Both the position numbers and the translations under genes were made by a program. From contig NZ_JPKG01000018.1 in the NCBI RefSeq assembly GCF_000735605.1, forward strand, positions 1 to 64,000: DNA of 64,000 bases, in the 5' to 3' direction. Numbering within the stretch: the first letter of the stretch is position 1; each line of letters starts with the position of its first letter. This DNA comes from Allobosea sp. LC85. Lineage in GTDB: Bacteria > Pseudomonadota > Alphaproteobacteria > Rhizobiales > Beijerinckiaceae. The notes under the pieces were generated by a model. It did no database searches. It was given only the letters and a program-made list of their open reading frames with translations, and was not told the DNA's origin. Positions 1 through 64,000 of this stretch are shown in pieces.

Positions 1-55
1 TCACGCAGACGCTGGTGGTGCGAACAGACACATCAAGACCGACGAACAGCTCCAT
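1..55 (-). CDS. IS110-family transposase, N-terminal fragment (runs off left edge)
   Basis: Read leftward from an ATG at 55, the frame stays open to the window edge and gives 18 residues, MELFVGLDVSVRTTSVCV. This is the typical opening of IS110-family DEDD transposases: a short beta strand, then G-L-D-V-S, whose Asp is the first catalytic acidic residue, followed by a T-T-x-V motif. The remainder of the gene lies outside the window. IS110 enzymes excise and insert their element as a circle and are now known to be guided by an element-encoded RNA. Whether this copy is intact cannot be seen. The family call rests on the N-terminal motif alone but is fairly distinctive. Confidence 0.75.
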   Translation of the reverse strand, partial: MELFVGLDVSVRTTSVCV

Positions 56-59
56 GGCA

Positions 60-138
60 GGCCTCCTCCCGACCGATTCAACCGATGGAGCCTGCCCGGA
101 AAGCCTCCCTCCCGTCACTCTTCGACCGGGAGGAGGCC
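60..138. repeat. 11-bp inverted repeat in the IS110 upstream flank
   Basis: GGCCTCCTCCC at 60-70 is perfectly complementary to GGGAGGAGGCC at 128-138. The arms are separated by 57 bases and begin 5 bases upstream of the transposase start codon. In IS110-group elements the non-coding end upstream of the transposase encodes the structured guide (bridge) RNA, so this long-range stem could belong to such an RNA. The pairing is seen; the RNA role is inference. Between about 139 and 293 there is no gene I can support, and where the element ends before the next gene is not visible. Confidence 0.5.
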
Positions 139-293
139 GGAGCCCCACAACCCGATCTTTTTCATGTGTGCCCGCCCCCGGCACTGCCTCGGCGCGCGAC
201 AGCCGCCCGATGCGTCACGCAACTGCCATCGCCGCGTAATCCCGCCGTCGCGTCCCGCTGAGCAAATGACGCTCACTGTTTCGGGAGCCAGAC

Positions 294-1208
294 ATGCTCA
301 CACGTCGCACCATGATTGCCGGCCTTGGCGCCCTCACCTGTCTTCCCGCCCTGGCCCAGAGCGACTGGCGCCAGAGCATCAAGGAAATCCGCTTCGGCGT
401 CTCGTCGGCGGAACATGAGGCCGGCGCGATCGCCCGCAACCAGCCGGTGATCGACTACCTCACCGGCAAGCTCGGCGTTCCCGTGAAGCTCTATCGGGTC
501 AGCGACTATGCCGGGCTCGTCGAGGCGCTGCGGGCCGACCAGCTCGAGTTCGCCCGCTTCGGGCCCGCAGTCTACTCGCTCGGCCGGCGTGTCCTCGGCG
601 ACAAGCTGCAGCCTCTGTTCCGCGACATCGATAACAACGGCCAGCAGGGCTATTACTCGGTGATCGTGGTCCGCGCCGACAGCCCGTACCGGTCGGTTGC
701 GGATCTGAAGGGCAAGAACTTCGCCTTCGCCGACCCGAACTCGACATCGGGCTTCGCCTTCCCCTCCTACTTCCTGCGCAAACAGGGCTTTGATCCGCAA
801 AACCATTTCGGCGGCACCGTCTTCTCCGGCGGACACGACAACTCCGTCCTGGCGCTGGTGCGCGGCCAGTTCGACGGAGTGGCGACCTATCAGGTCAACG
901 AGGCCTCCGGCGTCGTGCAGCGCCTCGCCGCGCGCAACATGATTCCGGCCGGCGCGACACGCGTGATCTGGACCTCGCCTCTCATCCCCTCCAGCCCGTT
1001 CTCGACACGGGCCAACCTGCCCCAGGGACTGAAGGATGCCTTCGTCGCTGCGATGAAGGCGATGAAAAACGAGGCTCCCGAGGTCTGGAAGGTCTACACC
1101 GACGGCCAGGTTTCCGCTTACGCTCCGGCGAAGCACGAGGACTATCTCGACGTCATCGCCGTGACGGAGGAGCTTGAAGCCCGGCGCAAGCAGAAGCCCG
1201 CCGGCTGA
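294..1208 (+). CDS. phnD: PhnD-type phosphonate/phosphate ABC transporter substrate-binding protein
   Basis: A 304-residue periplasmic solute-binding protein. A twin-arginine-like signal (R4-R5, then a hydrophobic stretch ending in A-L-A-Q) suggests export. The mature part starts with an I-R-F-G-V strand and has the PhnD-family landmarks E-F-A-R-F-G-P-A near residue 84 and D-P-N-S-T-S-G-F near 148. The family binds phosphonate, phosphite or phosphate and delivers it to PhnC/PhnE. The start is supported by GGGAG about 7 bases upstream. It is an orphan here: no ATPase or permease gene follows, and an IS110 element lies immediately upstream, so the rest of the transporter must be elsewhere or lost. 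The ligand cannot be told from the sequence. Confidence 0.85.
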   Translation: MLTRRTMIAGLGALTCLPALAQSDWRQSIKEIRFGVSSAEHEAGAIARNQPVIDYLTGKLGVPVKLYRVSDYAGLVEALRADQLEFARFGPAVYSLGRRVLGDKLQPLFRDIDNNGQQGYYSVIVVRADSPYRSVADLKGKNFAFADPNSTSGFAFPSYFLRKQGFDPQNHFGGTVFSGGHDNSVLALVRGQFDGVATYQVNEASGVVQRLAARNMIPAGATRVIWTSPLIPSSPFSTRANLPQGLKDAFVAAMKAMKNEAPEVWKVYTDGQVSAYAPAKHEDYLDVIAVTEELEARRKQKPAG

Positions 1209-1391
1209 GTGGCGATCTGCGTCCCCCATGTGGCGCAACTGGTGTTTTCAACAGCGAAGTCGCGCATGGATGCCGGCGTTTGGTTCCGCAGGCAGCGCCG
1301 GCCCTTGCATCGACTTTGGTTGTAAGCCCTATTTCGGCGAGCTGCGGCATTCCGCCGCGCTCTGTGGCACTCACTCGCGAAGGCCTGCCCC

Positions 1392-1778
1392 ATGCTGAAC
1401 TCGCCCGCCCTTGCCGACGGCGCCAAGCTCGTCGGCCGCATCCTGCTTGCCCTGATGTTCGTGCTTGCCGGCTATTCCAAGATCAGCGGCTATGCCGGTA
1501 CACAGCAGTACATGACCTCGGTTGGCGTGCCGGCCATCCTGCTGCCTCTGGTGATCGCAGTCGAACTTCTGGGTGGCCTCATGGTCGTCGTCGGCTGGCA
1601 GACTCGCCTTGCTGCGCTCGCCCTCGCCGGCTTCACTCTGGCGGCGACGCTGCTGTTCCACATGAACTGGGCACAGCCGATGCAGCAGATGATCTTCATG
1701 AAGAACCTCTCCGTCGTCGGCGGCTTCCTGGTGCTGTTCGCCGCGGGGCCCGGCCGGCTGTCGGTCGATCGCGGCTGA
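1392..1778 (+). CDS. DoxX family membrane protein
   Basis: A 128-residue protein with four predicted membrane segments (roughly residues 12-30, 48-66, 72-90 and 102-120) and the DoxX signature: an early G-R-I-L-L-A-L-M-F-V-L-A-G segment followed by K-I-S-G-Y. The short interhelical loop and the W-A-Q-P motif after helix three are also typical. DoxX relatives are linked to quinone and thiol redox processes at the cytoplasmic membrane, but the substrate here is unknown. AAGG lies 11 bases before the ATG. A strong intrinsic terminator follows 30 bases after the stop, so it looks like a single-gene unit. Confidence 0.85.
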   Translation: MLNSPALADGAKLVGRILLALMFVLAGYSKISGYAGTQQYMTSVGVPAILLPLVIAVELLGGLMVVVGWQTRLAALALAGFTLAATLLFHMNWAQPMQQMIFMKNLSVVGGFLVLFAAGPGRLSVDRG

Positions 1779-1808
1779 CGCTGCATCACAAATCGCTGAA
1801 ATCGACAC

Positions 1809-1833
1809 GCCCGGCCTTGAGCCGGGCTTTTTT
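1809..1833 (+). terminator. Rho-independent terminator after the DoxX gene
   Basis: A perfect 7-bp stem (GCCCGGC at 1809-1815, GCCGGGC at 1821-1827) closes a five-base loop and is followed directly by six T residues at 1828-1833. The position, 30 bases past the DoxX stop codon, fits termination of that transcript. Confidence 0.9.
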
Positions 1834-1908
1834 GTCTGATGCGGTCGATTAGTAGATATAGTCCGCATGCGCCGGCGCCGGCGCCAATTCCCCGGTAAGG
1901 AAGACCTG

Positions 1909-4008
1909 ATGCGTCTTTTGAGTTTCTTTGTCGCGGCGCTTGCCGCCATCGCGCTCGTGGCAGGGCAGCAGAGCGGCAGCGGCGGTGTGATCGGCATGGG
2001 CGCCGTGGGTGTATTGCTGGCCCTCGCCACCTATCGCTCGACCGAGATCAGCTTCTTCCTGAAGATCTTCTCCGGAATTTTCGGCGTCGAATATGTGGTC
2101 TTCGGAGCCGGCTCGGTCCTGGCGCAACTTGGCTACTGGCCTGCAGATTGGGCGGGCATCGCTCCACCGGCGAGCCTCGCCACGACGGTCGCCGTCTTCG
2201 GCATCCTGATCTATGCGATCTCCTTCGTCCCGGTGATCCAGCGTATCGGGCGGCTGGCTTCGCCCTGTTTTACATCGACCGAGACCACGACCGCGCAGCT
2301 CTGGCCCTTCGGCACCTATCAGATCCAGCTCGGGCGCCTCGGCGTCATCCTGCTGATCTTCCTGGTTCTCCTCAATCAGACGCAGGTCGGCATTTCCCTG
2401 CGCCTGAGCTTCTTCAACCGCGATTTTTACAACGCGATCCAGGAGAAGGACGCGCCGTCATTCTGGTATCAGTTGATCTTCGTCTTCAGCGTCTGGGCCG
2501 GCATATCAGTGGTCTCGAACCTGATCGAGATGTTCGCGAGCTACACGCTCCTGATCCGCTGGCGGCGCTGGATGGCGGAGAAATACAGCAAGAGCTGGCT
2601 CAGCAATGCCACCCATTACCGGATCTCGCTCGCGGGCACTGCCGACAACCCCGACCAGCGTATCGCGGAAGATACCCGCGCCTTCGTCAACCAGACCTAT
2701 AACTTCGCCCTGCCGCTGCTCTCGCAGGTTTCGACACTCGTCTCGTTCTCGATCATCCTCTGGTCGATCCCGGTTCCGATCACCATCCCGGGCACCGAGA
2801 TCATCATCCCGGGCTTCCTGCTGTGGCTGGCGCTGATCTATGCGATCGCGGCGACCTGGATTACGCATCTCATCGGCAAGCCCCTCATCGGGCTCGAATT
2901 CGAGCAGGAACGCCGGGAGGCGAATTTCCGCTTCTCGCTGGCGCGACTGCGTGAATATTCCGAGCAGATCGCGCTGATGCGCGGCGAAGCCTCCGAACAG
3001 CGGCACCTGAACCAGCGCTTCGGCGACATCGTCTCGAACTTCTATCGACTGGTCTGGAGCCGGGTGAAGCTGACCAGCTTCACGCTGTCCTATAATCAGG
3101 CGAATGTGGTTGTGCCCTATGTGCTGCTTGCGCCGCATTACTTCACGGGTATCATCACGCTTGGCATCATGACGCAGGTTGCATCGGCCTTCGATCGTGT
3201 CCAGACGGCGATGTCCTTCTTCATCAACAGCTACCAGGCGATCGCCTCCTATCTGGCCTCGATCAACCGCCTGACCACCTTCGAGGCCGCGATCGGCCAG
3301 GCGCAGGCAGCCACGGCCGGCGAGAAGGGCATTCACCAGGCCGCACTCCCGGGGAACGAGGTCCATATCGACGGTACGACCCTGGCGCTGCCGAACGGCA
3401 CGCCAATCGTGCGGGTCGATGGGCTCGGTCTCGGCGCCGCGCGCTCGACGCTGGTGATCGGACCGTCAGGATCCGGGAAATCGACGCTGTTCCGCGCCAT
3501 AGCCGGCATCTGGCCCTTCGGTGAAGGCAAGGTCGGCGTGCCCGCCGACGCGCGGATCATGCTGCTGCCGCAGCGCCCGTATCTGCCGCAGGGAACGCTG
3601 CGCGCGGCGATGTCCTATCCGGCGGTCGACGACACCTATTCCGATACCGAGATTGCGACGGCGATGACCCAGGTCAAGCTTGCCCACCTGATCGACCGGC
3701 TCGACGATGTCGACCTCTGGGCGCAGCGTTTGTCAGGCGGCGAGCAGCAACGCCTCGCCGTCGGGCGCGCCTTGTTGGCAAAGCCCGACTGGCTCTTCCT
3801 TGACGAGGCCACAGCCTCGCTCGACGAGAAGCTGGAAGGAGAGATCTACGATCTCATCGACAGGACGCTGCCGCAGACGAAGATTGTCTCGATCGGCCAT
3901 CGCTCGACATTGCGGGAGATGCACGACGAGATCGTCGTCATGCAGCCGAACGCGGATGGAACGCACAGCCCGCGCGCAATGGCCCGGGAGCCGATCGCTC
4001 AGTCATGA
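1909..4008 (+). CDS. ABC transporter with fused membrane and ATPase domains (SbmA/BacA-YddA type)
   Basis: 699 residues from the ATG at 1909, chosen over an in-frame ATG at 1867 because TAAGGAAG lies just upstream of 1909 and a hydrophobic segment starts there. The N-terminal two thirds hold about eight membrane helices with the SbmA/BacA-like core (F-F-N-R-D-F-Y-N-A-I and W-R-x-W-M-x-E motifs). The C-terminal ATPase has Walker A (GPSGSGKST, near residue 520), the signature LSGGEQQ (near 608), Walker B with L-F-L-D-E-A and an H-loop S-I-G-H-R. This is the architecture of half-size ABCD/YddA exporters. Relatives carry very-long-chain fatty acids, cobalamin or peptides; the substrate here is unknown. 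Confidence 0.85.
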   Translation: MRLLSFFVAALAAIALVAGQQSGSGGVIGMGAVGVLLALATYRSTEISFFLKIFSGIFGVEYVVFGAGSVLAQLGYWPADWAGIAPPASLATTVAVFGILIYAISFVPVIQRIGRLASPCFTSTETTTAQLWPFGTYQIQLGRLGVILLIFLVLLNQTQVGISLRLSFFNRDFYNAIQEKDAPSFWYQLIFVFSVWAGISVVSNLIEMFASYTLLIRWRRWMAEKYSKSWLSNATHYRISLAGTADNPDQRIAEDTRAFVNQTYNFALPLLSQVSTLVSFSIILWSIPVPITIPGTEIIIPGFLLWLALIYAIAATWITHLIGKPLIGLEFEQERREANFRFSLARLREYSEQIALMRGEASEQRHLNQRFGDIVSNFYRLVWSRVKLTSFTLSYNQANVVVPYVLLAPHYFTGIITLGIMTQVASAFDRVQTAMSFFINSYQAIASYLASINRLTTFEAAIGQAQAATAGEKGIHQAALPGNEVHIDGTTLALPNGTPIVRVDGLGLGAARSTLVIGPSGSGKSTLFRAIAGIWPFGEGKVGVPADARIMLLPQRPYLPQGTLRAAMSYPAVDDTYSDTEIATAMTQVKLAHLIDRLDDVDLWAQRLSGGEQQRLAVGRALLAKPDWLFLDEATASLDEKLEGEIYDLIDRTLPQTKIVSIGHRSTLREMHDEIVVMQPNADGTHSPRAMAREPIAQS

Positions 4009-4013
4009 GCAAC

Positions 4014-4075
4014 GAGCGCCCACGCCGGGCGCTCGACTGCCTTTCCTGTTTCACGCTTCGCGTCGGGAAGGCAGT
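4014..4075. terminator. Two hairpins between convergent genes
   Basis: GAGCGCCC (4014-4021) pairs perfectly with GGGCGCTC (4027-4034) across a five-base loop. Next to it, ACTGCCTT (4036-4043) pairs with AAGGCAGT (4068-4075). The hairpins lie between the ABC transporter gene and the convergent META-domain gene. There is no clear T run on either strand, so they may form a bidirectional terminator or mRNA-end structure; the function is inferred from position only. Confidence 0.45.
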
Positions 4076-4110
4076 TATTCAAGAGGACAGAAGCAGGTGC
4101 CTGACTGTCG

Positions 4111-4596
4111 TCAGATGCCGCGGTCGAAGCGCAGTTCGCCCGCGGCGGTCTTGATCACCAGCCTGCCCTCGACGAGGTCCCAGTTGCGGGCTCCGCGCAG
4201 GGCAACCAGATAGGCTCGCTCGAATTCGGCAGCGCCCTTGTCGCAGGAGCGCTTGGTGATGGCCATGGGGCCGACCGCGATCCCCTGCTGGCGCAACGGG
4301 TATGCCGCGGCGGAAAACGTGTTGCAGCCGCTGTAACCCGTGCCACGCAGGTTCGAGTCGATCTGCAACGTCGCCTTGCGCTCGGCGATCGACTTGCCAT
4401 TCATCGAAATCGCCGTCCAGGAGGCGCCCAGGGGGAAGGTCTTTTCCTGCTGCGGAGATGCAGGCGCCTGCGCCGGCTGGTTCTGCATATCACGCGGCGT
4501 CATTGCCTTTCGCTGGGCTGAAACCGGCGACGCGATCAGCAGTGGAGCGAGGCTCAGGGCGAAGACAGCGGCGTAGCCAAGGCGTCGATTCATCAT
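4111..4596 (-). CDS. Secreted META-domain (HslJ-like) protein
   Basis: 161 residues from the ATG at 4596, the first of two adjacent ATG codons; AGGTAAAG lies upstream and a signal peptide ending S-P-V-S-A-Q starts here. After a Pro/Gln-rich linker comes a META domain: W-T-A-I-S-M-N-G-K, then the diagnostic G-Y-S-G-C-N-T-F, then I-T-K-R-S-C, ending in a final L-R-F-D-R strand. META proteins are small envelope beta-structured proteins; E. coli HslJ is linked to novobiocin resistance. The two conserved Cys (in G-C-N and R-S-C) may form a disulphide in the periplasm. No operon partner is evident. Confidence 0.8.
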   Translation of the reverse strand: MMNRRLGYAAVFALSLAPLLIASPVSAQRKAMTPRDMQNQPAQAPASPQQEKTFPLGASWTAISMNGKSIAERKATLQIDSNLRGTGYSGCNTFSAAAYPLRQQGIAVGPMAITKRSCDKGAAEFERAYLVALRGARNWDLVEGRLVIKTAAGELRFDRGI

Positions 4597-4788
4597 TTCT
4601 TTACCTATGCGGGGCCGGGACGATAGCCCACGCCCCGCTCTCATGAAAACGCCTAGAACCGTATCGCGTCGGGATCAACTGCGATCATTGCGACAACGTT
4701 GCTTTGGCAAGCGGCAGCGCCAGCAGCGTCACGCGGCATCACGTCGGAAATGGGGCCGGCTTCGGCCTCAGGCGCGGCCCGGTGACGC

Positions 4789-5766
4789 TCAGATACGCGC
4801 CAGCAGGCGCTCCAGCAGGGGGTTGGCCTTGCGGAAGACATAAGCCGGGGCGTTGACCGTGATCTCGTCCGCACCAGCGCCGGCCAGGTCATCGACCAGT
4901 GCGAACACCGCCTTTTCCGGGCAATGGATGGCGAGGATGCCGCTATCGGCATTCGCGCCGAATGGCAGCCGCGCGCCATGTCGCGCCGCCATCTCCTCGA
5001 TGTCTGCAGGCTTCGCATCGCTGAGCCGCGCGCGGATCTCCCGGACGGAACGTCCCTCTTCCTCCGCCGCGATGCGTGAGAGAATGGCGTTGGCGGCGGC
5101 GCGTGCGCGCGGGCTCCACGGCGCCCGCACCGAGGCGACGAGGTTGGCCTCCGAGGCCAGCATGACGCCATCGTCCAGAATCTTCAGGGCGTTGGCGGCC
5201 AGCGTCGCGCCGGTGGTGGTGATGTCGACGATGATCTCCGCCGAGCCGGCTGCCGGCGCCCCCTCCGTCGCACCCAGACTTTCGACGATGCGGTAATCGC
5301 CAAGTCCGTGCTCGGCGAAGAAACGGCGTGTCAGGTTCACGTATTTGGTGGCAACGCGCAGCTTGCGGCCATGGCGTGCGCGCATATGGCTCGCGACATC
5401 GTCGAGATCGGCCATGCTGCGGACATCGATCCAGGCCTGCGGCACGGCGACCACGACATTGGCGTGGCCGAAGCCGAGCGGCGTCAGCATCTCGACGGCG
5501 GCATCGGCATCGGCTACCTGCTCGCGCACCAGGTCCTCGCCCGTGATCCCGAGATGGGCCGCGCCTGAGGCCAGTTGCGAGACGATCTCCGAGGCAGAGA
5601 GGAACGCGACTTCCGTACCATCCAATCCCGCGATCGTGCCGCGATAGTCGCGCGAGCCACGCGACTGCACGAATTTCAGCCCGGCACGGCTGAAGAAGGC
5701 GGTCGCGTTTTCCTGGAGCCGTCCCTTGGAGGGGACCGCGAGAACCAGCGGAGCGTCGCTCATCAT
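4789..5766 (-). CDS. hisG: ATP phosphoribosyltransferase catalytic subunit
   Basis: First step of histidine synthesis: ATP plus PRPP gives phosphoribosyl-ATP. The protein has 325 residues and carries the expected V-P-S-K-G-R-L start, L-G-I-T-G-E-D and [12 protein letters not shown] (the PRPP-binding loop). The start overlaps the hisZ stop by ATGA (5763-5766), indicating translational coupling. HisZ-dependent HisG proteins form a hetero-octamer with the synthetase paralogue encoded upstream. The chain is longer than classical short-form HisG (about 210 residues), as is usual in Rhizobiales. A second in-frame ATG follows the first immediately, so the start may be one codon later. Confidence 0.95.
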
Positions 5767-6914
5767 GATTGTCCCGTCAGCCGGTCGAGCCAGAGCGAGG
5801 CGCCGACTGCCGGGGTCGGCTGGGGCGCACCGAGGCGGCCGAGCACATTGTCGTAGCGGCCACCGCCGGCAACGGGCCTGCCGTCGCTGCGGCTCAGGTC
5901 ATGCAGCTCGAAGATGAAGCCGGTGTAGTAGTCGAGATTGCGGGCGAAGCCGGTCGAGAACGAGATCTGGCCGACATCGACACCGCGCGCCGCAAGAAAC
6001 CCGGTGCGCTCGTCGAAAGCGTCGAGCTGCCGGCCGAGGTCGAGCGAAGCCTGATCGGCAAGTGCCCGCAACGCCGCCGACGCGGCATCGGGATCACCCG
6101 TGACGGCAAGTGCCTGGCCGAGCACGGCCTTCACGTCCTCATTGACCGGGTTCTCGCGCTCGGCGGCATGGGCCAGGAAGCGCTCGGCGATATCACCGGC
6201 GGAGCGGCCACCGACCGTCGAGATGCCGGCGATCGACAGCACATCCTCGACAAAGGCCTTGGCCGCCTTGGGATCCTGGCCTTCGAGCGCCTTGAGCAGA
6301 CCGGCATGGGCCGTTTCACCCGTGGCTGCAGGCGGATCGAGCGCCTCGACTGCCTCGGCCGCCTTGCCCTGCACGACCGCGCGCATCAGCCGACGGCGCG
6401 CGCCCTGCGGCACGGCCAGACCATCGAGCAAAGCGCCGAGCAGTGCGACATCCCCCATCAGGACACGCGGCTGTGCCAAGCCAAGAGCCGCCGCCGCCTC
6501 GATCGTCAGCCCCATGATCTCGGCGTCGGCAGCGGCAAAATCCTCGCGGCCGAAAGATTCAAGCCCGGCCTGTGCGAATTCCCCCGGCTCGCGCGAGCGC
6601 ATGCGGAAGACCGGGCCGGCATAGGCATAGGCCATCGGCGCGCTCACACCCGCCGCGATGTGGTCCAGCGCCACCGGAATCGTGTATTCGGGGCGAAGAC
6701 ACCAGTCACGGCCATCGGCGTCCTGCGTCATGAAGATGCGCCGGCGGATATCCTCGCCGGAGAGATCGAGAAAGACGTCGGCCGGCTGCAGAATCGCCGG
6801 CTCGGCGCGCTGATAGCCCTCGGCAGCGAGGAGCGCGATCACGGTGTCGATGCTGGCGCGTGTGGCGGACAAGGGCAGGTTCCTGTTGCGCGGCTGTCCT
6901 AGCAGCCGCGTCAT
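5763..6914 (-). CDS. hisZ: ATP phosphoribosyltransferase regulatory subunit
   Basis: A histidyl-tRNA-synthetase paralogue of 383 residues that is required for HisG activity and histidine feedback but does not charge tRNA. It retains class II synthetase core motifs ([31 protein letters not shown] and A-G-G-G-R-Y-D-N) and ends shortly after them. It lacks the anticodon-binding domain of true HisS, which supports HisZ rather than a second synthetase. It sits between hisS and hisG on the same strand and overlaps hisG by four bases. Confidence 0.93.
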
Positions 6915-6981
6915 GGATTTTCGATGGTTTTTAGGGAAATGGGTTAGCAGATTTGACGACCGACTCGTGGCCGACGCTTTC

Positions 6982-7071
6982 CGTCATGGTCGGGCTTGTC
7001 ACGACCATCCACGTCTTTGCCCACAATGAGCGCTCAAGGCGTGGATGCTCGCCACAAGGGCGAGCATGACG
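6982..7071. repeat. REPIN-like inverted pair of 32-bp palindromic arms
   Basis: Two 32-bp arms in inverted orientation (6982-7013 and 7040-7071) flank a 26-base centre. Each arm contains its own hairpin: ATGGTCG/CGACCAT in the left arm and ATGCTCGCC/GGCGAGCAT in the right. Where the arms differ, the hairpins stay complementary, which points to maintained structure. It sits in the hisS-hisZ gap of 165 bases, within the presumed operon. This layout is that of a REP doublet; only one copy is in the window. Confidence 0.7.
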
Positions 7072-7079
7072 CGTTTCAA

Positions 7080-8603
7080 TCAACCGTGTCGCTTCAGCAC
7101 CCGCTTCACCCCATCGACCAGCTCGGTCACCGGCACGGCGAACTGAGCCTCGGCCTGCCTTGCCTTGTGCTCCACTGAATCCTTGACGTCACGGCTGGCG
7201 GCGGCAAGTTCCGCGCCGAGGATCAGGTCCTTGATCACGATCGTGCCGGCCTCGCGCTCGGAGGAGCCCTGGATCACCGCACAGACCGCGCCGCGCTTGT
7301 CGGCATATTTCATCTGGGCGTTGAAGCCGGAACCGCCGAGATACAGATCGGCACGCAGCAACGGCTTGCCATCCCCGTCGCGGGCCTGCCGGAGCTGGGA
7401 CACGAATGCCTGATAGGCCGGCATATGCTCGGGTGTCTTGTTGTCCATGGCGGTGACGACGACGAGCGGCAGTTCGTTCTTCGCGTCGACCAATGGCGAC
7501 TTCACCGCCTTCAATGCCGAATAGAGCCGCGAGACGCCGATCGAAAAGCCCGCCGCCGGTACCGGTTCCGGCCGGAAACGGCCGACCAGCCCGTCATAGC
7601 GGCCGCCGCCGGCAACCGAGCCAAAGCGCACGACCTGCCCGTCATCATTGGTGACCGGGAAGGTCAGTTCCACCTCGTAGACCGGGCCGGTGTAGTACTC
7701 GAGGCCGCGCACCACGGAAGGATCGATGACGACGCGGTCGGCGTAGCCGGCCGCTGCGATCAGGTCCGCCATCATGCCCAGTTCCTCGGCCCCCTCATAG
7801 CCAACGGGCGTCGAAGCGAAGCCATCTGCGAGACGCTGCACGGTCGCGGCATTGTCCGCAGCCCTGGCGTCAAGGATGGACAGGACGCGCGTGGCCTGTT
7901 CGGCGCCCAGCCCCGCGCCCTTCGTGAAATCGCCGCTTTCGTCCTTGCGACCGTCACCAAGCAGCAGCCGCACGCCGTCGGGTCCGAATTTGTCGAGCTT
8001 GTCGATTGCGCGCAGCACGGTCAGCCGGCGCCCGGCATTCTCCTCGCCGCCAAGCCCGATCGCCTCCATCACGCCATCGAGCACCTTTCGGTTGTTGACC
8101 TTGACGACATAGTCGCCGCGCTTGATGCCGAGACGCTCCATCGTGTCGGCAGCGAGCATGCAGATCTCGGCATCGGCCGCGACCGAGCCCGAACCGACGA
8201 TATCGGCATCGAACTGCATGAACTGACGGAAGCGCCCCGGCCCCGGCTTTTCGTTGCGGAAGACGTAGCCGGCGCGATAGCTGCGATAGGGTTTGGGCAG
8301 CGCATCGAAGTTCTCGGCGACATAGCGCGCGAGCGGCGCCGTCAGGTCGTAGCGCAGCGAGAGCCACTGCTCGTCATCATCCTGGAAGGAGAAGACGCCC
8401 TCGTTCGGCCGATCCTGGTCCGGCAGGAATTTTCCGAGCGCGTCGGTGTATTCGACGAAGGGCGTCTCGACCGGGTCGAAGCCATAGAGCGAAAAGCTCT
8501 CGCGAATGACGGACAGCATGCGCTCGGTCGCCGCCACATCGGCAGGACCGCGGTCGATGAAACCACGCGGCTGGCGGGCTTTCAGCTTGTCGGGTTTCGA
8601 CAT
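7080..8603 (-). CDS. hisS: Histidine-tRNA ligase
   Basis: 507 residues, charges tRNA-His with histidine in the cytoplasm. The class II motifs are present: [11 protein letters not shown], motif 2 [14 protein letters not shown], the histidine motif [10 protein letters not shown], and motif 3 with [14 protein letters not shown]-terminal anticodon-binding domain follows (about residues 395-507), ending V-K-R-V-L-K-R-H-G. An internal insertion relative to short bacterial HisS is normal for alphaproteobacteria. It heads the block hisS-hisZ-hisG. Confidence 0.96.
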
Positions 8604-8722
8604 GGTTCAGGCTTCACTTCTTGAACGAGATGCGGAACAGCCCGCAGGATGAGGTCCCGCGTTCGGTAACTTGACCGGGCAACGGGGGCAAGCACGCTTA
8701 CCCCTCCCTGAGCGGGAAGCGC

Positions 8723-10111
8723 CTATTCGGCCGCGAACAGCACGTCTTTCTGCTGATGCAGGTCACTGACCGGAACGTCCTTGATCCCCGCTCTCGCCAG
8801 CTTCTCCGGCAGCGGGCCGCCCGTCGCCCAGTCGAGCAGCTCGGCAGTATGGACGACCGGCGTCGTCGCGCCACGGTCGGCAAAGCCCTTCGCCAGCTGG
8901 GTCATGCAGCCGATATTGCCGGTAGCGACGATCTGCGGCTTCGTCTTCTCGATATGGCCGATCTTGCGCTCGCGCAGCTGCCCCGCGATCTCGGGCTGGA
9001 GGATATTGTAGACGCCGGCGGAACCACAGCAGATATGGCCCTCCGGCACCTCCTTCACCTTGAAGCCCGCTCCGCTCAATAGTCGTTTCGGACCATCCTT
9101 GAGCTGCTGCCCGTGCTGCATCGAACAGGCCGAGTGATAGGTCACCGGCAGGGCGACCTCACGGACATGGCGCAGCTCGAGCGTCTCGAGGAACTCGGTG
9201 ACATCCTTCGCGAGGCTCGAGATCGTCGCCGCCTTCTCCGCATAGGCCGGCTCGTTGCGGAACATGAAGCCGTAGTCCTTGATCGTCGTGCCGCAGCCTG
9301 AAGCGGTGATCAGGATGGCATCGAGCCCCTCGCCATCGACCTCGGCCATCCAGGCGTCGATGTTGCGCCGGGCAAAGACGTGGCCGTCATGGTCGCGCCC
9401 CATGTGGTGGACGAGCGCGCCGCAGCAGCCCTCGCCCTTCGGCAGCACGACCTCGACGCCATGGCGCGTCAACAGACGGATCGTCGCTTCGTTGATGGCG
9501 GGATCGAGCACCGGCTGGGCGCAGCCCGAGAGCAATGCCACGCGCTTGCGGCGGACGGCAGTGACCGGGAAGACCTGCGGCCCCTCCATGGTCGAGCGGG
9601 CCGGCAGGCGCGCAGGCGCCAGCGCCAGCATCGCCTTCAGCCGCCCGCCGACCTGCGGCAGCAAGCCGAGGAGACCTCCGAACGGCTTGCCCAGCATCGC
9701 CGCCAGCATCGCGGTGCGGAAGCGCCCGGGATAAGGCAGGATCGCAGCCAGCACCCGGCGCAACGCCTGGTCATGCCAGGAGCGCTGATAGGTCTCCTCG
9801 ATATGGGCCCGGGCATGATCGACGAGGTGCATGTAATGCACGCCGGACGGGCAAGTCGTCATGCAGGAGAGGCAGGAAAGGCAGCGGTCGACATGCTTCA
9901 CCACCTGTTCGGTGGCCGGCTTGCCGTTCTCCAGCATGTCCTTGATCAGATAGATCCTGCCGCGCGGGGAATCGAGCTCGTCGCCCAGCAGCAGGTAAGT
10001 CGGGCAGGTCGCCGTGCAGAAGCCGCAATGCACGCAGGTGCGCAGGATCTTCTCCGACGCCGGCAGGCGCGGATCGGAGGCCAGGTGTTCGGGCGTGAAG
10101 TTGGTCTGCAT
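8723..10111 (-). CDS. glcF: Glycolate oxidase iron-sulfur subunit
   Basis: 462 residues. Two 4Fe-4S ferredoxin motifs lie near the N-terminus (C26-x2-C29-x2-C32-x3-C36-P and C77-x2-C80-x2-C83-x3-C87-P). Two cysteine-rich CCG domains follow (G-E-G-C-C-G-A-L and H-I-C-C-G-S-A-G, each with an upstream S-G-C partner). This is the electron-transfer subunit that, with GlcD and GlcE, oxidises glycolate to glyoxylate at the membrane. It is the last gene of the glc operon and starts 3 bases after the UPF0314 stop. Confidence 0.95.
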   Translation of the reverse strand: MQTNFTPEHLASDPRLPASEKILRTCVHCGFCTATCPTYLLLGDELDSPRGRIYLIKDMLENGKPATEQVVKHVDRCLSCLSCMTTCPSGVHYMHLVDHARAHIEETYQRSWHDQALRRVLAAILPYPGRFRTAMLAAMLGKPFGGLLGLLPQVGGRLKAMLALAPARLPARSTMEGPQVFPVTAVRRKRVALLSGCAQPVLDPAINEATIRLLTRHGVEVVLPKGEGCCGALVHHMGRDHDGHVFARRNIDAWMAEVDGEGLDAILITASGCGTTIKDYGFMFRNEPAYAEKAATISSLAKDVTEFLETLELRHVREVALPVTYHSACSMQHGQQLKDGPKRLLSGAGFKVKEVPEGHICCGSAGVYNILQPEIAGQLRERKIGHIEKTKPQIVATGNIGCMTQLAKGFADRGATTPVVHTAELLDWATGGPLPEKLARAGIKDVPVSDLHQQKDVLFAAE

Positions 10112-10114
10112 CGC

Positions 10115-10762
10115 TCAGGCCCCTCCCTGCCAGATTTTAATCCAGTCGGCGGGGTAGATCAGCATGATGATGTTGAGGGCCAGATTGTCACGGATCAGGT
10201 AGCCGACCACCAGCTCCATGCCGAGCGCAAGCGAAATGGTGAGCCAGACGGGCAGGACGCGGGCGAGAAGAAAGCCCACGATCATCGCCGCGATATCGGA
10301 GACTGAATTGATGATGCTGTCGCCGGTATAGCCAAGCGAGATCGTCATTTCCCGGTAGCGATCGATGATGGCCGGGCTGTTCTCGGCGATTTCCCAGGCG
10401 TTCTCGATCAGGATCGCGAGGAGAAGCGCCTGCCCGAACGAGATGGGCAGACCGGTCAGCCGGCGGATCGACCAGAACAGGCCGTAGAAGAGGAAGCCAT
10501 GGATGATGTGGGAGAAGGTGTACCAGTCGGCAATATGCTGGGAGTTCTCCGGCGACATGACGACGCCGTGCCAGGGCTTGACGTAGCCGCATTTGCAGAT
10601 CGGCTCTCGGCCCGTGGCAAACAGGATCAGGGCAGCCGCGGCAATCATCAGAGCTGCGACGAGGACGATCGTGCCCGGCTTGAACCGCCCCTGCGCCCAG
10701 GCTTCCCGGCTCTCACCTTCAGCGCGAATATCACGCGTGGCGGCTATCTGGTCGAACACCAT
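10115..10762 (-). CDS. UPF0314 (DUF2585) membrane protein within the glc operon
   Basis: 215 residues from the ATG at 10762, which overlaps the glcE stop as TGATG; a TTG one codon earlier is an alternative. It has about four membrane helices and conserved polar motifs: [27 protein letters not shown] and [18 protein letters not shown]. These match UPF0314/DUF2585, a family of unknown function. The paired His and Trp residues near membrane edges suggest a metal or cofactor site, which is only a guess. Its position between glcE and glcF, with tight coupling on both sides, argues for a role with glycolate oxidase. Confidence 0.85.
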
Positions 10763-11949
10763 CAAATCCCCGCATACATCCGGCCGGGCTCGAAGATCCC
10801 GGCCGGGTCGAAGCTGCTCTTGATTCCGGCGGTGACCCGCATCAGCGGCTCGGCCAGTGGTTCGAAGACCGGCACGACAGCGCGAACCGCGATGGGCGCG
10901 CGCACCAGGGTCGCGTGACCGCCGAGCGGCCTGATCGCAGCGCGGATCGCGGCGGCTCCAGCGTCGTCTTCGGCGGACACCGCGAGCCAGACCAGACCGC
11001 CACCCCAGTCATAGAACCAGCGTGCCTGCGGCAGGGCCTCGGCGATCGCAGCCGTGGCACGCGGCCCCCTGGACGGAGCAAGCGAGAGCCGCCAGACGGC
11101 TTCATGGCTGCCGGCGAAGAACGTCGCGTCCCGCACGGAATGCCATAACTCCTGCGAGGCAGCCCCCTCGATCAGGTCCGGCCTGCCGTACTGGCTCAGC
11201 AATTCGCCCAGCGCGCCGGCGCGATAGTCGACCGAGCTCGCGAAATTCTCGAGTCTGAGCAGCGTACGGGCCTGGTCGCCCCCGATGCCAGCCGGCAAAT
11301 GCGCCGCCGCCATCGGCTCGAAGGGCGAGCCGAGCGCAGTCGAAAGCAGAGCGACCGCCGCCTCGTCGGCAAGGCCGTGCCAGGCCAGCGTGACCACGCA
11401 TTCCGGCGCAGGCAGTACGCGGAAGGTGACTTCGGTCAGGAAGCCAAGCGTGCCGTGGGCGCCGCTCACCAGCTTGACCAGATCGAGCCCGGTGACGTTC
11501 TTCATGACCCGGCCGCCGGACTTGATCGCCTCGCCCCGGCCATTGATCAGCCGGATGCCGATCAGCGAGTCGCGAGCCGCGCCAGCGTTGATCCGGCGCG
11601 GACCGGAGATGTTTCCGGCGGCGACCGCACCGATCGTCGGCTCGCCCTCTGTCCCCAGCAGCGCACGGTGATCCATCGGCTCGAAGGGCAGCATCTGGCC
11701 GCGGTCGACCAGCGTCCGCTGGATCTCCGCAAGCGGCGTGCCGGCCCTGGCTCCAATCACCATCTCGGACGGCTCGTAAAGCGTGATACCGGTCAGCCCC
11801 GCGCTGGAGATGGTGCTCACGACCTGCGTCGGGCGCCCCAAGCCACTACGCGTACCACCGCCGCGAATGGTGACGGGCGTGCCGCTGGCAGCGACGGAGG
11901 CAACGACGGCGCAGGCCTGGGCTTCCGTGGTGGGGGTGTGAATGGTCAT
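10762..11949 (-). CDS. glcE: Glycolate oxidase FAD-binding subunit
   Basis: 395 residues with the PCMH-type FAD-binding fold: [15 protein letters not shown], then [13 protein letters not shown], then [29 protein letters not shown]. GlcE is the second flavin-type subunit of glycolate dehydrogenase and is shorter than GlcD. Its start lies 14 bases from the edge of a 148-bp repeat, so its leader has been replaced by inserted sequence. No good Shine-Dalgarno sequence is visible, apart from a weak GGGGTA. Confidence 0.93.
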
Positions 11950-11962
11950 TGAAGTACCCCAG

Positions 11963-12110
11963 CGTCATTCCGGGGCTTCGCGAAGCGAAGAGCCCGGAAC
12001 CCAGAAACACCGCCGGAGCAAGGCATGGCATGATGGCCGCGGCGATCAATTCGGCTCGGCCCAAGGCTCTGGGTTTCGGGCTCGTTGCTGCGCAACGCCC
12101 CGGAATGACG
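11963..12110. repeat. 148-bp inverted-arm repeat, copy A (REPIN-like)
   Basis: Outer arms CGTCATTCCGGGGC (11963-11976) and GCCCCGGAATGACG (12097-12110) are perfectly complementary; each conserved arm extends to about 44 bases. The left arm has the hairpin CTTCGC-GAA-GCGAAG (11976-11990). The right arm has CGTTGC-TGC-GCAACG (12083-12097). The centre, about 60 bases, is unrelated to that of copy B. It ends 8 bases from the GIY-YIG stop codon and 14 bases from the glcE start. Confidence 0.9.
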
Positions 12111-12118
12111 GCGGCGCC

Positions 12119-12406
12119 TTATCGTGCAAGCAACGGGTAGAGGTCTCCCCAGAGTGGATTGGCCTCCTCGATGAGCCTTATCTTCCAATCGCGCCGCCAC
12201 TTCTTGATATCTTTCTCGCGCTCGATTGCTTCGACCGCAGTCGGGCACTCCTCGTACCAAACCAGCCGATCGACGCCGTACTTCCGCGAAAAACCAGGCA
12301 ATGCCTTGCTCTCGTACTCGTATACTCGGCGAGCGAGATCGTTCGTCACGCCGAGATAGAGCGTGCCGTGATAGCGGCTCGCGAGAAGGTAGACGTGATA
12401 GGGCAA
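12119..12406 (-). CDS. Small GIY-YIG nuclease-superfamily protein framed by repeats
   Basis: 95 residues, starting at TTG (12404-12406) with GGAGG 7 bases upstream. The whole protein is one GIY-YIG domain: V-Y-L-L at 5-8, Y-L-G at 17-19, T-N-D-L-A-R-R with the catalytic Arg near 26, and A-I-E-R-E-K-x-I-K-K-W-R with the metal-binding Glu near 62-64. It belongs with the YhbQ-like single-domain proteins, often misnamed UvrC. GIY-YIG enzymes cut DNA with one divalent metal ion. The gene fills the gap between two 148-bp repeats and interrupts glcD-glcE on the same strand. Its own DNA substrate is unknown; the repeats are the obvious candidate. Confidence 0.88.
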   Translation of the reverse strand: MPYHVYLLASRYHGTLYLGVTNDLARRVYEYESKALPGFSRKYGVDRLVWYEECPTAVEAIEREKDIKKWRRDWKIRLIEEANPLWGDLYPLLAR

Positions 12407-12419
12407 AGCGAGCCTCCAC

Positions 12420-12567
12420 CGTCATTCCGGGGCTTCGCGAGGCGAAGAGCCCGGAACCCAGAAGCTCAGTTTGTACCGTAGGTGCCTCCCGTCCGTCCGC
12501 ACTCAGTCCTGATCCACCTGTGATTCTGGGTTCCGGGCTCACTGCTGCGCAGTGCCCCGGAATGACG
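12420..12567. repeat. 148-bp inverted-arm repeat, copy B (REPIN-like)
   Basis: Same length and outer arms as copy A (12420-12433 and 12554-12567, perfectly complementary). The left arm differs from copy A by one base, in the hairpin loop (GAG for GAA, 12439-12441). The right-arm hairpin is CACTGC-TGC-GCAGTG (12540-12554): relative to copy A two base pairs are changed on both sides, so pairing is kept. The centre is unrelated to copy A. It starts 13 bases upstream of the GIY-YIG start and ends 10 bases from the glcD stop. Confidence 0.9.
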
Positions 12568-12577
12568 TTGAGGGGCA

Positions 12578-14014
12578 TCACGCGGCCACCCTGCCATCGA
12601 GCGGAAAGACCTTGGCCGGGTTCAGCAGCCACTCGCCGTCGAAGACCGACCGCACCCGCATCTGCTGATTGAGGTCGGCTTCGGTGAATTGCACGCGCAT
12701 CAGATCGCGCTTCTCGATGCCGACGCCGTGTTCGCCTGTGAGACAGCCGCCCACCTCGACGCAGAGCTTGAGGATGTCGTTGCCGGCATCCTCGGCCTTC
12801 CGCGCCTCGACCGGGTCGTTGCAATTGTAGAGGATCAGCGGGTGGAGATTGCCGTCGCCGGCATGGAAGACATTGGCGACGCGCAGTCCATAGCCCTTGA
12901 CGATCTCGGCCATGCGCTGCAGCACAAAGGGCAGTTGCCCGGTCGGGATCGTGCCATCCATGCAGATGTAATCGGCGATCCGGCCTGTCGCGCCGAAGGC
13001 CGATTTGCGCCCCTTCCAGATCGCGGCGGTCTCCATCGCCGACTTGCTTTCCTTGACCGTCTTGACGCCGTGCTCGCGCGCGATTGCGACGATGCGGGCG
13101 AGCTGGGCGTCCATTTCCTCGTCCGAGCCCTCGACCTCGATGATCAGCAGCGCCTCGACATCCATTGGGTAGCCGGCCTTGGCAAAGGCCTCGCAGATCT
13201 CGATCGCCGGCTTGTCCATGAACTCCATCGCGACGGGGATGATACCGGCGCCGATGATGGCGGCAACGGCAGCGCCTGCCTGCTCGCTGCTCGGGAAGCC
13301 GAACAGCACGGGACGTGCGCCCTCAGCCGAGCGCAGGATGCGCACGGTCGCTTCGGTGACAATGCCGAGCTGGCCTTCCGAACCGACGATCAGGCCAAGC
13401 AGGTCGAGGCCTGGCGCATCGAGATGGGCGCCACCGACCTCGACGATCGAGCCATCGAGCATCACCAGGGTCACACCGAGCACATTGTTGGTGGTGACGC
13501 CGTATTTCAGGCAATGCGCACCGCCGGAATTCATGCCGATATTGCCGCCTATCGAGCAGGCGAGCTGTGAGGACGGGTCGGGCGCATAGAAAAAGCCCTC
13601 GGACATCACGGCGTCGGTGACGGCCAGATTGGTGACGCCGGCCTGCACCCGGGCGGCGCGGTTGGCATAGTCGATCTCGAGGATGCGATTCATCTTCGAG
13701 ACACCGATGACGACGGCATCCTCCTGCGGGATCGCACCACCGGCGAGCGAAGTGCCTGCGCCCCGCGGCACGACGGGAACGCCCTGCTCGCCGCAATAGC
13801 GCAGCACCGCCGCGACCTCCTGCGTCGTCGAGGGCAGCACGACCGCCAGCGGCATGCGGCGATAGGCGGTAAGCGCGTCCGTCTCATAGGGCCGGCGCTC
13901 GTCATCGGAGGTGATCAGAGCCTCGGGTGCCACCAGCCCGGCAAGCCCGGCGATGATCGCATCGCGGCGCGCCAGGATGTCCGCGCGCGGCGCGGGAAAG
14001 GCAATGGCGCTCAT
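12578..14014 (-). CDS. glcD: Glycolate oxidase catalytic FAD subunit
   Basis: 478 residues. The PCMH FAD-binding domain shows V-V-P-R-G-A-G-T-S-L-A-G-G, S-Q-L-A-C-S-I-G-G-N-I-G-M-N-S-G-G-A-H and G-L-I-V-G-S-E-G-Q-L-G-I-V-T-E. The FAD-oxidase C-terminal domain carries F-H-A-G-D-G-N-L-H-P and G-C-L-T-G-E-H-G-V-G. These are diagnostic of GlcD, which oxidises glycolate (and often D-lactate) to the 2-oxo acid. GAGGAGGAG precedes the ATG. It is the first gene of the glc operon and diverges from a LysR gene, the likely regulator. Confidence 0.95.
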   Translation of the reverse strand: MSAIAFPAPRADILARRDAIIAGLAGLVAPEALITSDDERRPYETDALTAYRRMPLAVVLPSTTQEVAAVLRYCGEQGVPVVPRGAGTSLAGGAIPQEDAVVIGVSKMNRILEIDYANRAARVQAGVTNLAVTDAVMSEGFFYAPDPSSQLACSIGGNIGMNSGGAHCLKYGVTTNNVLGVTLVMLDGSIVEVGGAHLDAPGLDLLGLIVGSEGQLGIVTEATVRILRSAEGARPVLFGFPSSEQAGAAVAAIIGAGIIPVAMEFMDKPAIEICEAFAKAGYPMDVEALLIIEVEGSDEEMDAQLARIVAIAREHGVKTVKESKSAMETAAIWKGRKSAFGATGRIADYICMDGTIPTGQLPFVLQRMAEIVKGYGLRVANVFHAGDGNLHPLILYNCNDPVEARKAEDAGNDILKLCVEVGGCLTGEHGVGIEKRDLMRVQFTEADLNQQMRVRSVFDGEWLLNPAKVFPLDGRVAA

Positions 14015-14150
14015 GGTCTCCTCCTCCGGATGTCAGCTCTCGCGATATCACCCGCACCCGGTTTCATACAAACAGGTTAGAGCAATTCGAACCCGCTTGC
14101 AGCGTGACCAAAAGCCATGATTATTTCAAAAATGGAAAAGGTGAGCGTGC

Positions 14151-15056
14151 ATGGACCGGTTCGGCGATCTGGATGTCTTCGCGCATGTGGTGACGGCCAA
14201 GAGCATGTCTGCCGCCGGGCGCGAATTGAAGCTCTCCCCGGCGGTGATCTCGAAGCGCATCCGCCGGCTGGAGGAGCGCCTTGGCGTGCGGCTACTGCAG
14301 CGCACCACCCGGCAATTGTCACTGACGGAGGCGGGACAGGGCTTCTATGAGCGCGTGGTCTCGATCCTGTCCTCGATCGAGGATGCGGAGGCCTGGGTCG
14401 CAAGCGGCGCCGGGCAGGCGCGCGGCACCTTGCGCGTCTCCGCTCCCACCTCCTTCGGCCGGCTGCATATCGCGCCGCATCTGAAACCCTTTCTCGATGC
14501 CAACCCGATGGTGACCGTCGACCTGATCCTGAGCGATTCCTTCGTCGACATCATCGCGGAGGGGTTCGACCTCGCGGTGCGGATCGCCGACCTCCAGGAT
14601 TCCAGCCTCGTCGCGAAGCGGCTCGCTCCCAATCACCGCGTGCTCTGCGCCGCGCCGGACTATGTCGGCGCTCACGGAATACCGGCCAGCATCGAGGAGC
14701 TCTCCCACCACACGCTGATTGCCCATAATACCGACCAGTGGCGGCTGGATGGACCGATCGGGCCTGTCGGCGTGCGGGTCAACGGACCGCTTCGGACCAA
14801 TTCCAGCGAAGTCGTGCGCGAGGCGCTGCTCGCCGGCGTCGGCATCGCATTGCGCTCGACCTGGGATGTCGGGCCTGAACTGAAGACCGGGCAGCTCGTC
14901 AGGGTCCTGCCGGATTACTCGGTCGGCAAGCGCGTCGCCGTCTACGCGGTCTATCCCAGCCGCCGGCACATGGAGCAGAAGGTGCGCGTCTTCGTCGACT
15001 ATCTCGCGGAGTTGTACGGCGCGACGCCGTATTGGGATGCGGGCCTTGATCTATGA
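14151..15056 (+). CDS. LysR-family regulator divergent from the glc operon
   Basis: 301 residues. The N-terminal winged helix-turn-helix (residues 1-60) reads F-G-D-L-D-V-F-A-H-V-V, then S-M-S-A-A-G-R-E-L-K-L-S-P-A-V-I-S-K-R-I-R-R-L-E. A LysR substrate-binding domain follows (about 90-295), with G-T-L-R-V-S-A-P-T-S-F-G-R. AAGGTGAG precedes the start. The head-to-head arrangement with glcD over a 136-base gap suggests control of glycolate oxidation, with glycolate or glyoxylate a plausible co-inducer. That assignment is inference from position. Confidence 0.88.
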   Translation: MDRFGDLDVFAHVVTAKSMSAAGRELKLSPAVISKRIRRLEERLGVRLLQRTTRQLSLTEAGQGFYERVVSILSSIEDAEAWVASGAGQARGTLRVSAPTSFGRLHIAPHLKPFLDANPMVTVDLILSDSFVDIIAEGFDLAVRIADLQDSSLVAKRLAPNHRVLCAAPDYVGAHGIPASIEELSHHTLIAHNTDQWRLDGPIGPVGVRVNGPLRTNSSEVVREALLAGVGIALRSTWDVGPELKTGQLVRVLPDYSVGKRVAVYAVYPSRRHMEQKVRVFVDYLAELYGATPYWDAGLDL

Positions 15057-15156
15057 TGCAGCTCCCGTCCGCCCGTCATGGGGCATCTGCGCGGCGCCGG
15101 ATTGCCCGGACACGTGGCGTGCTCGATCTTCGCCTCATCACTGGAGAAACCCGTTC

Positions 15157-16092
<936 letters not shown>

Positions 16093-16099
16093 AGCGCGC

Positions 16100-17164
16100 T
16101 CAGCCCTGCGGCGGCTCCGGCTTCATCCGCGCCACGAGCAGCGGCATGGCGAGGCCAAGCAGCATGAAGCGCGCAAGATGGTGCGCGCCGACATAGAGCG
16201 GGTCGAGCCCCATGGCGAAGGCAAGCATCGCCATCGCCTCCAGCCCTCCCGGTGCGAAGGCAGCCATCGCGCTGGCATAGGGCACGCCCGCAAGCCGGGC
16301 GGCCGGCCAGGCGAAGGCGAAGGCGACTGCCATCGAGACGAAGAAGCCGCCAATGGCGAGCGGGAACAGCCCGGCGATCTCGCCGCGCTTGAGGTTCGAG
16401 ACGCGTCCGCCCATGGCCGCACCGAGCATGACCATCACCACGGTCGCGATCTCGGGCGGGAGCGTGCCATGGACGGCACCCGTTCCGTGCAGCACGGCAC
16501 TTGCCATGGTAGCGCCCAGGATGAAGGGCGCCGTGACGCCGATGCGCTCGAAGACGAGCCCGGTGACGAGGGCCGCGCCGAGAATCAACGCCATATCCGG
16601 TGCGCTGGCGATGATCACGGCAGGCATCTGCCCGACGCTGCCATCGCTCAAGGCCCGCATCAGACTGGGCAGGACCGCAACCAGGACGAGGATACGGAAA
16701 AGCTGGATCACGGCGATGCGGCCAAGATTGGCACCCTTGGCATGGGCAACGGCGATGACGGCCGACAATGCACCGGGCGCGGCGGCCAGCAGGGAATCGA
16801 TCCAGGACCAGCGCGCGACGTAACGCAGATAGGCGCCAGTGGTGAGCATGATGGCGGCGAGCGCGACGAACAGGACCGCGAGCGAACCGGGATAGCGCGC
16901 CGTCGCCGCAAGCGCCTCGGGCGTCGCGGAGGAGCCGATCAGCACACCCGACATCAGCATGGTCGCATCGAACCAGGGCTTGCGCAGATCGGGCAGGCGC
17001 TTGGCGACGCCGACGATCGAGACGATCAGCATCGAGCCCGAGAGCCAGGCGGCCGGCACGTCGAACACAGCGAAAATGGCGCCGCCGAGCGCAGCGCAGG
17101 CAATCACGGCCGCTTCACGCGACAAGGTCTTGAGCCTGTAGGGGATGTAAGCCGGGCCGGTCAT
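16100..17164 (-). CDS. AbrB-family (PF05145) membrane protein
   Basis: 354 residues with about nine membrane helices in two similar halves. Typical AbrB-family motifs are present: P-A-A-W-L-S-G-S-M-L, then G-V-L-I-G-S-S-A-T-P-E, then A-A-A-P-G-A-L-S-A-V-I-A-V-A, and late A-A-F-A-P-G-G-L-E-A-M-A-M-L-A. The family was named from E. coli AbrB and is often labelled putative ammonia monooxygenase without support; a transport role is more likely given the repeated membrane halves. It converges on the SMP-30 gene with 7 bases between stop codons. Confidence 0.82.
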   Translation of the reverse strand: MTGPAYIPYRLKTLSREAAVIACAALGGAIFAVFDVPAAWLSGSMLIVSIVGVAKRLPDLRKPWFDATMLMSGVLIGSSATPEALAATARYPGSLAVLFVALAAIMLTTGAYLRYVARWSWIDSLLAAAPGALSAVIAVAHAKGANLGRIAVIQLFRILVLVAVLPSLMRALSDGSVGQMPAVIIASAPDMALILGAALVTGLVFERIGVTAPFILGATMASAVLHGTGAVHGTLPPEIATVVMVMLGAAMGGRVSNLKRGEIAGLFPLAIGGFFVSMAVAFAFAWPAARLAGVPYASAMAAFAPGGLEAMAMLAFAMGLDPLYVGAHHLARFMLLGLAMPLLVARMKPEPPQG

Positions 17165-17283
17165 GTCACTCGGAGCGAGCGCCGAGGAGACACGACGCAG
17201 GGCCGATCAATGAACGCGGCGCGCAATCCGGTCAAACGGGGAGATGCGACCGCCGCGCAGGGCTGGGCTGCGCGCAGCGGTGC

Positions 17284-18474
17284 CTATGACGTCAGCGCCC
17301 TCTGCAACCGCGCCACCGCCTCGACCAGGTCGGACGACTTGCGCGCGAAGCAAAGCCGCAGGCCCGTCTCGCCTCCCGGGCCGAAAGCGGTGCCCGGCGC
17401 CAGGCCGACATTGGCCTGGTCGACCAGTTCGATCGCCAGCGCGCGCGAATCTTCGCGGCCGTCGACGCTGAAGAACTGGTAGAACGCGCCGTCCGGCGCG
17501 GTTAGTGAAACCCGGTTCGTCGCCTTCAGGCCTTCGAAGATGATCTTCCGACCCTCGGTTGCGCGCGCGATCTGCTCGGCGACGAAAGGCTCGCCCTCGT
17601 CGAGGGCTGCGAGCGCGGCGCGCTGGACGAAGACCGGCGATCCCGAGGTCGAATACTGGATCAGGTTCTCGACCACCTGGCCGAAAGCAACCGGCACCTC
17701 GATCCAGCCGATGCGCCAACCCGTCATGGCCCAGTTCTTCGAGAAGGTCTGGACGAAGAGGACGCGATCCTCTGCCTCCATCACATCGTGGAAGGAGGCC
17801 GCCCGGGGCGCTCCGCCGAAGACGAAGCGGCCATAGATCTCGTCCGCGATGATCCAGATGCCGTGCTTGCGGGCCAGCGCGAGCAGCGCGGCCATCTCGT
17901 CCCTGGTCGCGGTCCAGCCGGTGGGGTTCGCCGGGGAATTGATGACGAGCGCCCGCGTCTTCGGCGTGATCGCCGCGGCGAGCTTGTCGAGATCGAGCGT
18001 GAAACGGCCGTGCTCCAGATCCATCGGCACGCAGACCGCCTTGGCTCCCGCCACGCCGATGGCCGCGGCAAAATTGGGCCAGGCCGGCGTCGGGATCACG
18101 AGTTCGTCGCCGGGTCCGGCAATCATCCTGACTGCGATCTGGACGGACTGCATGCCCGAGCCGGTCACGAAGAACCGATCGGGGGAAAGCGGCTGGCCGT
18201 AAAGCGCCGTGTGGTAGCGCGCAAGCGCCTCGCGCAGTTCGGGGATTCCGCGCTGCCAGGTGTAGAAGGTCTCGCCGTCGGCCAGCGACTTGTTGGCGGC
18301 ACGGACGATGAAATCGGGCGTCGAGAGATCGCCCTCTCCGACCCAGAGCGGAATCAGGCCGGGCTTGAGCCGGCCGTGATTGACCACCTCGACGATGCCG
18401 CTTTCGGGTGCGTTACGGGCCTCGGGCCTCAATTCGGCAATCAGGCTGGCGCCCGGCAGCGTGCTCGTCGTCAT
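17284..18474 (-). CDS. Pyridoxal-phosphate aminotransferase, class I/II
   Basis: 396 residues of the aspartate-aminotransferase fold-type I. Visible motifs: T-G-S-G-M-Q-S (phosphate loop), N-S-P-A-N-P-T-G, I-A-D-E-I-Y-G, then S-K-N-W-A-M-T-G-W-R-I-G-W, which holds the Schiff-base Lys, and near the C-terminus L-R-L-C-F-A-R with the carboxylate-binding Arg. It transfers an amino group between an amino acid and a 2-oxo acid in the cytoplasm. The sequence is closer to the aspartate/aromatic subgroup than to histidinol-phosphate aminotransferase, but the donor cannot be fixed. It stands alone, with 119 bases downstream and 121 bases upstream showing no gene. Confidence 0.88.
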   Translation of the reverse strand: MTTSTLPGASLIAELRPEARNAPESGIVEVVNHGRLKPGLIPLWVGEGDLSTPDFIVRAANKSLADGETFYTWQRGIPELREALARYHTALYGQPLSPDRFFVTGSGMQSVQIAVRMIAGPGDELVIPTPAWPNFAAAIGVAGAKAVCVPMDLEHGRFTLDLDKLAAAITPKTRALVINSPANPTGWTATRDEMAALLALARKHGIWIIADEIYGRFVFGGAPRAASFHDVMEAEDRVLFVQTFSKNWAMTGWRIGWIEVPVAFGQVVENLIQYSTSGSPVFVQRAALAALDEGEPFVAEQIARATEGRKIIFEGLKATNRVSLTAPDGAFYQFFSVDGREDSRALAIELVDQANVGLAPGTAFGPGGETGLRLCFARKSSDLVEAVARLQRALTS

Positions 18475-18595
18475 CGGCTTCGACCTCGCAAGTTCAATGC
18501 CTCACCTTTAGCCGAAGCGGCGAACGGGAGGCATGAAATCGCGAGATCGGGTTGATCGGTCGCGGTGATGAATGGCCCGCGAGCAGGGAGCGAAA

Positions 18596-19015
18596 TCAGG
18601 CGTTCTTCTGCTTCAGCAGATCGCGGATTTCGCCGAGAAGCACGACGTCCTGCGGCGGGGCCGGCGGCTCGGCCGCGGCTGCCTTCTGGTCCCGCTTCAT
18701 CCGGTTGATGCCCTTCACGACCAGGAACAAGGCAACGGCAATGATCAGGAAATTGATGGCTGCGGTGACGAAGCTGCCATAGGCGAACACAGCGCCCTGC
18801 TTCCTGGCCTCGGACAGGATCGGGCTAGTGACCGCACTGTTCAGGCCGAAGAAGTAATTGGAGAAATCGAGACCGCCCAGTGCGCCGAAGATCGGCATGA
18901 TGATGTCGCTGACGAGAGAGTCGACGATCCTGCCGAAGGCCGCGCCAATAACCACGCCGATGGCGAGGTCGATGACGTTGCCCTTCATCGCAAATTCTTT
19001 GAATTCCTTCAGCAT
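18596..19015 (-). CDS. mscL: Large-conductance mechanosensitive channel
   Basis: 139 residues, the normal MscL length. The amphipathic N-terminus [14 protein letters not shown] is followed by pore helix TM1 ([13 protein letters not shown]), a periplasmic loop, TM2 ([14 protein letters not shown]) and a cytoplasmic helix ending L-L-K-Q-K-N-A. It opens on membrane tension to release solutes during hypo-osmotic shock, as a homopentamer in the inner membrane. Confidence 0.96.
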
Positions 19016-19342
19016 TGCCCTGCCCCTTCACCTCGGGATGATCGGCTTCACGCCTACCGGACGGCGTGCACGGATGTCGCAGGCTAATTGAGAGTTGCAG
19101 CGGTTAGAAGCCCGCGAGGGCGCCGACCCTTCGTCAGTGCACAGTCTTGGCCACGGTTGAACTGCCGACGGCGCGACGTCGCAACGCGACGGCCCGGCAA
19201 TAGCGGCCGCCGCCGCCAGGAAGCCTCCGGTCCAAGACCTCACGACATCAAGAGGTTAGGCAACGCCTCGGCCGAAAGCCGCATCGCGCTTAGCGTGCAC
19301 ATGCACTAGGCTGCGCTGCTGCCGCTCTGGCATGGAGGCAAG
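19016..19342. other. 327-bp intergenic region between mscL and the hybrid kinase
   Basis: Divergent promoter region of mscL and the sensor kinase gene. I see no convincing open frame, RNA gene or repeat. A GGAGG Shine-Dalgarno sequence for the kinase lies at its right end (19333-19337). Promoters presumably lie here, but I cannot assign -35 and -10 boxes with confidence. Confidence 0.5.
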
Positions 19343-22300
19343 ATGATCCCGGCCTGGTCCGTCGTTCTGGTCGCGCTCGGCTATCTCTGCGTGCTGTTCG
19401 CAATCGCGCACGCGGCCGATACCTCCGGCCGCAGGCTGATGAGCGGGCCGGCGCGCACGACGATCTATGCGCTGGCACTCGGCGTCTACTGCACCTCCTG
19501 GACCTTCTACGGCTCCGTCGGCTTCGCCAATCGCGCCGGCTTCGATTTCCTCGGCATCTATGTCGGGCCGATCCTGGTCATCGGCTTCGGCTATCGTTTC
19601 GTCACGCGCATCGTCGAGATCGCCAAGTCGCAGAACATCACCTCGATCGCGGATTTCGTCGGCGCGCGCTACGGCAAGAGCGAGCGGGTGGCCGCCCTCG
19701 TCTGTCTCGTCGCCGTGATCGGCGCGCTGCCCTACATCGCCTTGCAGCTCAAGGCTGTCGCGAATTCGCTCTCGGTGTTCCTGACCGCAACGGGTGGGCG
19801 GGCGCTGACGCCGGATGTCCCGGTCCTGAGCGACCTCGCCTTCCTCGTCGCCATGGTGCTTGCCGGCTTCGCCTGTGCCTTCGGCACAAGGCATATCGAT
19901 GCAACCGAGCACCAGGACGGACTGGTCCTGGCCATAGCGGCCGAGTCGCTGGTCAAGCTGGTGGCGTTTCTCGCGCTCGGGATCTTCGTCGCCTATGGGC
20001 TGTTCGATGGTTTCGGCGACCTCCTCGCCCAGGCGGCGAAGATGCCGGACGGGGCCCCGCCGATCTGGGAGCGCACCTCGAGTTGGCCGACCTTCCTGAC
20101 GCTGACCCTGCTCTCGTCCTTCGCCTCACTGCTGCTGGCGCGGCAGTTCCATATGACGATCGTCGAGAACCGGGACCCGGGCGATGTCCGCCGCGCCGCC
20201 TGGATGTTTCCGCTCTATCTCGTCCTGATCAATCTCTTCGTGCTGCCGCTGGCGGCGGCGGGGGAATTGCTGATGCCGGGAAGCGGCATCGATCGGGACA
20301 TGACCGTGCTGCTGCTACCGCTCGAGCGAGGTGCGGGCTGGCTCGCGCTGTTCGTCTTCATCGGCGGGCTTTCCGCGGCGACCGCGATGGTGATCGTCGC
20401 CTCGGTCGCCCTGGCGATCATGATCTCGAATCATCTCGTCATGCCGCTGCTGGTGCGCGGCCGTGGCCTGCTCAGCGACCCGGACCGGGCCATCACAAGA
20501 TCGTCGCGTTCCGGCCCCACCGGCGGCGATCTCGGCTCACAGGTCGTGATCATCAGGCGCTTCGCCATCCTCGCCGTGATCCTGATGGGCTACGCCTATT
20601 ACAGGGCGGCGGGAGAAGCGGCACTCGTCTCGATCGGGCTGCTGTCCTTTGCGGCAACCGCGCAGATCGCGCCCGCTTTCTTCGGCGGATTGCTCTGGCG
20701 ACGGGGCACTGCGCTCGGTGCCGTCGCGGGGTTGACCACAGGCACACTGACCTGGGCCTACACGCTCTTGGTCCCTAGCCTCTCTCACCCCAGCAACGTC
20801 TGGGGCGATGTGGTGGCCAAGGGGCCGCTGGGCATCACCGCATTGCGGCCGGAAGCCTTGCTCGGCCTGGATCTGCCGGCACTGCCGCACGGCGTGCTGT
20901 GGAGCCTCGGCCTCAATCTCCTCTGTTATGTCGGCTTCTCCCTGCTGCGACCGGCCAACGCCATGGAACGGCTGCAGGCCAACTCCTTCGTTACGTCCGA
21001 TCGGGCAACGATGGCCCAGTCCTTCTCGCTCTGGCGTTCCAGCGTCACCGAGGCCGAGCTGCAATCGACCATCGGTCGCTATCTTGGCCAGGAGCGGACG
21101 CAGCGCGCGTTCGAGGGCTTTGCCGCTGGGCGCGGCGAGGTTGCCAGCAGCAGCAATCGCGAAGCCGACATCCACATGCTGCGCTTCGGCGAGCATCTGC
21201 TTTCCTCCGCCATTGGCGCGGCATCCTCGCGGCTTGTGCTCTCCCTGCTGCTGCGCCGCCGGAACCTGTCGACGGAAGCCGCCTTCAAGCTGCTCGACGA
21301 TGCTTCGGCAGCGCTGCAATATAATCGCGATATCCTGCAGCACGGGCTCGACCATGCCGGCCAGGGCATCACCGTGCTCGACCGGGACCTGCGGCTGCTC
21401 GCCTGGAACCAGGCCTTCATCGAGCTCTATGACCTGCCGCAATCGCTGGTGCGGTTCGGCACGGGGCTCGACGAGATCGTCCGCTTCAACGCAGCCCGCG
21501 GCGCCTATGGCGATGGCGAGCAGGATGAGTTGATGGCCGCGCGGCTCGAGAGCTTTGTCAATGACCGCGAGCCGGTCCGGCTCAAGCTCTATCCCTCGAC
21601 CAAGGTCATCGAGATCCGCTCGAACCCGCTCCCCGATGGCGGCCTGGTGACGACCTATACCGACATCACCGAGACCGTCGCCGCACATGAAGAGCTCGAG
21701 CGGACCAATGAAAGCCTCGAGCGCCGCGTTGCCGAGCGCACCGAAGAAATTCTCCACGTCAACGCCGAGCTTCAGCGCGCCAAGGCCGGAGCCGAGGAGG
21801 CGAATGCCTCAAAGACCCGTTTCCTGGCTGCCGCCAGCCACGACCTGCTGCAACCCCTCAATGCCGCGAGACTCTATGCGACGGCGCTGGTCGAGCGCGA
21901 CCGGATCGCTGCAAGTCCCGAGCTCGCCGAGAATATCGATGCTTCGCTGGACGCGGTCGAGGAAATCCTGACGGCCCTGCTGGAGATCTCGCGCCTCGAC
22001 GGCGGCGCACTCAAGCCGGAACTGACCAGTTTCAGGCTCGACGAACTGATGCGCCAACTCCAGCGCGAATTCGAGCCGAGCGCCCAGGAGCGAGGGCTGC
22101 AGCTGGTGTTTTCGCCCAGCTCCGTCGCCCTGCGCTCGGACCGGCGCCTGCTGCGCCGGCTGCTGCAGAACCTGATCTCGAACGCAATCAAGTACACGCC
22201 GAACGGCAAGGTCCTGGTGGGCTGCCGCCGCCGCGGTAATCAGGTTTCGATCGAGGTGCTCGATACCGGCCTCGGTATTCCTGCCAGCAAGCAGAAGACC

Positions 22301-22906
22301 GTGTTTCGCGAGTTCCAGCGGCTCGATCAGGGAGCCAGGGTCGCACGTGGCCTCGGGCTCGGCCTTTCAATCGTCGAACGCATCTCCCGCACGCTCGACC
22401 ACAAACTGACCCTGACCTCCACCCCAGGGCGCGGGACGCGGTTCTCGGTCATGGTGCCACGAACAGCACCGCTCCCGGCCATGGCGACCAGCAGCACCCC
22501 GCCCCCGACGCCTGCAGGGCAATTGGCCGGGCTCCAGCTCCTGGCGATCGACAACGAGCCGGCGATTCTCGATGGCATGAAACGCCTGCTTGAAGGGTGG
22601 GGCTGCACCGTCGCGACGGCGCCCGGCCTGGACGAAGCGCTTGCGCAGGTTCAGGCCCACGGCATGCCGGACGTGATCATCGCCGACTACCATCTCGACC
22701 ATGGCGACGGACTGAACGCGATCGCGGCTTTGCGCGATCGTTCTGCCAGCCGCGTTCCCGCGATCCTGCTGACCGCCGATCGCTCGCCCCAGGTGCGGGA
22801 GGCGGCTGCCGCCTTCGATGTCCATATCCTCAACAAGCCGCTGAAGCCCGGGGCGCTCAGGGCCCTGCTTGCGCAATGGCGCGCGATGCGTCTCGCTGCT
22901 GAATAG
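19343..22906 (+). CDS. Hybrid histidine kinase/response regulator with sodium-solute-symporter sensor
   Basis: 1187 residues. The N-terminal half (about 1-560) is a 12-13-helix SSS/PutP-like membrane domain, with Y-C-T-S-W-T-F-Y-G-S-V-G and F-A-C-A-F-G-T-R-H-I-D-A-T. A PAS domain (about 675-775, L-D-R-D-L-R-L-L-A-W-N) and a coiled coil (about 785-825) follow. The HisKA box S-H-D-L-L-Q-P-L carries His833. The HATPase domain has N-L-I-S-N-A-I-K-Y-T and G-L-G-L-G-L-S-I-V. The C-terminal receiver has the phospho-acceptor Asp1115 (I-I-A-D-Y-H-L-D) and Lys in L-N-K-P-L-K-P. This is the CbrA/NahK-like architecture that couples solute uptake or sensing to signalling. No partner regulator is adjacent. 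Confidence 0.93.
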   Translation: MIPAWSVVLVALGYLCVLFAIAHAADTSGRRLMSGPARTTIYALALGVYCTSWTFYGSVGFANRAGFDFLGIYVGPILVIGFGYRFVTRIVEIAKSQNITSIADFVGARYGKSERVAALVCLVAVIGALPYIALQLKAVANSLSVFLTATGGRALTPDVPVLSDLAFLVAMVLAGFACAFGTRHIDATEHQDGLVLAIAAESLVKLVAFLALGIFVAYGLFDGFGDLLAQAAKMPDGAPPIWERTSSWPTFLTLTLLSSFASLLLARQFHMTIVENRDPGDVRRAAWMFPLYLVLINLFVLPLAAAGELLMPGSGIDRDMTVLLLPLERGAGWLALFVFIGGLSAATAMVIVASVALAIMISNHLVMPLLVRGRGLLSDPDRAITRSSRSGPTGGDLGSQVVIIRRFAILAVILMGYAYYRAAGEAALVSIGLLSFAATAQIAPAFFGGLLWRRGTALGAVAGLTTGTLTWAYTLLVPSLSHPSNVWGDVVAKGPLGITALRPEALLGLDLPALPHGVLWSLGLNLLCYVGFSLLRPANAMERLQANSFVTSDRATMAQSFSLWRSSVTEAELQSTIGRYLGQERTQRAFEGFAAGRGEVASSSNREADIHMLRFGEHLLSSAIGAASSRLVLSLLLRRRNLSTEAAFKLLDDASAALQYNRDILQHGLDHAGQGITVLDRDLRLLAWNQAFIELYDLPQSLVRFGTGLDEIVRFNAARGAYGDGEQDELMAARLESFVNDREPVRLKLYPSTKVIEIRSNPLPDGGLVTTYTDITETVAAHEELERTNESLERRVAERTEEILHVNAELQRAKAGAEEANASKTRFLAAASHDLLQPLNAARLYATALVERDRIAASPELAENIDASLDAVEEILTALLEISRLDGGALKPELTSFRLDELMRQLQREFEPSAQERGLQLVFSPSSVALRSDRRLLRRLLQNLISNAIKYTPNGKVLVGCRRRGNQVSIEVLDTGLGIPASKQKTVFREFQRLDQGARVARGLGLGLSIVERISRTLDHKLTLTSTPGRGTRFSVMVPRTAPLPAMATSSTPPPTPAGQLAGLQLLAIDNEPAILDGMKRLLEGWGCTVATAPGLDEALAQVQAHGMPDVIIADYHLDHGDGLNAIAALRDRSASRVPAILLTADRSPQVREAAAAFDVHILNKPLKPGALRALLAQWRAMRLAAE

Positions 22907-22924
22907 CGGGGAGGCCTGCCCCGC

Positions 22925-23485
22925 TCAGCGCTCGGCAGCACCGGCTTGGCGCATCGCCTCCTCCGAGGCGAGAAAGGCCGCGACCTCGGCGGTCTGCGGC
23001 GGGCTTTCGGCGCTGATCCCAATATCCGCGAGAATACGGGCCACCGGTACGTAGCTCCTGGCCGCGCGATCGTAGAGGGCAGCCCGCACCAGCGCCACGG
23101 CCGCAACGATCTCCGTGCCGTCCCGCCCCCGGCTGAGAACGCGATGCTGCATCACCAGCCAGTTTTCGGTCCAGCACAGGATCCTGGTCTCGAGCTCGAA
23201 GGGCCGGAACAGGCGCAATTCACGCCTGAAGCGAATCATCCCGGCGTTGACCACCGGCACCCAACGTTCACGCAGCACCGAGCGCCAAAGCCCGGTCCGC
23301 AGCATCAGGTCGGTGCGCCCGAGATCCATGAGGCTCCAATAGCGGCCATTGTTCATGTGCAGGCTGGTGTCGAGATCGTGGAACCAGACGCGGAACGGCA
23401 AGACCGACGCGTCGAAAGGTGGCTTCAGCCTGGGTCGGAAGGGCGTGGTGACAAGAAGCCAAAGCAGGCGCAGCCAGAGGTTCAT
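22925..23485 (-). CDS. Thioesterase family protein (hotdog fold)
   Basis: 186 residues. The N-terminus is hydrophobic with one membrane-like stretch (residues 3-15). A 4HBT-type hotdog domain follows: F-H-D-L-D-T-S-L-H-M-N-N-G-R-Y-W-S-L-M-D-L-G-R, where the Asp-x-x-x-H-M-N-N-x-x-Y motif is the catalytic signature of acyl-CoA thioesterases in the THEM6/YbgC-like group. It probably hydrolyses an acyl-CoA, substrate unknown. AGGAG lies 6 bases before the ATG. It converges on the hybrid kinase gene with 18 bases between stop codons. Confidence 0.82.
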   Translation of the reverse strand: MNLWLRLLWLLVTTPFRPRLKPPFDASVLPFRVWFHDLDTSLHMNNGRYWSLMDLGRTDLMLRTGLWRSVLRERWVPVVNAGMIRFRRELRLFRPFELETRILCWTENWLVMQHRVLSRGRDGTEIVAAVALVRAALYDRAARSYVPVARILADIGISAESPPQTAEVAAFLASEEAMRQAGAAER

Positions 23486-23606
23486 GCAGGCTCCTGTGGA
23501 GCGTCGCCGTCAAACGGAGCGCCCCGTTCTCGATCTCGCGACGATTGGCCATATCATCGTCACCGACTCGCGCCACTCTTTCGCACGCCACGCAGCGGAA
23601 TTCGCC

Positions 23607-24119
23607 ATGCCGACACTCCATGTTTCGTCCCTCGCCCGGCTTCACGAGACGGTGGCATCGGTCGGTGCCAGCCATGTCGTAACCTTGATCAACGTCAACA
23701 CGGTCGTGGAGCGCCCGGCCGGCATTCCGCCCGAGCGGCATCTCTTCATCGGCATGTCGGACATCACAGCACCGCTGGACGGGCATGTCCTGCCCGACGA
23801 GGCCCATGTCCAGCGCTTCCTGAGCTTCATCCGCGACTGGGACCGCGCCGCGCCGATGGTGTTTCATTGCTGGGCGGGTATCAGCCGCTCGACGGCCGCG
23901 GTTTACATCGCGACCTGCGCTTTGCGGCCCCAGCGTGATGAGGACGAGATTGCGCTCGCGCTGCGCAGCGCATCTCCCTCGGCCACGCCCAACGCCCGGC
24001 TCGTCTCGATCGCAGACCAGATCCTGGGACGCTCCGGTCGCATGACCACGGCGATCGAGCGCATCGGCCGTGGTGCGGACGCCTTCGAAGGCACACCATT
24101 CCGCATCGATCTCGATTGA
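23607..24119 (+). CDS. Protein tyrosine phosphatase family protein
   Basis: 170 residues from the ATG at 23607; the frame is open upstream into antisense of the thioesterase gene, but similarity to the fold starts here. The P-loop F-H-C-W-A-G-I-S-R-S-T-A-A is the C-x5-R active site of cysteine phosphatases, with the nucleophile Cys and the phosphate-binding Arg followed by Ser. It is a dual-specificity-like cytoplasmic phosphatase; the substrate is unknown. The next gene, the NadQ-like regulator, begins 33 bases later on the same strand, so co-transcription is likely. The Shine-Dalgarno sequence is weak. Confidence 0.8.
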   Translation: MPTLHVSSLARLHETVASVGASHVVTLINVNTVVERPAGIPPERHLFIGMSDITAPLDGHVLPDEAHVQRFLSFIRDWDRAAPMVFHCWAGISRSTAAVYIATCALRPQRDEDEIALALRSASPSATPNARLVSIADQILGRSGRMTTAIERIGRGADAFEGTPFRIDLD

Positions 24120-24152
24120 GGCGGCGCCGAGCTTGCGGCATCGTAGGGTGAC

Positions 24153-25142
24153 ATGCCGAAAGCCACACCCCCCGCCATCGAGATCGGCCTCGCTGCAGCG
24201 ATCGTCGCCTTCACCGGCAATCAGCCGCATATCCTGACGGCGCAGGTTCGTGACGAGGACGCTACGCCGGGGCTCCCCTACGGCCCATTCGACCCGCTGG
24301 CGCATCGCACTTTCGAGATCGGCCTGCGCTCCTGGGTTGCAGACCAGACGGCTTTGTCCCTCGGCTATGTCGAACAGCTCTATACGTTCGGCGATCGCGG
24401 GCGGCAGGCGGAAATCCGCGATACCGGCCCCCATGTCGTCTCTGTCGGCTATCTCGCGCTCACCCGCGCACCATCCCTGCCGGAACAGGTCGCATTCCAG
24501 CCCTGGTATGGCTTCTTTCCCTGGGAGGACTGGCGAGCCGGCCGCCCGGCCGTACTGGATTCGACCATCCTGCCGCAGCTCGACGACTGGGCGCAGGATA
24601 AGGCGGCCGAACGCGCGGAGCAGGAGCGGCGGGCCCTGTCGCGCCAGCAGCGCATCGCAAGTTGCTTCGGGCTCGGCGGCGCGCCCTGGGACGAGGAGAA
24701 GACGCTCGAGCGCTACGAGCTCTTGTACGATGCCGGGCTCGCCTATGAGGCACTGCGCGACCGGCGGCCCGACGCGCTGCCGCGTTCTCCCAGTCCCCTG
24801 CTCGGCCGGCCGATGCGCTTCGACCATCGCCGCATCCTCGCGACCGCGATCGGCCGGCTGCGCGCCAAGCTCAAATACCGCCCGGTCGTGTTCGAGCTGA
24901 TGCCGGACGCCTTCACCCTCACTGCGCTGCAGAACACAGTCGAGGCGATTTCGGGCCGGCATTTGCACAAGCAGAACTTTCGGCGACTGGTCGAAAGTGC
25001 GGCCCTGGTGGAGCCGACAGGGACGATGACCCGCACGGCCGGGCGCCCCGCCGCGCTCTTCCGCTATCGCCGCGAAGTGATTGCCGAGAGGCCGGCTCCG
25101 GGCCTGCGCGTCGGTGGGCGAGGTCTTGGCGGAGAGCGGTAG
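24153..25142 (+). CDS. nadQ: NadQ-like (COG4111) Nudix-related transcriptional regulator
   Basis: 329 residues in two parts. Residues 1-200 form a Nudix-like domain: I-G-L-A-A-A-I-V-A-F-T-G, then R-T-F-E-I-G-L-R-S-W-V, then Q-L-Y-T-F-G-D-R-G-R. It lacks a recognisable catalytic Nudix box (G-x5-E-x7-R-E-U-x-E-E-x-G-U). Residues 215-300 form a winged helix of the type seen in NrtR: L-G-R-P-M-R-F-D-H-R-R-I-L-A, then L-M-P-D-A-F-T-L-T-A-L-Q, then N-F-R-R-L-V-E. COG4111/NadQ is known as a Nudix-like regulator of NAD synthesis in alphaproteobacteria. The nadABC genes are 31 kb away in this window, behind a palindrome that could be its site. Family assignment is from memory of motifs, not a search. 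Confidence 0.7.
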   Translation: MPKATPPAIEIGLAAAIVAFTGNQPHILTAQVRDEDATPGLPYGPFDPLAHRTFEIGLRSWVADQTALSLGYVEQLYTFGDRGRQAEIRDTGPHVVSVGYLALTRAPSLPEQVAFQPWYGFFPWEDWRAGRPAVLDSTILPQLDDWAQDKAAERAEQERRALSRQQRIASCFGLGGAPWDEEKTLERYELLYDAGLAYEALRDRRPDALPRSPSPLLGRPMRFDHRRILATAIGRLRAKLKYRPVVFELMPDAFTLTALQNTVEAISGRHLHKQNFRRLVESAALVEPTGTMTRTAGRPAALFRYRREVIAERPAPGLRVGGRGLGGER

Positions 25143-25266
25143 CTTTGTGCGGATGCGGAGGGAGTTGTCGTGCATATCAGCGCGACAACTGAAAATCTGA
25201 GCAGAAAATTGCTTGCTTCTTACGAAATTTGCGACAATGCATCGCCCTCAAGAGGGGGCCATTGCC

Positions 25267-25731
25267 ATGACGATCGAACTCGATTCCCGCGACCGGACCA
25301 TTCTGCGCATCCTGCAGACCGATGGCCGGATCACCAATTCGGATCTGGCCGAGAAGGTTCACCTCTCCCCCTCCGCTTGCCTGCGCCGCGTCCGGCAACT
25401 GGAGGAAAGCGGACTGATCCGCGGCTATGCGATGATGCTCGACGACAAGATCGCCGGCTTCCCCGGCACGGCCTTCGTCTTCGTCACGCTGGACCAGCAG
25501 GGGCGCGCCTCGCTTGAGGGGTTCGAGCAGGCGGTGCAGAATCTGCCCGAAATCCTGGAGTGCCATCTGCTGGCGGGCGCTCACGACTATCTGATGCGGG
25601 TCATCTATCGCGACAGCGCCGATTTCGAGCGTATCCACACCGACATCATCACCCAGCTTCCGGGCGTCACGCGCGTGCAGTCGACGCTGACGCTGCGCAC
25701 GATCAAGAAGACCTCCGCATTGCCGGTCTGA
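25267..25731 (+). CDS. Lrp/AsnC family transcriptional regulator
   Basis: 154 residues from the ATG at 25267, with GAGGGGG upstream; ATGs at 25213 and 25237 are less likely. The N-terminal winged helix-turn-helix has [13 protein letters not shown], then [25 protein letters not shown]-terminal RAM/AsnC effector domain has G-A-H-D-Y-L-M-R-V. Such proteins form octamers and sense amino acids. The target is not evident, since no transporter or amino-acid gene is adjacent. Confidence 0.9.
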
Positions 25732-25792
25732 TGCAGGGTTGCGGCGAGCAGGGCCAGAGCCGATAAGAGTGGCCCAACGGGAATCGCCGACC

Positions 25793-26050
25793 TTGACCGA
25801 CGCCAAATCCAACTCCGATATCGCAGCCCTGCCCTTCGAAGAGGCGCTGAAGCAGCTTGAGAGCATCGTTGCCCGGCTCGAGCGCGGTGACGTTCCGCTC
25901 GAGGAATCGATCGACATCTACACCCGCGGCGAAGCGCTCAAGGCACGCTGCGACGCCCTGCTGAAGCAGGCCGAGGCCCGTATCGAGAAGATCACGCTCG
26001 GCGCCGACGGAAAGCCGGCCGGCACGGCCCCGCTGGACGTCGACAAGTAA
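25793..26050 (+). CDS. xseB: Exodeoxyribonuclease VII small subunit
   Basis: 85 residues if translation starts at TTG 25793; an in-frame GTG at 25769 is the alternative. The core [28 protein letters not shown] is the hallmark of XseB, a helical hairpin that binds the large subunit XseA, which degrades single-stranded DNA. In many Rhizobiales xseB is next to dxs and tlyA; here it is separated from dxs by 6.2 kb of other genes. A palindromic repeat begins 23 bases after the stop. Confidence 0.92.
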
Positions 26051-26072
26051 GCCCGGCGCGCGCCCGCGCGCT

Positions 26073-26183
26073 AGAGCATGCCGCGAAGAGCGGCAACGGT
26101 TTTTCGCATCAGGCATGCCCTAAACTATGAGAATCGATCACGTTTTCTGCGGTTTGACGATTTCGTCCAACCGCAGCGTGATC
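26073..26183 (+). repeat. Two-hairpin intergenic repeat, family 3 copy a
   Basis: 111-base element made of two adjacent palindromes: AGAGCATGCC...GGCATGCCCT, with the core GCGAAGAGCGGCAACGG-TTTTTCGC, then GATCACG...CGTGATC built on CTGCGGTTTGACG/CGTCCAACCGCAG. A second copy in the same orientation is at 42029-42141. The first base of the following LysR gene's stop codon lies at the repeat edge (26183). The AAAAGTGG-N4-CGGTTTT-like core is shared with family 2. Confidence 0.8.
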
Positions 26184-27079
26184 TAATCGGAGAGCAACGA
26201 CTCGATCAGTCCGGCCACGTGCTGAACCGCCGAGTCGCGGTCACTGCGCCTGTGCCAGGCGACATGGAGCGGAAAACCCGCAACCGGAATCGGCGGCTCC
26301 AGCAATGAATAGTGCTCGCCGGCATCCTGTGGGAGCGTCCGGCTCGGCAGCAGCGCGATCAGGTTGGAATCGAGCAGCAGCGGCGGAACGATCAGGAAGC
26401 TCGGCACGACCATGCCGACATGGCGTTTCCTGCCGAGGAGCGAGAGCGCCTCGTCAAGCGCGCCGAAGGTTTCGCCGCGGCCCGAGACCAGAACATGCGG
26501 ATAGGCGAGCCAACGATCGAGATCGAAGCCCTGCACCGCCGGGTGCCCCTTCCGCATCGCAACGACATAACGCTCACGCAGCAACTCCTTGCGGGTAAAA
26601 TCCCTCTCGACGCTGGGGAAGACCGAGACGGCAAGATCGGCATGGCCGCGTGCCAGACCTTCAAGTGCCTCCGGCGCGCCGCGCCAGGGCATCAGCGCGA
26701 GCGTGATGCCAGGCGCCGTGCGCGCAAGCTGGCTGTACAAACCTCCAGCCAGCAGTGTCGGCGGCAGCTCCGCCGTCACCACCCGGACAGTCTGGCGCAA
26801 CGTCCCGAGGTCGGGCTGCGGCGGATCGAGCAGCGCCGTCATCTGGGCCAGCAGATCCCTGATCGGCTGCTGCAGCGACTGCGCCTTGGCGGTCAGGCGC
26901 ATCTGCCCCCTGCCACGCTCCAGGAGCCTGTCATTGAAGAGATGCCGGCAGCGATCGAGCGCGCTGGATGCTGCCGGCTGCGACAGCCCGACCCGCTCTG
27001 CGGCGCGCGAGACATGGGCTTCGTCGAGGAGCGCATCGAGGACGACAAGCAGGTTGAGATCGATCGATCTTAAATTCAT
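26183..27079 (-). CDS. LysR-family regulator divergent from a quinone reductase gene
   Basis: 298 residues. The helix-turn-helix domain M-N-L-R-S-I-D-L-N-L-L-V-V-L-D-A-L, then A-H-V-S-R-A-A-E-R-V-G-L-S-Q-P-A-A-S-S-A-L, places it in the NodD/PcpR-like branch of LysR. The effector-binding domain spans about 90-295. It diverges from the flavin reductase gene over 85 bases and so most likely controls it. The gene ends inside, or at the edge of, a palindromic repeat, whose last bases supply its stop region. Confidence 0.88.
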   Translation of the reverse strand: MNLRSIDLNLLVVLDALLDEAHVSRAAERVGLSQPAASSALDRCRHLFNDRLLERGRGQMRLTAKAQSLQQPIRDLLAQMTALLDPPQPDLGTLRQTVRVVTAELPPTLLAGGLYSQLARTAPGITLALMPWRGAPEALEGLARGHADLAVSVFPSVERDFTRKELLRERYVVAMRKGHPAVQGFDLDRWLAYPHVLVSGRGETFGALDEALSLLGRKRHVGMVVPSFLIVPPLLLDSNLIALLPSRTLPQDAGEHYSLLEPPIPVAGFPLHVAWHRRSDRDSAVQHVAGLIESLLSD

Positions 27080-27164
27080 GGAGTTGATAATAGGATATAT
27101 TGATCATCCATTGGAGTAATTTACTGGGTACCCACATCCTCCGTGCATCGCAAAGGAGGACGCC

Positions 27165-27722
27165 ATGCCCAATACCCTGATCCTGCTGTTCCACTCCGAT
27201 TACGCCGCATCCAACGCCAACCGCGCCCTCTGCAAGGCCGTCGCCGAACTGCCGGGAATCTCCGTCGTCGACATGCAGGCACTGTATTCAGATGGTGTGA
27301 TCGACGTCGATGCGGAGGTCGCGCGCCTCCTCGCGGCAGACCGGATCGTCCTGCAATTCCCAGTGCAGTGGTACTCGACGCCGCCGCTGCTCAAGACCTG
27401 GCAGGATGCGGTGCTGACCAGGATGTTCTACCTTGCCTATGAGGATGAAGGGCGCCTGCTCGCCGGCAAGCCGGTCCTGATCGCAGCGACCGCCGGCAAT
27501 GTCCCGGAAGCCTATACGCCCACGGGCCAGAACCGTTTCTCGCTTCGCGACCTTCTCCGCCCCCTGGAAGCGACAGCTCATCGCTGCGGCCTCGCCTGGC
27601 AAGAGCCTTTCCTGATCTATGGGGCACGCAAGGCCGACGCTGAGACGCTGCGGCTCGCCGGAGAGCATTATGCCGGCCGGATCAGCCGCCTTCCGCGTTC
27701 GATCCCGGAACTCGTGCAATGA
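27165..27722 (+). CDS. NAD(P)H oxidoreductase, flavodoxin-like fold (quinone reductase type)
   Basis: 185 residues, with a strong AAAGGAGGA Shine-Dalgarno. The flavodoxin_2 fold is clear: an initial T-L-I-L-L-F-H strand, then S-N-A-N-R-A-L at the phosphate loop, then R-I-V-L-Q-F-P-V-Q-W-Y-S-T-P-P-L-L-K-T-W-Q-D, the FMN-binding signature of the KefF/MdaB/YwrO group. These enzymes reduce quinones or electrophiles by two electrons. Divergence from a LysR gene suggests induction by such a compound. Its stop overlaps the next start by ATGA. Confidence 0.9.
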   Translation: MPNTLILLFHSDYAASNANRALCKAVAELPGISVVDMQALYSDGVIDVDAEVARLLAADRIVLQFPVQWYSTPPLLKTWQDAVLTRMFYLAYEDEGRLLAGKPVLIAATAGNVPEAYTPTGQNRFSLRDLLRPLEATAHRCGLAWQEPFLIYGARKADAETLRLAGEHYAGRISRLPRSIPELVQ

Positions 27723-28117
27723 CGTCGTCCGGCGCCTCCGCAAGGCCGCGCGACGCCACCTTCTTCCTTGCCCCCGCCTGGCTGAGACCTCTGCTCAACC
27801 TGCTGCCATTGCTGCTGGTCGGGCTTGCCCTTTTCGATGGCCTTGGCTGGGGACCGCATCGGGCACTGGGCGGAGCGATCGCGGTGCCAATCCTCGCGCT
27901 GATCATGCTGAGCCAGCGGACCCCGCTGCGCCATCATCGAGGCAAGGTCGCGCAGCTTCTCGGGCTCTATGGTTTGCAGGTCACGCTGGCAGCGGGCGGA
28001 GAGGCCATTGGTGCGGGACCGATCAAGGCCCTGCACGCCGCAAATGCCGGCCTCATGCTGCGGGCTGCATCCAACCTCGCGAGGACAGCAAGCTCGCTGC
28101 TATCTGCGCGACCTTGA
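27719..28117 (+). CDS. Small membrane protein coupled to the quinone reductase
   Basis: 132 residues, starting within the ATGA overlap with the reductase gene. Three hydrophobic segments are likely (about residues 22-41, 49-64 and 80-100), with R-T-P-L-R-H-H-R between the second and third. I do not recognise the family. Translational coupling makes it a likely functional partner of the reductase, perhaps in membrane quinone or electrophile handling; that is inference only. Confidence 0.6.
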   Translation: MTSSGASARPRDATFFLAPAWLRPLLNLLPLLLVGLALFDGLGWGPHRALGGAIAVPILALIMLSQRTPLRHHRGKVAQLLGLYGLQVTLAAGGEAIGAGPIKALHAANAGLMLRAASNLARTASSLLSARP

Positions 28118-28186
28118 GTACGGCCGAGCTGCCGCGCACCGGAGGCCGGAGCGCGGCATTGTCGGCACTCAGGCTGAACCTGCCCC

Positions 28187-28759
28187 TCAGGAGCGGCTGC
28201 ACGCCTTGAGGATGGCCGCGCCCAAAGCGGATTTCAGAACGGCGCCGACGATGAATGGAACGACGCCGAGGAGCAGCGCACGCTCAACGCCAATCAGGGT
28301 CGCAAGCCATGCCGCGCCGATCACCAGGCAGAGCGCGTTGCCGAGCAGCATGGCTGTGAAGGACCACATGAGCCTGCTCCCGCCCCAGCCCCGCTCGGCG
28401 AGCCAGCCGACCAAGGCAGCCACGATCGGGAAGGAGAAGAGATAGCCACCCGTCGGGCCCATGAAATGCGGCAGACCGGACGCGCCGCCCGCCAAAACGG
28501 GGAGTCCAAGCGCCGCCTCGAACAGCCAGGCGAGAACAGTGACGGCGCCGAGACGCCAGCCATAGAAGGCGCCGATCAGTGTCACCGCCAGCGTCTGCAT
28601 GGTGATCGGCACCGGAACCATCGGCACGCTGATCTGCGAGGCCAGAGCCAGAAGCAGGGTTCCCAACAGCACGGCTCCCGCCTGCACCAGGACAGGGCGG
28701 TTGCTCAGGCGCAACGGGCTGCCTCCCGGCTGCGCCGGAACATAGGTCATATCGTTCAT
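28187..28759 (-). CDS. bioY: Biotin transporter substrate-binding (S) component BioY
   Basis: 190 residues from the ATG at 28759, preferred over 28771 because GGAG lies 8 bases upstream of it. Six membrane helices with BioY motifs: A-S-Q-I-S-V-P-M-V-P-V-P-I-T-M-Q-T-L-A-V, then G-A-F-Y-G-W-R-L-G-A, then L-P-V-L-A-G-G-A-S-G, then G-P-T-G-G-Y-L-F-S-F-P. BioY binds biotin in the membrane and works alone or with the BioMN energising module, which is absent here. A BioR box lies 30 bases upstream of the start, and the bioR gene is directly upstream on the same strand. Confidence 0.95.
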   Translation of the reverse strand: MNDMTYVPAQPGGSPLRLSNRPVLVQAGAVLLGTLLLALASQISVPMVPVPITMQTLAVTLIGAFYGWRLGAVTVLAWLFEAALGLPVLAGGASGLPHFMGPTGGYLFSFPIVAALVGWLAERGWGGSRLMWSFTAMLLGNALCLVIGAAWLATLIGVERALLLGVVPFIVGAVLKSALGAAILKACSRS

Positions 28760-28788
28760 TGCGATCTCCATCAGCGATTGGATGCAAA

Positions 28789-28798
28789 TTATCTATAA
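28789..28798. promoter_or_regulatory. BioR operator upstream of bioY
   Basis: TTATCTATAA is an exact match to the known alphaproteobacterial BioR consensus TTATMKATAA. It lies 30 bases upstream of the bioY start, where a repressor would block transcription. A second, degenerate copy, TGATCTATGA, lies 11 bases further upstream at 28809-28818 and may give cooperative binding. Confidence 0.88.
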
Positions 28799-28882
28799 TT
28801 TATGCATCTGATCTATGATTGACTTCACATCGTGACGAAGAATGCAAGCCCCTCCGCCCAAGCCCCTCCCGCCATGCCCCCG

Positions 28883-29551
28883 TCAACCGACGATCGAAAA
28901 GGCCTCGCGCGTGCCGCCGGACGACGTGCGGACCGGCTTGGTCCCGATCCACTGGACATGGCGCGCGAGCGTCGCCGCCGCAGCGTCGATTTGCCCTGCG
29001 CGCAGCGCTGAGAGGATAGCCCGATGATCGTGATCGGTGCGTGCCTCCCATTCCGAGCGCCAGGCGGCGAACAGGAACCGGGCGCTGGTGGCATGCAGAT
29101 CATCAATCGCAGCCAGCAAACGCGGCATGGCGCAGGGGGCGAGAATCAGCGTGTGAAAACGCCGATTCGCATCCTCCCATGACCTCACATCCAGCGATTT
29201 GTCGCCGGCGCGCGTCGCTTCCTCGGCCTGCTCGAGAATCGCCCGGGTCAGATGCGGCGCGGCATGACGCAGCGCCAGCACCTCCAGCGCTGCCCGCATT
29301 TCCGCGACCTCTCGGACCTCACGCAGATCGAATGCGGCGACACGCACGCCCCGACGCGGTTCGCTGACGGCAAGCCCCTGTGCCTCCAGCCTTTGAAAGG
29401 CCTCGCGCACCGGAACATGGCTGGCGCCGAATTCGGCCGCGACATGGTCCTGTCGCAAGCGGGTGCCGGGCTCGATCGCTCCGGAGATAATCCGGTCAGC
29501 CAGGGCGCGGCTGATCCGGATGGCGAGCGTGTCTTTCTGTTCGCTGGTCAT
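28883..29551 (-). CDS. bioR: GntR-family biotin repressor BioR
   Basis: 222 residues. The GntR winged helix-turn-helix (residues 10-72) reads I-I-S-G-A-I-E-P-G-T-R-L-R-Q-D-H-V-A-A-E-F-G-A-S-H-V-P-V-R-E-A-F-Q-R-L-E. A helical FCD effector domain follows (about 80-205), with E-M-R-A-A-L-E. BioR represses biotin genes in many alphaproteobacteria through TTATMKATAA boxes. Such a box lies before bioY and another lies 3 bases before this gene's own start, so identity and autoregulation are well supported by context. The C-terminal tail is Ser/Gly-rich. Confidence 0.9.
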   Translation of the reverse strand: MTSEQKDTLAIRISRALADRIISGAIEPGTRLRQDHVAAEFGASHVPVREAFQRLEAQGLAVSEPRRGVRVAAFDLREVREVAEMRAALEVLALRHAAPHLTRAILEQAEEATRAGDKSLDVRSWEDANRRFHTLILAPCAMPRLLAAIDDLHATSARFLFAAWRSEWEARTDHDHRAILSALRAGQIDAAAATLARHVQWIGTKPVRTSSGGTREAFSIVG

Positions 29552-29554
29552 TTT

Positions 29555-29564
29555 TTATAGATAA
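29555..29564. promoter_or_regulatory. BioR operator at the bioR start (autoregulation)
   Basis: TTATAGATAA, whose complement is TTATCTATAA, the same box as at bioY. It ends 3 bases from the bioR start codon, so bound BioR should block its own transcription or early elongation. The pirin gene diverges 110 bases away and could also be affected. Confidence 0.85.
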
Positions 29565-29674
29565 TTTTGTTGTGACCGCATGTCGAGCGGCCCAGCCCCT
29601 CTGGCACTCCGATGCCGCTTGCCCCTTGACCGTGTTGCGGCCAGACTCAACCGACAGATGCCGGGAGATCCCTC

Positions 29675-30595
29675 ATGTCGCAACTGCCCGATAATGACCC
29701 GATCCTGGGCGATGCCCGCTCCTGCCAGGCGATCGAGCAAGTGATCGTGCCGCGTGCCCGCGACCTCGGCGGTTTCTCGGTCCGGCGTGCCCTGCCCTCG
29801 ATCGGCCGCAAGATGGTCGGACCCTTCATCTTCTTCGACCAGATGGGCCCGGCCGAATTCCTGCTCGGCGAAGGCATCGATGTGCGTCCGCATCCGCATA
29901 TCGGTCTGGCGACCGTGACCTATCTCTTCGACGGCGAGATCATGCATCGCGACTCGCTCGGCACGGCGCTGCCCATTCGCCCCGGCGCGGTCAACCTGAT
30001 GACGGCGGGGCGGGGCATCGTCCATTCCGAACGCACGGCGCCGGAGGAACGTCTCAAGGCGCCGAAGCTCTATGGCATCCAGACCTGGCTTGCCTTGCCG
30101 AAGAGCCATGAAGAGGTCGCGCCGGAGTTCATCCATCACGCGGCGCCCGAACTGCCGCGCATCGTCGAAGGCGGCAAGCGCATCAGCCTGATCATGGGCT
30201 CGGCCTATGGCCAGATCTCGCCGGTGAAATTCCCCTGGGACACGCTCTATGCCGAGGCTGTACTGGCACCCGGCGCCATCCTTCCGCTCGACCCCGATTA
30301 CGACGAGCGCGCGGTCTATATCGTCTCCGGCAAGATCGACATTGCCGGCGAGGAGTTCGGCGCCGGGCAGTTGCTCGTCTTCAAGCCGGGCGACCGCATC
30401 TCGATCCTGGCGATCGACCAGAGCCGGCTGATGCTGGTCGGCGGTGAACCGATGGATGGCCCCCGCCATATCTGGTGGAATTTCGTTTCCTCCTCGAAGG
30501 AGCGCATCGACCAGGCGAAGGAGGAATGGAAGGCCCGCCGCTTCGACACCGTTCCCGGCGACGAGACCGAATTCATTCCCTTGCCCGAGGGCTGA
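29675..30595 (+). CDS. Pirin family protein
   Basis: 306 residues of the bicupin pirin family. The N-terminal cupin holds the iron-binding motif I-D-V-R-P-H-P-H-I-G-L-A-T-V-T-Y-L-F-D-G-E-I-M-H-R-D, with two His in H-P-H, a later His and Glu, followed by M-T-A-G-R-G-I-V-H-S-E. The C-terminal cupin shows Y-I-V-S-G-K-I-D-I-A-G. Bacterial pirins include quercetinases and regulators of pyruvate dehydrogenase; the role here is unknown. GGGAG lies 7 bases upstream of the start. Confidence 0.92.
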   Translation: MSQLPDNDPILGDARSCQAIEQVIVPRARDLGGFSVRRALPSIGRKMVGPFIFFDQMGPAEFLLGEGIDVRPHPHIGLATVTYLFDGEIMHRDSLGTALPIRPGAVNLMTAGRGIVHSERTAPEERLKAPKLYGIQTWLALPKSHEEVAPEFIHHAAPELPRIVEGGKRISLIMGSAYGQISPVKFPWDTLYAEAVLAPGAILPLDPDYDERAVYIVSGKIDIAGEEFGAGQLLVFKPGDRISILAIDQSRLMLVGGEPMDGPRHIWWNFVSSSKERIDQAKEEWKARRFDTVPGDETEFIPLPEG

Positions 30596-30623
30596 GGGCC
30601 GCTCCGCGCAGTTCAGGCTAAAA

Positions 30624-30719
30624 GCATCGGCCCGAAAAGTGGATTGCGGTTTTCGGGAAAGCCGATGCAAACTCAAAGGGTTATATCATCGGGCCGGATA
30701 CGATTTCCGGTCCGATGAT
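30624..30719 (-). repeat. Palindromic repeat, family 2 copy a, with an adjoining second palindrome
   Basis: 45-base element 30624-30668 with ends GCATCGG...CCGATGC and inner arms CCCGAAAA / TTTTCGGG. It is the reverse complement of copy b (34887-34931), identical except for the terminal base. A second palindrome, ATCATCGG-g-CCGGA...TCCGG-t-CCGATGAT, follows at 30685-30719. Together they fill most of the gap between the pirin and MFS genes, which converge here. Confidence 0.8.
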
Positions 30720-30822
30720 CTAAGCGCTCGCTGCCCCGCGCCTGCGGGCGGCGTGTTTCCAGATCTGCGGGAGACGGTGGACATGCAGGTCGCCGGATTC
30801 ACAGCCGTTCGAAGCCTCTCCA

Positions 30823-32064
30823 TCATCCGGCCTGCAACCCTGATCGCAGCTCGGCCGAAGAGAGTTCGCCCGAAGGAATCGTCCTTAGCGCCGGCATGCG
30901 GGAAGCCAGGATCGCGATGGCCGAGAGCGCAAAGAGGATGACGGGAAGCCAGATCGCCAGCTCGAGCCCGAGCCACTCGCCGGCAAGGCCGCCCGCAATC
31001 GCGCCGAGGGGACGCATGCCGTACATCGCCGTCGTCAGGGTGGCACTGACGCGGCCGAGCAAAGCCGGCGGCGTCACCGCCTGGCGCAGGCTGGTCTGAA
31101 TGATGCCCCAAAGAATCGGACCGAAGCCGAAAAGGAAGAAGGCGAGCGCCAGCGCCGAAAGACCGAGCGACGCCGGAGCGATGGCCAGCAGCAACGCGCC
31201 GAGGAGCGACGACGCCGGGCCGAAAACCAGGAGCAGCCCGGTCGGCAGGCGCGCGATCAGTGTGGCCCCGAAGAACGCGCCAAGGACGAGGCCCGCTCCG
31301 TAGACCGACGAGGAGAGACCGATCGTCTCCGGGGCGAGCAGCAGGACGCGCGCGGCATAGGGTGCAAACAGCGCCATGAAGGCGAAGAAGGCAAGATTCC
31401 AGGCGATGGCGCAGAGCGCGATCGGCCTGAGATAGGGATGTTGCAGGACGAAGGCTCCGCCTTCCACAATGGCCCGGTGCAGCGGCTGGCGTGCGGTTGC
31501 GACCGGGCGCTCGGCCGGCAGGCGCAGGGCAAGCGCCAGAACCACGATCCCGCATAGGGCACATAGCGCCAGCCCGAGCGCGCCGATGCCTCTTGCGACA
31601 GCCCAGCCGGCGATCAGCGGGGCGGCCAGGCTCAGCACCGCACGGCCGAGTTCCAACCGTCCATTGGCACGCGGCAGATCACCGACGGCCACCATGCGCG
31701 GCAAGAGCACGAAAATGGACAATGCGATGACAACTGGGCCGGTCGCGGCAATGAAGGCCGAGAGGGCCAGCGCCCAGTTCGCCTGCCCTGAAATGAGCAG
31801 CGCCGCACCAATCAGCGAGCCCGACAGCATCAACCCGCCTCCGCCGAGAATCAGTGAGCGGGGCGCAATCCGGTCCGCCCACACCCCTGCAGGCAGCGAG
31901 ACGATGAGCCATGCCGCCGACTGCGCCGCGACAAGCAGGCCGACAAGGCGGCTGCTGGCACCCGCCTCCGTCGCTGCGAGCGTGATGGTGTCGAGCGCCA
32001 GCTTGTCGGCGAATTGCGCGACGATGCCGGCCAGGAGCAGGCCAAGCGGAAGATGCGACGACAT
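30823..32064 (-). CDS. Major facilitator superfamily transporter
   Basis: 413 residues with 12 predicted helices in two halves and a short central loop around residue 205. The loop after helix 2 has [11 protein letters not shown], the MFS D-R-x-x-R/K motif. The overall pattern ([16 protein letters not shown]) resembles enterobactin-exporter/MFS_3-type drug or siderophore efflux proteins. The substrate is unknown. It diverges from dxs over 163 bases. Confidence 0.85.
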
Positions 32065-32227
32065 GGCGGGTTTCCGTCTTTGCGAGGTCGCGGCCAGCGT
32101 CCCACGCAGAGGCCGCCTGCCCCACCCGATTCCTGCCTTCCCGCACTGTGACGACCCGCCGGTTTGCCAGCGCCGCCCGCAGGCTTTATTCGAAGTCGAT
32201 CACCTCGAAGGAACGTGTCGCTCAACC

Positions 32228-34138
32228 GTGCCCCGCCCTGCCACTCCGCTTCTCGATCAGATTTCCGATCCCGCCGCATTGCGCCGCCTGGACGATATCC
32301 AGTTGCGTCAGCTCGCCGACGAACTTCGCGCCGAGACCATTGATGCGGTCTCGGTCACCGGCGGCCATCTCGGCGCCGGTCTCGGCGTGGTCGAGCTGAC
32401 CGTCGCCTTGCACCACGTCTTCGACACCCCGGATGACCGCCTGATCTGGGATGTCGGCCATCAGGCCTATCCGCACAAGATCCTGACCGGCCGGCGCGAC
32501 CGCATCCGGACCTTGCGCCAGCCTGGAGGCCTCTCCGGCTTCACCAGGCGCAGCGAGAGCGAATACGATCCGTTCGGCGCCGCTCATTCCTCGACCTCGA
32601 TTTCAGCCGGGCTCGGCATGGCGGTCGCGCGCGATCTCGCCGGCAAGCCCAACAACGTCATCGCGGTGATCGGCGATGGAGCGATGTCGGCGGGCATGGC
32701 CTATGAGGCGATGAACAATGCCGGAGCGCTCGGCTCCAGGCTGATCGTCATCCTCAATGACAACGACATGTCGATCGCCCCGCCGGTCGGCGCGATGTCG
32801 GCCTATCTCGCGAGGCTGGTCTCGGGACGCACCTATCGCTCGCTCCGCGAGGTGGCGAAATATCTGGCGGAGAAGCTGCCGCGCTTCTTCCACGAGAAGG
32901 CCAGGCGCACCGAGGAGTTCGCGCGCGGCTTCTGGACCGGAGGAACGCTGTTCGAGGAGCTCGGCTTCTATTATGTCGGGCCGATCGACGGTCACAATCT
33001 CGACCACCTGCTTCCGGTGCTCCGCAATGTCCGCGATGCGGAGAGCGGGCCGATCCTCGTTCATGTCGTGACGCAGAAGGGCAAGGGCTATGCCCCTGCC
33101 GAGGCGAGCGCCGACAAGCACCACGCCGTGGTCAATTTCGATCCCGTCACCGGGCAACAGGCCAAGGCTCCGGCGAATGCTCCGAGCTACACCAAGGTCT
33201 TCGCCAACGCGCTGATCAAGGCGGCGCGCGAGGACGAGAAGATCGTCGCCGTCACCGCCGCCATGCCCTCGGGCACCGGCCTCGACGCCTTCGGCAAGGA
33301 GTTTCCCGGCCGGACCTTCGATGTCGGCATTGCCGAGCAGCACGCGGTCACCTTTGCCGCCGGCCTGGCAAGCGAGGGCTACAAGCCGTTCTGCGCGATC
33401 TATTCGACCTTCCTGCAGCGCGCCTATGACCAGGTCGTGCATGATGTCGCCATCCAGAAGCTGCCGGTGCGCTTCGCGCTCGACCGCGCCGGCCTGGTTG
33501 GCGCCGATGGCGCGACCCATGCCGGCGCCTTCGATGTTGCCTATCTCGCCTGCCTGCCCGACATGGTAGTGATGGCTGCAGCCGACGAGGCGGAACTGAC
33601 CCACATGGTTGCAACCGCCGCCGCCTATGATTCCGGGCCGATCGCCTTCCGCTATCCGCGCGGCGAAGGCGTCGGCGTCGAGATGCCGCAAACCGGCATT
33701 CCGCTCGAGATCGGCAAGGGCAGGATCGTCCGCGAAGGTTCGCGCGTCGCCATTCTGTCGCTGGGGACACGGCTGGCCGAAAGCCTTGCAGCCGCCGAGT
33801 TGCTTGGTCAGCGCGGGCTCTCGACCACGGTCGCCGACGCGCGCTTCGCCAAGCCGCTGGACGAGGCGCTGATCCTGCGGCTCGCCCGCGAGCACGAGAT
33901 CCTGATCACCGTCGAGGAAGGCTCGGTTGGCGGCTTCGGCAGCCATGTCCTGCACCTGCTGGCGAGAACCGGGATGCTCGACGGCGGGTTGAAGGTGCGA
34001 ACGCTGACATTGCCCGACCTCTATCAGGACCAGGACAAGCCGGACGTGATGTATGCGCTGGCCGGGCTCGACGCCGCAGGCATCGTGCGCAGCGTCGAGC
34101 AGGCCTTGGGCACACCGGACGCCATTCGCCGCGCTTGA
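32228..34138 (+). CDS. dxs: 1-deoxy-D-xylulose-5-phosphate synthase
   Basis: 636 residues from the GTG at 32228, giving the normal DXS length; the frame stays open far upstream, antisense to the MFS gene, but that part has no DXS similarity. Thiamine-diphosphate enzyme of the MEP isoprenoid pathway: pyruvate plus glyceraldehyde-3-phosphate gives DXP. Key motifs: [47 protein letters not shown] (TPP/Mg), and [14 protein letters not shown] with the activating Glu. AAGGA lies upstream at a rather long spacing. tlyA follows 18 bases later. Confidence 0.95.
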
Positions 34139-34156
34139 GCGCGGGCGGCTGAGGTC

Positions 34157-34885
34157 ATGAAGAGCCGGGCGGACCAGCTTCTCGTCGAGCGTGGCTTCTT
34201 CGAGAGCCGTGCGCGGGCGCAGGCGGCCATTGCGGCCGGCCTGGTCTCCGCTGGCGGCATCACCGTGCGAAAAGCCTCCGAAATGATCGCGCGCGATGCC
34301 GAGATTCTGGCCGAGGCGCCGCATCCCTATGTCTCACGCGGCGGGCTCAAGCTGGCGGCTGCGCTCGATGCCTTCGGGTTCGATCCGGCCGGACTGACTT
34401 GCGTCGATGTCGGCGCCTCCACCGGTGGCTTCACCGATGTCCTGCTGCGACGCGGTGCGCGACACGTCTTCGCCGTCGATGTCGGGTGGGACCAGCTGCA
34501 TCCCAGCCTGAGGGGCCTTGCACGCGTCACCAGCCTTGAGGCGCGCGATATCCGGGCACTGGATGCGGGAGAATTTGCTGCGACTCCGGCGCTCGCCGTG
34601 ATCGATGTCAGCTTCATCTCGCTGAGGCTTGTCCTGCCGACCGTTGCCGGCCTGCTGACGCCGGAGGCCCGGATTGTGGCGCTGATCAAGCCGCAATTTG
34701 AAGCCGGACGGGCGGCGCTCAAGAAGGGCGTGGTGCGTGACGAGTCCGTGCACGTCCAGGTCTGCGCGGAGATTTCGACGCAGTTCGCGGAACTGGGCTT
34801 CGCGGTCAAGGGCCCGATCCCCTCACCGATCGAGGGCGGCGACGGCAATCGCGAGTTTCTGATCGGCGGCTACCGGCCAGGTTAG
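34157..34885 (+). CDS. tlyA: TlyA-family rRNA (cytidine-2'-O)-methyltransferase
   Basis: 242 residues. An N-terminal S4 RNA-binding domain (residues 4-60, R-A-D-Q-L-L-V-E-R-G-F-F-E-S-R-A-R-A-Q-A-A-I) is joined to a FtsJ-like Rossmann methyltransferase, with Y-V-S-R-G-G-L-K-L, then C-V-D-V-G-A-S-T-G-G-F-T-D, the SAM-binding loop, then L-I-K-P-Q-F-E. TlyA methylates ribose 2'-OH groups of 16S and 23S rRNA; loss gives capreomycin resistance in mycobacteria. The dxs-tlyA pair is common in alphaproteobacteria, and GAGG precedes the ATG. Confidence 0.94.
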   Translation: MKSRADQLLVERGFFESRARAQAAIAAGLVSAGGITVRKASEMIARDAEILAEAPHPYVSRGGLKLAAALDAFGFDPAGLTCVDVGASTGGFTDVLLRRGARHVFAVDVGWDQLHPSLRGLARVTSLEARDIRALDAGEFAATPALAVIDVSFISLRLVLPTVAGLLTPEARIVALIKPQFEAGRAALKKGVVRDESVHVQVCAEISTQFAELGFAVKGPIPSPIEGGDGNREFLIGGYRPG

Positions 34886-34886
34886 A

Positions 34887-34931
34887 TCATCGGCTTTCCC
34901 GAAAACCGCAATCCACTTTTCGGGCCGATGC
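34887..34931 (+). repeat. Palindromic repeat, family 2 copy b
   Basis: 45-base element with CATCGGC...GCCGATG ends and CCCGAAAA/TTTTCGGG inner arms, starting 2 bases after the tlyA stop. It equals the reverse complement of copy a except for its first base. Its position right after the stop, and the inner stem, could let it act as an mRNA 3'-end structure. Confidence 0.85.
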
Positions 34932-34944
34932 TTAGGCCGCTTCC

Positions 34945-35445
34945 TCAATTCGCGAACAGGGCGTCGATATTGTCCTGCAGCGAACGGACATCGAAGTGGT
35001 CGGTGTCGATCTGGCCGTTGACGTTGATGAAGAGCGTGGTGTGGCCGATCAGGCTGCGCAACGCTCCGGCCGCAACCTCGACGACCGCTGCAACATCCTC
35101 GCCTTCGTCCAGTTCCCCGAGAAGCCCGGTCGCCGTGGCGATCACCTGGCTCATGGTGCGGCAGAGTTGCTCGAAGGCCTCGACCTGACATGCGTCGAGC
35201 TGGTCGTAGGCGGCGAGTGCTTCCGGCGCGCAGCGCAGCCGCGAGGTCTGGAAATGCTCGCGATAGCCGACCGCCCGCCAGGTGCGGAGCTCCTCGATGA
35301 TGCCGCGATCCATCGGCACCATTTCGATCAGCATCAGCGCTTCGCCATAGCGATTGAGATAGTCAGTCGAGAGCGGGGGTTTCCCGGTCGGACCCAGCCG
35401 TTCATCCGCATCAACGGCCAGCGCTCTCATCGCAGGGGCGGTCAT
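34945..35445 (-). CDS. Hypothetical protein, Hyphomicrobiales-type
   Basis: 166 residues, soluble, with no signal peptide. AGAGG lies 7 bases before the ATG. The sequence is largely helical (about residues 25-125: Y-G-E-A-L-M-L-I-E-M, then Q-V-E-A-F-E-Q-L-C-R-T-M-S-Q), followed by a strand-like end, T-T-L-F-I-N-V-N-G-Q-I-D. I do not recognise a domain. It has codon usage like its neighbours and an ordinary length, so I take it as real. It diverges from the SRAP gene over 90 bases and lies between two family-2 repeats. Confidence 0.65.
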   Translation of the reverse strand: MTAPAMRALAVDADERLGPTGKPPLSTDYLNRYGEALMLIEMVPMDRGIIEELRTWRAVGYREHFQTSRLRCAPEALAAYDQLDACQVEAFEQLCRTMSQVIATATGLLGELDEGEDVAAVVEVAAGALRSLIGHTTLFINVNGQIDTDHFDVRSLQDNIDALFAN

Positions 35446-35535
35446 CCTCAGGCCTCTGAATTGGCGGGACTATGCTCGACCAAACCCGAATAAAGTGTTG
35501 ATCGGAGCGGTAAGGCTTGGCACATCCAGCGCGAC

Positions 35536-36273
35536 ATGTGTGGTCGCTACGCCATTACCCTTCCGCCTCAGGCGATGCGCGAACACTTCGCCTATCCCGA
35601 GCAGCCCAATTTTCCGCCGCGCTACAATATCGCGCCGACGCAGCCCGTGCCTGTCGTCCGCAATCACGAAGGCGGACGACAGTTCCTGCTGATGCGCTGG
35701 GGCTTCATTCCCGGTTGGGTCAAGGACCCCAGGGACTTTCCGCTGGTGATCAACATCCGCAGCGAGAGCGCACGCGAGAAACCATCCTTTCGCGCTGCTT
35801 TCAGCCGCAGGCGCTGCCTGATGCCGGTCGACGGCTTCTATGAATGGCATCGGCTCGACCAGGAGAGCCGCCCCTATCTGTTCCGCAAGCCAGATCACGG
35901 GCTCTTCGCCTTCGCCGCCCTGTGGGAGACCTGGCATTCGCAGGACGGCTCCGAGATCGACACGGTTGCGATGGTCACCGGTCCGGCCAATGGTCTGATG
36001 TCAGCCTTCCACCATCGCTGCCCCGTCATCCTCGCACCAGCGGATCACGCAGCCTGGCTCGATGCCGGCGCGCGCGACGACGATGTCGCAACGCTGCTGA
36101 AGCCTCCGGCGGAGGATTTGCTGGAGGCGGTCCGGATCGGAACCGCGGTGAACCGCGTCAGCAATGACGGGCCTGACGTCCAGGCACCCTATGACGCGGC
36201 AACGGAAAGCCGGACACCGCCCGCAAAGCCGCGTCGGCCGGTAGAGCCACCGGCGCAGGGGAGCCTGTTCTGA
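35536..36273 (+). CDS. SOS response-associated peptidase (SRAP/YedK/HMCES)
   Basis: 245 residues. Met1 is followed directly by Cys2 (M-C-G-R-Y), the catalytic residue that becomes N-terminal and forms a thiazolidine link to abasic sites in single-stranded DNA. Other active-site landmarks: Y-N-I-A-P-T-Q (Asn), M-R-W-G-F-I-P, I-N-I-R-S-E, C-L-M-P-V-D-G-F-Y-E-W (Glu) and F-H-H-R-C-P-V-I-L (His). It protects abasic sites in ssDNA during repair. The tail beyond residue 210 is Pro-rich and ends G-S-L-F, resembling a clamp- or partner-binding peptide. No LexA box was recognised upstream. Confidence 0.94.
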   Translation: MCGRYAITLPPQAMREHFAYPEQPNFPPRYNIAPTQPVPVVRNHEGGRQFLLMRWGFIPGWVKDPRDFPLVINIRSESAREKPSFRAAFSRRRCLMPVDGFYEWHRLDQESRPYLFRKPDHGLFAFAALWETWHSQDGSEIDTVAMVTGPANGLMSAFHHRCPVILAPADHAAWLDAGARDDDVATLLKPPAEDLLEAVRIGTAVNRVSNDGPDVQAPYDAATESRTPPAKPRRPVEPPAQGSLF

Positions 36274-36390
36274 GCAGGTTCCGCGCGTGATAAAGATCGA
36301 CGGAAGCAGCCGAAGGCGATGCGCAATTCCCGGACTAGATCGCCGTGCGTCGGTTCGGACGCAGGAGGTGCGACCTATCTCTTTGTTTGA

Positions 36391-36437
36391 GCATCGGCTT
36401 TCCCGAAAACCGCACTCCACTTTTCGGGCGCCGATGC
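36391..36437 (+). repeat. Palindromic repeat, family 2 copy c
   Basis: 47-base copy in the same orientation as copy b, with one substitution in the centre and a two-base insertion (GC) near the right end. The ends GCATCGG...CCGATGC are complementary. It lies between the SRAP gene and the convergent FAD oxidase gene, 23 bases from the oxidase stop. Confidence 0.85.
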
Positions 36438-36459
36438 TTTGGCCTGAGGGCCTCCCGCC

Positions 36460-37866
36460 TTACAGCACGGCACCGGGGTTCAGGATGCCTTGCGGATCGA
36501 GCGTCGCCTTGAGCGTCTTCATCAGCGCGAGCTCGACCGGGTCCTTCACACTCGGCAGTAAATAGCGCTTGAGCCGGCCAATGCCGTGCTCGGCCGAAAT
36601 CGAGCCATGCATCTCGGTGACGATGGCGTGAACGGCGTGATTGACCTCGTCCCAGCGCGCCAGGAAGGCCTCCTTGTCCGCCCCGACCGGCTGACTGACA
36701 TTGAAATGGATATTGCCATCGCCGAGATGGCCGAAGGGCACCGGGCGGCAACCCGGGATCATCGCCTCGACCGTCGCAATGGCGCGAGCCAGGAAATCCG
36801 GCGTTGCGTGCAGCGGCACGGAAATGTCGTGCTTGATCGAGCCCCCCTCGAAACGCTGCACCTCTGACAGCATCTCGCGCAGCTTCCAGAAATCCTTGCG
36901 CTGTTCGAGCGAGCCGGCCAGCACCGCATCGGTGATCAGGCCGTTCTCCAGAGCCTCGCCCAGGAAGGATTCGACAGCTTCGTCGAGACCGGTCGCGCTT
37001 TGGGCCGAAACCTCCATCAGCACATACCAGGGCGACGGTTCCGCAAGCGGGTCACGGGTGCCGGCAGCATGGCGCAGCACGAAATCGAGTCCTGTGCGCG
37101 GCATGAGCTCGAAGGTCGTCAATGTGCCGCCCGCGCCGGCCTTGGCTGCGTTGAGCAGGGCCAGCGCTTCGGCCGGCCCAGGCAGCGCGAGGAAGGCTGT
37201 GGCGCGCGCCGCCGGAAGCGGGAAGAGCTTCAGCACCGCAGCTGTGATGACGCCGAGCGTACCTTCGGCGCCGATGAAGAGGTTCTTCAGATCGTAGCCG
37301 GTATTGTCCTTGCGCAGTTGCCTGAGCCCGTTCCAGATACGGCCGTCGGCCAACACGACCTCGAGCCCCATGCAGAGCTCGCGGGCATTGCCATAGGCGA
37401 TCACGGCGGTGCCGCCGGCATTGGTGGAGAGATTGCCGCCAATGGTGCAGGTGCCTTCCGAGGCGAGCGAGAGCGGGAAGAGCCGTCCGGCGGCTTCAGC
37501 CGCCTCCTGCGCACGCTGGAGTGTGACCCCGGCCTCGACGATCATGGTGTCGCCTTCGGCGTCGACGGCACGAACCTTGTCGAGCCGCTGCAGCGAGAGA
37601 ATGATCTCACGCCCCTCGGTAATTGGGATCTGCCCCCCGACGAGCCCGGTATTGCCGCCCTGCGGCACCAGCATCGTCCCGGTTTCGGCTGCGAGCCTGA
37701 CGATCGCCGCGACCTCCTCGGTCGAGCCCGGCCGGACGACGGCCGTCGCCTTGCCGCGAAACAGATCCCGCCATTCCTTGAGATAGGGCAGCATCGCATC
37801 CGGATCGGCAATGATGTTGCGCGCGCCGACGATGCCGGCCATCCGGTCCAGAACTTGAGCGCTCAT
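36460..37866 (-). CDS. FAD-binding oxidase (D-lactate/2-hydroxyglutarate dehydrogenase type)
   Basis: 468 residues from the ATG at 37866, preceded by GGAG; an upstream extension of the frame is not supported. The FAD-binding half shows V-P-Q-G-G-N-T-G-L-V-G-G, C-T-I-G-G-N-L-S-T-N-A-G-G and L-F-I-G-A-E-G-T-L-G-V-I-T. The C-terminal half has F-G-H-L-G-D-G-N-I-H-F-N and G-S-I-S-A-E-H-G-I-G-R-L-K, whose His residues bind a metal. It resembles human D2HGDH and yeast DLD, which oxidise D-2-hydroxy acids. Unlike GlcD it has no partner subunits here. The substrate is not fixed. An RNA methyltransferase gene lies 13 bases upstream on the same strand. Confidence 0.9.
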   Translation of the reverse strand: MSAQVLDRMAGIVGARNIIADPDAMLPYLKEWRDLFRGKATAVVRPGSTEEVAAIVRLAAETGTMLVPQGGNTGLVGGQIPITEGREIILSLQRLDKVRAVDAEGDTMIVEAGVTLQRAQEAAEAAGRLFPLSLASEGTCTIGGNLSTNAGGTAVIAYGNARELCMGLEVVLADGRIWNGLRQLRKDNTGYDLKNLFIGAEGTLGVITAAVLKLFPLPAARATAFLALPGPAEALALLNAAKAGAGGTLTTFELMPRTGLDFVLRHAAGTRDPLAEPSPWYVLMEVSAQSATGLDEAVESFLGEALENGLITDAVLAGSLEQRKDFWKLREMLSEVQRFEGGSIKHDISVPLHATPDFLARAIATVEAMIPGCRPVPFGHLGDGNIHFNVSQPVGADKEAFLARWDEVNHAVHAIVTEMHGSISAEHGIGRLKRYLLPSVKDPVELALMKTLKATLDPQGILNPGAVL

Positions 37867-37879
37867 AGGGTCTCCGGGG

Positions 37880-39133
37880 TCAATTCTTGCCTGAGCGCCG
37901 AAACCGGGCGACCAGTTCGATGTGAGCGGAATACCGGAACTGGTCGACCGGCGTGACACCTTCCAGCGCATATCCGCCCGCGACCAGAAGCGCCGCGTCG
38001 CGCGCGAAGCTACCGGCATCGCAGGAGACATAGACGACGGTCGCGACCTTCGACGCCGCCAACCGCTTCACCTGTGCCTCCGCCCCGGCGCGAGGGGGAT
38101 CAAGCACCACCGCATCGAAGCCGTTCAGCTCGGACTCCAGCAGAGGCCGGCGAAAGAGATCGCGCTGCTCGCCTGTGATGGGCTTCAGCCCCTGCGTTGC
38201 ACTCGCTGCCCTGAGCAGAGCCTGCATGGCGGCCTTGTCGCTCTCCAGCGCATGAACCTGAGCCTTCTCGGCCAGCCGGAAGGTGAACGGTCCGCATCCC
38301 GCGAAAAGATCCGCGAAACGCTTCGCCTTGGGCAGGGCATCGACGACGAGCGCGGCGAGACGCTCCTCGCCTTCCGCCGTCGCCTGGAGAAAGCCGCCGG
38401 GACCGGGCGCAACATAGGCTCGTCCCATTCCCTGCAAGGGCGGGCGGCGCTCGACGATGACATCCCCATGCATGGCAAGCCGGGCAAGATCGAGCCGTTC
38501 GGCCACCTGCGTCAGGGTCAGACGCAACTTGTCTCCGGCGGGGCCGTGGCCACGAATATCGACATCGAGCCCCGCCTCGGAGGCTGTTACCTGCAGGTCC
38601 AGCGGCTTGCTCGAACTCCCCAACCGGTTGGCGAGCAGTTGCGCGACGGCAGGAGCGCGCGCAAGGCTGGGAGCCAGCACCGGACAGGCCTCGACAGCAA
38701 TGAGGTCATGGCTACGGGCCATCATGAAGCCGACCATCATGCCCGCGCCTTCGCGCCGGGCGTGGAAGGTCACACGGCGCCGGCCCACTCCATGCGCATC
38801 GACCGTCTCTGCCACAGGCGCATCGATCCCGACGCGGGCGAGCGCGGTCACGACCTGCTGCCGCTTCCAGTCCTGATAGAGTGCCGGAGGCATGTGCTGC
38901 GCCGCGCAGCCACCGCAGCGGGTGAAGAGCGGGCAGATCGCCGCCACCCGCGATTCAACAGGCGCCAGGATCTCGACGAGCTGCGCGCGGTCGCCATCGC
39001 GAACCACCCGCACCGTCTCCCCGGGCAGAGCATAGGGCACAAAGACCACCCCTTGGGAGGTCTCGGCAATGCCGTCGCCGCGCTGCCCGAGATGCGCGAT
39101 CGTGAGGGTTTCGTTCATGGCGAGAATGGACAT
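37880..39133 (-). CDS. Class I RNA 5-methyluridine methyltransferase (RlmD/RumA-TrmA type)
   Basis: 417 residues. A TRAM domain comes first, then an iron-sulfur motif C-P-L-F-T-R-C-G-G-C-A-A-Q with a further Cys near residue 155 (E-A-C-P-V-L). The SAM domain has D-L-F-A-G-C-G-P-F-T-F, V-V-L-D-P-P-R-A-G and the nucleophile motif Y-V-S-C-D-A-G-S-F-A-R-D, and it ends with the catalytic-base region H-I-E-L-V-A-R-F. It methylates a uridine C5 in rRNA or tRNA; which one cannot be told. The start at 39133 or 39118 is uncertain, as neither has a clear Shine-Dalgarno. Confidence 0.92.
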   Translation of the reverse strand: MSILAMNETLTIAHLGQRGDGIAETSQGVVFVPYALPGETVRVVRDGDRAQLVEILAPVESRVAAICPLFTRCGGCAAQHMPPALYQDWKRQQVVTALARVGIDAPVAETVDAHGVGRRRVTFHARREGAGMMVGFMMARSHDLIAVEACPVLAPSLARAPAVAQLLANRLGSSSKPLDLQVTASEAGLDVDIRGHGPAGDKLRLTLTQVAERLDLARLAMHGDVIVERRPPLQGMGRAYVAPGPGGFLQATAEGEERLAALVVDALPKAKRFADLFAGCGPFTFRLAEKAQVHALESDKAAMQALLRAASATQGLKPITGEQRDLFRRPLLESELNGFDAVVLDPPRAGAEAQVKRLAASKVATVVYVSCDAGSFARDAALLVAGGYALEGVTPVDQFRYSAHIELVARFRRSGKN

Positions 39134-39325
39134 GCGGACTTACGTTTGTGACCTTCGGTTTAGGTTCGCCTATCAGGTTGAACCGAAAGAGGGAAATCCG
39201 GTCGCCCGATCCGCGCAATTCGAAAAATTCTTCCCGTGAAACGAGAAGAAAATTCTCTATCCTGACGTTGCAGCGTTGCTCCGGCCCGGCCGGAGACCAG
39301 TCTGGGCCCGAGGAGTGATTTCATC

Positions 39326-40372
39326 ATGACGATCCGCAACGGTGTCATCGAGGCCATCGGCAATACGCCCCTGATCAAGCTCAAGCGTGCCTCGGAGACG
39401 ACCGGTTGCACGATCCTTGGGAAGGCCGAGTTCATGAACCCGGGACAGTCCGTCAAGGACCGCGCCGCGCTCGCGATCATACGCGATGCCGAAGCGCGCG
39501 GCCTCCTGAAACAGGGCGGCGTGATCGTCGAAGGCACAGCCGGCAATACCGGCATCGGGCTTGCCCTCGTCGGCAATGCATTGGGATACCGCTCGGTGAT
39601 CGTGATCCCCGATACGCAGTCGCAGGAAAAGAAGGACATGTTGCGGCTTGCCGGCGCGACGCTGGTCGAGGTGCCCGCGGTCGGCTACGCCAACCCGAAC
39701 AATTACGTAAAGGTCTCAGGCCGTCTCGCCGAGGAACTCGCGAAGAGCGAGCCAAACGGCGCGATCTGGGCCAACCAGTTCGACAATGTCGCCAATCGGC
39801 AAGGCCATTTCGAGACAACTGGCCCGGAGATCTGGCGACAGACCGAAGGCAAGGTCGATGGCTTCATTTGCGCGGTCGGCACCGGCGGCACGCTCGCAGG
39901 CGCCGCGATCGCGCTGAAGGGTTTCAACCCGAAGATCCGCATCGGCCTTGCCGATCCGATGGGTGCGGCCCTGCATTCCTGGTTCACAACCGGCGAACTC
40001 AAGGCGGAAGGCTCCTCGATCACCGAGGGCATCGGTCAGGGCCGGATCACCCGGAATATCGAGGGCGCTCCGATCGACGTCTCCTTCCAGATTCCCGACG
40101 AGGAGGCGATCCCTCTCGTCTTCGAGCTACTGGAACATGAAGGCCTTTGCCTCGGCGGCTCTTCCGGCATCAATGTCGCCGGCGCGATCAGGCTGGCGAA
40201 GGAGATGGGTCCCGGCCACACCATTGTGACCATCCTCGCTGATTACGGCACGCGCTATCAGTCAAAACTGTTCAATCCGGAGTTCCTGCGCTCGAAGGGC
40301 CTGCCCGTTCCGGGCTGGCTGACGCGCGGCAGCGAGGGCCTGAAGGACGTGATGGGCCGCGTGATGGCGTGA
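39326..40372 (+). CDS. cysK: Cysteine synthase (O-acetylserine sulfhydrylase)
   Basis: 348 residues; GGAG lies 11 bases before the ATG. PLP fold-type II enzyme making cysteine from O-acetylserine and sulfide. Motifs: G-N-T-P-L-I-K-L, then N-P-G-Q-S-V-K-D-R-A-A with the PLP Lys, then G-T-A-G-N-T-G-I-G-L-A (T-x-G-N-T substrate loop) and G-T-G-G-T-L-A-G (phosphate loop). Compared with classical CysK the C-terminal tail is about 30 residues longer (R-S-K-G-L-P...G-R-V-M-A), as in the alphaproteobacterial subgroup annotated cysteine synthase A. An ASCH-like gene follows 4 bases after the stop. Confidence 0.93.
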   Translation: MTIRNGVIEAIGNTPLIKLKRASETTGCTILGKAEFMNPGQSVKDRAALAIIRDAEARGLLKQGGVIVEGTAGNTGIGLALVGNALGYRSVIVIPDTQSQEKKDMLRLAGATLVEVPAVGYANPNNYVKVSGRLAEELAKSEPNGAIWANQFDNVANRQGHFETTGPEIWRQTEGKVDGFICAVGTGGTLAGAAIALKGFNPKIRIGLADPMGAALHSWFTTGELKAEGSSITEGIGQGRITRNIEGAPIDVSFQIPDEEAIPLVFELLEHEGLCLGGSSGINVAGAIRLAKEMGPGHTIVTILADYGTRYQSKLFNPEFLRSKGLPVPGWLTRGSEGLKDVMGRVMA

Positions 40373-40376
40373 CACC

Positions 40377-40946
40377 ATGCTGCTGAACCGCCCGACACTG
40401 GACGGCATCGCGGCCGGACGCATCACGCTTGTGTTCCGCCGCTGGCGCCGACCCAGCGTCAGGGCTGGCGGCACGCTCCTGACGAGCATCGGCCTGCTGG
40501 CGATCGAGGACGTCGAGCCAGTCGCGGAGATCGGCGAAGACGAAGCAAAGGCGGCCGGATACGGTTCGCAAGAGCGCTTGCTTGCCGAGCTCGCCGAACG
40601 GCAAGGGCAACTCTACCGTGTCCGACTGCGTCTTTCCGGTCCGGACCCACGTATTGCCTTGGGCGCGACAGCGGAGTTGGAAAAACTCGACCTTGCTGTA
40701 CTCTCGCGGCGGCTCAAGCGACTTGACTCAACCAAGCCCTGGACGATCGAAACGCTGTCGATGATCGCCGCAAACCCGGGCCGGCGCGCTCGCGATCTTG
40801 CCGCACGGCTCGGGCGCGAGCGCCTGTCATTCAAGCAGCATGTGCGCAAGCTCAAGAAACTGGGCCTGGCCGAAAGCCTCGCGACGGGCTACCGCCTGTC
40901 GCCGCGAGGCGACGCCCTGCTCCGGCTCATGACCAGCAGCCAGTGA
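40377..40946 (+). CDS. ASCH-like domain plus winged-helix protein, coupled to cysK
   Basis: 189 residues, starting 4 bases after the cysteine synthase stop. The first about 95 residues fit an ASCH/PUA-like barrel (L-L-N-R-P-T-L-D-G-I-A-A-G-R-I-T-L-V-F-R-R-W, then L-A-I-E-D-V-E-P-V), a fold that binds RNA or modified bases. Residues 110-185 look like a winged helix (A-R-D-L-A-A-R-L-G-R-E-R-L-S-F-K-Q-H-V-R-K-L-K-K-L-G-L-A-E-S). The pairing suggests a nucleic-acid-binding regulator or processing protein. Function and target are unknown. Both domain calls are by eye. Confidence 0.65.
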   Translation: MLLNRPTLDGIAAGRITLVFRRWRRPSVRAGGTLLTSIGLLAIEDVEPVAEIGEDEAKAAGYGSQERLLAELAERQGQLYRVRLRLSGPDPRIALGATAELEKLDLAVLSRRLKRLDSTKPWTIETLSMIAANPGRRARDLAARLGRERLSFKQHVRKLKKLGLAESLATGYRLSPRGDALLRLMTSSQ

Positions 40947-40949
40947 CGT

Positions 40950-41939
40950 TCAGAGCCATTTCTTCCAGCGGAAGAACAGATACGGCAGGATCGCCGCAAC
41001 GATCATCATGCCGAGGGACATCGGGTAGCCGTAGTCCCATTTCAATTCCGGCATCTTCTCGAAGTTCATGCCGTAGATCGACGCGATCAGGGTGGGCGGC
41101 ATCAGCACCACCGCGACGACCGAAAACAGCTTGATGATCTTGTTCTGCTCGAGACCAACGAGGCCGAGCGTGGCGTTCAGCATGAACTGCAGCTTGCTCG
41201 AGAGGAAGGTCGCGTGCTCCTCGATGGCCTGGACGTCGCGGATCGAGGTGCGCCACTCCGGCGAAAAACCGCTCGCCGCCTTCTTCGGCCGCTTGAAATT
41301 GGCAGAGAGGAAGAGCAGCACGCGCTCGACCGAGACCATGCTCTCGCGCACATTCGAGATGATATGCTCGTATTGGCCGATCTTCCGCAGGACACCCTGA
41401 TAGGCGCTGTTTTGTTCGACATCGGCGCTCTTGCCCTCGAAGATGCTCCGGGACGCAGTGTCGACCTTGTCACCGACCCCACGCAGAACCTCCGCCGCGC
41501 GATCGACGATCGCCTCGATCAGCCCCTCGATCACAGCGGCTGGCTCGACGCCACAACCGCCCGGCTTGGTGACGCGATTGAGGAAGATGCCGAAGGCGCC
41601 CGGCTCGTCGTAACGCACGGTAACGAGCGCCGCCTCCGTCAGGATGAAGGTGACATCGGCCAGTTTCGGCACATTGGTGTCCGACTGGCAGATGATTCGC
41701 GCAGTCATGTAATGCGCGCCGTTCTCGGTGTAGATGATCTCGGATGGTTCGAGATCATGCATCTCCTCACGAGTCGGAATCGAGATACCGAGATGGTCCT
41801 CGACCTTGCGATCATCGACCTTGGTCGGGTTCATCAGGTCGATCCAGACCGACCCCGCCGGAATCGGTTCGTCATCCGCAATCGTCCGGTGAATGAGCTT
41901 GTCGCCGGTTTCAGTGCAGACGCCGTGGATCAGGAGCAT
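40950..41939 (-). CDS. corA: Magnesium/cobalt transporter CorA
   Basis: 329 residues. A large cytoplasmic N-terminal alpha/beta funnel domain is followed by the long stalk helix and two C-terminal membrane helices. The invariant pore motif G-M-N is present in S-I-Y-G-M-N-F-E-K-M-P-E, between TM1 (V-V-A-V-V-L-M-P-P-T-L-I-A) and TM2 (G-M-M-I-V-A-A-I-L-P-Y-L-F-F), ending in basic R-W-K-K-W-L. It forms a homopentameric Mg2+ channel in the inner membrane. It converges on the ASCH-like gene with only 3 bases between stop codons. Confidence 0.95.
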   Translation of the reverse strand: MLLIHGVCTETGDKLIHRTIADDEPIPAGSVWIDLMNPTKVDDRKVEDHLGISIPTREEMHDLEPSEIIYTENGAHYMTARIICQSDTNVPKLADVTFILTEAALVTVRYDEPGAFGIFLNRVTKPGGCGVEPAAVIEGLIEAIVDRAAEVLRGVGDKVDTASRSIFEGKSADVEQNSAYQGVLRKIGQYEHIISNVRESMVSVERVLLFLSANFKRPKKAASGFSPEWRTSIRDVQAIEEHATFLSSKLQFMLNATLGLVGLEQNKIIKLFSVVAVVLMPPTLIASIYGMNFEKMPELKWDYGYPMSLGMMIVAAILPYLFFRWKKWL

Positions 41940-42028
41940 GGCAGACGACTTTCAGCAGCAGGAACAGCCCGGAATGCTGCGCTGCAGAAACTCCAAGCCG
42001 CCAACGATGTCAAACCGATGACGCGCCT

Positions 42029-42141
42029 AGAGCATGCTGCGAAAAAGTGGCAACGGTTTTTCGCAAAAAGCATGCTCTAAACTATGAGAGTCGATCACAT
42101 TCGCTGCGTTTGGACGAAAATCGTCCAAACGCAGCGTGATC
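42029..42141 (+). repeat. Two-hairpin intergenic repeat, family 3 copy b
   Basis: 113-base second copy of the element at 26073-26183, same orientation. Palindrome one is AGAGCATGCT...AGCATGCTCT with the core GCGAAAAAGTGGCAACGG-TTTTTCGC. Palindrome two is GATCAC...GTGATC around CTGCGTTTGGACG/CGTCCAAACGCAG. Compared with copy a, GGTTTGACG/CGTCCAACC has become GTTTGGACG/CGTCCAAAC, so pairing is kept. It lies upstream of corA and downstream of the SDR gene. Confidence 0.85.
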
Positions 42142-42152
42142 TTGTGGCGCGC

Positions 42153-43013
42153 TCACACTCCGCCCTTCACACCGGCCGGTGGCTTGCTGTCGGTGGGCAC
42201 GAAGAAGTCCGGCATCAACGGCACTGACGGGTCGACGCGGTAATCCGAGAAGTCGGTGATGCCTTCGCCGGCCATGAAGCTGTCGTCGATCAGGAAATTG
42301 CCGGAGAACTGCCGCGACGACTTCAGGAAGATCATATGCGCGGCATCGGCCAGGATCTCGGGTGTGCGGCTCGCCTGCACCATCTTGTCGCCGCCGAGCA
42401 GATTCTGGACGGCCGCGGTCGCGATGGTTGTGCGAGGCCAGAGCGCGTTGACCGCGATGCCCTTCGGGGCGAGTTCACCGGCCAGGCCCAGCACGCACAG
42501 GCTCATGCCGTATTTCGCGATGGAATAGGCGAGGTGCGGCGCGAACCAGTGCGTCTTCATGTCGAGCGGCGGCGAGAGCATCAGGATATGCGGGTTCTCC
42601 GCCTTTTCCAGATGCGGGATCGCGTATTTCGAGACCATGAAGGTGCCGCGCGTGTTGATCTGGTGCATCAGATCGAAGCGCTTCATGTCGGTCATCTGCG
42701 TGTTGGTCAGATTGATCGCGCTGGCATTGTTCACCACGATGTCGATGCCGCCGAACGTGGCGACGGTCTTCGCAATCGCGTCTACGACACCGGCCTCATC
42801 GCGAACGTCGACCATCAGCGGCAGGCATTTTCCGCCGGCGGCCTCGATCTCGGCGGCAGCGGTGTGGATCGTGCCCGGCAGCTTCGGATGCGGCTCGGCC
42901 GTCTTCGCGGCGATGGTGACATTGGCGCCATCGCGCGCCGCCTTGAGCGCGATCGCGAGCCCGATGCCGCGAGAGCCGCCGGTGATGAAGAGCGTCTTGT
43001 TCTTGAGCGACAT
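42153..43013 (-). CDS. SDR-family oxidoreductase (HSDL2-like)
   Basis: 286 residues from the ATG at 43013, preceded by GAGGGAGAG; a start six codons earlier is less likely. The Rossmann motif T-G-G-S-R-G-I-G-L-A-I-A-L-K, the N-N-A-S-A-I-N-L motif and the active site Y-S-I-A-K-Y-G-M are present. The active-site Ser region reads L-S-P-P-L-D-M, as in the HSDL2 subgroup of hydroxysteroid-dehydrogenase-like proteins, which may be linked to fatty-acid metabolism. It is preceded by another SDR gene whose stop lies 15 bases upstream of this start, so the two are likely co-transcribed. Confidence 0.88.
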   Translation of the reverse strand: MSLKNKTLFITGGSRGIGLAIALKAARDGANVTIAAKTAEPHPKLPGTIHTAAAEIEAAGGKCLPLMVDVRDEAGVVDAIAKTVATFGGIDIVVNNASAINLTNTQMTDMKRFDLMHQINTRGTFMVSKYAIPHLEKAENPHILMLSPPLDMKTHWFAPHLAYSIAKYGMSLCVLGLAGELAPKGIAVNALWPRTTIATAAVQNLLGGDKMVQASRTPEILADAAHMIFLKSSRQFSGNFLIDDSFMAGEGITDFSDYRVDPSVPLMPDFFVPTDSKPPAGVKGGV

Positions 43014-43027
43014 GGTCTCTCTCCCTC

Positions 43028-43891
43028 TCAATCTGGAATGGTGAAACGGGCCGGCTGAGTGCCGTCCTGATCGGTAAAGCCATAGGCTCGCGCGAGATCG
43101 GCGACATGCAGCACGGTTCCGGCGTGGCGGCCGACATCGGGATCAGCGGCGAGCGCGGCGACGGCCCGACCGGCATAGAGCGGCGTCTCCGTCGTCTGCG
43201 CCGCCATGCCGGCATCCTGCACGCGCTCGGTCAGGACATGGCCGGGCGAGAGGCCGAGCGCGGTGACGCCGTAGGGCCTGAGCTCCTGCGCCATGGCAAA
43301 GGTCAGCCGGTTCATCGCCGCCTTGGCGAGATCGTAGACGACATCGCCGAGATAGCCTGCGCCGGTATCGAAGCCCACGGTGACGATCAGGCCCTTGCGC
43401 ATCTGCACCATGGCCGGCGCGACGGCCTTCGCCAGCAGGAGCTGTGCATAGACACCGCTCTCGAAGCCCTGGCCCAAACGTGCAGCAGGGCGGCGCCAGA
43501 ACGGCGTGCCGAAGGCCGATCCGTCGGGATATCTCTCGCCGTCATAGCCCTCGTTGCCGCCCCAGACGGCATCGACGACGCAATCGAGCCGGCCGAAGCG
43601 CCGCAGAGCCCAGGAGACGAGCTGATCGACCTCGCGCTCCTGCGTATGGTCGCAGCGGTAGGGGTGCCCCTTGCCGCCCGCGGCCTCGACATCGCGCGCC
43701 GTGTCTTCAAAAGTCTCCGGCCGCTGGTCCGTGCGGGGGCCGGCCTCGCTCGAGCGGCCGGTGACGATGACGATTGCCCCTGCGTCACCCAGCGCCCGCG
43801 CGATACCTCGCCCCAGGCCGCGCGAGGCTCCCGCAACGAGGCAGATGCGGTTGGCGAGCGGGCCTGCCGCAAGGTCGGCGCCGGTCACCAC
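43028..43891 (-). CDS. SDR-family oxidoreductase (DHRS1-like)
   Basis: 287 residues with a GTG start at 43891 (a second GTG follows directly). Rossmann motif A-G-A-S-R-G-L-G-R-G-I-A-R-A-L, then V-D-A-V-W-G-G-N-E-G in place of the usual N-N-A-G, and active-site Y-D-L-A-K-A-A-M-N-R-L. The altered N-N-A-G motif with Trp and an insertion is characteristic of DHRS1-type members. It is NAD(P)-dependent; the substrate is unknown. It is the first of two adjacent SDR genes and diverges from a methyltransferase gene over 74 bases. Confidence 0.87.
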   Translation of the reverse strand: MVTGADLAAGPLANRICLVAGASRGLGRGIARALGDAGAIVIVTGRSSEAGPRTDQRPETFEDTARDVEAAGGKGHPYRCDHTQEREVDQLVSWALRRFGRLDCVVDAVWGGNEGYDGERYPDGSAFGTPFWRRPAARLGQGFESGVYAQLLLAKAVAPAMVQMRKGLIVTVGFDTGAGYLGDVVYDLAKAAMNRLTFAMAQELRPYGVTALGLSPGHVLTERVQDAGMAAQTTETPLYAGRAVAALAADPDVGRHAGTVLHVADLARAYGFTDQDGTQPARFTIPD

Positions 43892-43965
43892 CGGAGCGGC
43901 AATTCCGCTGGCGCAAGGGCCGGCAATCCTCTAGACGAACCGTCCCCCAAATCAGGAGAGCGAGG

Positions 43966-44754
43966 ATGGACAGCGCAGACGTCGCCGCCTGCTGGGAGGC
44001 CAATGCCGAAACCTGGACGCGCCACGCGCGCGCCGGCTACGACCTGTACAGGGACGCCCTGAACACGCCCACCTTCATGGCGAACCTGCCCTTCGTCGCC
44101 GGGCTCGAGGGCCTCGATATCGGCTGCGGCGAAGGCGCCAATACGCGCCGGATTGCCCAGGCTGGTGCCCGGATGACCGGCATCGATATCGCGCCGACCT
44201 TCATTCGGCATGCACAGGAGGCGGAAGCGGCCGCACCACTCGGCATCTCCTACCAACTCGCCGACGGCATGGATCTGCCCTTCGCCGATGGGAGTTTCGA
44301 TTTCGCGACCGCCTTCATGTCCCTGATGGACATGCCTCGGCAGGATCGCGTCCTGGCCGAAGCCGAACGCGTCCTGCGACCCGGCGGCTTCCTGCAATTC
44401 TCGATCCTGCACCCTTGCTTCGCCACGCCGTTCCGCCGGGTTCTGCGCGACGAGAACAAGACCGTGCTCGGGATCGAGGTGCGCGAGTATTTCCGCGCCA
44501 CCAATGGCGAGATCGAGACCTGGCGCTTCGGGGCTGCGCCCGAGCATGAGAAGGCCAAGGTCGAGCCGTTCAGGGTGCCGCGCTTCCACCACACGCTGAG
44601 CGAGTGGGTCAATCTCCTCATCACGACGGGCTTCACCATCGAGCATATGCACGAGCCGACGATCGACGCGGAAACCGCGGTGCGCGAACCCTATCTCGCG
44701 GATACGCGCGTCGCGCCGCTGTTCCTGCACATGCGCGTGCGCAAGGCCGGCTGA
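43966..44754 (+). CDS. Class I SAM-dependent methyltransferase
   Basis: 262 residues from the ATG at 43966 with AGGAGAG upstream; the longer open frame before it is antisense to the SDR gene. The SAM-binding motif I G-L-D-I-G-C-G-E-G-A-N, motif II acidic end G-I-D-I-A-P, and L-P-F-A-D-G-S-F-D-F-A-T-A-F-M-S-L-M-D define a UbiE-like methyltransferase_11 domain. The C-terminal 90 residues (F-H-H-T-L-S-E-W-V-N-L-L-I) probably form a substrate cap. The substrate is unknown. Confidence 0.88.
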   Translation: MDSADVAACWEANAETWTRHARAGYDLYRDALNTPTFMANLPFVAGLEGLDIGCGEGANTRRIAQAGARMTGIDIAPTFIRHAQEAEAAAPLGISYQLADGMDLPFADGSFDFATAFMSLMDMPRQDRVLAEAERVLRPGGFLQFSILHPCFATPFRRVLRDENKTVLGIEVREYFRATNGEIETWRFGAAPEHEKAKVEPFRVPRFHHTLSEWVNLLITTGFTIEHMHEPTIDAETAVREPYLADTRVAPLFLHMRVRKAG

Positions 44755-44771
44755 GGCGCAGAGCGCCCCGT

Positions 44772-46547
44772 TCACGCGGCAAAGACCACATCGGCCTCGG
44801 TCACGGCGCCAGCGCCTTCCGTCACCGCGAGTTCCAGCCCCGGGGCCTCGGTCGCGCCGTGCTCGGCAAAGAAGCGGGCCGTCGCCACGGCTGCGGCGCC
44901 GCTCTCCTCAGTGCGCATGGCGAGCGCCTTCTTCGCCAGCCCGGTTCCACCCTGCGCCAGGGCGAAGAGCTTGAGATAGGGCGTCGCACCAGCCAGCACC
45001 TCGGCGGGTTTCGGCCCCATGGTCGCGAGCATCCATTCGGTGGCGCGCTCCAGCGCATCGACCGCGCTCTTCAGCCGATCGGCGGTGCGGCCGAAGCCGG
45101 GTGTGTTGGCGGCTGCAACCTCGCCCACCACGCCCCGCATCTCGTCAATCAACGCCCTCACGGCATCGCCGCCGGACAGCGGCAGCTTGCGCTGCACGAG
45201 GTCGACGGCCTGGATGCCGTTGGTCCCCTCGTAGATCGTGGCGATGCGGGCATCGCGCAGATGCTGGGCCGCGCCGGTCTCCTCGACATAGCCCATGCCG
45301 CCATGGACCTGGATGCCCGTCGAGGCGACCTCGACGCCGATATCGGTCGCATAGGCCTTTGCCACGGGCGTCAGAATCGCGGTTCGCTCGGCCGCCTGCT
45401 TGCGCTTGCCGATATCGGTCTCGCGATGCGAACGATCGAGCGCTTCGGCGACCATGTAGGAGATCGCACGCGCCGCCTGCGTCTTTGCCCGCATCTCCAT
45501 CAGCATGCGGCGGATGTCGGGATGCACGATGATCGGGCTCATCGGAGCGCCCTTCGGCGCATCGAGCGCCGCGCCCTGCTTGCGTTCATGCGCGAAGGCA
45601 AGCGCCTGCTGATAGGCCCTCTCGGCGATGGCGACGCCCTGGAGCGCCACGTTCAGCCGGGCGTTGTTCATCATCGTGAACATGCAGGCGAGGCCGCGAT
45701 TCTCCTCGCCGATCAGCCAGCCGATCGCGCCGCCATTGTCGCCATAGGCCATCGAGCAGGTCGGGGAGGCATGAATGCCGAGCTTGTGCTCGATGCCGGA
45801 GCAGCGCAGGTCGTTATGGGCGCCGAGCGTTCCGTCGGCGTTGACGAGGTATTTCGGCACCAGGAAGAGCGAGATGCCGCGTGTGCCGGGAGGCGCATCG
45901 GGCAGCCGGGCGAGGACGAGATGCACGATGTTCTCGGTCATGTCGTGCTCGCCATAGGTGATGAAGATCTTCTGGCCGGTGATGCGGTAGGTGCCGTCCC
46001 CGGCGCGCTCGGCCTTCGAGCGCAACGCGTTGAGGTCGGAACCGGCCTGCGGTTCGGTGAGGTTCATGGTGCCCATCCATTCGCCGGAGACGAGCCTGGC
46101 GAGATAGGTCTGCTTCAGTTCCTCCGAGCCATGGGCGTGCAGCGCCTCGATCGCACCGACAGTGAGCAGCGGGCCAAGCGCGAAGGCGAAGGCGGCGGAG
46201 TTCCACATCTCGGTGCAGGCTGATTGCACCAACGCGGGCAGGCCCTGCCCGCCATAGGCTTCCGGCGCCGGCAGCGCGTTCCAGCCGGCCTCGGCCCAGG
46301 CCTTGTAGGCCTCCTTCCAGCCGGGCGGCGTGGTCACCGCGCCGTCCTTGAGCTTCGAGCCGACCTTGTCGCCGACCATGTTGAGCGGCGCGATCACATC
46401 GCCCGCAAATTTCGCCGCCTCCCCAAGGATCGCGTCGGTCATGCCGCCGTCGAGCTCAGGGGCCAGGCCATCGGCAACGAGCCGGTCCAGCCCCGCCACA
46501 TGGCGCAAGGTGGCGACGATGTCCTCGACCGGGGCGCGATAGCTCAT
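44772..46547 (-). CDS. Acyl-CoA dehydrogenase with extra C-terminal domain (DmdC-like)
   Basis: 591 residues, longer than the usual about 390 of acyl-CoA dehydrogenases. The FAD-binding core shows M-N-L-T-E-P-Q-A-G-S-D-L, Q-K-I-F-I-T-Y-G-E-H-D, and I-Q-V-H-G-G-M-G-Y-V-E-E-T with the region of the catalytic base and I-Y-E-G-T-N-G-I-Q. The additional C-terminal helical domain (about 465-591) matches the DmdC/FadE5-like class, which includes 3-methylmercaptopropionyl-CoA dehydrogenase. It oxidises an acyl-CoA and passes electrons to ETF. acuI, linked in other bacteria to the same DMSP pathway, lies 3.4 kb away, but so does unrelated material. Confidence 0.9.
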   Translation of the reverse strand: MSYRAPVEDIVATLRHVAGLDRLVADGLAPELDGGMTDAILGEAAKFAGDVIAPLNMVGDKVGSKLKDGAVTTPPGWKEAYKAWAEAGWNALPAPEAYGGQGLPALVQSACTEMWNSAAFAFALGPLLTVGAIEALHAHGSEELKQTYLARLVSGEWMGTMNLTEPQAGSDLNALRSKAERAGDGTYRITGQKIFITYGEHDMTENIVHLVLARLPDAPPGTRGISLFLVPKYLVNADGTLGAHNDLRCSGIEHKLGIHASPTCSMAYGDNGGAIGWLIGEENRGLACMFTMMNNARLNVALQGVAIAERAYQQALAFAHERKQGAALDAPKGAPMSPIIVHPDIRRMLMEMRAKTQAARAISYMVAEALDRSHRETDIGKRKQAAERTAILTPVAKAYATDIGVEVASTGIQVHGGMGYVEETGAAQHLRDARIATIYEGTNGIQAVDLVQRKLPLSGGDAVRALIDEMRGVVGEVAAANTPGFGRTADRLKSAVDALERATEWMLATMGPKPAEVLAGATPYLKLFALAQGGTGLAKKALAMRTEESGAAAVATARFFAEHGATEAPGLELAVTEGAGAVTEADVVFAA

Positions 46548-46709
46548 GGCCTTCTCCCTGAATGCCTTGCCTGCCTGGCAAAGTGCCGGCGCAAGGTCTG
46601 CTGCCGTCGTTATGCGTTGACGGCGATGTTAGCGACGAACTATCCCCTTCGCCACGCACCAGCCTCACGACTTTCCGCCATGCGCGCTGCCGCGAAACAC
46701 AGTTTATAT

Positions 46710-47708
46710 ATGAACCATTCCAGGTCAACGGGCTCCGGGATACGACCGACCCGCATTCTGCATGCCGATGCCGAAGGCATTGCCGAGGCCGCGCGCCTGC
46801 TGCGCGCGGGCGGCCTCGTCGCGCTGCCGACGGAGACCGTCTATGGCTTGGCGGCCGATGCGACATCCGGCCAAGCCGTCGCCGGCATCTATGCCGCCAA
46901 GGAGCGGCCGAATTTCAATCCACTGATCTCGCATCTGCCGAGCGTCGCGGCGGCACGGCGCGAGGGCCTGTTCGATGCCAATGCGCTGGCACTGGCCAAG
47001 GCCTTCTGGCCTGGGCCCCTGACGCTGGTGGTGCCGGCCTCGCCCTCTTGCCAGATCAGCGAGCTGGCACGCGCCGGGCTTGCCTCCGTCGCGTTGCGCG
47101 TGCCTTCACATCCGCTCGCCCATGCCATTCTCGAAGCGGCGGGACGACCGATCGCCGCGCCCTCCGCCAATCGCTCCGGCCGGGTCAGCGCCACCAGCGC
47201 AGAGCATGTTCTGACCGATCTCGAAGGCCGGATCGATGCCGTGGTCGATGCCGGGCCGGCCGAGGTCGGTGTCGAGTCGACGATCGTCGCCTGCCTCGAT
47301 GGTGCGCCCAGGCTGCTTCGGCCGGGCGGTGTCTCCCGCGCGGCGATCGAGAGCGTGATCGGCCGCCCGCTGGTGCTAGCCGGCGAGGCTGGTGCCGCAC
47401 CGATTTCGCCCGGGCTGCTTGCCTCGCATTACGCTCCCGCTGCCGCGGTGCGGCTGGAGGCGGAAGCGCCGCGCGCAGGTGAGGCCTGGCTCGGCTTCGG
47501 ACCGGAGCAGGTGGGCTTCGTCGCGCCCGAGATCTCGCTCAACCTGAGCCCGGGCGGCGATCTCGCGGAAGCCGCGGCCAATCTCTTCGGGTACATGCGC
47601 CAGCTCGATGCGCAGGGCCCGAGCGCAATTGCGATCGCATCGGTGCCCGCGCATGGCCTCGGCGAAGCCATCAACGACCGGCTGAGGCGCGCAGCGGCAC
47701 CGCGCTGA
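46710..47708 (+). CDS. L-threonylcarbamoyladenylate synthase (Sua5 type)
   Basis: 332 residues from the ATG at 46710 (an ATG at 46680 is the alternative). The YrdC domain has L-P-T-E-T-V-Y-G-L-A-A-D-A, K-E-R-P-N-F-N-P-L, and S-A-N-R-S-G-R-V-S. A linker and a smaller C-terminal Sua5 domain (about 215-332, S-P-G-L-L-A-S-H-Y-A-P) distinguish it from short TsaC. It makes threonylcarbamoyl-AMP from Thr, bicarbonate and ATP for t6A37 of tRNA. It diverges from the acyl-CoA dehydrogenase gene over 162 bases. It is essential in most bacteria. Confidence 0.93.
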   Translation: MNHSRSTGSGIRPTRILHADAEGIAEAARLLRAGGLVALPTETVYGLAADATSGQAVAGIYAAKERPNFNPLISHLPSVAAARREGLFDANALALAKAFWPGPLTLVVPASPSCQISELARAGLASVALRVPSHPLAHAILEAAGRPIAAPSANRSGRVSATSAEHVLTDLEGRIDAVVDAGPAEVGVESTIVACLDGAPRLLRPGGVSRAAIESVIGRPLVLAGEAGAAPISPGLLASHYAPAAAVRLEAEAPRAGEAWLGFGPEQVGFVAPEISLNLSPGGDLAEAAANLFGYMRQLDAQGPSAIAIASVPAHGLGEAINDRLRRAAAPR

Positions 47709-47779
47709 GCCTCGCAAACAGCGCCTTGCAATTGCGCAAGATATCGCGATGCTGCCCGCCCCAACGGGAGCCTGCTTCG

Positions 47780-48685
47780 ATGAAGTCCAATCTCGCCTGG
47801 GATGATTTCAGGCTGGTCAAGGCGATCGCCGATCACGGCGGGCTGACGGGTGCGGCTGCTGCGCTCGGGGTCAATCATTCCACCGTGTTCCGCCGGCTCG
47901 GGCAGATCGAGGATCAGCTCGGCCTGCCGCTCTTCGAACGCCACAAGACCGGCTATGTCGCCACCTGTGCCGGCGAAGAGATGGCCGTCTTGGCGAGCCG
48001 CATGGAGGAGGACGTCACCGCCTTCGACCGCCGCCTGGCCGGGCGCGATGTCGCCCCTTCCGGCGAGGTCCGGATAACCACGACCGACACGCTCTTCCTC
48101 AACATGCTGCTGCCGATCTTCGCGGCATTTCGCAAGGCACATCCGGCGATCCGGCTTGATGTCGCCATCGGCTACCAGACGCTCAATCTCTCGAAGCGCG
48201 ACGCCGACGTCGCGATCCGTGCCAGCGATTCGCCCGGCGAAACCCTGGTCGGGCGCCGGCTCGCGACGCTGAACTGGGCGATCTATGGCCGCCGCGAGGA
48301 CGGGCTCACCCCGCAGGAAGCCGCCGATCCGTCGGCTCTCTTCGAACGGGACTGGGTCACGCTCGGCGACCAGCTCGGTTATGTGAAGGCGGCACGCCAT
48401 GTCCACGATCATGTCGCGCCGGAGCGGATCGCGCTCAAATGCTCGGCCGTGCTCGGCCTCACCGAAGCTGTCGAGCAGGGGATCGGCATCGGCCCCCTGC
48501 CCTGTTTCATCGCCGATCAGCACCCCAGCCTGCAGCGCCTGACGGCGCCCAATCCGGATTTCTCGACGGGCCTGTGGATCCTGACCCATCCCGATATCCG
48601 GAACGCTCCACGGGTGCGCGCCTTCATGGACTTTTGCGGAAGCGAACTCGCGAAGCACCGCGGCCTGATCGAGGGGACGGGGTGA
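47780..48685 (+). CDS. LysR-family transcriptional regulator
   Basis: 301 residues from the ATG at 47780; GGGAG lies 10 bases upstream. The helix-turn-helix reads G-L-T-G-A-A-A-A-L-G-V-N-H-S-T-V-F-R-R-L-G-Q-I-E-D-Q-L-G, a variant recognition helix with H-S-T-V. The effector domain is about 90-290. No divergent target gene is present: the Sua5 gene lies upstream on the same strand, and an AT-rich foreign gene follows downstream. Confidence 0.87.
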   Translation: MKSNLAWDDFRLVKAIADHGGLTGAAAALGVNHSTVFRRLGQIEDQLGLPLFERHKTGYVATCAGEEMAVLASRMEEDVTAFDRRLAGRDVAPSGEVRITTTDTLFLNMLLPIFAAFRKAHPAIRLDVAIGYQTLNLSKRDADVAIRASDSPGETLVGRRLATLNWAIYGRREDGLTPQEAADPSALFERDWVTLGDQLGYVKAARHVHDHVAPERIALKCSAVLGLTEAVEQGIGIGPLPCFIADQHPSLQRLTAPNPDFSTGLWILTHPDIRNAPRVRAFMDFCGSELAKHRGLIEGTG

Positions 48686-48806
48686 GCCTTAGCCTACTTC
48701 GAACCCCGACCTTCACGCAGAGAGAAGCTAACATATTAGATTGAGAAAACCTTAGGACACACGCTAAGCTTGCCCTAACTGCTTAGGGAGGGGGAGCAAA
48801 TTCAAA

Positions 48807-49925
48807 ATGGCTACGATTGACGATTTTCGCGCGAACCTAGTGTCTTTTAGCGAGCGAGTGCAACGCGTTCGCGAGCACATCAAGAATGAAGAAGCAACCA
48901 AAGTCGCGCTAATACTGCCGTTCATATCAGTTCTTGGCTACGACGACAGAGATCCTACTGAAGTTGCCGCCGAACACGCGGCTGATTTTTCAGAAAAATA
49001 TAGAAATCGCGTAGATTATGCCATCTTGAAAGAGATGAAACCGGTAATAGCTATCGAATGCAAGACAGCGGGAAACGGCAGAAAAGACGATCGCGGTCAA
49101 CTTAAAAGCTATTTTAACGCCGCAAAATCTGTAAAACTTGGCATACTTACGGACGGTATAATTTACGAATTCTTCGTCGATTCAGCTGAGCCGAACTTAA
49201 TGGACGATGATCCATTTTTGGTCGTCGACTTCGATAAAGTTGCTAAGGCCCAGATTTCAGACACGGTAATTGAAGGCCTATTTGCTTTAACCAAAGGAAA
49301 ATTCGACCCTGAAACAGTTGCAGAAAACGCCAGGCGAAGCCTGACCCACAGAGCTTTCTTTGACTACCTTTCTGATCAGTTCAACGAACCATCTGTCGAA
49401 TTTACTCGATTTCTTCTCAAAGAGAACGACATTAAGCACATTCGAGCCAATGCTATTGATGGATACAGAGCAATCAGCAAGGCAGCGTTCAACGACGTTT
49501 TTACTTCTAATGTGCTGAAACGCCTCGACATTCCGCCGAACACCCCCAAACCGACCCCGAGAGTCGACCCGGCATTTGAGGAGGAGGCCACGCCAGCTCC
49601 CGCCTTCTCGTCTTCTGGAATTGTGACGACGGTGGCCGAACTCGACGCTTTTGAAAGCATTAGGCGGCGGCTTGCGTTTCTTTCTTCGGGAAACACCAAC
49701 CTCTTTAACTCAATCTCGAATGTAAAATTCCGGGACTATCAAGGAAAGATGGTCGTATTCTATAAACAGGAGAGAAAAGGACGTTTGGTCGATATCACGG
49801 AAGCCCGCGATGGAACCGTGAGATATTGGATTGTTGATGGCAACGAATCCAGCCCGCTCACGGATCTATCGCAAGCCGATCAGAGGCTGCAGACGTTATT
49901 CGAAAAGCGAATAGCCGAGTTTTAG
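48807..49925 (+). CDS. Stand-alone type I restriction R-subunit N-terminal (HSDR_N-like) nuclease-domain protein, likely transferred
   Basis: 372 residues with a strong GGGAGGGGGAG Shine-Dalgarno. Residues 15-135 carry a PD-(D/E)xK nuclease core: E-A-T-K-V-A-L-I-L-P-F-I-S-V-L-G-Y near 29-45, R-V-D70-Y-A-I, A-I-E84-C-K86, and Q98-x3-Y102, the Q-x3-Y motif of the HsdR/RecB branch. All catalytic positions look intact. There are no helicase motifs and no HsdM/HsdS nearby. The C-terminal third (about 275-372) is a separate mixed domain, Y-Q-G-K-M-V-V-F-Y-K-Q. The gene is clearly AT-richer than its surroundings: bases 49141-49200 hold 25 G/C of 60. A defence role is plausible but unproven. Confidence 0.85.
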   Translation: MATIDDFRANLVSFSERVQRVREHIKNEEATKVALILPFISVLGYDDRDPTEVAAEHAADFSEKYRNRVDYAILKEMKPVIAIECKTAGNGRKDDRGQLKSYFNAAKSVKLGILTDGIIYEFFVDSAEPNLMDDDPFLVVDFDKVAKAQISDTVIEGLFALTKGKFDPETVAENARRSLTHRAFFDYLSDQFNEPSVEFTRFLLKENDIKHIRANAIDGYRAISKAAFNDVFTSNVLKRLDIPPNTPKPTPRVDPAFEEEATPAPAFSSSGIVTTVAELDAFESIRRRLAFLSSGNTNLFNSISNVKFRDYQGKMVVFYKQERKGRLVDITEARDGTVRYWIVDGNESSPLTDLSQADQRLQTLFEKRIAEF

Positions 49926-49936
49926 ATCTTATCGCC

Positions 49937-50923
49937 TCAGCCCACCTCGACCACCACTCGCCCCCGCACCTTGCCCTCGACGATGGCCTGGCCGGTCTCG
50001 ATCACGCTTTCCAGCGGGATCGTCGAGGTCATGGCCCCAAGCTTGTCGCGGTCGAGATCGGCAGCCAGCCGCGCCCAGGCTTCGAGCCGGCGCGGTTTCG
50101 GGCACATCACCGAATCGACTCCGAGCAGCGAGACGCCGCGCAGGATGAAGGGCGCGACCGAAGCCGGCAGGTCCATGCCCTGGGCCAGGCCGCAGGCGGC
50201 GACGGCGCCGCCATACCGGGTCATCGCCAGCAGATTGGCGAGCGTATGCGAGCCGACCGCGTCGACGCCTGCAATCCAGCGCTCCTTGGCCAGCGGCTTG
50301 CCGGGATTCGAGAGCTCATTGCGATCGATGATCTCGGATGCGCCGAGGCCCTTCAGGTAGTCGGCCTCTTCGGCCCGGCCGGTCGAGGCGATGACATGCC
50401 AGCCCGCCTTCGCCAGCAGCGCGATCGCGACCGAGCCGACGCCGCCGGCCGCACCCGTAACCACGACCGGGCCGTGAGCCGGTTTCAGCCCGTGCTTCTC
50501 CAGCGCCAGCACGCAAAGCATCGCGGTATAGCCCGCGGTGCCGATCGCCATCGCATCGGCCGGGGTCATGCCGGCCGGCAGAGGCACCAGCCAGTCGCCG
50601 TTGACGCGGCTCTTCTGGGCATAGGCGCCGAGATGGGTCTCGCCCGTGCCCCAGCCATCGAGGATGACGAGATCGCCCGGCTTGAAATCGGGGTGGCTGG
50701 AGGTCTCGACCCGGCCGGAGAAGTCGATGCCGGGGATCATCGGCCAGCGCCGGATCACCGGCGCCTTGCCGGTGATCGCGAGCCCGTCCTTGTAGTTCAC
50801 GGTCGAGTGCGTGACGCGGACGGTGACATCGCCTTCCATCAGATCGGCTTCGGCGAAATCCGTGAAGGCGAGGTTCGGGCCGGTTTCGCCCTTCGTCGCG
50901 ACGAGCGCCTTGAAGCTGGACAT
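49937..50923 (-). CDS. acuI: Acrylyl-CoA reductase-type MDR oxidoreductase
   Basis: 328 residues of the YhdH/AcuI group of zinc-free medium-chain dehydrogenases. Landmarks: [32 protein letters not shown], and the NADPH-binding [13 protein letters not shown]. AcuI reduces acryloyl-CoA to propionyl-CoA with NADPH, removing a toxic electrophile made from DMSP or 3-hydroxypropionate. The ribosome-binding site AGGAG lies within one arm of a 13-bp hairpin immediately upstream. An MFS gene lies upstream on the same strand, with 95 bases between. Confidence 0.9.
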
Positions 50924-50927
50924 GCAT

Positions 50928-50962
50928 CACTCCTGTCGTGCCAACTGGTCACGACAGGAGTG
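50928..50962 (-). promoter_or_regulatory. 13-bp perfect hairpin over the acuI ribosome-binding site
   Basis: CACTCCTGTCGTG (50928-50940) and CACGACAGGAGTG (50950-50962) are perfectly complementary across a nine-base loop. In the acuI mRNA the AGGAG lies in the 3' arm of this stem and the AUG follows 4 bases after it, so a folded leader would hide the ribosome-binding site. The same palindrome could instead be a dimeric repressor's operator. There is no T run, so it is not an intrinsic terminator. Confidence 0.75.
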
Positions 50963-51018
50963 GAACGAGCCCGGGCAATCCGCAAGGCGCAAGCATGTGC
51001 GCCTTTGCGTCGTCCCGA

Positions 51019-52254
51019 TCAGGCGGGCTGCGGAACCGCGCGCGTCACCGGCTTCTCGACGATCGGCAGGTTGATCAGTGCAGAGGCGACACCCAAGGCG
51101 ACCGATAGCCACCAGACGATCTCGTAGGAGCCCGTCCGCTCATAGAGGATGCCGCCGAGTAGCACGCCAAGGAAGCCGCCGACCTGATGCGAGAAGAAGG
51201 CGAAGCCATAGAGCATCGCCATGTATTTCGTGCCGAACATCAGCATGACCAGCGAGGAGGTCGGCGGCACGGTCGAGAGCCAGAACAGGCCGATCACGAC
51301 GCCGAAGGCCAGCGCCGTCGCCGGGCTAGCCGGCAGCAGGATGAAGGCGGCGATGGCGACCGCCCGCCCCAGATAGATCCAGGCCAGCAAATGGCGCTTC
51401 GGCATGCGGGAGGTCAGCCAGCCGGAGCCGAGAGAGCCCGCGGCATTGGCGAGGCCGATCACGGCAAGCGTCCAGCCACCGACCCAGGCCGGCAGCCCGG
51501 CATCCTTGAGATAGGCCGGCATATGCGCTGTGATGAAGGCGAGCTGGAACCCGCAGGTGAAGAAGCCGAGCACGAGCAGAACGTAACTGCGGTGCTTGAA
51601 GGCTTCCGTCAGGGCCTGGGTGACGCTCTGGTTCGGCAGATTGACGGCCGAAGCGACCTGCCTGGCCTCTCCGGTCTTGCGGGTCCCCAGCATGATGGCG
51701 AGCGGCATCACCAGCAGCACCGAGCCGGCGAACACGACAAGCGCCTGATGCCAGCCGATCTGCTCGATCATGATGTTGCCGATCGGCGGGAACAGGAACT
51801 GGCCGAAGGAACCAGCCGCGGTACCCGCACCAAACGCCATCGGGCGCCATTGCTCCGGCAGCAGCTTGCCGAAGGCCGCCAGCACGAGATTGAACGAACA
51901 GGCCGAAAGGCCGAAGCCGATCAGCACCCCGGCGCCGAGATGCATCGTCATCGGCGTCGTGGCATAGGCCATGACGACGAGGCCGGCGGCATAGAGCAGC
52001 GCGCCGAAACACAGCACGCGCACCGTGCCGAACCGGTCTGCCACGGCGCCGGCGAAGGGAGCGCCGAGGCCCCAGAGCAGGTTCTGCAGGGCGATGGCGA
52101 TACTGAACGTGTCGCGCCCCCAGCCGAATTCCAGCGTCATCGGGATCTGGAACAGACCGGCACTGGCGCGGGGGCCGAAGGTGATCAGCGCGATCAGACA
52201 GCCGGCAGCGACGACGATTTCGGGCGCATAGCTGCGCCGAGTGGCCGCACTCAT
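51019..52254 (-). CDS. MFS transporter (oxalate/formate antiporter-like)
   Basis: 411 residues from the ATG at 52254, with GGAG 6 bases upstream; the frame is open for 11 more codons. Twelve helices; loop 2-3 contains G-A-V-A-D-R-F-G-T-V-R, the MFS motif A. Sequence character (G-P-R-A-S-A-G-L-F-Q, F-G-W-G-R-D-T-F-S) matches the OxlT/monocarboxylate subgroup that carries small organic acids. With acuI next on the same strand, a C3 acid such as acrylate or propionate is a plausible cargo, by inference only. Confidence 0.87.
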   Translation of the reverse strand: MSAATRRSYAPEIVVAAGCLIALITFGPRASAGLFQIPMTLEFGWGRDTFSIAIALQNLLWGLGAPFAGAVADRFGTVRVLCFGALLYAAGLVVMAYATTPMTMHLGAGVLIGFGLSACSFNLVLAAFGKLLPEQWRPMAFGAGTAAGSFGQFLFPPIGNIMIEQIGWHQALVVFAGSVLLVMPLAIMLGTRKTGEARQVASAVNLPNQSVTQALTEAFKHRSYVLLVLGFFTCGFQLAFITAHMPAYLKDAGLPAWVGGWTLAVIGLANAAGSLGSGWLTSRMPKRHLLAWIYLGRAVAIAAFILLPASPATALAFGVVIGLFWLSTVPPTSSLVMLMFGTKYMAMLYGFAFFSHQVGGFLGVLLGGILYERTGSYEIVWWLSVALGVASALINLPIVEKPVTRAVPQPA

Positions 52255-52369
52255 GAGGAGCTCCGACAGTAGGACAGACAGGGACAAGCGTGATCGTGTG
52301 GCTGCACGTTAGCGTTTCGTCCCGCGCTGCAACAACGTCTTTTCGTGAAATTCCACATCACGGCCGCGC

Positions 52370-53806
52370 ATGGGACACCGCTCGCCGACGCGCGCGAGTC
52401 CGGCATTAACCGGCTCTCAACCCTACCCGATGGATAACGGGACCGTCGAAAAGCGCGCCTTGGCTGCGCGGCCGACCCCCGGTGTTGTCAAGGCGGGCAG
52501 AGCGTTGAGTCAGTTGCGGTTGCGGCGTCGCACGAGGCGAATCAGAGCGCTGGGTCTGAAATGGGCCCTGGCCACGGTCGCGCCCTGGGCCCTGTCCGTC
52601 GGGCTGCTGGTCTCCTTCACCGCATCCGCCGGGCAGAATCACGACGGCGACGCGATCCCCTATTCCATGGTGCGCCGCGCTGCGCCCTCGCCCGATTCGG
52701 TGCTTGAGGAAGGGCCCTCGATGCTGGTCGCGGCCAGCGCCTTCCGACTGCCGGGCCTCACTCTGTCGTCCTCGATCCAACAGGCTCATCTCTCCTTCGA
52801 CGCCCCCGAGCGGCGCGTCGCCATCGATCCGCGCCAGCCGCGTGAGGACATGAAGCGCACGGCAAGCGCCTTCCCCGAAGTCGACCGCAGCGCCAAGGGC
52901 GACCTGCTGCCGGGCCTGCGCCCGAGCCTGACCCTCACCCCGCAGCCACGCGAGCTCGAACGCGTCGTCTTCGGTGACAACCAGCCGGGCCTGATCTCGG
53001 GCGGCTTTGCCCTCGACGCCATGCGCGAAGGCGAGAGCGCCGACGGTCCGCAAATGGGTTTCGAGCCCTATGCCAATGACGAGGGCCTCACCGATCCGGC
53101 CCTGTCGGATTCCTCACCGAGTTCGCTGAAGCCGATCATCACCTCGCCGCGCGAGGCCGAGCTGCATCTCGAGAGCATCGACGGCTCGACCCCGGCGGTT
53201 CCGCCCCCCTCGGCACAGGCATCTTCGACCCCGGCCGTGAACTACAGCGTCGCCACGATCGCGCCGACGACACCACCGGCCGTGGCCGCCGCACGGCCCG
53301 CCGCCATCGGCAAGGCGACCGCGCCTGCAACCAGCGTCGCGCGCAAGAGCGATCCAGGACCGAAGCAGATCTATACCGGGCTGATCCTGCCGGAGAACAT
53401 GGCGCGCGAGCAGCGCTGCCTCGCAGAAGCCGTCTATTTCGAGGCACGTTCCGAGTCCGACGAGGGTCGGGCTGCCGTGGCGCAGGTCGTGCTCAACCGG
53501 GTGAAGAGCGGGCTCTATCCCGATACGGTCTGCGGCGTGGTCTACCAGAACCGCCACCGCTACCTCGCCTGCCAGTTCACCTTCGCCTGCGAGGGCAAGT
53601 CGCTGCGCATCACCGAGCCCGAGCCCTGGCGCGCCGCCGTGCGCATCGCGCGCGAGGTCTTTGAGGGCACGACTTATCTCGCGGATGTCGGCGCCTCCAC
53701 GCATTACCATGCCGACTATGTCCGGCCGTACTGGGCCAAGAAGCTGAAGAAAATGGACGTGATCGGACGGCACGTCTTCTATCAACTGAGGCCGGGCCAG
53801 ACCTAG
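52370..53806 (+). CDS. SleB-type cell wall hydrolase, membrane anchored
   Basis: 478 residues (or 458 from an ATG at 52430; neither has a good Shine-Dalgarno). A basic N-terminus (R-L-R-R-R-T-R-R) precedes a single membrane segment at about 64-88. A long low-complexity Pro/Ala/Ser periplasmic region follows, to about residue 340. The C-terminal Hydrolase_2/SleB domain has R-C-L-A-E-A-V-Y-F-E-A-R-S-E-S-D-E-G-R-A-A-V-A-Q-V-V-L-N-R-V with the catalytic Glu, then Y-L-A-C-Q-F-T-F-A-C-E-G-K and A-T-H-Y-H-A-D-Y-V. It cleaves peptidoglycan, probably as a lytic transglycosylase, in the periplasm. Confidence 0.9.
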   Translation: MGHRSPTRASPALTGSQPYPMDNGTVEKRALAARPTPGVVKAGRALSQLRLRRRTRRIRALGLKWALATVAPWALSVGLLVSFTASAGQNHDGDAIPYSMVRRAAPSPDSVLEEGPSMLVAASAFRLPGLTLSSSIQQAHLSFDAPERRVAIDPRQPREDMKRTASAFPEVDRSAKGDLLPGLRPSLTLTPQPRELERVVFGDNQPGLISGGFALDAMREGESADGPQMGFEPYANDEGLTDPALSDSSPSSLKPIITSPREAELHLESIDGSTPAVPPPSAQASSTPAVNYSVATIAPTTPPAVAAARPAAIGKATAPATSVARKSDPGPKQIYTGLILPENMAREQRCLAEAVYFEARSESDEGRAAVAQVVLNRVKSGLYPDTVCGVVYQNRHRYLACQFTFACEGKSLRITEPEPWRAAVRIAREVFEGTTYLADVGASTHYHADYVRPYWAKKLKKMDVIGRHVFYQLRPGQT

Positions 53807-54174
53807 TTTATCTTGAATTCTCGACCGCAAGCCTGGACCTGCGACAGATTGAATGCCGAGCCCGTTTCGTAGAAGCAGACCTGCTCGGGCCTCATCAGCT
53901 CAAGGAATTCCCGGTATTTTGGTTTCCGGGGTTAGGGCCGCGTTGAGTGCACCGCGGGCTCGGGCCCCGACAAGGAGGGCCGCCTGCCCTGGAGACGCCT
54001 GTCGGCTCCATGAGAAGGCGCAGCAGAAGCGACTGCGCTGGGACCTGATCTTTCCGGACTGGGTAAGATCTGGCATGCAGAGGGCTCGTGAATGTGGTCC
54101 TGTCAACTTGATCCGGCCCGTTGCCTGCAATTGCTCTATGATGCCGCCGTGTCTCAACACCGCGAGTGAAGTGA
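53807..54174. other. 368-bp intergenic region, possible remnant sequence
   Basis: No gene I can support. Open frames on both strands lack family similarity and good start signals. Base composition is mixed, with less regular third-position GC than neighbouring genes. I considered a decayed insertion-sequence end but could not identify ends or a transposase. The GDCCVxC gene starts right after it. Confidence 0.4.
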
Positions 54175-54420
54175 ATGGAGCTTCGATCCCTCATTACCTG
54201 CCCACATTGCGGACACGCTGCGGCCGAGACGATGCCGACCGACGCCTGCCAGTTCTTCTACGAATGCACGGGATGCGGCGCGCTGCTCAGGCCAAAACAG
54301 GGCGATTGCTGCGTGTTCTGTTCCTATGGCTCGGTTCCCTGCCCGCCCATTCAGGCAGCCGCGGGCGGAGAAACCGGCAGCGCGGCCTGCTGTGCCTCTC
54401 CTGCCGCGAGCGAAACCTGA
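54175..54420 (+). CDS. GDCCVxC-domain zinc-ribbon-like protein
   Basis: 81 residues. A zinc ribbon is suggested by C-P-H-C-G-H and E-C-T-G-C-G-A-L-L-R-P, followed by the name-giving motif K-Q-G-D-C-C-V-F-C-S-Y-G-S-V-P-C-P-P-I-Q. Relatives are small proteins often found near metal or mercury resistance genes, and some are selenoproteins with Sec at a Cys position; here all positions are ordinary TGC/TGT codons. A role in thiol or metal binding is likely. The Ala/Ser/Gly tail adds another Cys pair. The methyltransferase gene 48 bases downstream is probably co-transcribed. Confidence 0.82.
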   Translation: MELRSLITCPHCGHAAAETMPTDACQFFYECTGCGALLRPKQGDCCVFCSYGSVPCPPIQAAAGGETGSAACCASPAASET

Positions 54421-54468
54421 GCTGAGCACAGGCGCGCCGGCGAAGGCCGCCGCCGTCTCCGGTGCGCC

Positions 54469-55083
54469 ATGAGCGAGATCTTTCCTGCCACGTCGATGCC
54501 TGACCGGGACTGGTGGGCGGTGCTGTGGCCTTCGCCCGGCGATGTCCTCCGGAAGATCGGCATCAGGCCGGAGATGACCGTGCTCGATCTGTGCTGCGGC
54601 GACGGTTACTTCACCGCGCCGCTCGCCAGGCTCGTCGACGGGCGCGTCCATGCTCTCGATCTCGATCCGGCGATGATCGAATTGGCCAAGGCCGAAGTCG
54701 TCCGTAATGCCGCGTCAGTCCTGCAATGGCTTTGCGCCGACGCCCGCGAGATCGCCACGCTTCTGCATGAACGCGTCGACTACGTCTTGATGGCGAACAC
54801 CTTTCACGGCGTGCCGGACCAACCTGGGCTCGTTCGCGCCATGCGGGCGGTGCTGCGACCGCATGGTCTGGTCGGAATCGTGAATTGGCATCGTCATCCG
54901 CGGGAGCAAACGACCGTGCTCGGCCAACCCCGCGGGCCGCAATCGGAGACCAGAATGTCCCCCGAGGCGGTTCGAGATGTCGTTGAGCCGGCTGGCTTCC
55001 GCTGCGTTCGGATCGTCGATCTGCCGCCCTTTCATTACGGCGTAGTATTCGAGACCTTGCCGGACGCCCTTGATCGTGGTTAA
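54469..55083 (+). CDS. Class I SAM-dependent methyltransferase, partner of the GDCCVxC gene
   Basis: 204 residues with motif I V-L-D-L-C-C-G-D-G-Y-F, in which the usual G-x-G-x-G begins C-C-G, then V-H-A-L-D-L-D-P-A-M, then V-D-Y-V-L-M-A-N-T-F-H-G-V-P-D and V-N-W-H-R-H-P-R-E-Q-T. It is a UbiE-like methyltransferase whose substrate is unknown. Adjacency to a Cys-rich metal-binding-type gene suggests metal or metalloid handling, as a guess. Confidence 0.83.
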   Translation: MSEIFPATSMPDRDWWAVLWPSPGDVLRKIGIRPEMTVLDLCCGDGYFTAPLARLVDGRVHALDLDPAMIELAKAEVVRNAASVLQWLCADAREIATLLHERVDYVLMANTFHGVPDQPGLVRAMRAVLRPHGLVGIVNWHRHPREQTTVLGQPRGPQSETRMSPEAVRDVVEPAGFRCVRIVDLPPFHYGVVFETLPDALDRG

Positions 55084-55186
55084 TTTTACCTTGTTTTAGC
55101 GTTTACCTTGCGTTCATCACTTCCGGCTGGCTTCCTGCCCCCAACACGGCGGCGCCAAGACGCCGCCGGGGAGGTCGGAGTCAGAC

Positions 55187-55783
55187 ATGCGAGGCAAGGT
55201 GCCTTCCGCTTCCGCATTGGCCGCTTCGGTGGCCGCGGCCACGCTGCTGCTCGGTGCCGAGGGCGCCCAGGCTGGTGGTGGCTGCTATGGCTCCGCCTGC
55301 TACACGCTGCAGCAGTCGCCCCCGGTCTATGGCACCATCAACGAGACCTATGTCGCGCGCCCGGCGCAGACGCAGTCGCGCATCATTCCGGCCGAATATG
55401 AATATGTCACCGAGCAGGTGATGGTGCACCCGCAGCGGATCATCCCGCGCTATCGCCCGGCCCAGTACAGCACGGTTGCCGAACAGGTCCTGATCTCACC
55501 GCCTTCGCGTCGCTGGGAGGTGAGCCGCGATCTCTATGGCAACGTCACCGGTTGCTGGGTCGATGTTCCGGCGCGCTACGGCATCCAGCAGCGTACGGTC
55601 GAGATCAGCCCGGCAAGTACCGATTACGAGACCCTGCCGGCGGTCTATGGCCAGCGTCAGCGCAAGGTCATGGTGCGCCAGACCCAGGTTGTGCACGAGA
55701 CGATCCCCGCCCTCTACGAAACCCGCCAGCGCCAGGTGTTGATGAGCCCCGGCTCGCAATACTGGGCGCGCGGCCGCTATTGA
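55187..55783 (+). CDS. Secreted protein with six 23-residue P-A-x-Y repeats
   Basis: 198 residues. The signal peptide ends near A-Q-A (residues 27-29), followed by a Gly/Cys-rich stretch. From about residue 46 the protein is built of repeats starting P-P-V-Y, P-A-E-Y, P-A-Q-Y, P-A-R-Y, P-A-V-Y and P-A-L-Y, at residues 46, 68, 91, 128, 151 and 174. Spacing is 22-23 except for one 37-residue step, which contains an inserted W-E-V-S-R-D-L-Y-G-N-V segment. Each repeat then has a strand of the form V-x-V/I-x-P. Similar repeats occur in envelope proteins joined to OmpA domains; here no OmpA domain follows. The exact role is unknown. A strong terminator follows. Confidence 0.78.
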   Translation: MRGKVPSASALAASVAAATLLLGAEGAQAGGGCYGSACYTLQQSPPVYGTINETYVARPAQTQSRIIPAEYEYVTEQVMVHPQRIIPRYRPAQYSTVAEQVLISPPSRRWEVSRDLYGNVTGCWVDVPARYGIQQRTVEISPASTDYETLPAVYGQRQRKVMVRQTQVVHETIPALYETRQRQVLMSPGSQYWARGRY

Positions 55784-55842
55784 GTTCACGCCGACCGAGA
55801 GTTTAGACGCAGACCCTTTTTAACCACGGAAACGACCTCACG

Positions 55843-55867
55843 CCCCGGCTTCGGCCGGGGTTTTTTT
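55843..55867 (+). terminator. Rho-independent terminator after the repeat protein gene
   Basis: CCCCGGC (55843-55849), loop TTCG, GCCGGGG (55854-55860), then seven T (55861-55867): a tight seven-pair stem with a stable UUCG tetraloop. The end of the T run overlaps the stop codon of nadC on the other strand (55866-55868). Confidence 0.92.
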
Positions 55868-56720
55868 ATGCGATCTCGATGTCGAGCCCGAGGTCGAGCA
55901 CGCTGGCCGAGTGGGTCAGGGCGCCAACCGAAATCATGTCGACGCCGGTCGCCGCGATCGCCGCGACGGTGTCGAGCGTGACACCTCCGGACGCCTCGAC
56001 CTTCATGCGCCCACCGACCATCGCAACGCCGGTGATCAGATCGGCGACGGACATGTTGTCGAGCATGACGATATCGGCGCCCTCGGCGATGACCTCCTCG
56101 AGTTGGGCCAGGGTATCGACCTCGATCTCGATCTTGACGAAGTTGCCGGCCTGGCGCTTGGCCGCCTGCAGCGCGGGGCGAATGCCGCCAGCGACGGCGA
56201 CATGGTTGTCCTTGATCAGGATGGCGTCATCGAGCCCATAGCGATGGTTGCCGGCGCCGCCGCAGCGAACGGCGTATTTCTCGAAAGCGCGCAGGCCCGG
56301 CGTGGTCTTGCGGGTGTCGACGATCATCGCCTTCGTGCCCGCGACCTTCCCCACATAGGCCGCAGCCAGCGTGGCGATGCCCGAGAGCCGGCCCATGAAA
56401 TTCAAGGCGACACGCTCCGCCGAGAGAACGGAGCGAGCCTCTCCCTCGATGCGAGCCACAATGGCGCCAGGGTCGAGCCTGTCGCCATCGGACATGGCGG
56501 CCTCGAAGCGAACCGACGGGTCGTACTGCCGAAAAGCCTCGCGGGCGAAGGGGAGCCCGGCAATGACGCCACTCTTGCGCGCCGCGATCACCGCCCTTGC
56601 CCGCTTGCCGGTAGGAATCGTCGCAAGGGTGGTGATGTCACCGGCCCGGCCGAGATCCTCGATCAGGGCGGTACGCACCGCCTCGGTGATGAGCAGAGGG
56701 TTGAGGACGGCTTGGCTCAC
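55866..56720 (-). CDS. nadC: Nicotinate-nucleotide pyrophosphorylase (carboxylating)
   Basis: 284 residues with a GTG start. Converts quinolinate and PRPP to nicotinate mononucleotide and CO2, the third step of de novo NAD synthesis. Motifs: E-D-L-G-R-A-G-D-I-T-T, R-K-S-G-V-I-A-G, D-T-R-K-T-T-P-G-L-R with the quinolinate-binding Arg and Lys, R-C-G-G-A-G-N-H-R-Y-G-L-D-D, I-K-D-N-H, and E-A-S-G-G-V. Last gene of nadA-nadB-nadC; it starts 13 bases after the nadB stop. Confidence 0.95.
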   Translation of the reverse strand: MSQAVLNPLLITEAVRTALIEDLGRAGDITTLATIPTGKRARAVIAARKSGVIAGLPFAREAFRQYDPSVRFEAAMSDGDRLDPGAIVARIEGEARSVLSAERVALNFMGRLSGIATLAAAYVGKVAGTKAMIVDTRKTTPGLRAFEKYAVRCGGAGNHRYGLDDAILIKDNHVAVAGGIRPALQAAKRQAGNFVKIEIEVDTLAQLEEVIAEGADIVMLDNMSVADLITGVAMVGGRMKVEASGGVTLDTVAAIAATGVDMISVGALTHSASVLDLGLDIEIA

Positions 56721-56733
56721 GTCAGGCTCCGGA

Positions 56734-58293
56734 TCAGGACAGGGCGCGGCGCATGGCAGGCGGCGCCGATAGGGTCAGCTTGCTGCGCGTCGCGAGCGCC
56801 GCGCTGGCTTGCGGGAAATCGCTGCGCCAATGGCCACCACGGCTCTCGCGCCGGGCAAGGGCGGCTGCAACGATGATGAGGGCGGCGCTCGCCATGTTGA
56901 CGAGCGTCGAACTTTCCGCGGCCTCGGCAATGGCCTGGAGCTGACGCGACGCAGCAAGCAGCCCTGACCCGTCACGCACCACGCCGACCCTTTCCGACAT
57001 GAGTGTGCGCAAGCGCTCGATCGCCCGCTGGTCCGCCTCCGTGGGCAGGCAGGCTGCCGCACCGCTCATGCGGACGGGCTTCCCCCTGGCTTTCATCAGC
57101 AGCGGGCTGGCCTTCAGGTGCTCGGCGACACGTGCGCCGAAGACCACCGCCTCCAGCAGGGAATTCGAGGCGAGCCGGTTGGCACCGTGCAAGCCGGTGC
57201 TGGCCACCTCGCCGGCAGCATGGAGGCCCGGAAGCGTCGTGCAACCGTGAGCATCGGTCGCGACGCCCCCCATGTGGTAGTGCTCGGCCGGCGCCACCGG
57301 CATGAGTTCGGTTGTTGGATCGATGCCCGCCTTGCGGCAGGCGGCCGTGACGGCGGGAAATCGCTCGGCGAACTCCCTGCCGATCGCCGCCCTTGCATCG
57401 AGGAAGGCACCGCGCCCGGCCGCGATCTCGGCGAAGACAGCGCGCGCCACGATATCGCGCGGGGCGAGCTCGGCATCCTTGTGCACGGCCAGCATGAAGC
57501 GCTCGCCGGCGGCGTCGACGAGAATGCCGCCATCGCCCCGGATCGCTTCGGTGGCGAGCGGGGCTGGGTCGAGCCCGAGCGCCAGAGCGGTTGGATGGAA
57601 CTGCACGAACTCGGCATCGGCAATCGTCGCGCCGGCACGCGCCGCCATGGCCAGTCCTTCGCCACGCGACTCCGCCGGGTTCGTGGTCAACGCGTAGAGA
57701 TGGCCGATGCCGCCAGTAGCCAAGACGGTCGCGACAGCATGAAACTGCGTCGCCTCGCGCGCTGTCCCGTACTCGCCGCGCGCCAGAACACCCGTGCAGG
57801 CGCCGTCGGAGAGAAGCAGGTCTTCGGCAATGAACCCTTCCCGCACGGTGATCGAGGGCGTCTGCCGCACGGTCGCAATCAGGGCCTGCATGATCGCGGC
57901 GCCGGCACCATCACCGCCGACGCGGACGACGCGATGCTCCGAGTGCGCAGCCTCGCGCGACTGCACGAGGCGCCCGGCGAGATCGCGATCGAAGGGAACG
58001 CCATAGGACAGAAGATCATGGACGCGTTCGGCGGCCTCATTGGCAACCATGCGCGCGACGGCCTCGTCGACGATGCCGGCACCGGCCGCGATCGTATCGG
58101 CAGCGTGCTTTGCGGCCGTGTCGCCCTCGGACATCGCCGCGGCAATGCCCCCTTGCGCCCAACTCGACGAAGAGCCTTCGCCGAGCGGGCGTGGCGCCAG
58201 CACCGTACAGGGCAGCGGCGCCAATTTCAGCGCCGTGAACAGCCCCGCCAGCCCGCCGCCGACGATGAGGATATCAGCTTGGATGTCAGGCAT
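56734..58293 (-). CDS. nadB: L-aspartate oxidase
   Basis: 519 residues from the ATG at 58293 (TTG at 58302 is the alternative). The FAD dinucleotide motif I-V-G-G-G-L-A-G-L-F-T-A is followed by S-S-W-A-Q-G-G-I-A-A-A, H-S-E-H-R-V-V-R-V-G-G-D-G-A-G, E-F-V-Q-F-H-P-T-A-L and H-Y-H-M-G-G-V, all typical of the succinate dehydrogenase/NadB flavoprotein family. It oxidises aspartate to iminoaspartate, which NadA condenses with dihydroxyacetone phosphate. The C-terminal helical domain is shorter than in E. coli NadB. Confidence 0.95.
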   Translation of the reverse strand: MPDIQADILIVGGGLAGLFTALKLAPLPCTVLAPRPLGEGSSSSWAQGGIAAAMSEGDTAAKHAADTIAAGAGIVDEAVARMVANEAAERVHDLLSYGVPFDRDLAGRLVQSREAAHSEHRVVRVGGDGAGAAIMQALIATVRQTPSITVREGFIAEDLLLSDGACTGVLARGEYGTAREATQFHAVATVLATGGIGHLYALTTNPAESRGEGLAMAARAGATIADAEFVQFHPTALALGLDPAPLATEAIRGDGGILVDAAGERFMLAVHKDAELAPRDIVARAVFAEIAAGRGAFLDARAAIGREFAERFPAVTAACRKAGIDPTTELMPVAPAEHYHMGGVATDAHGCTTLPGLHAAGEVASTGLHGANRLASNSLLEAVVFGARVAEHLKASPLLMKARGKPVRMSGAAACLPTEADQRAIERLRTLMSERVGVVRDGSGLLAASRQLQAIAEAAESSTLVNMASAALIIVAAALARRESRGGHWRSDFPQASAALATRSKLTLSAPPAMRRALS

Positions 58294-58347
58294 GAGGGCC
58301 AATCCGCCGCCAAGGCCCCTCCCCCTTCAGGCGAGAGGCATGCGGGT

Positions 58348-59472
58348 TTACATCGTCAGGTTGACCATGCGCTCGACCGAGCGGCGGGCCTTCTCGGCCA
58401 TCGCCGGATCGATCACCACCTCATGCTGCATGTAGACCAGCGACTCGAGGATCTTGGGCAAGGTGATGCGCTTCATGTGTGGGCAGAGATTGCAGGGCCG
58501 CACGAATTCGACGCCCTTCGTTTCGGCCGCGACATTGTCCGCCATCGAGCATTCGGTGACGAGCAGGACGCGGCCCGGCAGCTCATGCTTGACCCAGTCG
58601 ATCATGCCCTTGGTCGAGCCGGTGTAATCGGCAACGGCGACGACCTCCGGCGGGCATTCCGGATGGGCGACGATCTTGATGCTCGGATCGGCCTCGCGGT
58701 AGCGCACGAGCTCGTCGGCGGTGAAGCGCTCATGCACCTCGCAGGCGCCGGCCCAGGAGATGATCTTCACCTTGGTCTGCGCCGCGACGTTCTTCGCCAG
58801 ATACTGGTCGGGCACGAAGATGACTTCCGGCACGCCCAGGCTCTCGACCACCTGCACCGCATTCGACGAGGTGCAGCAGATGTCGACCTCAGCCTTCACA
58901 TCGGCCGAGGTGTTGACATAGGCCACGACCGGGCGGCCGGGATAGCGCTCGCGCAACAGGCGGATATCGGCGCCGGTGATCGAAGAGGCCAGCGAGCAGC
59001 CGGCCTTCATGTCCGGCATCAGCACGATCTTCTCGGGGCTGAGCAGTTTCGAGGTCTCGGCCATGAAATGCACGCCGCCCTGCACGATGACCTCTGCCTT
59101 GGTCTTGGAGGCCACCTTGGCAAGCTGCAAGGAGTCGCCGACGATGTCGGAGACACAATGGAAGATCTCCGGCGTCATGTAGTTATGGCCGAGGATGACC
59201 GCGTTGCGGACCTGCTTCAGCTCGTTGATCGCCTTGATCGTCGGCGCGAAGAACGGCCATTCGACCGCCGGAATGACGGCCTTGACCTTCTCGTAGAGAT
59301 GCGCGGTCGCAGCCTCGACCTCTGGGGTCCAGGTCAGGTCGGGCATCGGCAGTGGCCGGAAGCGCGGATCGTCCCTGCGGCGCGCGACCGTTGCCGGGGC
59401 GACACCGTTGCCGGAATCGAAGCCCCGAGACTTTTCCAAGCCCAAAGACGATTTTTCCAAGCCCAAAGACAT
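58348..59472 (-). CDS. nadA: Quinolinate synthase
   Basis: 374 residues. A 4Fe-4S enzyme condensing iminoaspartate with dihydroxyacetone phosphate. Ligand Cys are seen in the expected spacing (about residues 132, 219 and 317): G-C-S-L-A; the region with C-C-T-S-S-N-A and H-P-E-C-P-P-E-V; and [10 protein letters not shown]. Triose-binding motifs [11 protein letters not shown] and F-V-P-D-Q-Y-L-A are present. The first about 40 residues are an extension that includes a tandem seven-residue repeat, S-L-G-L-E-K-S, encoded by a 21-base duplication. First gene of nadA-nadB-nadC, with a palindromic operator candidate 69 bases upstream. Confidence 0.95.
59432..59470. repeat. 21-base-period tandem duplication at the nadA start
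   Basis: TTTTCCAAGCCCAAAGAC occurs identically at 59432-59449 and 59453-59470 (period 21). It encodes two copies of S-L-G-L-E-K-S right after the start Met. The duplication is in frame and lies in a non-conserved N-terminal extension. Confidence 0.85.
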
Positions 59473-59540
59473 GGCATCCTCCTCATCCCTGCGATGCCGG
59501 AGCTCCGCTCCGGGTCGCCGCCGGCCTGTTGCTAGCCAGC

Positions 59541-59568
59541 TATGCTCGTTTTGAGCATAAGGATATTA
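59541..59568 (-). promoter_or_regulatory. Palindromic operator candidate and -10 box upstream of nadA
   Basis: TATGCTC (59541-59547) and GAGCATA (59553-59559) form a perfect inverted repeat with a five-base spacer. On the nadA strand a TAATAT hexamer (59563-59568) lies 3 bases upstream of the palindrome and could be the -10 box, which would put the palindrome over the transcription start, a repressor position. NadQ is the natural candidate regulator, as its gene is in this window. The palindrome is seen; the regulator is inferred. Confidence 0.65.
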
Positions 59569-59643
59569 GCACGTCTCCCCGATGCTGGCCAGCACTCGGC
59601 ACCCCGCGCCAGCGCGCGGTCCTTCATGTGTTGGGGGAATGTG

Positions 59644-59913
59644 TCAGGCGATGCCGCCGGTGACCAGCGCCAGGACGCCAAGACCGAGCACGAAGGCCAG
59701 GATCCGGGCGGGCATCCCGACAAGGGCGCCGGGAGGGCGGCCCGTCACGAAACCAAAGGCGACTTCGATGAGGCCGAGCCCGATCAGGACAAACAGGTAG
59801 CGCGGGAAAGCTGCCGATCCCGCCAGCCATCCAGTATGGGCCGCGAGTGCGACAAGGCCTCCGAGGCCTGCGCCTGCAGCGAGGAAGAGCAGTTCAACCC
59901 GGCTGAAGCGCAT
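59644..59913 (-). CDS. Small three-helix membrane protein of unknown function
   Basis: 89 residues with three hydrophobic stretches (about 7-25, 36-58 and 66-87) and the linker T-G-R-P-P-G-A-L-V-G-M-P-A-R. It starts 8 bases after the infA stop on the same strand. The Gly-rich helices and short loops look like a real small membrane protein rather than a chance frame. I do not recognise the family. The 130 bases beyond its stop hold the nadA promoter region. Confidence 0.6.
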   Translation of the reverse strand: MRFSRVELLFLAAGAGLGGLVALAAHTGWLAGSAAFPRYLFVLIGLGLIEVAFGFVTGRPPGALVGMPARILAFVLGLGVLALVTGGIA

Positions 59914-59921
59914 GCTGTGGC

Positions 59922-60194
59922 TCAGCGGCGACGGAAGTTCTGACTGCGCGGCGGCCCGCCCGGAGCCGGCCCCGCCGTCTTCTGACGGAAGTTGATGCGG
60001 CCACGATCAAGATCATAAGGCGACATCTCGACGACGACCCGGTCTCCGGCGATCGTACGGATGCGGTTCTTCTTCATCTTGCCGGCCGCGTAGGCCAGGA
60101 TCACGTGGTCATTGTCGAGCTTCACCCGATAGTTTCCATCGGGCAGCACCTCGACCACCGTGCCGTCGAACTCGAGAAGTTCTTCTTTCGCCAT
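59922..60194 (-). CDS. infA: Translation initiation factor IF-1
   Basis: 90 residues. The OB-fold is complete: [24 protein letters not shown], then [16 protein letters not shown], then [18 protein letters not shown]. It binds the 30S A site during initiation. The sequence diverges from the canonical 72-residue IF-1 and has an extra basic, Gly/Pro-rich tail ([15 protein letters not shown]). Such longer IF-1 paralogues are found in Rhizobiales near cold-shock and helicase genes, as here, so this may be a second, stress-related copy. Confidence 0.92.
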
Positions 60195-60277
60195 TCCTTG
60201 GTCCTTCTTCTGCGCCTTGGGCGGACGACCGGATCAGAGGGATCCGCCGGCCCGATCGTCCCCTGGCTATCCGCGCG

Positions 60278-61723
60278 TCAGTTCGCGCGGCGCCGGGCGC
60301 CGCCATTGCGACGTTGCTCTGTTCTTTGCTGCAAGAACGCGACGCCGCCAAGCCCTTCCTTGCCGGCAACGCTGTCTTTTCGCGCCGAAGGCGCCTCAGT
60401 ACGCTGCGGCGGACGGTCATTGCGCGGAGTCTCGCTGCGCTGACCGCCGGCATGCTGGGGCTTGCCCGCCTGCTGCGGCTTCGCGCCCTGGCGCTGGCCC
60501 TGCGGCCGGCCATGATCACGCCCACCACCGGAGCCCTGGCCATTGCGGCCGCGGCCCTGGTTCTGCGGCGGCTTCTTTGGCGTGCGGCCATCCCAGTGCG
60601 GCACCTCGCCGACCGGGGTCAGCGAAACGCGGGTGAGCTTCTCGATCGCCGCGAGGTCGCCGCGCTCTTCCGGGGTACAGAAGGCAATGGCGACGCCTGT
60701 GGCACCGGCGCGCGCGGTGCGGCCGATGCGGTGGACATAGGTTTCCGCCACGTTCGGCAGGTCGAAATTCACGACATGGCTGACGCCGTCGACATCGATG
60801 CCGCGCGCCGCGATGTCGGTCGCGACCAGAATGCGCAGCTCGCCATCACGGAAAGCGCCGAGGGCGCGCTCGCGCTGGCCCTGGCTCTTGTTGCCGTGGA
60901 TGGCGGCCGACTTGATGCCGGACTGCTCAAGCTGGCGCACGACCTTGTCCGCACCATGCTTGGTGCGCGTGAACACGATCGCGCGCTCCATCTCCGGCAC
61001 GCCGAGCGTCTTCGCCAGCAGGGCCGGCTTGTGGCCGGGGTCGGTGAAAATGACGCGCTGCTCGACCTTCTCGGCGGTCGTGGCGACCGGCGTCACCGCA
61101 ACCTCGACCGGATTGGTCAGATAGGCCGAGGCGATCTCGCGGATCTGCTTCGGCATGGTCGCCGAGAACAGAAGGGTCTGGCGCTTGGCCGGGATCAGCG
61201 TCGCAATCCGGCGCAAGGCATGGATGAAGCCGAGATCAAGCATCTGATCGGCCTCGTCGAGCACCAGGAACTCGATCTCGCGCAGCGAGACTGCGCGCTG
61301 GTCGACAAGATCAAGCAGGCGGCCGGGCGTGGCGACGAGGATGTCGACGGTCTGCCCGAGCGCGCGGATCTGCTTGCCGACGGGCACGCCGCCGAAGATC
61401 ACAGCCGATTTGACTGTGGTGAACTGGGCGTAGGTGCGGATGCTGGTCTCGATCTGCGCCGCGAGTTCACGCGTCGGGCTCAGGATGAGTGCACGCACCG
61501 AGCGCGGCTGCATGCGCCGCGGGTTGTTGAGCAACCGGTGCAGCATCGGCAACGAGAAGGCGGCCGTCTTGCCCGTGCCCGTCTGGGCCGCGCCGAACAG
61601 ATCCTTGCCTTCGAGAATAGGGGGGATGGCCTGCGCCTGGATGGGCGTCGGCTTGGAATAACCTTCAGCCGCGAGCGCCTTGAGAAGCTGCTCGGCGAGG
61701 CCGAGGTCTGTAAATTGTGTCAA
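60278..61723 (-). CDS. DEAD-box RNA helicase (RhlE type)
   Basis: 481 residues from TTG at 61723; the frame extends upstream without helicase sequence. Motifs in order: F-T-D-L-G-L (Q-motif region), G-Y-S-K-P-T-P-I-Q, motif I A-Q-T-G-T-G-K-T, Ia P-T-R-E-L-A-A-Q, D-E-A-D (motif II), S-A-T (motif III), I-V-F-T-R-T-K-H-G-A (motif IV), R-G-I-D (V) and H-R-I-G-R-T-A-R-A-G (VI). The C-terminal about 110 residues are Gln/Gly/Arg-rich, a likely disordered RNA-binding tail. It remodels RNA, probably in cold adaptation given the adjacent cold-shock gene and IF-1. Confidence 0.94.
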   Translation of the reverse strand: MTQFTDLGLAEQLLKALAAEGYSKPTPIQAQAIPPILEGKDLFGAAQTGTGKTAAFSLPMLHRLLNNPRRMQPRSVRALILSPTRELAAQIETSIRTYAQFTTVKSAVIFGGVPVGKQIRALGQTVDILVATPGRLLDLVDQRAVSLREIEFLVLDEADQMLDLGFIHALRRIATLIPAKRQTLLFSATMPKQIREIASAYLTNPVEVAVTPVATTAEKVEQRVIFTDPGHKPALLAKTLGVPEMERAIVFTRTKHGADKVVRQLEQSGIKSAAIHGNKSQGQRERALGAFRDGELRILVATDIAARGIDVDGVSHVVNFDLPNVAETYVHRIGRTARAGATGVAIAFCTPEERGDLAAIEKLTRVSLTPVGEVPHWDGRTPKKPPQNQGRGRNGQGSGGGRDHGRPQGQRQGAKPQQAGKPQHAGGQRSETPRNDRPPQRTEAPSARKDSVAGKEGLGGVAFLQQRTEQRRNGGARRRAN

Positions 61724-61875
61724 AACAGGTCTTTCTGAAGCCGAAACGCAAGGGGCGCATGTGGAAACCGGCTGCGCCACCGAATGGATTCGGCATTGAA
61801 GTACGTCATTTCCGTCCGGCGAACCGCTAGCCACTGCGCCGAAAGGTATTGTTGTAAAGGTATCGGTAGAGAGAG

Positions 61876-61901
61876 CCGGGAGAGTGCGGACACCCTCCCG
61901 G
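61876..61901 (-). terminator. Hairpin downstream of the cold-shock gene
   Basis: CCGGGAG (61876-61882) pairs with CTCCCGG (61895-61901). One mismatch and three more pairs (GTG/CAC) lead to a four-base loop. It begins 14 bases past the cold-shock gene stop. Only a C/T-rich tract follows on that strand, so it may be a weak terminator or a 3'-end stabiliser. Confidence 0.55.
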
Positions 61902-61914
61902 TCAGTATTCAGCC

Positions 61915-62124
61915 TCAGGCGACGACGAGATTGCCGGCCGAGGACTTGCCGGTCTTGCGATCGGCGATCAGCTCAAAGGAGACGACCTGACCATCGCGCA
62001 ACTCGCGCAGGCCGGCACGCTCGACAGCGCTGATGTGGACGAAAACGTCCTGGCCGCCGGCCTCAGGGGTGATGAAGCCATAGCCCTTGGTGGTGTTGAA
62101 CCACTTCACGGTGCCCTTGTTCAT
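61915..62124 (-). CDS. Cold-shock protein, CspA family
   Basis: 69 residues, the standard length. RNP1 K-G-Y-G-F-I-T and RNP2 V-F-V-H-I-S are intact in a five-stranded OB-fold (M-N-K-G-T-V-K-W-F-N start). It is an RNA chaperone that melts structure in mRNA at low temperature or in growth transitions. The 270 bases between its start and the HAD gene on the same strand hold no other gene and may be a long, structured 5' leader of the kind that controls csp genes. Confidence 0.96.
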   Translation of the reverse strand: MNKGTVKWFNTTKGYGFITPEAGGQDVFVHISAVERAGLRELRDGQVVSFELIADRKTGKSSAGNLVVA

Positions 62125-62394
62125 AGGGGTAGTCCTTACGTTTCAGATCCGCGTTCGTATGTGGAAGACACGACTTGACGCGCGGACGCCTCGCCGTGGC
62201 CTTGATAACGATGTGTGGTGGATCTGAATCGTGCCCGCCGACCGGGAAATCCCGCGCGGAGGATTGGCCAGAACCCGGCCGCATCTCGTCTTACATGGGC
62301 GGCACTAGCATAAATTGCAATGCGGGTCCAGCGCAGCGCCCTGATGCGCAACGGAGTGCCTCGATGGCCGTCCGACATGGCGGCGCTCTCACGA

Positions 62395-63099
62395 TCAGTC
62401 GATCTCGCCCAGAAGCCGGACGAGGCCACCCAGATCCGTCAGCCGGCGATAGCGCTGCTCCGCAACCGGTTCCTCGGCATGTTCGAGCACCCAGGTCAGT
62501 TCATGCGGCACATGCACGGCCCAGGCCCCCGCCTGCAGCGCCGGCAGGATGTCCGACTTCAGCGAGTTGCCGACCATCATTGCATGTCTCGCGCCGTCAC
62601 CATGACGGGCGAAGATGCGTTCATAGGTCGTGACGCTCTTGTCGCTGACGATCTCGACCGCCTGGAAGAAATCGCCGAGCCCTGACTGGGCGAGCTTGCG
62701 TTCCTGATCAAAGAGATCGCCCTTGGTGATCAGCACCAGCCTGTATTCGGAGGCCAAAGCCTCCAATGTTTCCTGTACACCCGGAAGCGTCTCGACCGGA
62801 TGCGCCAGCATCTCACGCCCGGCGGCAAGGATCTCCGCAATGACGGAGGCCGGCACATTGCCGCCTGTGATCTCGATCGCGGTCTCGATCATAGAGAGCG
62901 TGAAGCCCTTGATGCCAAATCCGTAGAAGCCGAGATTGCGGCGCTCCGCATCCAGCAACCTGCCGGAGATGTCGGCCGCTTCGCCGTGCTCGCCGAGCAG
63001 GGTGACGAAACGGTCCTCCGTCAGCCGGAAGAACTGCTCGTTCTGCCAGAGCGTGTCGTCGGCATCGAAGCCGATCGTGGTCAGCGCGCGAGACGGCAC
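62395..63099 (-). CDS. HAD-superfamily hydrolase (YjjG/phosphoglycolate-phosphatase-like)
   Basis: 234 residues. HAD motif I is F-D-A-D-D-T-L-W, with the nucleophile Asp followed by A-D rather than the common x-D-G-T. Motif II is L-I-T-K-G, motif III the Lys in V-S-D-K-S, and motif IV V-G-N-S-L-K-S-D, which binds Mg2+. A helical cap lies between residues 20 and 95. It removes phosphate from a small metabolite, not identifiable here. The alpha/beta hydrolase gene lies 4 bases upstream on the same strand. Confidence 0.88.
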   Translation of the reverse strand: MPSRALTTIGFDADDTLWQNEQFFRLTEDRFVTLLGEHGEAADISGRLLDAERRNLGFYGFGIKGFTLSMIETAIEITGGNVPASVIAEILAAGREMLAHPVETLPGVQETLEALASEYRLVLITKGDLFDQERKLAQSGLGDFFQAVEIVSDKSVTTYERIFARHGDGARHAMMVGNSLKSDILPALQAGAWAVHVPHELTWVLEHAEEPVAEQRYRRLTDLGGLVRLLGEID

Positions 63100-63103
63100 G
63101 GTC

Positions 63104-63925
63104 TCAGCCCTTCAACTCGGACATGAAGCGGTCGACCTCGGCATTGAAACGCGTCGCATCCTCGAAATAGACGGAATGGCCCGTTTCGGGAACGCTGACG
63201 AAGCGGCCCCGCGGAGCATGGGCGGCGACGGCCTCTACGCCACAAGGTGGGACGACGAGGTCATCGGCGCCTGAAAGGAACAAGGCGGGACAATCGAGTG
63301 CGGCAAGGTCCGCGGGCGAGCGGTTGCGCGCCTCCCAGATGCGTTGTCGAACAAGGGCCTTGTCCAGGCCTGCATTGATGCGGTCGATGGATTTGTAGAG
63401 CTCGTAGAGCGCCGGCAAGCGTTTCGCGAAGGCTTCGCCGCAGGCGGGATGGATACCGCTCTCGGCCCAACGCGGCAGAGTCTCATCGACTCGCCGCTGC
63501 CAGGCCGCGAGTTCGCTCGAGATATCGCTTTCGGCCTTGCCGAAATCGAGCGTGCCGGTGGTGCAGGCCATGACGAGCCCTCTCACCGCCCCGGGGTTCG
63601 CCAGCGCATAGTCCACACAGCTCCAGCCGCCCATGGATTGCGCGACCAGGACCGGCCGCTCCAGCGACAGATGGGTGATCAGCGCGGCAAGATCGCCGGC
63701 ATAGTCTGCCGGATCAGGACCGCCGGCCACCGGCTCCGACGGCGAGAAGCCGCGATGAGCGAAGGTCACGCAGCTGTGCCGCGGGCTGAAATGAGCGACC
63801 TGCTGCCACCAGGACAGATGATTGCCGCCCAGCCCATGAGCGAACACGATCGGCGGGCCGGAGCCCGTGACCTCGTAATAGAGCTTGCCGAAAGGGCGGG
63901 AGAGTTGGCCAATACGCGTCTGCAT
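63104..63925 (-). CDS. Alpha/beta hydrolase
   Basis: 273 residues. The oxyanion-hole motif H-G-L-G-G-N-H-L-S-W, the nucleophile elbow A-Q-S-M-G-G-W with catalytic Ser, acid S-G-A-D-D-L-V-V-P and base E-T-G-H-S-V-Y-F-E give a complete triad in the right order. A cap of about 60 residues lies between strands 6 and 7. The nearest relatives by feel are 3-oxoadipate enol-lactonase-like esterases, but the substrate is open. It is likely co-transcribed with the HAD gene. Confidence 0.9.
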   Translation of the reverse strand: MQTRIGQLSRPFGKLYYEVTGSGPPIVFAHGLGGNHLSWWQQVAHFSPRHSCVTFAHRGFSPSEPVAGGPDPADYAGDLAALITHLSLERPVLVAQSMGGWSCVDYALANPGAVRGLVMACTTGTLDFGKAESDISSELAAWQRRVDETLPRWAESGIHPACGEAFAKRLPALYELYKSIDRINAGLDKALVRQRIWEARNRSPADLAALDCPALFLSGADDLVVPPCGVEAVAAHAPRGRFVSVPETGHSVYFEDATRFNAEVDRFMSELKG

Positions 63926-63949
63926 GGTGCGAAACTAGACCGGTGAGCG

Positions 63950-64000
63950 TTATCGCGCCAATGCGGGATTGTCGGTCTCGGGCGCAGCATGGCGCAGGCC
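63950..64000 (-). CDS. Possible C-terminal end of a gene running in from the right edge
   Basis: Read leftward from 64000 the frame gives 16 residues, ending D-N-P-A-L-A-R before TAA at 63950-63952, 24 bases upstream of the alpha/beta hydrolase start on the same strand. The short peptide fits a real C-terminus in composition but is too short to identify. Confidence 0.3.
   Translation of the reverse strand, partial: GLRHAAPETDNPALAR

Follow-up and report, generated by a model that had tools for sequence, protein, structure and literature searches.

REPINs are moved by RAYT transposases, which belong to the Y1 HUH type. CGTC REPs form one of the two REP superfamilies in the 2013 survey by Di Nocera et al. 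and include dRS3 of Neisseria as well as RPE-4/-6 of Rickettsia; in the available parts of this survey, no associated transposase gene is reported for them, and an early loss of the enzyme is one of the explanations offered (PMC3733652). The same parts mention odd loops for CGTC-1 of Bradyrhizobium, and the term "GIY-YIG" has 0 occurrences in the main text as available (PMC3733652). Among the matches listed for the open PMC literature, GIY-YIG genes are not linked to REP, REPIN, CGTC or dRS3 repeats; this covers open PMC only, and an earlier description is possible in subscription papers, preprints or supplements. One table, in the accessible part of its source, names RayT and a GIY-YIG gene separately and draws no link between them (PMC9465073).

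Here, we analyzed a 605-bp unit (11963..12567) in the window, i.e. the whole 64,000-nucleotide stretch of DNA under study, which is composed of a REPIN (A), a GIY-YIG nuclease gene and a second REPIN (B). REPIN A (11963..12110) and REPIN B (12420..12567) are 148 bp long each, and both consist of inverted arms (11963-12005 and 12068-12110 in A, 12420-12462 and 12525-12567 in B) with the CGTC ends facing outward. A and B are 96% identical over 48 nt in their left arms and 88% identical over 43 nt in their right arms, and a comparison of the two centres gave no repeat match between them. As single-stranded DNA, both elements fold better than 200/200 shuffles (z −7.55 for A and −8.48 for B). Between them lies the nuclease gene (12119..12406, minus strand) with its 95 codons, identified by PF01541 (E 3.1e-14), alignment and model; only 8 and 13 bp separate it from the REPINs. 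It starts with TTG, and a GGAGG read from the sequence as its likely ribosome-binding site (12413..12417, minus strand) is found 6 bases upstream of the start and 2 bases outside the REPIN end. The neighbours on the same strand are two operon genes which, following the naming of the initial annotation, we take to be glcD (upstream; 12578..14014, minus) and glcE (downstream; 10762..11949, minus). These results bear out the initial annotation, which had described two 148-bp elements with near-identical arms and unrelated centres that frame a 95-codon GIY-YIG gene with 8 and 13 bases to spare, inserted between two operon genes on the operon strand.

Judged by sequence, the repeats of the unit resemble CGTC REPs. 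All four arms begin with CGTC, the tag lying at the outer end, and all four carry a CCA tail. They read CGTC-ATTCCGGG...CCCGGAAC-CCA, in which stem position 2 pairs and position 1 is A-C; arms of Bradyrhizobium ending in GGAATCCA pair at both stem positions, the first pair being A-T. The outer stem of the window arms comprises about 8-9 bp, while the inner part is longer than the 4-5-bp CGTC loop and contains a variable hairpin of its own.

The encoded protein matches PF01541 with the conserved Y, Y-x-G, R, E and N of GIY-YIG nucleases, and Y6, Y17, G19, R27, E64 and N83 are invariant in an alignment of 39 rows. None of the NCBIfam models matches it at E 0.001. Six glc-site homologues (15 pairs) gave a median dN/dS of about 0.10; the copy in the window matched with one extra codon and stands outside this set. 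By these comparisons, the catalytic site is intact and under constraint. The predicted model (pLDDT 91.7) shows one domain filling the 95 amino acids. Its nearest fold is UPF0213 (1zg2; E 4e-4, TM 0.57), followed by Slx1-Slx4 (6seh; probability 1.00, E 0.014) and 1ywl, with UvrC and I-TevI lower down. Interrupted copies account for 4/80 homologues from named genomes, as for a dispensable element. In these four (L054, L080, L081 and L082), unit-type arms or near variants are still close by.

In the 6.56-Mb genome of origin, a strict arm pattern has five occurrences. Of these, 3/5 are inside the unit, a concentration beyond chance and other than a scatter of arms with no link to the nuclease; the other two form one geneless REPIN (C32:37052-37192). 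The fourth arm of the unit (12068-12110) is one base off the strict pattern, and a looser, generic pattern adds a single variant at C40. Repeat-rich congeners carry up to 234 arms, most of them away from the nuclease gene, as is expected of dispersed copies. PF01541 has three matches in the genome of origin, namely the unit gene, a uvrC-like gene (C10) with no unit-type arm within its 3.2-kb locus, and a second small nuclease gene (L001, C59:194590-194859), which is flanked by a different repeat, TCATTGCGAG...GCAATCCAG. The RAYT-type Y1 domain (PF01797) gave 0 matches in this genome, in agreement with the initial view that the GIY-YIG nuclease is the only enzyme present.

At one operon junction, genomes either have the unit as a whole or lack it cleanly. 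GlcD was found in 60/61 genomes of the genus (genome of origin included), and among the 30 junctions read from these, 14 are cleanly empty, 15 are occupied by gene and repeats, and one (L182) is a repeat remnant that keeps a degenerate arm. The gene without repeats was seen in 0/30 junctions read; in L009, from a named genome, the downstream REPIN is missing. Nine of the 15 occupied junctions hold an arm-gene-arm form of about 413-432 bp (form S) and six, including the window, a REPIN-gene-REPIN form (form D). The two forms have diverged, yet are found at one junction, and on the tree each of them groups as a single clade. In the 14 empty junctions, the stop of glcD overlaps with the start of glcE (GTGA), and an insertion duplicating those bases therefore keeps both stop and start. 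In the nearest kin by GlcD (99%), G349 and G353, the site is cleanly empty. Their flanks align gaplessly to the genome of origin with 92-94% identity on both sides, and the unit has a TGA (3 bp) at each side: the left-hand copy, assigned by alignment to the empty kin, is the glcD stop (12578..12580, minus) and the right-hand copy lies at the glcE start (11946..11948, minus), within ATGA here and GTGA in the 14 empty junctions. Gapless flanks and the TGA on both sides therefore make the difference a single precise event, which comprises 629 bp and 3 duplicated bases. G349 and G353 contain zero unit-type arms, and the geneless C32 REPIN is also missing from them, which fits a unit that first arrived and then dispersed once, loss in the kin being the alternative. 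For geneless REPINs, a comparison of 1.57 Mb of four congeners (28 REPINs, glc-site included; 13 comparisons read) gave no readable target duplications because intergenic DNA is too diverged.

Across the phylum, genes of the nuclease family lie physically next to CGTC-type REPs, a pairing that is well supported. Inverted repeats scoring above p99 of 270 control placements enclose 64/82 nuclease loci, comprising two from the genome of origin and 80 from named genomes; the latter were kept from at least 84 matches to peptide patterns of the unit protein and therefore lean to close relatives. Order-wide, we analyzed 69 loci drawn from matches in 182 genomes, i.e. the 29 best-scoring (own locus removed) and 40 picked across families with flanks unseen. 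The inverted-repeat score exceeded 32 in 47/69 and every control in 43/69 (518 same-locus placements; p99 = 33, maximum 39). Based on a motif rule (GTC[AT]T and an 8-bp stem re-pairing within 46 nt, one mismatch allowed, tail free), hairpins were detected on both sides in 42/69 loci of the order sample, on one side in 12 and on neither in 15, which means that homologues mostly do have flanking repeats; the 15/69 loci without hairpin by this rule count against the dedicated-partner model. In other orders and classes of the phylum, the corresponding numbers were 13/20, 6 and 1 (the newly found loci minus three of the same order; 6 from the same class, 14 from other classes), in the named genomes 53/80, 21 and 6, and in the 14 occupied glc junctions besides the window 12/14, 2 and 0. 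Both-sided hairpins occurred in 4/1316 control placements, which were random positions within the same loci. CCA, which is outside the motif rule, follows 339/406 arms beside GIY genes. Arms vary greatly across lineages, and the order GTCAT-stem-loop-stem-CCA is kept in many.

At one conserved Bradyrhizobium site (L016 and L018), the flank is the same but the nuclease gene points in opposite directions, which suggests inversion or repeated insertion. In other classes of the phylum, the homologues L209, L213, L216 and L221 are flanked by repeats close to GTCATTCCCGCGAANGCGGGAATCCA, which we take to resemble dRS3. L086 and L087, from records titled Flavobacteriales and Tangfeifania, lie beside other palindromes (GTCACTCCGGGCTTGACCCGGAGTC; TCATTCCGAGGAAGCGAAGCGACGAGGAATC), and the pairing may therefore extend beyond the phylum.

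Within the genus, the repeat variants differ from one nuclease clade to the next. In a tree computed for 184 nucleases, stem type changes 49 times over 161 labelled rows compared to at least 70 times (mean 76) in 500 shuffles; this tree (fasttree) is based on few columns with most forks weak, and the shuffles do not control for host. A host-controlled comparison was made in one genus with 77 nuclease loci clustered by protein (60 picked non-glc loci, 16 of the glc clade and L001), of which 66 were compared for arms, as 11 of clade 1 have arms failing the stem rule. Arm similarity had a median of 0.86 for the same clade in different genomes (373 pairs) versus 0.22 for different clades in the same genome (45 pairs). 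For 65/66 loci, the arm of highest similarity among the other genomes came from the same clade (11.7 expected). After removal of syntenic pairs, the nearest arm was same-clade in 29/32 (5.3 expected), a result to which only clades 3 and 5 contribute (pair medians 1.0 and 0.51). The clade of the window has ATTCCGGGGC..GAGCCCGGAAC arms and the other glc clade ATTCCGGGGC..GAACCCGGAAC; further clade arms are ATGGTCGCCCTTGTGGCGACCAT and relatives, ATGCTCGGGCTTGACCCGAGCAT with the tail CTC, and ATCCCGTGCGCG.. with the tail CGC. The large clade 5 is mixed, with two arm kinds (ATTCCGGACAAGC/ATTCCGGGCG and RTCCCGGGC types), and counts against the pattern. Clade 1, with eleven members including the C59 gene L001, fails the 8-bp rule and has a TCATTGCGAG-type repeat in every printed member. 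Clades 1, 3 and 5 occupy 7, 3 and 4 contexts, respectively; four multi-locus clades are each at one conserved site, and the gene itself therefore moves rarely.

The genome of origin also contains four GTCATGGTCGGG or GTCATGGCCGGG REPs (C6:547549, C17:125790, C40:156349 and C55:58381). They resemble those of nuclease clade 3; this genome gave no gene of that clade, and the four REPs are possible relics.

Repeat number in the genus follows the glc-clade nuclease. Across 61 genomes (genome of origin counted), the median was 82 arms with this nuclease (23 genomes) and 15.5 without (38 genomes; p 3e-6), and 11/11 arm-free genomes lack it, eight of which have another nuclease of the family. The 23 genomes were assigned from score and position; they include G301, where the nuclease lies on a different contig than glcD with the site not proven, and G302, whose copy has a stop. 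Presence of any nuclease of the family was not significantly related to arm number in the genus (p 0.087), nor was a Y1 transposase (p 0.34). PF01797 matches were found in 6/61 genus genomes, and the Y1-free ones include those with 234, 194, 160 and 158 arms. A RAYT moving the repeats in trans is accordingly disfavoured in the genus, Y1 being absent from 55/61 genomes. Nuclease-negative genus genomes keeping arms are G312 (37), G319 (55), G321 (35), G331 (35) and G341 (36), and G071 (73), G195 (52) and G109 (52) also have many arms with no family nuclease detected; such genomes speak against the dedicated-partner model. Loss after spread would be an easy answer for such repeat-rich genomes; in E. 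coli, according to the accessible part of one study, genomes without RAYT still keep REPINs (PMC8049555). Among 297 genomes of the order, at least 20 arms were counted in 44/182 nuclease-positive versus 5/115 negative genomes (Fisher p 2e-6), using one generic arm pattern that covers part of the arm types. As the genomes are related, unstratified p values are optimistic: the order-wide link between gene and arms gave p 0.0024 when stratified by family and p 0.35 when stratified by genus, a level at which having the gene is no predictor of arm number; this, too, speaks against the dedicated-partner model.

For a match between dispersed REPINs and the nuclease clade of their own genome, the evidence consists of counts. 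We had also considered a GAG versus GAA arm variant that might separate the two glc forms. In form S, G308 has GAA in 10/10 arms, three arms of other type set aside, while in form D G325 has 8 GAG, 2 GAA and 2 other, and G336 has 20 GAG, 1 GAA and 3 other plus 2 arms of other type. However, G355 (D; 9 GAG, 8 GAA, 1 other) as well as G302 and G332 (both S, with many GAG) break this split, and the mixed variant was therefore dropped as evidence.

On balance, we lean towards reading the unit as the source copy of a REP/REPIN system in which the GIY-YIG nuclease, instead of a RAYT, would serve as the dedicated enzyme. Most likely, to go by the sequences, the nuclease recognises its cognate REPINs, and probably it also mobilises them. 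It would recognise the folded REP (GTC tag, stem and CCA tail) in a single-stranded or cruciform REPIN and nick at the hairpin base, and nicking would release REPINs or copy them into new sites. The gene with its flanking REPs would then be the autonomous form, and geneless REPINs its non-autonomous passengers. The dedicated-partner reading of the initial annotation is supported; the "self-spreading" of the REP system proposed there stands as a hypothesis.

I-TevI-type GIY-YIG enzymes home, and a homing endonuclease would cut unoccupied alleles such as glcD/glcE and spread by repair from the occupied allele, with the REPs as recognition sequence or mere flanking hairpins. Such an enzyme would account for the one fixed site that many congeners share while others, in between, have empty alleles (14 empty, 15 occupied and 1 remnant of 30) and for each of the two occupied forms being one clade on the tree. 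However, homing by itself leaves the higher genome-wide arm number with the glc-clade nuclease unexplained, and the several contexts within single clades (clades 1, 3 and 5) speak against it; the gapless alignment of the insertion flanks to the empty kin may do so as well, and we regard homing as rather unlikely. That the arms are instead the substrate of a host nuclease, which would resolve REP cruciforms and protect replication, owe its place next to the substrate to regulation or history and leave the spread of REPINs to other means, would agree with the strong folding of both REPINs, with Slx1, a branched-DNA nuclease, among the nearest folds, and with the purifying selection on the nuclease. 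Repeat specificity is not required of a protective enzyme, but the clades have repeat variants of their own, and the presence of the unit is patchy with clean absence of the whole; we therefore consider this explanation improbable. Homing or cruciform processing alone would explain the relation of arm number to the glc-clade nuclease less simply than the source-copy reading.

The pairing could also be passive, REPs inserting near many small genes with the nuclease as a bystander, or with RAYTs mobilising them in trans. Intergenic space commonly holds REPs, as the available parts of the survey state (PMC3733652). Yet random placements at the same loci are so rarely flanked on both sides, the nearest arm is so regularly from the same nuclease clade, and Y1_Tnp is so often absent and so unrelated to arm number that we give this account hardly any weight. 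The GIY-YIG nuclease is a strong candidate for the partner that a large class of bacterial repeats has been missing. For the wider proposal, in which a stand-alone GIY-YIG family would be the dedicated mobiliser of CGTC REPs and counterpart of RAYT, with clades that co-evolve with their hairpins, copy these through genomes and explain the classical orphan repeats too, we see the chances as close to even, tipping just in its favour. Should the nuclease indeed mobilise these repeats, DNA mobility would have a new kind of engine, namely a stand-alone GIY-YIG domain of some 95 residues that reads folded hairpins.

Compared to known systems, the unit shares with REPIN-RAYT the paired inverted hairpin-forming REPs, the variable centre and the dispersed geneless copies. 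Further shared features are an enzyme gene flanked by repeats, conserved sites and more repeats with the enzyme, as described for E. coli in the accessible part of the source (PMC8049555). The enzyme of REPIN-RAYT is a Y1 HUH tyrosine transposase with the tag GTAG, whereas here it is an unrelated GIY-YIG protein in a genome with no Y1 match, the tag is GTC, several nuclease clades occur per genome, and we infer the mobilisation. GIY-YIG homing endonucleases (I-TevI, I-BmoI) have the catalytic domain and the coexistence of occupied and empty alleles in common with the unit, but differ from its 95-amino-acid, single-domain protein with no intron noted and with dispersed palindromic repeats. The small GIY-YIG proteins of UPF0213 (1zg2, 1ywl) are the nearest solved sequences and folds and similar in size. 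Finally, CGTC REPs share the CGTC/TGTC tag, the CCA tail, the head-to-head dimers and the occurrence mainly in Alphaproteobacteria; their first stem pair is A-T as published but A-C in the window arms, and they carry a CCA tail, whereas some nuclease clades here have CTC or CGC tails. While no associated transposase gene is reported for CGTC REPs as published, a nuclease gene partner is identified here, which may have a transposase role, and with a nuclease beside the repeats and clade-specific arms, the question of their missing transposase becomes testable.
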